A stretch of 35,113 nt of DNA from Candidatus Cloacimonadota bacterium (GTDB lineage: Bacteria; Cloacimonadota; Cloacimonadia; Cloacimonadales; Cloacimonadaceae), in assembly GCA_020532515.1 (NCBI GenBank), contig JAJBAY010000013.1:1-35113 (forward strand), in the 5' to 3' direction. A model generated the notes under the pieces. That model worked only from the letters and a program-made list of their open reading frames with translations. It did no database searches and was not told the origin of the DNA. Position numbers and translations under genes: made by a program. Within the stretch, counting starts at the first letter, position 1, and the number at the start of each line of letters is the position of its first letter. Positions 1 to 35,113 of the stretch are shown one piece after another.

Positions 1-103
1 GCCAACGTATTTCTTCGGCTGAATGATAAGAGCCGTATGAAGCGAGAGCTTCACGTACGGTTCTGTGAGGGGTTTGGGGTGAAACTCCCCTTACCTACTC
101 GAC
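1..103 (+). mobile_element. 3' end of a group II intron (domains V and VI), continuing beyond the window
   Basis: The last part of a group II self-splicing intron, recognised from its 34-nt domain V (30-63), a domain VI hairpin region after it (about 66-95) and the characteristic end CTACTCGAC at 95-103, whose final AC fits the group II 3' boundary. The AGC catalytic triad near the start of domain V suggests a IIA/IIB rather than IIC intron. The rest of the intron, including any reverse transcriptase/maturase gene, lies before base 1. Downstream of 103 the sequence is the queE gene read on the opposite strand, so the intron is antisense to its host gene and could not be removed by splicing from the queE mRNA. 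The exact 3' junction is inferred from the family consensus. Confidence 0.88.
30..63 (+). ncRNA. Group II intron domain V catalytic hairpin
   Basis: A 34-nt hairpin: GAGCCGTA (30-37) pairs with TACGGTTC (56-63), a two-base CG bulge lies on the 3' side, TGAAGC pairs with GCTTCA, and the loop is GAGA, a GNRA tetraloop. The size, the bulge, the tetraloop and the AGC triad all match domain V, the most conserved part of group II introns and their catalytic centre. Confidence 0.9.
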
Positions 104-496
104 GAGCATAAAGCTATCTGAGACACCGCTGCCGGGGCATTTGACATCCACGATCTTCACCACAGCCTTGGGCACAGCTTCCAGGTATAAAGAGCCATTG
201 GTTTCCAAGAGCACGGTAAAACCCCGTTCCAAAAGCATATCCATCAGAGGGATACTATGGTCTTGCCACAGGGGTTCGCCGCCGGTAAGTTCCACCAATT
301 TACAGGGATACTGCTCTACCTGCTCGATTATAGATTCCAGAGCGCAGGATTCACCTTTGGCATAGGAATATTGGGTATCGCACCAGGAGCAGCGCAGATT
401 GCAACCGGAAAGCCGGATGAAGACGCAGGGCATACCCATATAGCTGGATTCCCCCTGCAGGCTGTAAAAGATCTCACATACTTCAAGCTGATTCAT
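104..496 (-). pseudogene. queE: queE, 7-carboxy-7-deazaguanine synthase, C-terminus cut off by intron
   Basis: Radical SAM enzyme that converts 6-carboxytetrahydropterin to 7-carboxy-7-deazaguanine in the queuosine/preQ0 pathway. The start at 496 gives an N-terminus beginning MNQLEVCEIFYSLQGES, which is the normal QueE start. An upstream in-frame start at 559 would run into the amidohydrolase gene. The radical-SAM cysteine motif CNLRCSWC, the following DTQYSY segment and the LTGGEPL motif (SAM binding) are intact. The frame leaves QueE-like sequence at the intron boundary (base 103/104) after about 131 residues, while the family is usually about 190-245 residues, so the C-terminal part is missing. 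It follows the amidohydrolase stop by 16 bases and is the last gene of the etfA operon. Function is probably lost unless the other exon or a second copy compensates. Confidence 0.85.
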
Positions 497-512
497 CTGC
501 GTCCAGACCTGC

Positions 513-1718
513 TTAGAAGGGTAAAAAGGGAAAGTCTTTGTGATAACCCAGAGCGGCATCGATTTGGTCGTTGATCTCCAGTGGATCGCCGATCACGAAT
601 TTCTCTCTGTTTCCGGTTCTGAAGATGGTGTATTCTGCATCCGCATCGGGGAAGAGATCCAGTAGCCAGCTATCACCGTAACGGGGAAGACCATCCACCA
701 GCAGAAGCTGGATCCCCTTCATTTCCAGTTCCATAAGGTTTTCAAAGGGGTCCTTCTCAATCTGATCGATGAGGAGCAGGTTTTGGGTATTTTCCGGGTC
801 CAGAGCTCCATAGCGTTTGTGCAGACGCAGAGCTTTCACCGCATTTTGGGTAACCATGCGATACAGCTCGGAGGCTGGTATCTGTGGGTAATGTTCGCGG
901 ATTGTGGCAAATTCAGCAATCAGATTCACCCCTCCGCTCATGGTGGAATCCGTGCCGATCACCACATTAGCCTTATGTTCCAGCACGGCAGCAATATCCA
1001 GGGTTTTGCCGAGCAGATAGTAGTTTGAACTGGGGCACCAACACAGGCTTGCTCCCACCTTGGCAATCTCCGCGATCTCGGGAGGAGTAAAAGCGATGCC
1101 ATGGATCAAAAGGGTATTATCTTTTAGCATCCCATGCTCTTTGAGGCGAGCAAATTCCCCTTTGGTGATCTCGTCTGTGCCCTCACCCAAGTGGATCACA
1201 AAGGGCATTGTGCCGTTGCTCTGCTCCATTTCCTGTTCGGGAGTATCTCCGCCCCACCAATTTCCCATGGTGATGGAGTGGCCTTGGCGATAGAGCCTGG
1301 GTACGATAATGGGCATGGCGTCATAATACTCATCTTTTTGCAGTGGGGCATGATCATGCACTGTGCCGCAGCCGGAAAAGAGATTCTTATAGGCTCCCAA
1401 ACGCGCCACGGTCAAGGCCGCGGGGTCCAGAAGATCAAAGGAACCGTCATTCAGCCAAAACTTGCTACGCTCTTGAAAGCTGAAGGAATTCTTCATATCT
1501 TCCACCCAAATATGTGAATTCGCGTAAGGACGCTGGTCTCCAGCGCGCGGCACCCAATTTCCCACCAGATGATCGTGAGAATTGATGAGCGGGATGTATG
1601 CCACGCTGCGGGGGATGTCTATGCTCTGTTCTTCTGCATCAGGCAGACCAATATTCAGCTCTTGCCCTTTTCGCACCTCATCGGGATCGATCACGCTGAG
1701 GCTGGCAATTATCTTCAT
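513..1718 (-). CDS. Amidohydrolase-superfamily metal-dependent hydrolase/deaminase
   Basis: A 401-aa cytosolic hydrolase of the amidohydrolase superfamily. The TIM-barrel metal ligands are visible: H48-x-H50 in SHDH, H176 in IHLGEG, H206 in LIHG and D257 in GTDSTMSG. A CPSSN segment near residues 228-232 resembles that of cytosine/guanine-deaminase and ATZ/TRZ-like members. The substrate cannot be told from sequence. It overlaps etfA by four bases (ATGA at 1715-1718), so it is translationally coupled to it, and queE follows 16 bases after its stop. Proximity to queE could hint at purine or pterin chemistry, but that is only an inference. Confidence 0.8.
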   Translation of the reverse strand: MKIIASLSVIDPDEVRKGQELNIGLPDAEEQSIDIPRSVAYIPLINSHDHLVGNWVPRAGDQRPYANSHIWVEDMKNSFSFQERSKFWLNDGSFDLLDPAALTVARLGAYKNLFSGCGTVHDHAPLQKDEYYDAMPIIVPRLYRQGHSITMGNWWGGDTPEQEMEQSNGTMPFVIHLGEGTDEITKGEFARLKEHGMLKDNTLLIHGIAFTPPEIAEIAKVGASLCWCPSSNYYLLGKTLDIAAVLEHKANVVIGTDSTMSGGVNLIAEFATIREHYPQIPASELYRMVTQNAVKALRLHKRYGALDPENTQNLLLIDQIEKDPFENLMELEMKGIQLLLVDGLPRYGDSWLLDLFPDADAEYTIFRTGNREKFVIGDPLEINDQIDAALGYHKDFPFLPF

Positions 1719-2905
1719 GCTCTTACTTCTTTGATCCTCTTGATAAGTTTTGGCACCAGCTCAAAGAGGTCTCCCACTATGCCCAGATCTGCTACTTTGA
1801 AGATGGGCGCATCAGGATCCTTATTGATTGCCACGATGTAATCTGCAGAGCTCATTCCAGCCAGATGCTGGATCGCTCCGGAGATGCCTACTGCAATATA
1901 GATGCTGGGCTTCACAGTTTTCCCCGTTTGTCCCACTTGGTGAGAATAGGCAATCCACTCAGAATCCACCGCGGCCCTGGAAGCTCCCACAGCTCCGTCC
2001 AAAGCCTCAGCCAGCTCTTCGATCATGGCAAAGTTTTTCGCATCTTTGATCCCGCGTCCGCCGGAGACGATCACGTTGGCATCGGTGATATTGATCAGAT
2101 TGGTCTTCTCTTTTTCAAATGATATATATCGGGTCTGGTCTTCTTCCAGTTCAAAATTGTATTCTTCACGGATGATGGTTCCCATGCGGGAATCATCCCG
2201 AGCCAGAGGATTCATCACTTTGTGACGCACTGTCGCCATTTGAGGACGGTGATTGGCAGTGAGGATTGTGGCCATAATATTGCCGCCAAAGGCAGGGCGG
2301 GTTTGCATAAGGTTTCCGGTTTCTTCATCGATGCTCAGGCCAGTGCAATCCGCTGTAAGACCTGTATTTAGCTTTATTGCTACGCGGGGGATGAAGCTGC
2401 GTCCTATCACCGTGGCCCCTGTCAGAATGATTTCAGGGCGGTACTTTTCGGCCAGATAGACCAGCGCTTCGCTATAGCGTTCGTCACGGAAGTACTTCAG
2501 AGCAGGGTCGTCTATCTCAATCACCTGATCTGCTCCATAGAGGATGAGCTCTTCAGCCAAACCGTTCAGATCGCTACCAAAAAGTACAGCGCTGAGCTCG
2601 CAAGAGAGCTGATCAGCCAGCTCGCGTCCTTTGCCCAAAAGCTCGTATGAAACACCGGCTATCACAGAATCGCGCTGCTCCACAAAGACCCAAATACCAC
2701 GGTAATCAGATTTATCTATATGCTGAGCGCTTTTCTTGCGAATCAGGATGGCGTCAAAGGGGCAGGCCTGCACGCAGGCTCCACACAAGACGCATTTATC
2801 AATATCAATCACGGCGAGTTTATCCACCACTGTGATCGCATCATAAGCACAGGCTTTCAGACAGCTACCACAGCCTACGCACTTTTCAAAAATAACTTCA
2901 ATCAT
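1715..2905 (-). CDS. etfA: Electron transfer flavoprotein alpha subunit with N-terminal 2[4Fe-4S] ferredoxin domain
   Basis: A 396-aa EtfA of the ferredoxin-fused type found in anaerobes. Residues 1-55 carry two [4Fe-4S] motifs (C9, C12, C15, C19 and C38, C41, C44, C48, the last followed by proline). The rest is the EtfA domain, ending in the FAD-binding region with the GISGAIQH and AINKDPDAPIF motifs. EtfA works with EtfB to carry electrons between acyl-CoA-type dehydrogenases, ferredoxin or the quinone pool. Unusually no etfB is adjacent: the gene has its own promoter upstream and a divergent glycosylase gene beyond. The start at 2905 is preceded by GGAG about 8 bases upstream. The amidohydrolase follows with an ATGA overlap. 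The family assignment is secure; the electron partner is unknown. Confidence 0.92.
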   Translation of the reverse strand: MIEVIFEKCVGCGSCLKACAYDAITVVDKLAVIDIDKCVLCGACVQACPFDAILIRKKSAQHIDKSDYRGIWVFVEQRDSVIAGVSYELLGKGRELADQLSCELSAVLFGSDLNGLAEELILYGADQVIEIDDPALKYFRDERYSEALVYLAEKYRPEIILTGATVIGRSFIPRVAIKLNTGLTADCTGLSIDEETGNLMQTRPAFGGNIMATILTANHRPQMATVRHKVMNPLARDDSRMGTIIREEYNFELEEDQTRYISFEKEKTNLINITDANVIVSGGRGIKDAKNFAMIEELAEALDGAVGASRAAVDSEWIAYSHQVGQTGKTVKPSIYIAVGISGAIQHLAGMSSADYIVAINKDPDAPIFKVADLGIVGDLFELVPKLIKRIKEVRA

Positions 2906-2925
2906 TTATTTTCTCCATGGGTAAT

Positions 2926-2953
2926 ATAATATTAGCAAGCCCTGTCTTGTCAA
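2926..2953 (-). promoter_or_regulatory. sigma70-type promoter of the etfA operon
   Basis: On the minus strand a perfect -35 box TTGACA (2953-2948) is followed after 16 bases by TATTAT (2931-2926), five of six matches to the -10 consensus. Transcription would begin about 7 bases later, leaving a leader of roughly 15 bases before the etfA ribosome binding site and start at 2905. Confidence 0.75.
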
Positions 2954-3188
2954 GCTGATTTTACGTGTCATTACTTTTAAGAGGCGAACTGAATGTCTTG
3001 TAGGGTTTTACAGATGAGATATTCTTGGCGGTAAAACGGCTGTTTGTAGCACATTTTGCTGCCTTGACTGCGTTTTATGGCGTGCTTTGTCACAGCCTAT
3101 TTTGTTCAGATGGCAAAAGGCAGAATATTTGATTTTGCAGAGGCTGGATACTGGCTTACTTTATCTTAAGAAGATAGGGGAGAAAGAT

Positions 3189-3845
3189 ATGAAAACGCGT
3201 TACATCCATCCCTACAATGAATATTTTCCACATCAGGCCCGGGGGCTTATCATCGGCACCGCACCGGGACATCGCTTCTGCGTGCGCGAAAAGCTTACGC
3301 TCCTGGAAGGTGATATCGATTTCTTTTATGGCAGCTCCGTCAATAGATTCTGGCCTGTCATGAAAAAGGTCTTTGAGCCCGAAAGCATTAGCTGGCTGAG
3401 GACTGCGCGGCAATGCCGGGACTTTTTGACGCGGCACAATCTGGCTATAGGCGATATCATTGCAGAGTTTCACCGCAAGGGACACTATGCCGGAGATGAG
3501 AATCTGCACATGCTGAAAGCCAATACAAACCTGATCCATCGTCTCGCCCGGAATGAACAAATCGAATACGCTTTTTTCACCAGTCACGAGGCTTTCAACC
3601 TCTTTCGCAAATGTATCCAAACAGAGCTCTTGTATATCATCGAAGCTTTTTCCGGCACCGAAATGCCCGAGGCAAACCTCAAGGATATCTTCACAATGAA
3701 GCTCTATGATGAAGCCGGACATCAATATCGAAAGATCACTCTCATTATCCTGCGCTCGCCTTCTCCCCGCGGTGTGGATGCCCCAGCTCTGCTGGAAGAC
3801 TATCAGAGGAAATTTGCTGCATTTATAAAGCAAGAGAAGGGATAA
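3189..3845 (+). CDS. Uracil-DNA glycosylase superfamily protein (Mug/HDG-like)
   Basis: A 218-aa probable DNA glycosylase that would excise deaminated bases during base excision repair. The start at 3189 is chosen because GGGGAG lies 8 bases upstream and the family-like sequence begins shortly after it; the frame is open 34 codons further upstream but without family-like sequence. Motif 1 is GLIIGTAPG near residues 19-27, in the place of GINPG in Mug or GSxPG in HDG-like proteins. The next conserved block is FFYGSSVNRFWPVM, and TSHEAF near residue 155 occupies the place of the C-terminal DNA-intercalating motif. The residue at the Mug catalytic Asn position is not Asn, so the base specificity is uncertain. 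It is a single gene, divergent from etfA, and ends before a terminator at 3950-3975. Confidence 0.65.
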   Translation: MKTRYIHPYNEYFPHQARGLIIGTAPGHRFCVREKLTLLEGDIDFFYGSSVNRFWPVMKKVFEPESISWLRTARQCRDFLTRHNLAIGDIIAEFHRKGHYAGDENLHMLKANTNLIHRLARNEQIEYAFFTSHEAFNLFRKCIQTELLYIIEAFSGTEMPEANLKDIFTMKLYDEAGHQYRKITLIILRSPSPRGVDAPALLEDYQRKFAAFIKQEKG

Positions 3846-3949
3846 ATACTCGCTTCTTGCCTTGAGCTTTTGAGCTCGAGAGAAAACTCCGTACTACCCT
3901 AAGAATAAACGGAAGGCTGGTGGTTGGATTGCAGACCTCACCGTCTGCA

Positions 3950-3975
3950 GAGCACGGCACGTGCTCCATTTTTTC
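3950..3975 (+). terminator. Rho-independent terminator after the glycosylase gene
   Basis: GAGCACG (3950-3956) and CGTGCTC (3960-3966) form a perfect 7-bp stem with a 3-base loop, followed by CATTTTTTC. It lies 105 bases after the glycosylase stop codon and points the same way. Confidence 0.75.
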
Positions 3976-4117
3976 AAGCCAGCTCTCCTTTCTCCAAGGC
4001 TCGTTCCTCTTTTGTCAAGAACTCCAACCTTTGGCATTTCCCAATTATTTGTCAGAAGCTGATTCTGGTTTGATTTATCCTATCCACTTGTGAGCTGCAG
4101 TGTCCTTCCTGAATAGC

Positions 4118-4185
4118 TTGTGCTAGAGATGCCGTGGAGATAAGAGGATTTTATCCACGGTATCTCCAGGTTATTTCTACGACAA
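4118..4185. repeat. Degenerate copy of the 25-bp-stem hairpin repeat
   Basis: The left arm 4118-4142 and right arm 4161-4185 correspond base for base to the perfect arms at 31114-31138 and 31156-31180, with four mismatches in each arm. The shared loop start AGAGGATTT and the right flank ACAACAAA are also conserved. See the second copy. Confidence 0.75.
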
Positions 4186-4360
4186 CAAACGGGAAGCCAT
4201 TTTAGATGAGGTTTTGGCCATCCAGCGAGCAAGATAGCCAAGTATGCAGGAAATGGCATGATCGAGAACAGATTAAAACGAACTTTTGAAGAAATGCGGG
4301 GATGCCTGTGGCTGCACTTTTTACAAGCCTGCACGCCTATTTTTCGAGGCTTACTCACCG

Positions 4361-4414
4361 TTTGTCAAGGCCTGTGGCCTTGCTGGACGCGAGACGCATC
4401 CAATCCAGCAGCCC
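4361..4414. repeat. Short REP-like intergenic repeat, copy 1
   Basis: Resembles 21647-21700. Both contain TTTGT, then CAAGGCCT, a GCC-TGCT/CGCT segment, CGCGAGA and AATCCAGC in the same order. The match is imperfect and there are only two copies in the window. Confidence 0.45.
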
Positions 4415-4437
4415 AACGCAGACTTTTTTGCTAATGC

Positions 4438-4468
4438 CTACAAGAAAGCCCCGGATGAACCAGGGCTT
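4438..4468 (-). terminator. Putative terminator at the end of the type IV pilus operon
   Basis: Reading the minus strand, AAGCCC (4468-4463) pairs with GGGCTT (4451-4446), with an inner GG/CC pairing, followed by a short T-rich TTTCTTG run. It lies about 30 bases after the pilC stop codon. Confidence 0.55.
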
Positions 4469-4499
4469 ATAATAAGGCATGAGTTTACTTAAGTTTAGT

Positions 4500-5753
4500 T
4501 TAATTGAATCCCTGGGAGATAGCTTCACCGAGTTCAAAGATGGGCAGATAGATCACGATGATGATGGTACCTACCACGAGGGCCATAATCACGATCAAGA
4601 GGGGTTCGATCAATGAAGTGAGGCGATCGATCACACTATCCACCTGTTTCTCGTAGAACTGTGCTGCTTTACCCAACAGTTTATCCATATCTCCGGTTTC
4701 TTCTCCAGTGGAGAGCATTTGCAGGAGCGTGGAGGGGAAATGTCCGGTTCTGCGGAAGGCATTTGCCACGCCATATCCTTCTTTCACCAGGACGCGTGCG
4801 CGGCGCACGGCACCTTCGATCACGGCATTTTGCACCACATTTTCAGTGAGCTCCATGGTATCCATAATCGGCACACCGGCAGCCATGAGGATGCTGAAAG
4901 TTCGGGAGAATTTACTCATGATGGAGTTTCTAATTACACCTCCCACTACGGGAATACGCAATTTGATGGTATCCATCACGAAGCGTCCCCGATCGGTGAG
5001 ATACACCAGGAATAACGATGCTATGGCCAAAAGGAAGATCAGAATGGCCAGAAACAGGTTATTCACAATGAAATTCGAGATGCTGATGGCAATAAGAGTT
5101 GGCACCGGCAATGTGGCATTGAAATCTGCATACACAGCGGCAAACATGGGAATGATGAAATAGAACATACCCCAGACCACACCGATCAGGAAGACCAGGA
5201 TGAACATGGGGTAGGCCATGGCCGAGGTCACTTTGCGGCGGGTGTCTTCGATCTTTTCCAGATAGTCTGAAAGTTCGTCCAAGACGGTGTGCAGGGTACC
5301 AGAAATCTCACCGGCCTGCACCAAAGCCACATAAAGTGGGTTAAACACACCGGGGTGCTGCTGAAAAGCTTCGGAAAGGGAGAAACCCTTGCGGATATCA
5401 TCTCCGATCTTACGCAGAACTTTGGCAAATTTCTTGTTTCTCTCTTCTTTTTCCAGGTCTGTTATTGCTTTTTCGATGGTAAGACCGGCGGAAAACATGG
5501 TGGAAAGCTGACGTGTGAAAAACACGAGGGTCTTGAGGGAGACACCAGTACGGATTTTGTAGATGGTGAGCATGACCTTGTCAAAGAGCGAGAGTTTCCC
5601 CTTAAACGCTCCTTCTGCAGCCGCTCTTACCGATATAATGGTTGAGCCCTCTTTGGAGAGCTTGTCCACTGCCATATCGAGAGTATCAGCTTTGATCAAG
5701 CCCTCTACACGGGCGCCTTTGGCGTCCTTAACGATGTAGGAAAAGTTTGGCAT
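4500..5753 (-). CDS. pilC: Type IV pilus inner-membrane platform protein PilC (GspF family)
   Basis: A 417-aa integral membrane protein with the duplicated GspF domain. The first domain has FFTRQLSTMFSAGL and VALVQAGEISG; the second has FSRTFSILMAAGVPIMDTM and MLSTGEETGDM. Three hydrophobic segments are visible, near residues 180-205, 225-250 and the C-terminus. PilC is the cytoplasmic-membrane base on which PilB and PilT act to polymerise or withdraw pilins. The ATG at 5753 is preferred over the in-frame GTG at 5759, because the AAGG binding site is 9 bases from the ATG but only 3 from the GTG. It is the last gene of the pilus locus, 24 bases after pilB, and is followed by a terminator-like hairpin. 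Confidence 0.93.
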   Translation of the reverse strand: MPNFSYIVKDAKGARVEGLIKADTLDMAVDKLSKEGSTIISVRAAAEGAFKGKLSLFDKVMLTIYKIRTGVSLKTLVFFTRQLSTMFSAGLTIEKAITDLEKEERNKKFAKVLRKIGDDIRKGFSLSEAFQQHPGVFNPLYVALVQAGEISGTLHTVLDELSDYLEKIEDTRRKVTSAMAYPMFILVFLIGVVWGMFYFIIPMFAAVYADFNATLPVPTLIAISISNFIVNNLFLAILIFLLAIASLFLVYLTDRGRFVMDTIKLRIPVVGGVIRNSIMSKFSRTFSILMAAGVPIMDTMELTENVVQNAVIEGAVRRARVLVKEGYGVANAFRRTGHFPSTLLQMLSTGEETGDMDKLLGKAAQFYEKQVDSVIDRLTSLIEPLLIVIMALVVGTIIIVIYLPIFELGEAISQGFN

Positions 5754-5777
5754 ATACACTTACCTTCTTAGTCTATC

Positions 5778-7487
5778 TTATTCTACTACAGTCATCTTGA
5801 TGACTTCGCGGATGGTGGTGATGCCACGTTTCATTTTGGAGATGGCGGCATCATGCAAAGTGCGCATCCCTGAATTCAGGGCAGAGGCACGGATGAGATC
5901 CTGATTTCCACCATCATAAATTAACTGGCGGGTTTCTTTGTCCACAGTGAGCAGTTCAAAAATACCGGTACGGCCTGCGAAGCCAGTATTATCGCAGTGT
6001 ACACAGCCTGCGCCAATCTTGAATTTGGCTTCTTGGATGTCTTTTTCGGTGAGGCCGGAATCTGTGATCTCCTGCTGGGTAGGCTGATAATCCTGGATGC
6101 AATAGGGGCAGATCTTACGCACAAGACGCTGTGCCATCACCAAGGAAAGGGAGGAGCCAACCAGGTAAGGTTTGATTCCGATATCGATGAGACGGGTAAC
6201 TGTGGAAGGTGCGTCGTTCGCATGCAGGGTGGTAAACACGAGGTGACCAGTGAGTGAAAACTTGATCGCGATATCTGCGGTTTCTTCGTCACGAATCTCA
6301 CCGATGAGGACGATATCCGGGTCTTGACGCAGAACAGAGCGCAGGGCAGCACTAAAGGTAAGGCCGATTTGCTCTTTGGTTTCGATCTGGGTGACGCCTT
6401 CGAGGCGATATTCCACGGGGTCTTCCACGGTAACGATATTGGTTTCGATATCCAGAATTTCTTTTAGAGCGGCGTGCAGTGAAGTGGATTTTCCACTACC
6501 GGTGGGGCCGGAAACTATGATGATGCCATAGGGGCGGCGAATGATCTTGTCGAAGATCACCATGTCTTCCGGTTCAAAGCCCAGGGTCTTGAGTGTGAAA
6601 CCAAAATCACCCTTGTCCAAAAGACGCATCACGACCTTTTCTCCAAGCACAGTGGGGGTGATGGACACACGTACGTCAACGCTCTTTACAGCGGTCTTGA
6701 GTGAGATGTGACCATCTTGGGGCAAGCGGCGTTCAGCGATATTCAGCTTACTCATCACCTTAACCAGGGAGATGAGGCCGGGGTGCATGCCGATGGGAGG
6801 TGTCATTACTTCGCGCAGGGCGCCGTCAATACGATAGCGCACCCGGGTGGTTTTTATCAAAGGTTCGATATGAATATCTGTGGAGCCGGCTTTGATAGCT
6901 TCATTGATAATCAGATTCAAAAGCTTGACCACGGGAGCATCGGCATCGGTGGAAGCCGCGGAAATAGAGATTTCATTCTCATCTTCATCCACTGCTACAA
7001 AGTCAAAGCCACCTACAGCATCCTCCACCTGGGAGGTAGTACGAATGCTCTTGTAATACTTTTCGATAGTATCGAGCAAAACCGAATCGGCGATGAGCTC
7101 AGGTTTGATGTTTTTACCGATGAGCTTTTTGAGACTGTCCAAAACTGTGAGATTCTCAGGATCGGCGAAGGCTACGACTACTCCATCGCCTTCCTCACGA
7201 AGCGCTATTACTCTATTTTCCAGGGCATAAGGTTCTGGAATGAGGGAAACTATGCTGAGATCGAGGTCCATCAGCTCATTATCTTTTACAATATCATACC
7301 CGAGCTGTAAATGCAGAGCGGTGAGCAATTGTCTTTCGGTAATGTAACCAAGCTTGAGCAAAGTATCTCCGATCTTCAGACCAAAATTTGTCTGCTTGAT
7401 CAGGGCTTCTTTGACCATGTCTTCGCTTACGAATCCTTCATGTACCAGGACTTCACCGAGCCTGGCGAATTGTGGGTTGAAACTCAT
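5778..7487 (-). CDS. pilB: Type IV pilus extension ATPase PilB (GspE family)
   Basis: A 569-aa hexameric ATPase powering pilus extension. The N-terminal 150 residues form an MshEN/T2SSE_N-type domain, of which some members bind c-di-GMP. The motor domain has Walker A GPTGSGKS (327-334), an aspartate box around TVEDPVEY (353-360), Walker B around DIVLIGEIRDEET (391-403) and a His box TGHLVFTTLHAND (413-425). Two CxxC pairs (C460/C463 and C495/C498) give the zinc-binding module typical of PilB/GspE and absent from PilT. An AAGGA binding site lies 8 bases before the ATG. The gap to the preceding lipoprotein gene is 136 bases and contains a stable hairpin, so pilB-pilC may also be transcribed from their own start. 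Confidence 0.95.
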   Translation of the reverse strand: MSFNPQFARLGEVLVHEGFVSEDMVKEALIKQTNFGLKIGDTLLKLGYITERQLLTALHLQLGYDIVKDNELMDLDLSIVSLIPEPYALENRVIALREEGDGVVVAFADPENLTVLDSLKKLIGKNIKPELIADSVLLDTIEKYYKSIRTTSQVEDAVGGFDFVAVDEDENEISISAASTDADAPVVKLLNLIINEAIKAGSTDIHIEPLIKTTRVRYRIDGALREVMTPPIGMHPGLISLVKVMSKLNIAERRLPQDGHISLKTAVKSVDVRVSITPTVLGEKVVMRLLDKGDFGFTLKTLGFEPEDMVIFDKIIRRPYGIIIVSGPTGSGKSTSLHAALKEILDIETNIVTVEDPVEYRLEGVTQIETKEQIGLTFSAALRSVLRQDPDIVLIGEIRDEETADIAIKFSLTGHLVFTTLHANDAPSTVTRLIDIGIKPYLVGSSLSLVMAQRLVRKICPYCIQDYQPTQQEITDSGLTEKDIQEAKFKIGAGCVHCDNTGFAGRTGIFELLTVDKETRQLIYDGGNQDLIRASALNSGMRTLHDAAISKMKRGITTIREVIKMTVVE

Positions 7488-7575
7488 GTTTATATCCTTA
7501 TTTTGTTATTTTAAAAACTAAAAGTACTAATGCTTAGGCATGGTTTGTCTCAGATACTCTTTCCTTTGATAATGT

Positions 7576-7604
7576 GGCGTGGGAGCACACAAGGCTCCCA
7601 CGCC
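7576..7604 (-). terminator. Stable hairpin between the Ig-repeat lipoprotein and pilB
   Basis: GGCGTGGGAGC (7576-7586) and GCTCCCACGCC (7594-7604) make a perfect 11-bp stem with a 7-base loop, 19 bases after the lipoprotein stop. No T-run follows on the minus strand, so it may be a processing or stability element or a weak attenuator rather than a full terminator. Confidence 0.5.
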
Positions 7605-7623
7605 TGATTAATCTATTTAATGA

Positions 7624-9933
7624 TTAGAACGGAGCAGTACCACCATAACGATAGACCGATAAAATCGTGCTATTTATGAGGTTTGTACCCATCAACCGTG
7701 CTGTGATATTAACATCTTTTTCACTGGGTATATTCAGTTGGTCATCACCTACTTGGAATTCGGTGCGCCAGACCTTGATTCTGCTATGACCTATACCTTG
7801 GTAGGTGGTCACGAGTTCAGGGTGACTTATATCACCATAGTTCGGAGGATTCTGGACATAGCCTGGATTGCCAGGGAAATAATGATCCGTATGCAGGATG
7901 ATCTGACCGCGATCGCAGTACATCAGGAACTCACTTCCGGTGATATCCAGTCCCTGACCATCAGTAAGGTAAAACGAGATGTCAGCTTCTTTGGTGTTTG
8001 GTGCCGTATGACCAAAATTCACGAACCGGGGAATGACCTGAATGTCAAGCCGAGGATCGTTCAGAGGTAGTACTACTTCTGAATACACGTCCACGGGCTC
8101 GCCAAATTCACCGCCTGAGCGAGCGAAAATGGTGATCTTATCATTGGTCATGAGTCCATTATATGTGATCGTGGTAAAAGCCACACCCACTAATGTATCG
8201 CCGTCCACACTGGAGTTTCCGACTGATCCACCAGATTGAATCTGTGCTGCAGTATAGGGTTTATAGTCAGCATTGGCGCCTTCCCCATAAATCTCGAATT
8301 GGACTACGGTAGCATTTTGCACAGGGTTTTGCCATCTGTCACGTACATGCGCACCAGCTACCACGCGCCACACACCGCCGCCCATGTTTACACCAGTATT
8401 AAAACCACTGATGAAGGGCACGATGGTGTGAGGAGGCCCGGATTGGATGATGATATTGGGTTTGGTGGATTGGATATATCTTCCTTCTTCTGTGGTGCAG
8501 GAGGCACGGATAATCAGCATACCGGATACTGTGCCGGCATTTACCGAGACCTGAGCCTCACCGCCATTTGAAGTCACCATTACTGAATCAGTAGGGCTGG
8601 CATTATTCAGATTGGCGCCAGCGGGCATGCTGGAGGGAGAATTCATAATCTTGAAATACACTTGCTGAGGCTTATCAATCAGGTTTCCATTGATGTCACG
8701 CAGCTTTAAACGCAGCACTGCGGATTGAAGTCCACCAGTATTGGCTACGTTTAGTGTGATCATGTCCTGCTGGGTGAAATCTATGGAATGGATCTGATCT
8801 GAGGTAATATTAAAGATCAGAGAAGTCTGCAGAGTGTCATTGAGCGCAGACGCGCCAATAGTGGCTGCTCCGGCAAAAAGGCCGGGAGTAAAGCGCACTC
8901 TGGCTACTCCGAATTCATTGGTTTGAATGTTTACACTTTGAGTAGTATTCAAGAAAGTACCAAGGTCTGTGGTGAACTTTACATTCTTACCTTGGACGGT
9001 GTTGTTGTACATATCCACCAGGGTGCTTTCCATGAAAATCTGGTTTTGACTACCCACGTGAGTGGTATCAGCTTCCACTTCGACCCCATCTACAGTCACG
9101 AGACTGCGGATTTCGATTCCAAAAGGAGTCCCCGGACGGATCATGATGTCTCTATAATCAGAGACATTACCAATCCTGGCAATAACTTTTTCGGGTACAC
9201 TTTCTGGATTCGTGGTTGCTGAGGTGCCGGAATTGTAGAATATAGCAGCTCTGCCATTGAAGGTAGGACGGTGAACCACTTTGCCCAGATCGTTGTCAGC
9301 CTGGTCTACAAATTTACCTTTGATGCACTCAAGGGTAATCAGAGTACCATCAGGCACTACGTCACCTAAAGCATTCAGGGCGGTTGCATACACGGGTACA
9401 GTTTGAGCAACTTTCATGGGGAAAGGTCTTTGCATGTTGTCAAAATGCAGGGTAACACTTTCAACAGCAGGTGGTTGTTCCACCGTGATTTGAACAGAAA
9501 GTGTGTCTGCAGAAATCAGAGAATCTTTCTCTGTTTCGTGGAATTTACGGACAATCGCTGTCACGGTCGCGATGCCGGACTGTCCATCATCCCAAAAGAC
9601 AGTGGTAGCTATACCGGTGCTGTCTGTGGCAACATCTGCAAGCACGCGTCCGATGGGGGCGGTCTTAAACTTTACCATCTGTCCGGGTACGCCAAAACCT
9701 TCACCATCACGAATCTCTACCTTGATGGTGGAATAGGTGATGTTGTTATCCGCATAGATAGTATCCGGAGAGGCCGACATTTTGTGAATGATGCGCACAT
9801 CACTCAGCGGTGTCGGTATCGGCGGCGCAGGCAGAATGGGGGGTGGATTACGTTTATCGCAGGAGGCCGAAAGGCTCACCAGGATAATTGCGATCAAAGT
9901 CAATATTGGGACCAGGGAATTAAGTTTTTTCAT
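7624..9933 (-). CDS. Large lipoprotein with bacterial Ig-like (Big_1/invasin-type) repeats, in the pilus operon
   Basis: A 769-aa protein, not recognised as a named pilus component. A lipoprotein-type signal occupies residues 1-24, with the lipobox-like SASC placing the lipid-modified cysteine at 25. A proline-rich linker follows (PPPILPAPPIPTP). The rest is a series of Ig-like beta domains. Clear invasin/Big_1-type segments are SPDTIYADNNITYSTIKVEI with VPGQMVKFKT, and GKNVKFTTDLGTF with TNEFGVARVRFTPG. It should be exported and anchored to a membrane. Its start overlaps the pilQ stop (ATGA, 9930-9933), so it is translationally coupled to the secretin, and pilB follows. A secretin-anchoring, pilus-exit or surface-adhesion role is inferred from position only. 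Confidence 0.8.
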   Translation of the reverse strand: MKKLNSLVPILTLIAIILVSLSASCDKRNPPPILPAPPIPTPLSDVRIIHKMSASPDTIYADNNITYSTIKVEIRDGEGFGVPGQMVKFKTAPIGRVLADVATDSTGIATTVFWDDGQSGIATVTAIVRKFHETEKDSLISADTLSVQITVEQPPAVESVTLHFDNMQRPFPMKVAQTVPVYATALNALGDVVPDGTLITLECIKGKFVDQADNDLGKVVHRPTFNGRAAIFYNSGTSATTNPESVPEKVIARIGNVSDYRDIMIRPGTPFGIEIRSLVTVDGVEVEADTTHVGSQNQIFMESTLVDMYNNTVQGKNVKFTTDLGTFLNTTQSVNIQTNEFGVARVRFTPGLFAGAATIGASALNDTLQTSLIFNITSDQIHSIDFTQQDMITLNVANTGGLQSAVLRLKLRDINGNLIDKPQQVYFKIMNSPSSMPAGANLNNASPTDSVMVTSNGGEAQVSVNAGTVSGMLIIRASCTTEEGRYIQSTKPNIIIQSGPPHTIVPFISGFNTGVNMGGGVWRVVAGAHVRDRWQNPVQNATVVQFEIYGEGANADYKPYTAAQIQSGGSVGNSSVDGDTLVGVAFTTITYNGLMTNDKITIFARSGGEFGEPVDVYSEVVLPLNDPRLDIQVIPRFVNFGHTAPNTKEADISFYLTDGQGLDITGSEFLMYCDRGQIILHTDHYFPGNPGYVQNPPNYGDISHPELVTTYQGIGHSRIKVWRTEFQVGDDQLNIPSEKDVNITARLMGTNLINSTILSVYRYGGTAPF

Positions 9934-11321
9934 TCTTCCTCCTCTTCTTCGTATTCGATAAGAGTGCGGGTAAGTCTTTCATCCAATTTGGGTGTAGGAC
10001 TCTGTTCATTCATCTGGACCAATCTGGGAGTGATTTCCATGATCAGGTCTGTATTCTCTACCATCTCATAACGGTGCTGAAAGAGTCTGCCGATAAAAGG
10101 CAAGTCACCCAAGAGGGGCAGTTTGCTGGTTTTTTGGGTAATAGAAGAATTGAGCAGCCCACCCACGATGATTTTATGTTCATTGGGCACGGTAACTGTA
10201 GAGGATACGCGACGCACTCTGGTACGTGGCACATAACCACCCACAAGATCGGTCACGGAAGATACTTCCGGAGCGATTTTGGCGGTGATATTGCCGTCTT
10301 TGTTCACAGTAGGAGTCACAGCCAGTATGATGCCGACTTGTTCACGTTCTACCTGAATCTGCTTTTCGTTGTCAGTAACTACAAAAGGAATCACTTCACC
10401 AATATGCAGTGTGGCTTCTTCGCCGTTAAGGGCGGTCACCCGGGTATCGGTAAGCAGTTTGGCAGCGTTATTTTCCAACAGCCAATCAATGGTGATATCA
10501 AAAGCTGTAAGCTGGCGGCTGAAATGGCCAATATCATCAAAGCCATTGATTCTCTGGAAATACTGGTCATCCGGTAATTTCTCCAAATCCGTAGGATCGC
10601 CATGAGGCAGATAACCTGTTTCATCCGAGTAGTTGAAAGGTAAGCCGGTTTTATTGGCATTTACAGGGTCTTCTGCAATGATGGTGGTAAGGTGGTTCAG
10701 ACGACTCCAATCAACACCCACTTTCTTGGAACTGGTGAGGTTGATCTCGATGAGGCGAACCCTGATTTCGATCTGTTTCTGCTCAGTATCAATTCCTTGA
10801 ACCAAAGTGCTGACTTGCTCAAAGGTCTCCTGGTTGGCATAGACCATGATGGCATTCTGCCCTTCCAGAGGAACAATGTTGATTCCTGTGTTTTGCAGGG
10901 AAGCGGCTACTTTGGCAGCATCCAGATTGTTCAGGTAGAGGATGTTGCTGCGCTCGCCCACTTCTTCCATCACGTTTTGCTTCGTACCCACCACGAAGGT
11001 GTTTCCGGCAAGCACACGATAGGCAAGACCAGTGGTGCGGGCTACCAGGGATACCGCAGTTTCGATCGGCACATCTTTGATGTTAATGGTCACGCGCTTT
11101 TCTTCGCGTTTATCTTTGTCTCCGCTTTGATCGACGGCCAATACAATATTGGTACCGGAAAGCCGGGACAATGCGTTCAATACAGAGGACAAGGTGGCGT
11201 CATCCGCATTAAAGGTAACCTTGGTAGTCATTGGATTTACCTGAGCCACCAGCGCTGAAAAGGCAAAGATCAGCACCAGGATCAGGCAGAGATATTGCTT
11301 ACTTGAAAGCATGTGTTTCAT
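9930..11321 (-). CDS. pilQ: Type IV pilus secretin PilQ
   Basis: A 463-aa outer-membrane secretin through which the pilus leaves the cell. The start at 11321 has GGGAG 6 bases upstream. The frame could open at a TTG at 11354, but that would overlap pilP and lacks a binding site. The signal peptide runs to about LVAQ near residue 27. An STN/N0-type domain follows (VTFNADDATLSSVLNALSRL), then an N-domain (ILYLNNLDAAKVAASLQN), then the secretin core with ATLHIGEVIPFV, VGIILAVTPTV, VPNEHKIIVGGLL and KLPLLGDLPFIGRLF. It is short for a PilQ and has no AMIN domains. The C-terminus ends in six consecutive glutamates. It lies 26 bases after pilP and overlaps the next gene by four. Confidence 0.93.
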   Translation of the reverse strand: MKHMLSSKQYLCLILVLIFAFSALVAQVNPMTTKVTFNADDATLSSVLNALSRLSGTNIVLAVDQSGDKDKREEKRVTINIKDVPIETAVSLVARTTGLAYRVLAGNTFVVGTKQNVMEEVGERSNILYLNNLDAAKVAASLQNTGINIVPLEGQNAIMVYANQETFEQVSTLVQGIDTEQKQIEIRVRLIEINLTSSKKVGVDWSRLNHLTTIIAEDPVNANKTGLPFNYSDETGYLPHGDPTDLEKLPDDQYFQRINGFDDIGHFSRQLTAFDITIDWLLENNAAKLLTDTRVTALNGEEATLHIGEVIPFVVTDNEKQIQVEREQVGIILAVTPTVNKDGNITAKIAPEVSSVTDLVGGYVPRTRVRRVSSTVTVPNEHKIIVGGLLNSSITQKTSKLPLLGDLPFIGRLFQHRYEMVENTDLIMEITPRLVQMNEQSPTPKLDERLTRTLIEYEEEEEE

Positions 11322-11347
11322 ATTTACTCCCACTATTATAATATATT

Positions 11348-11887
11348 TTACCAATTACCACTGATTCCTGCTTTGAGATAGGGGTCTTCAGCTTTCAAAA
11401 CAGGTCTGGGCATCAGATTTGCTGTATAGCTTTGTCCGCCCATTGAGTAGCGGATATTCTTATCATTTATTTCCAGAATCTTGCGTCCGGCAACCACTTC
11501 ACCCACCCGGGCTTCATAGCGTTTGTCCAGGTATTCGACATAGGCAATCTTATTGCCATATTCATCGATAGCGGTGGTGGCGAGGCGGAAGGTATTGCGA
11601 ACCATATCCTCAAATTCCTTCAAGCGGTCCACATTATCTTTGATGATGTTTCCTTGGCGCAGAGGGTCTTTGCGGGTTCCAAATACAAACATCTTACGAT
11701 CCTGGATGGAACTTTCAATGGTACGGATTCTGGTCATCAGAGTATCGGTAACAGATTCCTGGATATGAATAGAGGTTTCAGGAATTACAGATACCTTTCG
11801 GTGTACTACCACCAGACGGACCACAAGGACTCCCAGTAGTATTACAATCAGGGCTATAGCGAGGTCTTTTACAAATCTATATTGCAT
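11348..11887 (-). CDS. pilP: PilP-like pilus assembly protein
   Basis: A 179-aa protein with a single N-terminal membrane segment (residues 8-28), a short coiled region, then a small beta domain. The motif FGTRKDPL near residues 70-77 corresponds to the R-DPF segment of PilP/GspC-type proteins, which link the PilN-PilO inner-membrane complex to the secretin. The later GEVVAGRKILEINDKNIRY resembles the PilP homology domain. Its place between pilO and pilQ supports the call. Typical PilP is a lipoprotein, but this one is anchored by a transmembrane helix and lacks a lipobox. Confidence 0.7.
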   Translation of the reverse strand: MQYRFVKDLAIALIVILLGVLVVRLVVVHRKVSVIPETSIHIQESVTDTLMTRIRTIESSIQDRKMFVFGTRKDPLRQGNIIKDNVDRLKEFEDMVRNTFRLATTAIDEYGNKIAYVEYLDKRYEARVGEVVAGRKILEINDKNIRYSMGGQSYTANLMPRPVLKAEDPYLKAGISGNW

Positions 11888-11889
11888 GT

Positions 11890-12441
11890 TTAGGCCTCCT
11901 TCTTCACTTTGAACATAGAGAGCTCCAAAAGCACGCGGTAACGTGAAGGAGCATTGACATCCTTAGTATCTTTATCAGTCATCTGCGCTGGACTAATATC
12001 CAGAGTCTGAATCTTGATAATATTATCTTGAGATTCCAAGTCCGAGATAAACTGACCAATCTGTACATAAGTGGCTTCCAGCTCCAGATTGAAGGTGGTC
12101 TCGATGAGGTTTGGCAAAGACCACTTATTGGTATCGGACAGTTTATTGATAGAGATATGACGCTCATGCGCAATGTCTCCAATCGTGGCCTTGAATTCGT
12201 TAATTTCCTCAAAGCTGAATTGTTGTGTGCGGGTGAGGCTATTTTCGATGATCCTAGCAAACTGACTAAGCTCCTGATCCATGATGCGGGCGCTGTTCAA
12301 TTGCTCCTGTGTGGTTTTGATGCGATCATCCAAATTGCTGATCTTGCTCATATTGGCTTCCAGGCTACGAGTGGAAAGCAAGATGAAGGCTACAGTGACA
12401 GCCAGCATCACGATGATAAAGGCAAAGTACTTTTCTCTCAT
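11890..12441 (-). CDS. pilO: PilO-like inner-membrane pilus assembly protein
   Basis: A 183-aa bitopic membrane protein that would pair with PilN in the alignment complex. The start at 12441 overlaps the pilN stop (ATGA) and has AGGGGTGA close upstream; a start 12 codons earlier is less likely. The order is a short cytoplasmic N-terminus, one membrane helix (residues 5-22), a periplasmic coiled coil (about 25-70), and a C-terminal ferredoxin-like domain with the PilO-like segment YVQIGQFISDLESQDNIIKI. It lies between pilN and pilP. Confidence 0.8.
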   Translation of the reverse strand: MREKYFAFIIVMLAVTVAFILLSTRSLEANMSKISNLDDRIKTTQEQLNSARIMDQELSQFARIIENSLTRTQQFSFEEINEFKATIGDIAHERHISINKLSDTNKWSLPNLIETTFNLELEATYVQIGQFISDLESQDNIIKIQTLDISPAQMTDKDTKDVNAPSRYRVLLELSMFKVKKEA

Positions 12442-13037
12442 TTTATCACCCCTACTCCCTTTCCTGGAGTATAACACTCGATCACAAATTCAAAAATAGC
12501 AGTATCTTTGATCACTTGTCGGATCACTTGGCCACTCTTGATATTCGGGAAATCATTGGAAATCTCCGGATTTGATTTTAAGCGATCGATAAAGCCATTG
12601 ATCAGATCGAACTCTTTAACTTTGGTGCTAACTTCGGTAATGCCATTGATGGTAAGAACCCCATTGGCATAGTCAAATTTACGTACAGCAAGTTTATCGT
12701 CGATTTCGGCGCCCAAGGCTACCATTTTCCTAGCCCAGAAGATGCGGTTGTCAAAGGTTTTTGCCAAGCGATCCAGGTCTTCTGAAGACAGATAATCTCC
12801 GCTGGTGCGGTAGCGCTGCAATTCTCCCTGAATCTCAGCGAGATAATTCTCACGCGCTTCCAGTTTGTGTTTAGTACTGCCGATAATATAAAACCAGGCG
12901 ACCAGGACCAGGATAAAGCAGATCGCAAAAACGATGACGGAATTTCTGAATGTCTTATTCTCGCGTTCTTTTTCCAGGCGCTGTTCACCGTATTTATTTA
13001 AGTTTATCTTGAAGTAGAAATCGTGTTTCATCGCCAT
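12438..13037 (-). CDS. pilN: PilN-like inner-membrane pilus assembly protein
   Basis: A 199-aa bitopic protein. Its short N-terminal tail has FKINLNKY, which corresponds to the INL-P motif by which PilN binds PilM. It is followed by one membrane helix near residues 32-52, a coiled coil with RENYLAEIQGELQRY, and a periplasmic domain. The start is ambiguous: an ATG at 13037 has GGAG 7 bases upstream, and an ATG two codons later (13031) has AGAGG 6 bases upstream. It is four bases after pilM and overlaps pilO by four. Confidence 0.8.
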   Translation of the reverse strand: MAMKHDFYFKINLNKYGEQRLEKERENKTFRNSVIVFAICFILVLVAWFYIIGSTKHKLEARENYLAEIQGELQRYRTSGDYLSSEDLDRLAKTFDNRIFWARKMVALGAEIDDKLAVRKFDYANGVLTINGITEVSTKVKEFDLINGFIDRLKSNPEISNDFPNIKSGQVIRQVIKDTAIFEFVIECYTPGKGVGVIK

Positions 13038-13041
13038 CCTC

Positions 13042-14112
13042 TTACTCCAGCCTCATTGCCAAGCCGATAGCAAGGCTAAGTTGTGGATCCTTTTTATCTT
13101 GAAATTTTTCCGGCATTTCCACATTGATAAAGGGCATAAACACTTCTGTGGGAACGTTGACTTTATCCTGAAGATATTCTGGCAAACCTTTCAGTTTGGC
13201 GGTTCCACCCATCAGGTAGATCTTTCTAAAGTCACTATTTCCGGCTTCTTTAACATAGAAACGAAGCGAACGACGCAGTTCTTCAGCGATGGCATCTTCG
13301 GTAGATTTTTCGGAGATATCCAGCATACTGATGGTTTGAATAGTTGGACGGGAGGGATCATCCGTAAGCCCAAAATCGAATTTGTACTGCTCAGCTTCTT
13401 CCCATTCCATCTGTCTTTTACGCATGATATCTGTGGTGAAGTGGAATCCACCATAAGGGATATCGCGGGCAAAGAATTTTGCATCCGGTCCCCAGATTAT
13501 CATGTTTGTTCTGTGTGCACCGACGTTCAGCAGCACATAAACACCTTCTTCTGCAAAGGCGTTCAAGGCAAAGCTATTTGCCACGGCCAGGGAATCGATA
13601 TCCACGATATGAGGACTGAGTCCGGCAGTAGCAAGAACATTTGTGTGATCATTGAGCACGTCCTTGGAGGTAGCGGCGAGGAGGATGTTCATGTTGTTTG
13701 TCTTTTCCTCTACAGAGAGCACTTGATAATCCAGTACCATGTCTGTTCCACTGATCGGGATGTGTTTCTTGGCTTCAAAGAAAAGGGCAGATTCCAATTC
13801 ATCATCCGGCAGAAAGATAGTCTTAATCTGCTTGATGCTGGTATTGTCTCCACCGATAGATGAAACCAGGTGTTTGATTTTCTTAGGTGAGATCCTCAAA
13901 GTTTTCAGCATTTCAACGATCACCGGAGCATAACGCTCTGGCCGTAGATCGCTGAGTACGTACTCAACCCCTTGAGGCACAGTAGGGCGCACCTCATAGT
14001 TCAAGAGCTTGAAGCCATCATGAAGCTTTTTGAGGTGTACGATTTTCACACTATGGGTACCGACGTCGATCCCCACAGTCTCCTTGAATCGAACGGTTTT
14101 GTTCTTCTTCAT
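13042..14112 (-). CDS. pilM: PilM, actin-like pilus assembly ATPase
   Basis: A 356-aa cytoplasmic member of the actin/FtsA/Hsp70-like fold. The phosphate-1 motif GIDVGTHSVKIV lies near residues 14-25, a second phosphate motif LLNVGAHRTNMII near 195, and the adenosine motif IYLMGGTAKLKGLPEYL near 308. PilM binds the N-terminal tail of PilN and connects the cytoplasmic motors to the periplasmic complex. It starts the pilM-N-O-P-Q cassette in the standard order, 29 bases after the large PilX-like gene. Confidence 0.93.
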   Translation of the reverse strand: MKKNKTVRFKETVGIDVGTHSVKIVHLKKLHDGFKLLNYEVRPTVPQGVEYVLSDLRPERYAPVIVEMLKTLRISPKKIKHLVSSIGGDNTSIKQIKTIFLPDDELESALFFEAKKHIPISGTDMVLDYQVLSVEEKTNNMNILLAATSKDVLNDHTNVLATAGLSPHIVDIDSLAVANSFALNAFAEEGVYVLLNVGAHRTNMIIWGPDAKFFARDIPYGGFHFTTDIMRKRQMEWEEAEQYKFDFGLTDDPSRPTIQTISMLDISEKSTEDAIAEELRRSLRFYVKEAGNSDFRKIYLMGGTAKLKGLPEYLQDKVNVPTEVFMPFINVEMPEKFQDKKDPQLSLAIGLAMRLE

Positions 14113-14141
14113 ATTTCCTCTTTATTCCACATACATATTAT

Positions 14142-16088
14142 CTATACTAAGGACCTGACGGGCTTTTTAATATTCCAATCTCCCTGATTCATGGGGTTTT
14201 TGCCGCCTTTCAGTCTCACTTTCGGGTACAATAGAGGGGTCACCTCTAAGAGCCGGTTATCGTAGTTATAATTCTTTTTGTATCCCACTCCGCTGCCTTG
14301 AGCTCCGGGAAAGTCCCGGCTCTGCAAACCGATATTGCCAAATTCAGGATCAGGAATATTTTCGATGGGGCTTGAGTCGTAACCACATTTATCTTTGTCA
14401 ACATCCCAGATTCCGTTATTTGAAGGATATTCGGTGTCATGGTGGCTGCGGTGAACGAATCCGCGCCTTCTTTGCGCTACTGCGCCCCAGACATTGATGG
14501 TGCCACGTTCCAGGTATGGCTTGCGCTCTGGCCAGAGCGGGTTATAATAAGGCAGGTCCAAAGAAGTCTGATTCAAAGACGGAGTAGGCCAGGGCTGAGA
14601 AGTAGTGGGGGGATAGCGCCTGCGGTGGATGTCAATCCAGTCAAAGAGTACTATCTCATTCGTTCCGTCCGGGTAGGTTAGCTGTACGTTCAGAGCCGGA
14701 GTGGAGGGATGCGGGTGTTGATATTCAAATTCAAAGACACCGTCTTGAAAGCTATTCCCATCTCCATCGCCCAAGGCGCACAGGGCAGCATAGATAAAGA
14801 TGCCACCGCCAGCCGGATCTGCATAATCACCATCAGCGCCCATATTGGGGTGATACCTAAGGGAGTCAGTTGGATCTTTAAAACCGTAACTTACCTGAAT
14901 AGATTTTTCTGAGACCAGACCGACTACGTCTCTGTTATTCATGGGGTCTGCTGGGTTACCCGGAGGAGGCGTGCCAGTCAATAATATATCGCCGATTAGC
15001 TTCATCTTCCCGGAGCTACCCCAGGTTTGGTATCCAGTAAATCTACCTCTGATCCACAGCTCTCCGTTGATGTAATAGGCGTTACCCTGGCACTGAGAGC
15101 CTCCGAGGGAGCTCCAGGATGTATCTGCTATGCTAAAAGAGTTTGTCCACAAAGAGTCGCCAGGGGGTGGATAATGGTCATAAACGACCTTTCTTACGCG
15201 ACGTGGAGAGCTTATGGAGCCATGCCAGTTATCAAAGACGGAACCGTCCACAGTTACCATATATATGTTGCCTTCGCCTGCCCCGATCTTGATGCCTTTT
15301 GCGCTAAGTTCATTGGCGAGGGGAGGGAATTCATAGCCGTCATAATTTTCCACCAATCCACCCCGGAACACCTGAGTCAAAGGGTAACTTGAAGGAGTGG
15401 AAACGACCTCTCCGGCAGTGGTAACCAAATTCAGGAAAGTAGGCCAACCGCCATTATTCCCGCCGCCGGCTTGCTTAATCTTGATATCGCTGTTACTATG
15501 TACCTTGCCGGTCACCACGTCGTAGCCATAGAAATAAACGTTTGTGTTATTTGGACTCATGTCGTTATCCGTAAAATACATAAATTCTGAGAAGCTGGTC
15601 TGAATGATGGTGAGTTCAGAGTATTTACGAATTTGAGTCTTATTGGAACCGTAATAAGCTACTTGCCCCACGCCTTGTTTGGTCTCCACCAGAGAACGAA
15701 TTTGGTAATGCTCTCTGCCTTCACCCAAGCTTCCAGTGGAACCGTCGGTTCCAGGGATCTCAATGTTGTCCGTTTGCTCTGTTTTTACCTTGTATATACG
15801 GCTTTGTGATGTAAAAGTTCTTTTAATGTGGCTGCCGGAAACCGGAATGCTACGCAGTTCAGTTTGCATAGTTCCGCCTTGATCGCTGATTTGCTCCAAA
15901 ACAGCTTGCCCACGATATGCTTCTCCCCGCAAAATGTGCAGACTTTGGATGCTCTCAAACTCCCAGTGGAAGCTTTTGGTGTCCTTCAGGGCCAAAGCGG
16001 CCATGCTGACCCCACTCATGAGGCCCACCACGGCAAGGAGCATTGCGATGGCCAGGTTACCACTTTGATTGCTTAGTATATTTCGCAT
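14142..16088 (-). CDS. Large PilX/GspK-like minor pilin-type protein
   Basis: A 648-aa protein with a pilin-like N-terminus: short basic leader ending in SG, then a hydrophobic stretch NLAIAMLLAVVGLMSG and SMAALAL. There is no glutamate at position 5 of the putative mature protein, as in GspK-type minor pseudopilins. The remaining about 600 residues form a beta-rich, aromatic and glycine-rich exported domain with segments such as MYFTDNDMSPNN, GKVHSNSDIKI and ERGTINVWGAVAQRRRGFV, similar in feel to DUF4900/PilX-associated proteins. Its position among prepilin genes and just before pilM supports a role at the pilus tip or in priming. The size is far above usual PilX (about 200 residues). Confidence 0.6.
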   Translation of the reverse strand: MRNILSNQSGNLAIAMLLAVVGLMSGVSMAALALKDTKSFHWEFESIQSLHILRGEAYRGQAVLEQISDQGGTMQTELRSIPVSGSHIKRTFTSQSRIYKVKTEQTDNIEIPGTDGSTGSLGEGREHYQIRSLVETKQGVGQVAYYGSNKTQIRKYSELTIIQTSFSEFMYFTDNDMSPNNTNVYFYGYDVVTGKVHSNSDIKIKQAGGGNNGGWPTFLNLVTTAGEVVSTPSSYPLTQVFRGGLVENYDGYEFPPLANELSAKGIKIGAGEGNIYMVTVDGSVFDNWHGSISSPRRVRKVVYDHYPPPGDSLWTNSFSIADTSWSSLGGSQCQGNAYYINGELWIRGRFTGYQTWGSSGKMKLIGDILLTGTPPPGNPADPMNNRDVVGLVSEKSIQVSYGFKDPTDSLRYHPNMGADGDYADPAGGGIFIYAALCALGDGDGNSFQDGVFEFEYQHPHPSTPALNVQLTYPDGTNEIVLFDWIDIHRRRYPPTTSQPWPTPSLNQTSLDLPYYNPLWPERKPYLERGTINVWGAVAQRRRGFVHRSHHDTEYPSNNGIWDVDKDKCGYDSSPIENIPDPEFGNIGLQSRDFPGAQGSGVGYKKNYNYDNRLLEVTPLLYPKVRLKGGKNPMNQGDWNIKKPVRSLV

Positions 16089-16097
16089 TATTTCTCC

Positions 16098-16739
16098 TTA
16101 TTTCTTCACCATGTAAGTACTATAGCTGATGGTTTTATATTCGTCTGGAGCAGGGTGTTTGCCCTCACGGATTTTCACGCGGGCTTCCAGCTCTATGTGC
16201 AATAAAGTCGGTATATCATTTGGTTCAAAACCGGTGAGGGGCAAGATATTGCCAGTGTTATTGGCATCTCTGACCGCGAAACGGGTCACCTGAATCCTAT
16301 CGCTATCCTCCCGGGATGGGAAGATATATTTTGGGCTATCCACCCCTACTTCTTTATAAACATAATTCATCCGGATTATGCCATCTTCCAGATAAAATGA
16401 GAGCCAGTCGCTCGTCGCTTTTTCTTTGCCAGCCGGAGGTGTAATATGGATACCAGTGCCCGTATCCCAGCTGTCGCTGTAACCGATGATTTTCAGTTCT
16501 TTGGCATTGGCCACACCATAAAACTGCTCTCCGCGATTGAAGGCATAACCGTTGCGTATAGTTTGCAAGCAGGCCATGGCATCAGTTTGCAGAGCGGTAA
16601 AATCGGTGATTATTTTGTATCTTTTGTAAAATGCACTTACCCCGATGGCTGAGATCACGATCAGGATAGTGGACATTGCCATCACCGCGATCAGTTCAAT
16701 CAGGCTTACACCATCGTTTCTTTTTAGTATTTTAAACAT
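16098..16739 (-). CDS. Type IV prepilin-like protein (minor pilin, PilW-like)
   Basis: A 213-aa protein with a class III signal: the leader ends in DG at residue 10, cleavage would give mature VSLIELIAV, with the conserved Glu at mature position 5, then a hydrophobic helix to about residue 32. The globular part has no obvious catalytic motif. It is placed nine bases before the PilX-like gene and three after another prepilin, an arrangement usual for minor pilins that initiate the fibre. Assignment to PilW rather than PilV or FimT is by order and length only. Confidence 0.75.
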   Translation of the reverse strand: MFKILKRNDGVSLIELIAVMAMSTILIVISAIGVSAFYKRYKIITDFTALQTDAMACLQTIRNGYAFNRGEQFYGVANAKELKIIGYSDSWDTGTGIHITPPAGKEKATSDWLSFYLEDGIIRMNYVYKEVGVDSPKYIFPSREDSDRIQVTRFAVRDANNTGNILPLTGFEPNDIPTLLHIELEARVKIREGKHPAPDEYKTISYSTYMVKK

Positions 16740-16742
16740 GAT

Positions 16743-17216
16743 TTAGTTCCCCGCCCTGACGTAGAAGTCTTCACGCATTTCCACATATTGGGTTTTATCG
16801 GTAAGGGGGTCTTTCCATTCTATCCTAGATGTGACCTGGGTATAGGGGTACTGATTGGAGCCCATTAGTTCAGATTGGCGAATGGCACTGACACTTTGCA
16901 TGCCGATCAGAGGCTCGCCTTTTTTTATCATATCGATTACCACTTCTCTACCGCTGAAGGGGCTGAATTCAAGATCGTTACGGTTTGCATGGTACTTGTT
17001 TATAAAATACTGCTTATCCAATTCGCCGGTAGCCAACAAAGTGGCGGCTCTCATACGGTAGTTGAGCACAGTTTGTTTTTCCGCGTATTGAATTCCTATA
17101 TATATTGTGATCACCAAGACGGACAAAACTGCCACGGTAACCAGCACTTCTAAAAGGGTGACCCCCCGCTCATTATCGAGCAGGCAGGTATTGTCATGTA
17201 AAAAGCGGGGTGTCAT
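16743..17216 (-). CDS. Type IV prepilin-like protein (minor pilin, PilV-like)
   Basis: A 157-aa prepilin. The start at 17216 is chosen because upstream codons fall inside pilT, and AAGGGA lies about 9 bases before it. The leader is long (18 residues, ending in ERG) and is followed by VTLLEVLVTVAVLSVLVI, with Glu at mature position 5. A globular domain with EMREDFYVRAGN at the end follows. It overlaps no gene but starts 13 bases after the pilT stop. Confidence 0.78.
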   Translation of the reverse strand: MTPRFLHDNTCLLDNERGVTLLEVLVTVAVLSVLVITIYIGIQYAEKQTVLNYRMRAATLLATGELDKQYFINKYHANRNDLEFSPFSGREVVIDMIKKGEPLIGMQSVSAIRQSELMGSNQYPYTQVTSRIEWKDPLTDKTQYVEMREDFYVRAGN

Positions 17217-17229
17217 CTTAAACCATCCC

Positions 17230-18285
17230 TTAGAAACCAGCGCCACTGGCAAAGAGTTTCGGATTTTCTGCCACTTCTTCAGCAACGGTACGTTCCACGT
17301 AGTTATTCATTACGAGATTATACAAAGACTGATCTTTGGTCTGCATTCCTTCTTTGGTAGAAGACTGAATGATAGACGGAATCTGATAGGTCTTTTCTTC
17401 GCGGATTAGGTTTCGGACGGCAGCGTTTGCCAGCATGATTTCCACGGCTGGGACGCGGCCTTTACCGTCTTTGGTAGGCAGCAGAGTTTGTGAGATTACT
17501 GCTTCCAGAGATTCTGAAAGCATGCTCCGCACCTGTTGTTGCTGTTCTTTGGGGAACATATCGATCACGCGATCGATAGATTTTGTGCAACTTCCGGTAT
17601 GCAGAGTAGCGAAAACAAGGTGACCTGTTTCTGCAGCTGTCAACGCAAGTGACACGGTCTCCAGGTCACGCATCTCACCCACCAGGATCACGTCTGGGTC
17701 CTGCCGCAGTGCACTTCTCAGTGCGGCGGTGAAGCTCCAGGTATCATGGCCCAGCTCACGCTGGTTGATGAGGCTATTCTTACTACGGTGTACAAATTCA
17801 ATGGGGTCTTCCACAGTGATGATATGGCAAAAACGGTTGTCATTGATACTGTCAATCATAGTCGCCAGGGTTGTGGATTTTCCGCTTCCGGTGGGTCCTG
17901 TTACCAGGATGAGTCCCTTTTCCTTTCTGGTAAGACGTTTGAGTACCTCGGGCAATCGCAGCTCTTCGTAAGACATGATCTCATTTGGGATCACACGAAA
18001 AGCGGCAGAGATGCCGTTGATCTGATGATAAGCATTAACACGGAAACGTACATCGGTCGAAAGCTTGGTGGAAAAGTCAATTTCCAGATTCTTGCGAAAC
18101 AGTTCCTGTTGCACTTCATTCATCACACCATAGACGAGGTTCTCTACGTCTTCCGGAGATAAGACCGGAAGGTTGAGTCTTTTCATCTTGCCATTGACTC
18201 GCACCATGGGGTGCGAGCCTGCAGCAACGTGAAGGTCGGACGCTCCCGCCTCAGCGGTAAAGCGCAGTAGTTCGTGAATTGTCAA
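17230..18285 (-). CDS. pilT: Type IV pilus retraction ATPase PilT
   Basis: A 351-aa hexameric ATPase that powers pilus retraction. It has the PilT N-terminal domain with SDLHVAAG, Walker A GPTGSGKS (130-137), the aspartate box TVEDPIEF, Walker B around DPDVILVGEMRD, the His box TGHLVFATLHT and, near residue 300, AVRNLIRE, the PilT-specific motif needed for retraction. It lacks the CxxC zinc module of PilB. The start codon is TTG at 18285, with GGAGG 8 bases upstream and no ATG alternative nearby. It lies 18 bases after pilA. Its place immediately after the pilin is unusual but supports co-expression. Confidence 0.95.
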   Translation of the reverse strand: MTIHELLRFTAEAGASDLHVAAGSHPMVRVNGKMKRLNLPVLSPEDVENLVYGVMNEVQQELFRKNLEIDFSTKLSTDVRFRVNAYHQINGISAAFRVIPNEIMSYEELRLPEVLKRLTRKEKGLILVTGPTGSGKSTTLATMIDSINDNRFCHIITVEDPIEFVHRSKNSLINQRELGHDTWSFTAALRSALRQDPDVILVGEMRDLETVSLALTAAETGHLVFATLHTGSCTKSIDRVIDMFPKEQQQQVRSMLSESLEAVISQTLLPTKDGKGRVPAVEIMLANAAVRNLIREEKTYQIPSIIQSSTKEGMQTKDQSLYNLVMNNYVERTVAEEVAENPKLFASGAGF

Positions 18286-18303
18286 AGTACCGTCCTCCCT
18301 TAA

Positions 18304-18741
18304 TTAGTCGGTCTCCAGTCCTCCGGAGTCAGGATTGGTCCAGGTGTCGATGCCGTAACCATGATATTTAGCTTCCGGAACGTCATACCATACCTGTTTA
18401 CCTTCGCCACCGGCGAATTCCTGTGTGGAGGTTGCAATATACTTATTAGGGGGATTTCCTACTACTTCAAATTTCCAATTCTTACGTGTAGCCTCACCCA
18501 AGCTGGCTTCTCTTTGAGCCATTTCGAGAGAGAAACCATCGGTGGAACCGTTTGTCTGTAAGTAGATGTCATAAGCTTTGCGGATGGTAGAAATAGCCGT
18601 TTGGGCTTCTGTGCTACGGGATTTCTCCACATAACGCAAATAACGTGGTACCGCAATCGCTGCCAGAATGGCGACGATGATAACTACCACCAACACTTCG
18701 ATAAGGGTGAAACCCTTTTGGTTTTTCAGTTTTCTGAGCAT
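18304..18741 (-). CDS. pilA: Major type IV pilin PilA
   Basis: A 145-aa prepilin. The leader MLRKLKNQKG is cleaved before FTLIEVLVVVIIVAILAAIA, with Glu at mature position 5 and the following long hydrophobic alpha helix ending near residue 35. The globular part is about 100 residues and contains no cysteine pair, so it lacks the C-terminal disulphide loop of neisserial pilins. An AGGAGG binding site lies 8 bases upstream. It is the first gene of the locus, with a sigma54-type promoter 48-64 bases before the start. Confidence 0.93.
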   Translation of the reverse strand: MLRKLKNQKGFTLIEVLVVVIIVAILAAIAVPRYLRYVEKSRSTEAQTAISTIRKAYDIYLQTNGSTDGFSLEMAQREASLGEATRKNWKFEVVGNPPNKYIATSTQEFAGGEGKQVWYDVPEAKYHGYGIDTWTNPDSGGLETD

Positions 18742-18788
18742 TTTTTGTATCCTCCTGGGGGATCGTTTTTTTTATACTTGTCCATACA

Positions 18789-18805
18789 TGCACGATGTGT
18801 GCCAA
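18789..18805 (-). promoter_or_regulatory. Probable sigma54 (RpoN) -24/-12 promoter of pilA
   Basis: Reading the minus strand, TTGGCAC ends at 18799, then five bases, then GTGCA (18793-18789). This matches TGGCAC-N5-TTGC with one mismatch. The invariant GG and GC are spaced exactly 10 bases apart. Transcription would start near 18778, leaving about 37 bases before the pilA ATG, with an AGGAGG site in between. pilA is sigma54-dependent in several other bacteria, for example Pseudomonas. Confidence 0.7.
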
Positions 18806-19065
18806 ATTCTGATGAAAAGCACCTTTCTTGTTTGGAAAGCTTTATTTCCTTGCTGATTATTTCCAGCGGTGGCACTCTATTCTATCAAAGTCAAAATACA
18901 ATTTCTCAAATCCTTAGGTCTGTTTAGCCATTTTGAGTTAAGGTCTTGCTGTAGTTTTTTTACTTAATATACATGTTTTATAAACTGTGACTGTTCGTCA
19001 AGAAAAATGTTCTGAATTGACGTTTTTCTTTTTTTGGCGGTCTCTGAATTAAGTAAAGGTATAAA

Positions 19066-19350
19066 ATGTGACACGGGTTTGTCCCGCTAAAATCCCCCTT
19101 TAAGGATCCTGGTCCGCGACCGCGCCTTCAACTCTACTTTAACGGAGTTTCGACTGGAGCTGACTTGAAACCTCGAGTCCTCGAGGCGATGACCAGTTAA
19201 TACCAAGTCTAAGGAAAGAGGATGCCTGCTGCCGCCACTTAAGATGGCAGGAATCTATAGCAAATGAACATGCATCAAAAAGTTCTAAAATCAGCTCTGA
19301 TGGTCAAGGCAGACTAAGGCTCGGACCATTTAACTTATAAAAGTCTTGAC
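19066..19350 (+). ncRNA. Possible structured RNA or long leader, family unknown
   Basis: A G+C-richer island inside AT-rich spacer. TGGTCCG (19110-19116) can pair with CGGACCA (19322-19328), closing about 205 bases. Inside are hairpins AACTC/GAGTT (19130-19149), CCTCGA/TCGAGG (19171-19186), CTGCC/GGCAG (19229-19250) and ATCA/TGAT (19290-19301). A TATAAA box precedes it at 19060-19065, but without a good -35. I could not match it to tmRNA, RNase P, 6S, SRP or a known riboswitch. The strand is assumed from the downstream + strand gene. Confidence 0.3.
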
Positions 19351-19383
19351 GCATTAAGCAAACTACGTTTTTTGTCATCATCA

Positions 19384-19389
19384 TATAAT
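19384..19389 (+). promoter_or_regulatory. Candidate -10 box upstream of the PpiC-type isomerase gene
   Basis: A perfect TATAAT lies 27 bases before the start codon, but no matching -35 sequence is seen at 16-18 bases upstream. The GGAG ribosome binding site is at 19407-19410. Confidence 0.4.
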
Positions 19390-19416
19390 TATTTAAGTTA
19401 AGACAAGGAGCATAGA

Positions 19417-21447
19417 ATGTCAAGACCAACACAGAAACTCTTAATTATCAGCATTATGCTGTTTATCGCCGCGATGGCCTTTGCCAAAGATGCGGCTCCC
19501 AAAGTAGTGAGCAATTCAAACTTGTTGGAAGAAACCGACATCTTGGCAGAATACGATGGCGGTAAGATCTTAAGAGCAGACCTGCAGGAAAAAATATCAA
19601 AGATACCGGCGGCCCATCAAGCCCGGTTTCATACCATGGAAGGTCAATTGCAGATATTGGATATCATGTGTACTGAGGAAGTATTTTATCAAAAAGCCAA
19701 AGCCCTTGGCCTTGATAAAAGCCCCGAGATGCTGGAGCGGCTGGATGATCTGGAAAGACGTTTTTATCTTCAGGAATACTACAAACGTAATGTAACCGAT
19801 GTGGTGAATATCACAGAAGCAGATCTTGAAGATTATTACGCAGAAAATCTGAAGTCCTTTTATATGAACCCCAATATCACCATAGAGTACATTCAAACTG
19901 CCACAGAAGAGGACGCGCTCGCTGCCATCGCAGAATTGACAGCAGGAGCCAGCTTTGCCGCAGTTTCTGATAAATACAACCAAAACACCTATGCCCTGGG
20001 CCTGAAAGGTAAGATCAAAAACATCCGCCTGAACGGCAATATCCCCGGAGTGGGCAGTGACCATGTGCTGGAAGAATACATCAGCCAAAGCTCCGTAGAT
20101 CTCCAGAAGATCAATGGCCCTTATCAGACCGATATGGGCTGGCACATCTTTCGCACCACTGATATTGCACCGGGACGCCAAAAAGAATACCTGGAAGTAA
20201 AACCGGAGATCGAACAGCGCATCCGCCCCATCAAAGAGCGTGAAAAGTTGGAAACTATCCGCGAAACCCTCAAGCAGAAGTATAACGTGCAAATCCATGA
20301 CGGAATCGCCGCCTCTATTGATCTGCAAAACCGTAAAAACAATGCAGAGACCATGTACAACGTGGTGGTACATTCCCCCAATGAAGAACTGATCTATACC
20401 ATCGAAGACATCCTGATGGCCTTTGATAAAGTCAGTCCTCAAGAGCAGATGTTTTACATCAAGGGTGAAGGTGCCAAAGCCTTTATCGATCAACTGCTGA
20501 TCCAGGACCTCTTTCATCTCGAAGGCAAAAATATGGGATACGCAAAGTATTTCCAGGATAATGAAGACTACAAGATGATGCGGCACAATTACATCCTGCG
20601 CGGTACCTTTGAGAAATTGGTGTTGGAAGGCATCGAAATAACTGATGAAGAAGTCGCCGAACGCTACGAGCTGGATAAAGAGAAATATGTTCAACCTGCG
20701 AATCGCAGCATCCAAGTGCTCTTTTTTGATGATATGAAAACTGCCAATAAAGCCCGGAGCAAATTCAGATCTGCCCACAAGAAGAACAATGAAAAAGCCA
20801 TGACCAAAGTGATCGATAAATACTCTACCAGACCCACTAAGTCCATCTATGAAAACCAATACGATAACGGCGTGGTCACAGGTCTGGTACAAGACGCAGC
20901 TTTTTCAAAGCGCATTTGGGACAACCCGGTGGGTCACCTTTCTGAGGTCTTCACCGCTTCCAATGGCGATATTGTCTTTTTCCGCACGATCTCCGAAATC
21001 CCCAAATCCTACCGGCCTTCAGTGGAAGTGGAACCCCGCATCTATGGCGCCATTAAACAAGAAAAGGAAAAAAACAAACAGGATGCGGTGGCCGAAGAGC
21101 TCTTTGTGGAATTTAACCTGATCAAATACCCGGAGCGCATCAAGCTCACTGTGAGCGCCGAGCAACTCTTTGAATATGCCGATAACGCAGCCCGAAACCG
21201 CAATTACAAAGATGCCATTACGTTCTACGATCAGATAGTGCAAAACTATGATAACGGTGTGGATGACTACAAAGCCTACTTTATGAAGGCTTTCCTGGTC
21301 GCCGAAGAATTGAATGACGCAGATCAGGCTCTGGAACTCTTTAAAAGCTTCCTGCTACGCTTCCCCGAAGGCGACCTGCATGAATCTGCCCGCTTTATGA
21401 TCGATAGCCTCGAGGGTAATCTCGACGGCTTTGAAAACTTTGAATAA
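19417..21447 (+). CDS. Periplasmic PpiC-type (parvulin) peptidyl-prolyl isomerase with TPR-like C-terminus
   Basis: A 676-aa exported folding factor of the SurA/PrsA/PpiD type. The signal peptide is residues 1-23, ending AMAFA. A SurA_N-like helical region with ILDIMCTEEVFYQKAKALG follows. A parvulin-like domain spans about 145-265 (IEYIQT, TDMGWHIFRT) and a second, diverged one about 410-530 (IQVLFFDD, GDIVFFRTISE). The C-terminal 110 residues form TPR-like helices (AARNRNYKDAITFYDQIVQNY). It may help fold or insert outer-membrane proteins. GGAG sits 6 bases before the ATG. The gene stands alone, divergent from pilA, and ends at a strong terminator. Catalytic residues of the parvulin domains are not obviously conserved, so it may be mainly a chaperone. 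Confidence 0.82.
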   Translation: MSRPTQKLLIISIMLFIAAMAFAKDAAPKVVSNSNLLEETDILAEYDGGKILRADLQEKISKIPAAHQARFHTMEGQLQILDIMCTEEVFYQKAKALGLDKSPEMLERLDDLERRFYLQEYYKRNVTDVVNITEADLEDYYAENLKSFYMNPNITIEYIQTATEEDALAAIAELTAGASFAAVSDKYNQNTYALGLKGKIKNIRLNGNIPGVGSDHVLEEYISQSSVDLQKINGPYQTDMGWHIFRTTDIAPGRQKEYLEVKPEIEQRIRPIKEREKLETIRETLKQKYNVQIHDGIAASIDLQNRKNNAETMYNVVVHSPNEELIYTIEDILMAFDKVSPQEQMFYIKGEGAKAFIDQLLIQDLFHLEGKNMGYAKYFQDNEDYKMMRHNYILRGTFEKLVLEGIEITDEEVAERYELDKEKYVQPANRSIQVLFFDDMKTANKARSKFRSAHKKNNEKAMTKVIDKYSTRPTKSIYENQYDNGVVTGLVQDAAFSKRIWDNPVGHLSEVFTASNGDIVFFRTISEIPKSYRPSVEVEPRIYGAIKQEKEKNKQDAVAEELFVEFNLIKYPERIKLTVSAEQLFEYADNAARNRNYKDAITFYDQIVQNYDNGVDDYKAYFMKAFLVAEELNDADQALELFKSFLLRFPEGDLHESARFMIDSLEGNLDGFENFE

Positions 21448-21490
21448 ACACCACGCAGATAGATAGTCTGCCTCAGATATAGTAAAGAGC

Positions 21491-21540
21491 TGTCCCAAAA
21501 CTCTTGGGTTATCCGGAGTTTTGGGACATGTTCTTTTATG
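21491..21540 (+). terminator. Rho-independent terminator after the isomerase gene
   Basis: A perfect 13-bp stem: TGTCCCAAAACTC (21491-21503) and GAGTTTTGGGACA (21516-21528), loop 12 bases, then TGTTCTTTTATG. It lies 43 bases after the stop codon. It may act on both strands, since the batE operon converges here. Confidence 0.85.
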
Positions 21541-21646
21541 GGGATAAACGCTTCGTAAAGCTGGCTTTAGCTGGCCGTAGCACTGTCTTCAGACGGTGCG
21601 TGACTACAGAAAATAGCAAAAGATGAATGTGAAGCTTGCCCCCTAC

Positions 21647-21700
21647 TTTGTATCAAGGCCTTCAGCCTCGCTCGACACGCGAGATATCGAATCCAGCCCG
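21647..21700. repeat. Short REP-like intergenic repeat, copy 2
   Basis: It corresponds to 4361-4414, sharing CAAGGCCT, CGCGAGA and AATCCAGC in order. It sits between the terminator and the batE stop codon, the only other content of the 267-base gap 21448-21714 apart from an imperfect hairpin at about 21578-21596 (GCAC...GTGC). Confidence 0.4.
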
Positions 21701-21714
21701 CGCCTCCTAACCTG

Positions 21715-22419
21715 CTATGGCGCTACCCTCTTGATAGCCTCATTCTCGATCCACCCGCTGATGCCATTCGGCAGACGCACCAGACTCCAACCCTGCCTGC
21801 TCTCTTCCACTACGAGGACCAGAGCTTCATGGATCACAGCCACCCTGCTCGCCTTAGATTCTGCTTCTGCTCTCAGCTCTGCCTGGCTCAGGATCAGTAC
21901 TGCTTTGCTGTTGTGGGCCTGGCGATAGGCCTTGACTCCCAAAAAAGTGCTTGAACTCAAGAGCAGGAAAAGGCAGATGCCAAAGATCAGGCTGGGCAAT
22001 CCCCGCTCTTTATCAAAATCGTAATTGAGGAGCCAGGAAAGGCTAAGCGCACTCAGCAGCAGCAGGATCAGGGTAAGGATCGCCATTCGGTTCAGATTCA
22101 GGTAGTCATAGATTTCCCAGAATATCCTCAGCAAAAAGAGGTGCTGCGGATATAGATCACGATCCTGCGATAGTGCTATCACATACTCTAAGTTTTCCTT
22201 GGCCAGTTTGTGTGCCGAATCCAGGTTTAGGGCTCTGAGGAAATACAGATTTGCCATGCCACTTTGCCCCAACTGCCAATAGGTAACGCCAAGATTGTAA
22301 TATAGATCTGCGTTTTGGAGGCCCTGCTCTTCCAGGGCTCTGAACTCGTCAAATTCACTGGCAGCAAGGCCGCTAAAGACCAGGATGGATAAGATCAGGA
22401 TGGTCCAGATCGCTTTCAT
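21715..22419 (-). CDS. batE: BatE-like protein: TPR, two membrane helices, SH3-like domain
   Basis: A 234-aa membrane protein ending the Bat operon. The signal peptide (1-20) is followed by TPR helices (NADLYYNLGVTYWQLGQSGMANLYFLRAL), two membrane segments (about 112-132 and 145-165), and a C-terminal SH3-like domain with EALVLVVEESRQGWSLVRLPNGISGWI. TPR plus SH3 is the usual BatE architecture; BatE is thought to scaffold the BatA/BatB complex in the periplasm. The start overlaps the batD stop (ATGA, 22416-22419). Confidence 0.85.
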   Translation of the reverse strand: MKAIWTILILSILVFSGLAASEFDEFRALEEQGLQNADLYYNLGVTYWQLGQSGMANLYFLRALNLDSAHKLAKENLEYVIALSQDRDLYPQHLFLLRIFWEIYDYLNLNRMAILTLILLLLSALSLSWLLNYDFDKERGLPSLIFGICLFLLLSSSTFLGVKAYRQAHNSKAVLILSQAELRAEAESKASRVAVIHEALVLVVEESRQGWSLVRLPNGISGWIENEAIKRVAP

Positions 22420-24173
22420 TTGGTATGTCCTTTTTTGCTGAAGGCAAACACTATGCGCCTGAGCTGCTGATAGTCTTCCATAAGGTTTGCGGCATCTCTT
22501 TTGTCTGGACTAAAGCGCTGTCTCTCACAGAGCTCGATGAAGGAGTTCATCTCTGTAATCAGCTCTGCGGGAATATTCTTCTGCTCCAATTCAGCAATCT
22601 TTTCCAAAGTGGAAAGGCGAAGAGAAACCCCATACTTCTCAGATAAGTAACGCATCAAGCCATTTTCGGCCAGTGCATAAAAATCATCGGATAGCGCTTT
22701 GGCAGCTTCCGAGGCTTCATCGAGGTACTTCTTCAGAGCTTTATCTGCCCTCATTTGATTGTACTCTTCAGGATTTCTGCGCTTTTTGGCTTTTTGCCAG
22801 GCTATATATGCAGAAAAGATGGTGCCCGCCAGGATGATCGCGACAAGCAGCCAATACCAGATTTGTTTGAGAAAATTACGATAAGCCGGATAGCTGTGGC
22901 GGGAAAGCAGGGGCCTGATGTTCTGGGGTTTACCGGATTCTAAAAGTGAGGAAAAATAGCTGACTACACTGGCGCCTTTTACCTGAATCTCGCGCTCTTT
23001 GCTGGCAAATTTGCGATAGACCCCAAGATCGGGATCAAACCAGCTAAAGCTCAGTGAGGGAAGCGTGTACTTGCCCTTGTCTTTGGGGATAATAGTGTAA
23101 TACAAGGTGCGGCTGCCTTCCACTCCGGCATTCAGGCGGTCTATGGCCATGGGGGAGGAGATCTGAGCGCTGCTTTCGGGAAATTGCGGGTGAGCAAACT
23201 GGTTGAAATTACCCCGCCCTGCGATGCGCAAACTAAAGGTGACGGCTTCACCAAGACTGATGGACTCTGCACTGAGCTTGTCCGAGACTTCAAAGCTGCC
23301 CACTGCACCGCCAAAGTTGGTTGGGACATTGTGTTTGGGCAAAGGCAGCACTTCCAGCCAGGCCGGCACAGAGCTCACCCTCTGGCTCAAATAGCCAAAT
23401 TCATAGATGCGCGCTTGTCCATGAACCAGAGGAGCCTGCAATTCTCCCGTCTCATTGGGCAGGAGCATGAGGCGCTTGATCAAAGCCCTTTGGAGTCTTT
23501 GGCCATTAAGGTTTACCGTTTCATACTCAAGCGTGGTGGGCGAATCGTAATCGCTCTTGCCATAACCGGGGAAGTCTTTCTCGCCTTCGAGATTGAAGGA
23601 GCGCACCATCTGATCTGTGTAAAGGTAATAGGAAACCACCGCCGGCTGGCCTCTATATACTTTTTGACGCGCTGGATAGGCCCGGATCATGGTGGAGCCT
23701 TCAATACGGCTGGCAGACCAGGGTAAATCCGGATCGTCAAAATCAAAGCCGGGCGCAATGCCAGGACTGCTTTGAGGCGGGGAGCTAGGGGAAGATTTCA
23801 CCACTGTCACATCGATTGCAGGACTACTGTAAACTTTGTTACCAATCCTTACTGCTTGGGCCGGGATCGTGATACTGCCCTCTCGCTGAGGGATGTAGTA
23901 ATAAATATAAGTGCGCACATGCTGGGTGTCAACTTTGAAGCCACTCAAGGTGGTGGAGCTGCGAGAAGTGCTGCGCATATTGACAAAGGAAAAGAGCTCA
24001 AAGCTGGGCGGGCTGGGCTCGGATATGCTGATGTTGCTATCGCTTTTGATCTCAAGAGTGTACTCCAGCCGGTCGGCCAGAGAAAGCCGGTTTTTGTTCA
24101 CCGAGGCCGTCACCGATATAGCCATCAGGATTATCGGCAAAAACATGACTGTCAAAAGCAGGTATCTTTTCAT
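22416..24173 (-). CDS. batD: BatD, periplasmic membrane-anchored oxygen-tolerance protein
   Basis: A 585-aa protein of the BatD family. The start at 24173 lies one base after the batC stop. The frame runs open 79 codons further upstream but there it is antiparallel-frame shadow of batC. A signal peptide (1-20) is followed by a long beta-rich domain with SLADRLEYTLEIKSDSNISISEP and RVSSVPAWLEVLPLP, typical of BatD. One membrane helix lies near residues 430-455 (IWYWLLVAIILAGTIFSAYIA), and then a cytoplasmic helical tail. The protein is thought to assemble with BatA/B on the periplasmic side. It overlaps batE by four bases. Confidence 0.9.
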   Translation of the reverse strand: MKRYLLLTVMFLPIILMAISVTASVNKNRLSLADRLEYTLEIKSDSNISISEPSPPSFELFSFVNMRSTSRSSTTLSGFKVDTQHVRTYIYYYIPQREGSITIPAQAVRIGNKVYSSPAIDVTVVKSSPSSPPQSSPGIAPGFDFDDPDLPWSASRIEGSTMIRAYPARQKVYRGQPAVVSYYLYTDQMVRSFNLEGEKDFPGYGKSDYDSPTTLEYETVNLNGQRLQRALIKRLMLLPNETGELQAPLVHGQARIYEFGYLSQRVSSVPAWLEVLPLPKHNVPTNFGGAVGSFEVSDKLSAESISLGEAVTFSLRIAGRGNFNQFAHPQFPESSAQISSPMAIDRLNAGVEGSRTLYYTIIPKDKGKYTLPSLSFSWFDPDLGVYRKFASKEREIQVKGASVVSYFSSLLESGKPQNIRPLLSRHSYPAYRNFLKQIWYWLLVAIILAGTIFSAYIAWQKAKKRRNPEEYNQMRADKALKKYLDEASEAAKALSDDFYALAENGLMRYLSEKYGVSLRLSTLEKIAELEQKNIPAELITEMNSFIELCERQRFSPDKRDAANLMEDYQQLRRIVFAFSKKGHTK

Positions 24174-24174
24174 C

Positions 24175-24759
24175 TTACCACCAATTTTGGGTTTTAGGCG
24201 GGGTCTTGTCGTTCTGGTTTTTACGGTCCCGAGCCTCCAGATTGTCCAAAGCTTCGAGGATATTGCGCACTTCCTCTTCATCCCGCTGTTCGTCTTCAGG
24301 CTCTGGTTCACTTTCGGGCGGGGGAGGATTTTCGTCCAGCTTTTTAAGTGCCAGCTCCAGATTCGCCTTGCAATCTTCGTCGGTGGGGTCACCCAGGAGC
24401 GCCTGCTCATAGCTCTTTACCGCAGCTTCATAATCCTCTTTCTGATAGGCGATATTGCCCCGGTCATAATGCAGTGCTGCAGCATCGGAATCCTTCGTCA
24501 AAGCTTCTTCCGAGGCAGCTTCAGCTTCGGCAAAATTACCCTGTTTATAGCGGGACTTGGCCAGATTGCCGGCTGCTACGGCGCCACCATCTTCCTGATT
24601 GCGGGCAAAGAGCTTTTCGGCGTTTTCATAACGCTTGAGATTCAGCAGCTCCCGTCCCAGACTATTACGGAAAACCTGGGGACGAAAGCCCAGCTCCAGG
24701 ATCAAAAGCAGCAGCAGGACAGCCAGAATGATGAGCAGAATCTTCTGTTTCCTGGTCAT
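24175..24759 (-). CDS. batC: BatC, membrane-anchored TPR protein
   Basis: A 194-aa protein with an N-terminal membrane segment (residues 6-24), three to four TPR-like helix pairs (NLKRYENAEKLFARNQ, KQGNFAEAEAASEEAL, QKEDYEAAVKSYEQALLGDP), and a highly acidic, proline-rich tail ending in W-W. An AGGAGG-like site (AAGGAGG) lies before the ATG, whose first bases overlap the batB stop codon (ATGA). It fits BatC, proposed to interact with BatB through its TPRs. Confidence 0.87.
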   Translation of the reverse strand: MTRKQKILLIILAVLLLLLILELGFRPQVFRNSLGRELLNLKRYENAEKLFARNQEDGGAVAAGNLAKSRYKQGNFAEAEAASEEALTKDSDAAALHYDRGNIAYQKEDYEAAVKSYEQALLGDPTDEDCKANLELALKKLDENPPPPESEPEPEDEQRDEEEVRNILEALDNLEARDRKNQNDKTPPKTQNWW

Positions 24760-25730
24760 TTCTTGCCTCCTTGTCTTTTGAGAGGGAGGATCAGGCTTTC
24801 TAAAAGCAGAAAGATCAGCGCTGCGAAGACGAAGAGCTGATACTGCTCTTTATACAGATTTACAGTACGGGTTTTGCTTTGACTCTTTTCGCTCTGATAG
24901 ATGCGGGACAAAAGCAATTGAATCTCTGCTGCGGAAGGGGTGATGCGGAAGAATTCTCCCCCGCTCACTTGGGCAATACGCTTTAGATTCGCAGCGTCCA
25001 GTTTGCTGATCCGCTCTTCGCCGGTATAAGGATTGCGGATGATCGCCCCTTCTTCGGAGCCTACTCCCATGGTGTAGATGCGCACATGGTCGCTGGCCAA
25101 ATCGCGGGCTTTGGTTATGGAGGTGGGAGACAGGTCTTCACCATCCGAGATCAGCACCAATACTCCAGGTCCTGCGCCTGCTTGGAAGGCAGTTCTGGCG
25201 GCATCCAGGGCTCTGCCGATTTCGGTTCCGGCGCGCGCTGCAGAATCCGTGGATAGGCTGCTGAGCACCATCTTTACCGCTTCATGATCGTCTGTGAGTG
25301 GGCATTCGATAGTAGCCACTCCGGCAAATGAGATCACACCCAGGCGGTCTGTTTTTAGCTGATCCACAAAGGCAGAAACCTGCAAGATGGAGCGGGTTAG
25401 GCGGTTGGGCTGAATATCGGTCGCCTCCATACTGAGCGAGACATCGATGGCAAAGATGATATCCATGCCTTGGGAGCTGATTTCGCGCTCTTTAAAGTCC
25501 CATTGCGGCCGTGCCAAAGCGATCACGATGAAGGCAAAGGCGATCACCACAAGAAAGAGTTTGAGCGAGCTATAAAAGGGAGAGCGCTGCCCCAGATAGA
25601 TCTGCATAAAGGGAGTATCGGCGAATTTGGTAAAGCGAGATGTAAAGCGCTTGCCGCTGCGCCAGATCAGCCAGATCAATAGCGGGATCAGGCAGAGGAT
25701 GACAAGGGCATAGGGGTTGTGTAAGTTCAC
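24756..25730 (-). CDS. batB: BatB, membrane-anchored von Willebrand factor A protein
   Basis: A 324-aa protein with two N-terminal hydrophobic segments (residues 8-22 and about 55-72) and the family motif ALARPQWDF. The vWA domain follows, with the metal-ion adhesion site DVSLS near residues 94-98, the threonine of the second MIDAS loop in AGTEIGRAL, and the aspartate in ISDGEDL. A C-terminal helix (LFVFAALIFLLLESLIL) anchors the other end. The start is GTG at 25730 with GGAG 6 bases upstream. It lies three bases after batA and overlaps batC by four. Confidence 0.92.
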   Translation of the reverse strand: MNLHNPYALVILCLIPLLIWLIWRSGKRFTSRFTKFADTPFMQIYLGQRSPFYSSLKLFLVVIAFAFIVIALARPQWDFKEREISSQGMDIIFAIDVSLSMEATDIQPNRLTRSILQVSAFVDQLKTDRLGVISFAGVATIECPLTDDHEAVKMVLSSLSTDSAARAGTEIGRALDAARTAFQAGAGPGVLVLISDGEDLSPTSITKARDLASDHVRIYTMGVGSEEGAIIRNPYTGEERISKLDAANLKRIAQVSGGEFFRITPSAAEIQLLLSRIYQSEKSQSKTRTVNLYKEQYQLFVFAALIFLLLESLILPLKRQGGKK

Positions 25731-25733
25731 GTG

Positions 25734-26729
25734 TTACTCCGGCAAGACTGGCATAATAAAGCTTTTAAACAGTATTTCCAGCCCGATCAGGATCAGAGCC
25801 AGCCAGAGGAAGAAGGGAAAGCGTTCATCCCACTGATAGTTGATTTTAGCGCTGATCTGGGTGCGCTGCAAGGCGTCCAGCTCTTTCATGATCTCGCGCA
25901 ATTGAGTGGCATCTTCCGCTTTGGCAGCTTTACCGGTCTTGGTAATCTCAGCTATTCTATCCAAAGTCTGCATATCCAGTTCGATCAAAGTAGGGATATT
26001 GTGGGTGCCGAAAAAGGGGTCGGAATAAGGAAAGGGAACCATGCCTCCGCTGCCCACTCCGATGGGATAGACCTTGATGCCCAAAGCCTCTGCCATGCGC
26101 GCTGCGGAGATGGGATCGATCTCTCCGGTGTTGTTTACCCCATCCGTGATCAGGATCACAATGCGGGATTTGGCATCGCTATCTTTCAGCCGGGCCACCG
26201 CTTTGGCCAGACCCATGCCGATTGCGGTGCCGCTGGCCTGCATATTGACTTCCAGATGATCCAGGGCAGCCATCACCGCGACATGATCGTAGCTCAGTGG
26301 ACTGGCTGTGACGGCATATTCTGAAAAAGCGATGAGCGCAAAGCGGTCATTAGGGCGCCGGGAAACGAAATCTTTGGCCACCTTCACTGCAGCACCCAAA
26401 CGGTTTTGCGGCAGGAAATCCAAGGCTAACATAGAGCCGCTTACATCCAATGCGATGGCGATATCCACGCCTTTTTTGCGAAAATCGCGGCTGGCGATTC
26501 CCCATTGCGGACGGGCCAGCGCGATAATCAGCGATAGGAGTATCAAGGACCTCAGGGCTGGATAGAAATATCTCCAGAGCCGCTTTTTGCCCGAGAGCTG
26601 TAAAAGCAAGCGCAGTCTGCTATTTGGTAAGGCCAATTTCCTGGCTTTGTTCAGATGCAAATCCAGATACAGATAGGCTGGGATGATCAGCAGCAGAAGT
26701 AGAAACAGAGGTTGGGCAAATCTAAGCAT
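25734..26729 (-). CDS. batA: BatA, membrane-anchored von Willebrand factor A protein
   Basis: A 331-aa protein with the BatA layout: N-terminal membrane helices, ALARPQWGIA, a vWA domain with an intact MIDAS DVSGS near residues 88-92, the TAIG loop and ITDGVNN with its metal-binding aspartate, then a C-terminal helix (FPFFLWLALILIGLEILFKSF). The ATG at 26729 is chosen over a TTG five codons upstream; neither has a good binding site, and the start overlaps the previous gene by eight bases, suggesting coupled translation. Confidence 0.92.
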   Translation of the reverse strand: MLRFAQPLFLLLLLIIPAYLYLDLHLNKARKLALPNSRLRLLLQLSGKKRLWRYFYPALRSLILLSLIIALARPQWGIASRDFRKKGVDIAIALDVSGSMLALDFLPQNRLGAAVKVAKDFVSRRPNDRFALIAFSEYAVTASPLSYDHVAVMAALDHLEVNMQASGTAIGMGLAKAVARLKDSDAKSRIVILITDGVNNTGEIDPISAARMAEALGIKVYPIGVGSGGMVPFPYSDPFFGTHNIPTLIELDMQTLDRIAEITKTGKAAKAEDATQLREIMKELDALQRTQISAKINYQWDERFPFFLWLALILIGLEILFKSFIMPVLPE

Positions 26730-27603
26730 GAATCGCCGGGGCAAAAGCCATCAGGCTTAGTTTCAAAGCCTGAGTTTGCAGTTGAATCTGTTCCGAACTG
26801 GGAATCAGCTTGGCAAATTTGACCAGGTCACAGTAGCGTAGTATCTTCAAAAACTCTTCAGCCCGCTCTGGACAGCTCACGCGCAAGGCATCTGAAATCT
26901 CAAGGATCGTCATCTCCATGGCGCTGAACTGATACATGGCCTCCAAAAACTCCCGCAGGATCATCGAAAGCTGATAGTGATAGGCCAGGATGTCACTTTC
27001 TGCAAGGCCGCTGGACTCTAGTTTATCAAGCTTTTCCAAAGCAAGCAGATAAGGATGAACAAACTTTTGGGCTGGCACAAAGGCAGGTTTTGGCTCAGGC
27101 TTGCCTGGCGTCTTTTTGCTTAAAGCCATGATGATGAGGATGGTGGCCAGCGCCAGACAGATCAGAAAGATGCCAAGATACAGCCAAAAAGGAGGCTCTG
27201 CTTTATAACGCAAAGCGGGCTTAATATCCCGCAGCAAAGTATCCGCTTCCGCCCTGGTAGATAGCACATAGACCCTGAAACCGTCCGTGGAACCTCCGCT
27301 GTGTAAGATCCCCTTGGCCTTGAGCTTTAGTTTTGGGAAAGACAGCGCACCCACCCTGAGGGGAACTATGCTCAGCTTCGCTTTACTGCCCCGTCCATCC
27401 TGTTGTATTTGGGTATCCAGCACCCGAAATTCAACCAGACTATCCGGAATCACAACCGCCGCCAAGGGAAAATCCGTCTTTATCTCCAAGCTAAAAGGAG
27501 TGCCGATGCTCAGGCTGTCCGCATTTGCCAAGCTTTGCGTAACAGTCCCCAAGAGCAAGCTTATACAGAAGCTCAGCAGCATGATACTCAGAAGCTTCTT
27601 CAT
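26722..27603 (-). CDS. BatD-like/DUF4381-like membrane protein of the Bat operon
   Basis: A 293-aa protein without a standard gene name. The signal peptide is residues 1-26. A small beta domain follows (FSLEIKTDFPLAAVVIPDSLVEFRVLDTQ), recalling a single BatD repeat. One membrane helix (WLYLGIFLICLALATILIIMAL) is near 140-162, and a helical cytoplasmic domain of about 110 residues follows with YHYQLSMILREFLEAMYQFSAMEMT, resembling the tail of BatD/DUF4381 proteins. It sits between DUF58 and batA with an ATGA overlap at its start. A role as an adaptor for the vWA proteins is inferred from architecture and position. Confidence 0.7.
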   Translation of the reverse strand: MKKLLSIMLLSFCISLLLGTVTQSLANADSLSIGTPFSLEIKTDFPLAAVVIPDSLVEFRVLDTQIQQDGRGSKAKLSIVPLRVGALSFPKLKLKAKGILHSGGSTDGFRVYVLSTRAEADTLLRDIKPALRYKAEPPFWLYLGIFLICLALATILIIMALSKKTPGKPEPKPAFVPAQKFVHPYLLALEKLDKLESSGLAESDILAYHYQLSMILREFLEAMYQFSAMEMTILEISDALRVSCPERAEEFLKILRYCDLVKFAKLIPSSEQIQLQTQALKLSLMAFAPAIHA

Positions 27604-28490
27604 CTTTTCCGCCGTCTGCTGCGCTGAACGAAGAACTGCCGGAGTACCCGCACGAAAGAATCCGAGTTTTTAAAGAGCATATAGTCACAACCCATGGCCT
27701 TGAGCGTAGTCTTAAGCTTCTCTTGCTCTTGCTGAATGCTGGCCTTATAGGCCTGTCTCAATTTGGCATTTGCCGTATTGATATATTCACTGTGGCCTGT
27801 TTCGGGATCGACGAAGCGCAGAACACCCGCTTTGGGCAATTCCAGTTCGCTATCGTCCAAGACTTGCAGGGCGATGAGATCGTGCTTTTTTGCAAGGATT
27901 GCCATTTGTTTTTCATAGCCGCTATCCAGAAAGTCCGAAAGCAGGAAGATCACCGCGCGTTTTTTGAGGATTTTGCCAGCATATTCACAGGCTGCGGAAA
28001 GCGAAGTCTGCTTGCTATGCGGCTCGTGATAAAGGATTTCCCGGATGATCTCCAAAGCGCGATTGTGTCCTTTACGGGGAGGGAGAAACTTTTCCAGGGT
28101 GTCCGAATACATGATCAGGCTGCAGCGATCCCCATTTGCTACGGCCGAAAAGGCCAGAGTGGCAACGATCTCGGCTATCCTCTCTTTCTTGAGGGCATAG
28201 GATGTCCCCGAAAATTGCGAGGCGCTGATATCCACGATGAAGACCACGATCAGCTCTCTGGTTTCGCGGTATTTCTTCACGAAAGGCAAGCCCAATCGGG
28301 CAGAAACGTTCCAATCTATATCCCGATAGTTGTCCCCGGGTTGATATTCGCGTACTTCGCTGAATTCCAGCCCCTGTCCTTTGAAGCTGGAATGATACTC
28401 TCCGCTGAAGATCTCATTGACGATGTTTTTGGTGGATATCTCCAGACGGCGGATTTTCTTCAGCAGATCGGCAGTGCTTAGCAGATGCAC
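27600..28490 (-). CDS. DUF58 protein with a vWA-like fold
   Basis: A 296-aa cytoplasmic protein. It has the DUF58 signature around residues 38-65 (KGQGLEFSEVREYQPGDNYRDIDW and the following S-R-G-LPFVKKY-ETREL). A MIDAS-like DISAS appears at residues about 87-91, and the LLSDFLD segment follows. DUF58 genes almost always follow moxR-type ATPase genes, and the two are thought to act together on the vWA partners. The start is GTG at 28490, 18 bases after moxR, with AGGGA about 8 bases upstream. Confidence 0.92.
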   Translation of the reverse strand: MHLLSTADLLKKIRRLEISTKNIVNEIFSGEYHSSFKGQGLEFSEVREYQPGDNYRDIDWNVSARLGLPFVKKYRETRELIVVFIVDISASQFSGTSYALKKERIAEIVATLAFSAVANGDRCSLIMYSDTLEKFLPPRKGHNRALEIIREILYHEPHSKQTSLSAACEYAGKILKKRAVIFLLSDFLDSGYEKQMAILAKKHDLIALQVLDDSELELPKAGVLRFVDPETGHSEYINTANAKLRQAYKASIQQEQEKLKTTLKAMGCDYMLFKNSDSFVRVLRQFFVQRSRRRKR

Positions 28491-28508
28491 TTTACTGTCC
28501 CTATTACC

Positions 28509-29495
28509 TTAAGGTACCTCGATCTCATCCAAAATGCGACCGATAATCTCTTCGCTCTGGATCTCTTCTGCCTCCGCTTCGTAAGAAAGCACGATCCTAT
28601 GGCGCAGCACATCCTTGCCGATGGCTTTGATATCATCCGGAACCACATAGGCTCTTCCTTCCAGATAAGCATGCGCTTTGGCCGCTTTGGCCAGATAGAT
28701 GCTGGCCCGGGGAGAGGCTCCATAGTTGATCAAAGGTGCCAGGGTGCTCAGCCGCGGGTAACGCTCTGGATGCCGTGTGGCCCAGACCAGATTCAGGATG
28801 TAATCCGTGAGTTTCTCTTCCATATAAACCCTGTGCATCACCTGGCGCATCTGCTTGATCTTTTCAGGGCTAAGCACCGGCGAGATCAGGATGGGCTTGG
28901 GATCCACCATCAGGGCCATGATCTTGCGCTCTTCTTCCATCTGGGGATAGCGGATCAGCAGCTTCATCATAAAGCGGTCTATTTGCGCTTCGGGCAAAGG
29001 ATAGGTCCCCTCTTGTTCGATGGGATTTTGGGTGGCCATTACAAAGAAGGGATCTGGCAGAGGCTCACTGGTTTCACCTATGGTAACCTGACGTTCTTGC
29101 ATGGCTTCCAAAAGCGCGGATTGCACCTTTGAGGGTGCCCGGTTGATCTCATCAGCCAGGATGAAATTGGCAAAGATAGGTCCTTTTTTGGGATAAAATT
29201 CTGAGGTCTTCTGGTTGAAGATCAAGGTTCCAGTAATATCTGCCGGAAGCAGATCCGGAGTAAACTGGATGCGGGTAAAGCTGGCCTTAAGGCAGGCCGC
29301 GAGGCTGCTGACGATGAGGGTCTTGGCAAGGCCTGGAACGCCTTCTATCAGCACGTGTCCATCCGCCAAAATCGCGATCAGGAGCCTGCTGATGATGGCA
29401 CCCTGGCCGATCACCGCTTTGCTCATCTCCTGTCTCACGTCTCTGAGGACGGTGGAACTTTCTGTTACTTGAGCCTTAATTTCTTCGATTAACAC
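28509..29495 (-). CDS. moxR: MoxR-family AAA+ ATPase
   Basis: A 328-aa AAA+ chaperone-like ATPase. Walker A is GVPGLAKT (52-59), Walker B is FILADEIN (111-118), the sensor-1 asparagine is in VMATQNPIEQEGTYPLPEAQIDRF, and the C-terminal lid domain contains GASPRAS (sensor 2). MoxR proteins act with vWA-domain partners in assembly or activation of metalloenzymes and envelope complexes. It is the first gene of the Bat operon. The start is GTG at 29495, with AGGGG 5 bases upstream; a nearby ATG is out of frame. A terminator for rpmB lies between it and the ribosomal gene, so the operon probably has its own start site, though I see no strong promoter. Confidence 0.95.
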   Translation of the reverse strand: MLIEEIKAQVTESSTVLRDVRQEMSKAVIGQGAIISRLLIAILADGHVLIEGVPGLAKTLIVSSLAACLKASFTRIQFTPDLLPADITGTLIFNQKTSEFYPKKGPIFANFILADEINRAPSKVQSALLEAMQERQVTIGETSEPLPDPFFVMATQNPIEQEGTYPLPEAQIDRFMMKLLIRYPQMEEERKIMALMVDPKPILISPVLSPEKIKQMRQVMHRVYMEEKLTDYILNLVWATRHPERYPRLSTLAPLINYGASPRASIYLAKAAKAHAYLEGRAYVVPDDIKAIGKDVLRHRIVLSYEAEAEEIQSEEIIGRILDEIEVP

Positions 29496-29532
29496 GTCAT
29501 CCCCTATGGTTGTTGCTTAAGTTTAAACAATG

Positions 29533-29566
29533 AGAAAACGGGAATTCGGCATCACCGCAATTCCCG
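29533..29566 (-). terminator. Rho-independent terminator after rpmB
   Basis: On the minus strand CGGGAATT (29566-29559) pairs with AATTCCCG (29546-29539), with an extra CGG/CCG pairing inside after a one-base bulge, followed by TTTTCTC. It lies 38 bases after the rpmB stop codon. Confidence 0.8.
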
Positions 29567-29604
29567 ATTTATATAAAGTAAGCTCTTGGCCCGTAAGAGG
29601 TATC

Positions 29605-29802
29605 TTATTTGGATACGGCTTTACGAACTTTATTTGCTTTAAGGCAAGAGCTACAAACTTTTACGCGTTTGATTCCGCTGCCGATGTAGGCGCGAATTTC
29701 GTGTAAGTTCGGATAAAACCGACGCTTAGTAGCGTTCAAGGCGTGGGAACGATGATTCCCCACCTGCGCGGTCTTTCCACAGATATCGCATATTCTTGAC
29801 AT
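29605..29802 (-). CDS. rpmB: Ribosomal protein bL28
   Basis: A 65-aa basic ribosomal protein of the large subunit. It has the bL28 signature with [15 protein letters not shown] and two zinc-type cysteine pairs, C5/C8 (CDIC) and C50/C53 (CSSC), so it is the C+ (zinc-binding) form, which in some bacteria is replaced by a zinc-free form under zinc limitation. AAGGGA lies 10 bases before the ATG. It stands alone, with a terminator downstream and a weak promoter candidate upstream. Confidence 0.96.
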
Positions 29803-29837
29803 TTTGAACCGTCCCTTAATATTTTGTTTTGAGAACC

Positions 29838-29865
29838 AGATTATTTCGAGCCCTTATTCTGACAA
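29838..29865 (-). promoter_or_regulatory. Weak candidate promoter of rpmB
   Basis: On the minus strand TTGTCA (29865-29860) is followed after 16 bases by TAATCT (29843-29838), a five-of-six and a three-of-six match. It lies in the 68-base gap between the kinase stop and rpmB. Confidence is low. Confidence 0.35.
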
Positions 29866-29870
29866 GCTAT

Positions 29871-30989
29871 TTATTTTATGGTCTGCGGAATGCGAATGTC
29901 AAAACGGCAACCGGTGGGCTCCAGGGGAATGTATTCCAATCTGCCTTTATGCTCCTGCACCAATTTGCGACAGATGGGAAGGCCGAGGCCTGTGCCGTGG
30001 GTTTTACCGTTTGTCACAAAGGGCTCAAAGATCTTATCCCGCATTTGAGGCGGAATCCCCGGGCCGTTATCAATCACACTGATCTGCAGCCAGCCGGAAT
30101 TCATGGATGCGGCAAGCTTGATCTCTTTATTACTGTCCATGGCCTCGCTGGAGTTTTTGATCAGATTCATCAGCACTCTGAGAATCTTGGCTTCATCAAA
30201 ATACACGAAGTCATGCACTTTGTTGTCCACCACGAAGGCGATATTGCGTCCCTTCAGGGCGGTATCGTTGATCTCTTTAAAATCATCAAAGAATCTGGTC
30301 AGATCCACTTTTTGGATCAAAGGAGTAGTCTCCACACCCCGGGAGAAATCCAGGATCTCGCGTACCAATTGATCGATCAAACGTGTTTGTTTGACAATGC
30401 TTTGGGTGAATTCTTCGCTGCCCTGAAAGAGGTTTTCGATGAGCTGTGCAGTGAGGACGATCACCGTCAGAGGGGTCTTGATATCATGGATGATCTTGCT
30501 GGCTGCCATCCCGATCGCCATCAGGCGGTTTTGCGAAATCATATCATCCATCAGGGTTACAAAGCGCTCATTGGTATTACGCAGGCGATCCGATAGGGTG
30601 CGGATGAGATTGAACATCACAGAAGGATGCTTGAAAGAAAGCTCGGTGAAAGCTTCTTTGGGGATGATCAAAAGCTCCACTTCCTCAAGGGCAAATACCG
30701 AGGCACTGCGGGGCTCTTCATCGATCACGCCCATTTCTCCGAAGAAATCTCCTGGCTTCAGTACAGATAACTGTGTAGACGGCGTTTCAGGGTTTTTCAA
30801 GTCTTTTTGAATCTCTACTTTCCCCTTGCAAATGAAAAACAAGCTGTCAGCCGCTTCGTTTTCTGTGAGGATCTGCGTCCCCTTTTTGAACTTAATGCGT
30901 TTCAAATCTGCAGAAAACAGATTGACTTCTTCTTCGCTTAGCCCTTCAAACAAACCGTGTTTGTCACAGACTGTCTTGTCATTACTCAC
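29871..30989 (-). CDS. Soluble histidine kinase with N-terminal cyclic-nucleotide-binding domain
   Basis: A 372-aa signalling protein with no membrane segment. Residues about 14-130 form a cyclic-nucleotide-monophosphate-binding (Crp/PKA-like) domain, with the phosphate-binding cassette FGEMGVIDEEPRSASV (83-98). The kinase core has phospho-acceptor H168 in KIIHDIKTPLT, N-box NLIKNSSEAM, G1 DNGPGIP, F-box FEPF and G2 GTGLGL. The arginine of the PBC is present, so cAMP or cGMP binding is plausible but not shown. No response regulator is adjacent. The start is GTG at 30989, 4 bases after AGGAGG. A TTGACA element lies upstream at 31056-31051 with no convincing -10. Confidence 0.92.
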   Translation of the reverse strand: MSNDKTVCDKHGLFEGLSEEEVNLFSADLKRIKFKKGTQILTENEAADSLFFICKGKVEIQKDLKNPETPSTQLSVLKPGDFFGEMGVIDEEPRSASVFALEEVELLIIPKEAFTELSFKHPSVMFNLIRTLSDRLRNTNERFVTLMDDMISQNRLMAIGMAASKIIHDIKTPLTVIVLTAQLIENLFQGSEEFTQSIVKQTRLIDQLVREILDFSRGVETTPLIQKVDLTRFFDDFKEINDTALKGRNIAFVVDNKVHDFVYFDEAKILRVLMNLIKNSSEAMDSNKEIKLAASMNSGWLQISVIDNGPGIPPQMRDKIFEPFVTNGKTHGTGLGLPICRKLVQEHKGRLEYIPLEPTGCRFDIRIPQTIK

Positions 30990-31113
30990 TGATCCTCCTC
31001 GGGTTTTGGATAATTTCGTCTATAACCATAGATTTAGCCTTCTATATTCTTGTCAAGAAAATGTTGATTCAAGCAATTGCTTTCCGCGATTTGGGCTGGC
31101 CTTCCCGCCTGGG

Positions 31114-31180
31114 TTGTCGTGGAGATGACGTGGAGATAAGAGGATTTATTCCTGCTATCTCCACGTCATCTCCACGACAA
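31114..31180. repeat. Perfect 25-bp inverted repeat (dispersed hairpin repeat)
   Basis: The arms 31114-31138 and 31156-31180 are exact reverse complements, with a 17-base loop. Each arm contains two near-identical CGTGGAGAT units, so the arm itself is a tandem duplication. A degenerate copy with the same loop start and flank occurs at 4118-4185. There is no T-run after it, so it is not a simple terminator; a REP- or MITE-like element is more likely. Confidence 0.85.
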
Positions 31181-31837
31181 CAAATGGGGTAGGCCCTGGT
31201 ATTTCTGCATTTTTCGCGGAGCTCTGCTTCTATCCTGGCCTTGGAGCCCTAACTGAAATAGCGTCCCTTCCTCTTTATGGTAAATCTGCAGAGCGAACAT
31301 GGGGGAGGAGTGCTCCGATTTGCCACATTATCCGCAGAATTCTGCTGCACCAGGCTGCACGCTTCTGTGGATTCATCAGGCCAGCAGGCCGAAAAACGCC
31401 ACTCACTTTAAAACTCTAATATTTTACAAGATATAGTTCTGAGTCTTGAACAGTTCGACAAGATTTCTTTTTACTTGACTATTTTCCAAGAGTAGTTTCA
31501 CTTGTCACATTACTCTCATCCCTTACTGCCTTGCGCTTATTAAAGGTCTCTGGGAAAGGCCCTCGGATAGGTGGCGAGGCAAAATACTTAAAGAAAAGGA
31601 TATGTTATTATGCTTACGATCTTGTGCAGCACAGGCCTGCTCATGAATACTTCAAAACAGGCCAGGTCTGCGCAAAATCAAGTAACAATCTCAAAAAGTT
31701 TACACAAACACTCAGGGAAACACTCCCCCTCAGCAGAAGCAGCTTGTATGCATAATCGTCGCACATTATCACATAGTTCCTGTCTCTGCGAATTCTTCCC
31801 TGAATTGGCTATCAAACTTAACCTCAAAAACAAATGT

Positions 31838-31881
31838 GCTAATCCTCCCAAGCTCGCAAGTCTGTGCTTGGGAGGATTAGC
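31838..31881. repeat. 16-bp-stem hairpin upstream of the adhesin-like gene
   Basis: The arms 31838-31853 and 31866-31881 are perfect reverse complements, GCTAATCCTCCCAAGC and GCTTGGGAGGATTAGC, with a 12-base loop. It lies 58 bases before the adhesin start codon, so it would be in the mRNA leader if transcription starts upstream. On the minus strand a T-rich run (TTTGTTTTTG) follows, but no minus-strand gene ends nearby. Confidence 0.7.
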
Positions 31882-31939
31882 CCCCAAATCTAAACATCAT
31901 TTACCCTTCAAAAGGGAACTCTTTTTTAGGAGAGATACT

Positions 31940-34900
31940 ATGAAAAAGTTTTTATTATTAATCGGCATCCTGGCGCTCGCGCTGGGACTGTTTGCCGATG
32001 TTACCATTGGCAGCGGAACCAGCACCCAAAGGCAGCCATTTGACGCATTATATGGGTTTGGAAGATCCGCAGACATCTATCTTGCATCCGAAATAAACGC
32101 CACGGGCAACATCACTCATCTGGGCTGGTATGTGGGACTAGCAACAAGCACCAGTATCCCCATCAAGATTTACCTTACCACCACCACTCAACCAGCCTGG
32201 CGCAAACACCCTGGGCAACCCTTACTGCCGGCTTAACTCCGGTTTATAATGCTACAGCCCAGTTTAACGCTTTGGGTTGGGCACAACTGGATATCACTGA
32301 TTTTGCCTACAACCACCAGACTTCAGGAAACCTGCTGGTCTTATGTGAGGCAAACTATACCGGCAGTGGTGCCGCCAGTACCGATTGTCCCGAATTCCGT
32401 TATACTAATGACGGCAATACGGGCAGCATGCATCAATACTGGCAACAAGACGGCGAAGCTCCCACATTTGACGGTAGGGTAACTGCAGACAGACCCAATA
32501 TCAAGTTTGATATGGTAAAAGAATATGATACCTGCGCAAATCCCTACCTTGCCACCTTGCCTTTGGTGGATTACAATGGCACTACTGCAGGTCTCACCAA
32601 TGATTATACGGCAGATATGTTTAGCGGTATGACTATCGACCCGAGGTATTGTACGGGGAAAGATTGGGTGGCCAAGTTAAGCATTTCCGAGGACGGTTTG
32701 CTCAATGTAAGCCTTGACGATCAGCCTGGTTCCCCATGGCAGTATATAAGTATGGTCCTGGTCAGCACAATCCCCAGCACGGAATCCCCGGCTGTTGTTT
32801 TGGCTCAGCATTGTACTGGCTATGGCCCTCTATCGATCACAAATTTCCCCGTCACAGCAGGCTATTATTATCTGATCGTGGATAACTTTCCTGGGCCTGA
32901 AGATATTCACTTCGTGCTGAATATTACCCATAGCATCTACCCTCCTGAACCAGCCAGCCTGGTATCGCCCGCAGACGGAGCTACAAATATTACGTTGGAT
33001 ACAACCCTGAATTGGGCCAGCGGCGGCGGGCAGGTGGATGGCTACAAGCTATCGCTGTGGGAAGATCTCTCTACGCACGCAGTTGAGATAGTAACAGATC
33101 TGGACCTGGGAATGCAAACCTCCTACAGCCCCACCCTGGGATCCGACAAGCATTATGGCTGGAAAGTGGTGCCTTACAACATCGCCGGAGACGCGGGAAA
33201 TTGCCCTACCTGGACCTTTACCACCCTGTACGATCCCACCATCTCCAGCTTCCCCTACTTTGAAGGTTTTGAAGTAGAGGCAGACACTTTGCCCCTGAAT
33301 TGGATCGCCACCGAAGCTGCCCCCAATGCAATTCAGCACTGGAAAGCAGCAGCTGCCTCAGATGGCCATGGTCCATCTGCCCCCGCATCCGGCTCATCCT
33401 TTGCCTGGCTGCACTGCTATATTGCCCAGACCAGCTATAATCCCTACAGCATGGTAAGCCCTCCCTTTGCCTTAGATGCTACGGCGAAACGCCTGAGCTA
33501 TCAATACTGGATTGGTGACGACACAGTGGCAGAGCCTCTGTTCGTGGATATCTCTACGGATCTGGCAAGCTGGACAACGCTCTACACGCACTCCAATGCC
33601 ACTAATACTTTGGCTTGGCATTACAATGTGATTAGTCTGGCACCTTACAGCTCGCAAACCGTTTACCTGCGCTTTAGAGGCGTGAGTAACTATAACAATG
33701 GCATGACAGACCTTGGCATTGATAGCGTCTGGATAGAAGATATTCCCAGCTATCCTATCCTCACCTGCAATCCCACCGGCATAAATTTTGGCGATGTGAT
33801 GCAAGGCGTACAGACTGGACCCCGGTACGTAACAATCACCAATACCGGTGGTGGCATCCTGAACCTCGTGGCCACAGATATTAGTATCTTAGCAAGCCCA
33901 GGAAACCTAGTTACCGATTTCAGCTTTGGCACCGAAAACCTGCCCGCAGCCTTAGCCACTGGCGAATCTGTGCTAATCCCCGTTTATGTAAACGCCACCA
34001 CTGAAGGCCCTCTTTATGGCAGCCTGCAAATCGTCAATAACCAGGGCCCCCAGCCCGCGTATGCTTACGTGGATCTGAGTGCAAACGGCCTGCCGGAAGG
34101 CATGGTAGCCATTGGTGATGGTCTTTCAAACCTTCAAATACCTATCAACCCTTACTATGACTATAGCTACAGCCAGAGCATCTTCCTGCAGAGCGAGATA
34201 GCTGTGGCAGATAAACGCATCGAAAAAGTATATTACTACTGGAATGGCGCTGCCGAAGCAAATGTGTCCAACGACTGGACGATGTATATGGGACACACCG
34301 CACTCACAGAATTTGCCGATGAGGACAGTTGGATCCCGCGGGCAAACCTGAGCCAGGTCTTCCAGGGTAATGTTGCCCTACCTGCCACCGCCGGTTGGAT
34401 CGAGATCACCCTCAATGCCCCCTTCCCGTATGATAACAGCGCCAACCTGGTGATCGCCGTGGACGAAAACGCAGAAGATTACGATGGAAGCTCAATGTAC
34501 TTCCTAGGTACTAATACCACCACGAACCGCAGCATTCGTTTTTACGATGATGACGAAAATCCAGATCCTGCTGCACCACCTACCGGAGATCTGGTGGCTG
34601 GCTATCCCAATCTAAAGCTGGGATTTATTGCTCCCCTCTTAGAGGCACCCGGTACTGTCACGCTTACCTGGCCCCAGGAAGAGGCAACTGATCTCCCTCG
34701 TACGGGTTTTGATCTTAGCTGGATACCATCCCTCTACGGTGGTACCCCCACCCATTACACCTTATATCTCAATCAAACTCAAAATAGCGATTGGATTTAC
34801 GATGGATTGGTATTCGAGAATCTCACCGGAACTTCCTTCAACACCGTCACTGATGGCAACCTCAGCTTCAACTATGGAGAATACTGGTGCTGGATGGTGG

Positions 34901-35113
34901 TAGCCCACAATAGCTATGGTTCCTCTGAGGACAATATCACCAACCGCTTCCAGATCGGAGAAGACCCCACCATCACCATTCCGCACACCCAGAACTTCGA
35001 TGCGGCCACCTTCCCTTATGGCTGGACTCAGGCCAATATCGGAATCAGTTCAGACCGTTGGTTTATATCCGAATCTGCAGAAGCCGGTGGTGAAGCCAAC
35101 GAGTTGGTGTGTG
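31940..35113 (+). CDS. Large secreted adhesin-like multidomain protein, frameshifted and open at the window end
   Basis: A secreted protein; the start at 31940 has AGGAGAG just upstream and begins with a signal peptide (MKKFLLLIGILALALGLFA). Codons run in frame to about 32177-32200, then coding sequence continues one frame earlier (from LAQTPWATLTAG) without a stop to base 35113, so a base is missing or extra there. Domains in order: a jelly-roll-like module (GSGTSTQRQPF... to about 32520), a middle beta region, a FnIII-like part (SLVSPADGATNITLDTTLNW), a cleaved-adhesin/choice-of-anchor J domain (FEGFEVEADTLPLNW, about 33250-33750), an ASH/anchor-D-like domain (about 33760-34090), a second jelly-roll-like module (34100-34630), a FnIII-like domain, and the start of a second cleaved-adhesin domain. 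It probably acts in adhesion or polymer binding. Confidence 0.7.
32177..32200 (+). other. Apparent frameshift in the adhesin gene
   Basis: Upstream reading gives IYLTTTT in frame 31940+3n; downstream reading is open as STSLAQTPWATLTAG one base earlier. The junction lies in ACCACCACCACTCAACCAGCC, a short trinucleotide run prone to slippage. A single-base deletion would explain it. It could be a sequencing or assembly error, a real mutation, or phase variation. Confidence 0.75.

Follow-up and report, generated by a model that had tools for sequence, protein, structure and literature searches.

A Large Minor Prepilin of Cloacimonadota Shares Its Module with Type IX-Secreted Surface Proteins

Introduction

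The K subunit of the HIJK minor-pilin complexes (GspK, PilX/PilK), which is encoded in the order I-J-K, has been placed at the tip of the pilus, partly since it lacks the assembly glutamate Glu5 (PMC9934059). Modular pilins with adhesive modules are also predicted at the tip (PMC8179133 and PMC10191384). For instance, PilB and PilC of Streptococcus sanguinis have a functional module (vWA and lectin, respectively) grafted on a pilin and are predicted to be tip-located (PMC8179133 and PMC9934059). The solved structure of ComZ from Thermus thermophilus shows a beta-solenoid inserted into a large minor pilin that has Gly5; its gene follows those of smaller minor pilins, and the protein binds DNA (PMC6561018). 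A large effector at the pilus tip is also known in the PilC/PilY1 adhesin.

Gene conversion acts on surface-displayed modules in Neisseria (pilE/pilS) and Mycoplasma (MgPa). In these systems, conversion draws on silent or partial donor copies and makes the displayed protein vary.

Here, a 648-aa protein (K, P0001) from the type IV pilus locus of a Candidatus Cloacimonadota genome is compared with these systems. Like ComZ, it is a minor prepilin of large size that lacks Glu5, has one large extra domain and follows smaller minor pilins in the gene order. It differs from ComZ in that this domain, the module, is shared with separate proteins secreted by the type IX system (hereafter LONG). The reading considered probable is that K caps an I-J-K complex at the pilus tip and that its portable module is kept matched with that of LONG, most likely for the reason that both bind the same ligand.

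The Pilus Locus and the K Gene

The window under study is a whole contig (G000:C35) of 35,113 nt, belonging to a genome of 2.33 Mb in 150 contigs that is 93% complete and 4% contaminated. The 648-residue reading frame at 14142-16088 that an earlier note had pointed out is real and intact and is located on the minus strand: it begins with an ATG at 16088 and reaches 14142 with no internal stop, the plus strand being full of stops (table 1). The closest named relative of the protein shows 75% identity and lies on a contig of a Candidatus Cloacimonadota MAG. The frame is not a product of chance, since relatives are found in 55 of the 59 genomes searched and the family profile, which also matches LONG proteins, has matches in 100 of the 124 genomes of the phylum. 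No relatives of K were found in plasmids or viral contigs.

The locus is transcribed from right to left in the order PilA, PilT, two minor prepilins, K, PilM, PilN, PilO, a PilP-like protein, PilQ, a Big_1/Ig protein, PilB and PilC. A prepilin peptidase is also encoded, as the genome search showed. K occupies the gspK-like slot of a type IV pilus locus (pilA-pilT-I-J-K-pilM-N-O-P-Q), immediately preceded by two GxxxxE-type minor prepilins and immediately followed by pilM, in agreement with the earlier description of K as encoded among prepilins. No H subunit was identified.

Table 1. Coordinates of the K gene, its parts and the neighboring pilus genes in the window
Feature	Coordinates	Strand	Remarks
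K (P0001), modular minor prepilin	14142..16088	minus	648 aa; stop codon included in coordinates
K class III-type leader, residues 1-10	16059..16088	minus	Ends in invariant Gly10; Gly -1 in 101/101
K hydrophobic N-terminal helix segment, residues 11-34, without Glu5	15987..16058	minus	No Asp/Glu at +3 to +7 in 101/101; weak geopilin match
K pilin frame, N-terminal part, residues 1-170	15579..16088	minus	Missing from LONG proteins; shared stretch starts near residue 165-172
Sub-threshold DUF4900 match in K, residues 158-205	15474..15617	minus	22.7 bits vs cut-off 29.4
K portable module, residues 171-612	14253..15578	minus	Common to type IX-secreted LONG proteins
K C-terminal tail, residues 613-648, possible last pilin strand	14145..14252	minus	Weak coupling with residues 149-166; LONG similarity stops near 612-618
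Major pilin, PilA-like	18304..18741	minus	N_methyl 40.3 bits
PilT retraction ATPase	17230..18285	minus	TIGR01420 483 bits
Minor prepilin, I-like	16743..17285	minus	N_methyl 27.8 bits; GVTLLE; weak gspI match
Minor prepilin, J-like	16098..16739	minus	N_methyl 16.7 bits (below cut-off); GVSLIE; conserved neighbor
PilM	13042..14112	minus	PF11104 164.9 bits; co-occurs with K family
PilN, by position	12438..13037	minus	PilN model 15.0 bits, below cut-off
PilO	11890..12477	minus	PF04350 25.7 bits
PilP-like, by position	11348..11887	minus	No Pfam match; place conserved
PilQ secretin	9930..11354	minus	PF00263 126.6 bits
PilB assembly ATPase	5778..7487	minus	TIGR02538 585 bits, below cut-off 675.65
PilC platform protein	4500..5759	minus	TIGR02120/NF052607 350.8/335.3 bits, both below cut-offs

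The gene order of the window recurs in relatives whose loci extend far enough. In detail, 84 of the 106 K genes have more than 700 nt on both flanks; 58 of these are located exactly between J and pilM, another 11 occupy that slot as well, either in tandem or next to a prepilin, and the remaining 15 are found in arrays elsewhere or alone. The place of K beside the minor prepilins, for which a synteny comparison had been suggested, is therefore conserved across relatives.

Some loci deviate from this arrangement. In genome G040 (loci L153, L044, L045, L120, and L135), the pilus operon has I, J and then pilM, with the K slot empty, and the K genes form dispersed arrays and single copies on other contigs, one copy being broken into two frames; K need not, therefore, be made together with the operon. 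K arrays away from pilin genes are also found in G048 (L128 and L130). At L028:3354-4840 (plus strand), the pilM downstream of K consists of four overlapping short frames and is either broken or badly assembled.

Two further observations concern the window itself. The TTG start listed for the I-like prepilin (16743-17285) gives an unusually long leader and is probably too far upstream; judged by eye, an ATG 23 codons in is more usual. Between pilQ and pilB (7624-9933, minus strand), a 769-aa protein with Big_1/Invasin_D3 Ig-like domains is encoded, whose N-terminus resembles that of a lipoprotein by eye, and a relative of this protein holds the same place in those pilus loci of relatives that reach so far.

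The N-Terminus and Distribution of the K Family

K starts with MRNILSNQSG followed by NLAIAMLLAVVGLMSGVSMAALALKD, that is, a short leader with Gly at -1, approximately 24 hydrophobic residues and Ala at +5. Out of 106 K-type sequences examined, 101 have an intact N-terminus; in these, Gly at -1 is invariant (101/101), Asp or Glu at +3 to +7 never occurs (0/101), and Ser at +15 and Asp at +26 are present in 96 and 89 sequences, respectively. The leader and the hydrophobic run, which are features of class III signal peptides, are kept across the K-type sequences. The class III prepilin-like N-terminus without the assembly glutamate, previously noticed in the window protein, recurs in all 101 of these K-type sequences.

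In the window protein, an alanine-rich stretch near residues 28-31 is readable as a signal peptidase I site, and K would then be a cleaved periplasmic or surface protein which is in the operon by chance. This is hardly credible, given that Gly at -1 is invariant, that the hydrophobic run has the length of that of a pilin, and that the K gene follows PilM across genomes and sits beside minor prepilins. A signal peptidase I site and a lack of association with minor pilins had been named as what would speak against a prepilin; no such site is conserved, and the minor prepilins are constantly associated with K.

In the loci with K, Glu5 is present in PilA (18/18), in most of the J prepilins (57/75), and in only 38 of the 69 I prepilins that could be called (of 71). 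In this sample, therefore, K is the only one from which Glu5 is always missing. The I-like prepilins without Glu5 include 16 with Gln and 6 with His (69 called), though I is expected to keep this residue.

PilM is over its cut-off in 99 of the 124 genomes of the phylum. All 99 have a K-family match, compared with one of the 25 genomes without PilM (G022, in which K is cut by a contig end), which shows that the K family belongs with this pilus.

The profile of approximately the first 165 residues of K, compared with the PDB at E up to 5, retrieved just two chains, both N-terminal subunits of geopilin, with weak E values of 0.072 and 0.57 but located where a pilin N-terminus would be expected. 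No N_methyl match over the cut-off was found in K, and the T2SSK, GspK, and PilY1 models had none at E up to 1. From the two domains whose search the earlier note had advised, PilX_N is absent at the same E limit and DUF4900 was found below its cut-off only (residues 158-205). The latter is the sole family match in K; with an E limit of 0.1, 33 of 53 members show it. Among control genomes, DUF4900 matched Deinobacterium chartae and Thermotoga maritima but not Thermus composti. DUF4900 is named in none of the papers covered by the literature search. Pfam covers the module only by this sub-threshold fragment.

In gene order and in the lack of Glu5, K resembles GspK and the PilX/PilK of HIJK complexes, whose lack of Glu5 is stated in PMC9934059. 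The two differ in that an alpha-helical domain is found there, whereas K has a module of ~440 residues and no match to their models. K is approximately twice as large as GspK and nearly four times as large as PilX; the earlier note had put the exported part at about three times the usual PilX/GspK.

With PilC/PilY1, K would share the place at the tip and perhaps the role. K is itself a prepilin, and the PilY1 propeller (PF05567) has no match in it at E up to 1. Scanning with the PilY1 model gave no hit in the own genome or in 58 relatives, but none in any of the 14 control genomes either, so PilY1 is only tentatively called absent.

A Module Shared with Type IX-Secreted Proteins

Residues ~165-615 of K recur in the separate LONG proteins of 900-1000 aa. 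These begin with an ordinary short signal peptide (by eye) and carry a sorting domain of the type IX system; the module lies between two further parts, one preceding and one following it. Por_Secre_tail was found in all seven LONG proteins scanned, in six of them over the cut-off. The own genome has two LONG copies, on contigs 59 and 74, both of which are among its 93 sorting-domain matches, and it also encodes SprA, an outer-membrane component of the type IX system (505 bits). That this secretion system may be present in Cloacimonadota is mentioned in PMC11285876. The large domain of K is hence not specific to pili, a fact that is not visible from the window alone, and K agrees in this respect with modular pilins, the extra domain of which is also found outside pili.

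In total, 202 module-bearing ORFs were reduced to 177 distinct sequences. Those with a module ending at most 60 aa from the C-terminus and a length of at least 500 aa were classed as K (106 rows), and those with at least 100 aa after the module as LONG (62 rows); 9 rows were dropped as fragments or unclassed.

LONG is present in 35 of the 55 K-bearing genomes and in none of the four K-less ones, by a hand count from the table of relatives which includes two short frames taken as cut by contig ends. In the phylum-wide search, the 24 genomes without K have no match to the profile, which would have matched LONG. These genomes are not independent, since many come from one family and some are incomplete, and few independent losses underlie the link between LONG and the pilus.

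LONG genes can be arranged in tandem. In G052, L042 has a head-to-tail series of four and L043 one of two, at ~2.9 kb per gene.

Structural Hints and the Comparison with ComZ

An AF2 prediction from two sequences only (the window protein and L031) had a mean pLDDT of 26 and gave no usable structure. Coupling analysis showed strong pairs at offsets of 14-27 residues within the module, namely 35 of the top 150 where 9 were expected. Such offsets are what stacked short strands would give, parallel and antiparallel strands being not distinguishable from couplings, and a solenoid is suggested for the module on this basis, though suggested only. For the C-terminal tail, the best coupling partner is the stretch 149-166, with 12 pairs above z 3 vs 5.7 expected. 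This recalls the topology of ComZ, in which the beta-solenoid is inserted before the last pilin strand, and is to be taken as a hint which proves nothing. Neither the single-sequence nor the profile search gave a match worth the name to ComZ in the PDB, and the sequence profiles of K reach no GspK, PilX or ComZ. In K, the module is seemingly followed by a short tail of the pilin frame; in this, and in the module itself, which has no Pfam family, it differs from PilB/PilC of S. sanguinis.

If K were a counterpart of ComZ also in function, its role would be DNA uptake. The resemblance to a large DNA-binding Gly5 minor pilin with an inserted domain speaks for such a role, as does the presence of ComEC in 54 of the 59 genomes searched. 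ComEC was not found in the window genome, either through loss or through a gap in an assembly that is 93% complete; every other member of its genus in the set has it. The genomes G011, G015, G042, and G050, which have no K-family match and no PilM, have all retained ComEC. ComEC does not, therefore, follow K, and for this reason DNA uptake is treated as a rival and not as the main role. Nor does the presence of the module in type IX surface proteins agree well with a DNA-uptake receptor. Overall, DNA uptake is an unlikely role for K.

Evolution of the K and LONG Modules

The tree of the 168 modules (106 K and 62 LONG) requires at least 21 changes between the two forms. A second tree was based on 22 same-genome pairs, which were chosen by hand once the 168-row tree had been inspected; each genus supplied one pair, and each pair included a close own K. 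Among these pairs, 17 are direct sisters, and 20 changes are needed, 19 of which are forced by the starred branches. Monophyly of LONG is rejected in this tree, as it costs 1496 log-likelihood units (p-AU 1.6e-5).

The nearest relatives of the LONG modules are found close at hand. For the 58 LONGs with a K in their genome, the nearest K belongs to the same genus in 56 cases and to the same genome in 35. The own-genus match holds for all LONGs in 22 out of 24 genera, and 48 of 60 LONGs are closer to a K of the same genus than to any LONG of another genus. In family f9, the best same-genus identities average 64%, compared with 55% after shuffling of the K genus labels (61.5% at most in 2000 shuffles). 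Family f1, to which the window belongs, counts against a concerted evolution, as in the large tree most of its K modules fall into clades apart from those of its LONG modules; so do the 23 of 58 LONGs whose nearest K lies outside their own genome.

The likeness extends to the DNA. Same-codon use exceeds the level obtained by shuffling within amino acids with z>3 in 14 and z>2 in 32 of the 58 same-genome pairs, whereas in controls with the best K of another genus the respective numbers are 0/58 and 7/58. Shared codon usage as a cause of the same-genome likeness is thereby ruled out for the 14 pairs with z>3 and may, at the DNA level, account for the remaining ones. Two of the 14 are from the genus of the window (G006 and G010), and the own two pairs of the window genome have z values of 2.8 and 2.3. 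A mosaic is seen in G121, in which the K and LONG modules show 82% amino-acid identity with an identical run of 234 nt and flanks of 32-49%. Identity along this pair is ~0.4 just before residue 155, 0.95-1.00 up to 235, ~0.7 at 256-335, 0.9-1.0 at 336-435, and mostly lower thereafter. Taken together, the nearest K in the same genus, the rejected monophyly of LONG and the sharing of codons show that the module has been repeatedly exchanged between the pilus protein and the cell-surface protein.

The module tree alone would look identical if the LONG proteins were many independent fusions of the K module, formed without any conversion. The parts of LONG outside the module speak against this, as they form one family across the order and have no match to K. 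In detail, a model of the part before the module, built from f9/f13, finds 20 of 31 LONGs of f1 and all 10 others, and the respective model of the part after it finds 11 of 32 and 7 of 9. Modules have therefore been replaced inside a standing protein; the mosaic profile of G121 also needs partial replacement. Independent fusions are accordingly disfavored as the origin of the pattern and are regarded as very improbable.

The LONG branch is the longer one in 15 of the 17 sister pairs (sign test 0.002), which fits K as the usual donor. The direction of conversion would thus be probably mostly from K to LONG.

The conversion may be neutral, with two paralogous stretches of ~1.3 kb converting by chance homology and the two proteins binding different things. 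Gene conversion between repeats is common in bacteria, and the patchy identity seen within pairs is what chance tracts would produce. However, the baseline DNA identity of many pairs is only 50-60%, low for frequent recombination, and yet own-genus matching is found in 22 of 24 genera; moreover, LONG was not found in genomes without the pilus. A purely neutral origin of the likeness is consequently judged somewhat unlikely, and a common ligand is taken as the best explanation for a module that occurs on both the pilus and the surface and is kept alike within genomes.

Unlike in pilE/pilS and MgPa, the exchange here takes place with a seemingly intact gene that encodes a different exported protein, and it leads to likeness within a genome. 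In the available text on the S. sanguinis PilB/PilC pilins, an exchange of modules with proteins of another export system is not described. Searches of the literature on Cloacimonadota type IV pili and type IX secretion, on modular pilins, on concerted evolution or gene conversion with pili and on a domain common to both systems, covering few subscription journals and mostly titles and opening lines of abstracts, gave no apparent description of the K protein or of the exchange. The same applies, in the texts accessible, to a domain homogenized between the products of two different export machines.

A Proposed Role for K

The account of K as a prepilin that resembles GspK, lacks Glu5, has a large extra domain and takes the third position of an I-J-K series is supported by the locus and the family. 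Its location at the tip is supported by the published logic for K: the K of HIJK complexes is at the tip and lacks Glu5, modular pilins are predicted there, and ComZ offers a precedent, which makes K most likely a tip cap by analogy.

In the proposed mechanism, K would enter by the prepilin pathway and cap the complex that it forms with the minor pilins I and J, at the tip of a retractile type IVa pilus. As no further subunit could be added above a K without Glu5, the module of ~440 residues would be carried at the tip. The module is seen as a portable binding domain, which type IX-secreted surface proteins of the same cell carry in another frame, and the K and LONG copies would be kept alike by repeated intragenomic replacement through gene conversion. 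We infer an adhesin role for the module of K, and the likeliest reason for the likeness would be one ligand shared by the pilus tip and the cell surface: the tip would catch the ligand, PilT would retract the pilus, and the surface copies would hold what has been caught.

A more specific version is put forward tentatively, with the odds rather against it. It sees a matched display, in which one module is presented on the tip of a retractile pilus and on the type IX surface, the copies being matched by gene conversion within a lineage and drifting between lineages. The ligand caught by the pilus and handed over to the matching surface copies could be a partner cell, a polymer or the module itself.

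The last of these possibilities leads to homotypic or kin recognition, where the module binds itself and the pili of one cell grip LONG on a sister cell. This would directly select for matching of the copies within a genome and for the loss of LONG together with the pilus. Self-binding is purely hypothetical, though, and the matching is mostly at the level of the genus (56/58) and less at that of the genome (35/58), which leaves kin recognition quite unlikely.

As a candidate tip pilin, K would extend the modular tip pilins to a largely uncultured phylum. More unexpected is the exchange of a module between the pilus tip and surface proteins of the type IX system, as it connects two export systems that research mostly treats separately. 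The shared module may also give a clue to what Cloacimonadota pili hold on to, and the dozens of lineage-matched module pairs amount to a natural experiment on shared specificity.

The size of the module varies within the family. In genera g43 and g28 (L146, L147, L149, L150, and L151), K proteins have 763-780 aa, and their module has a long insertion and measures ~570-590 residues, as compared with ~440.
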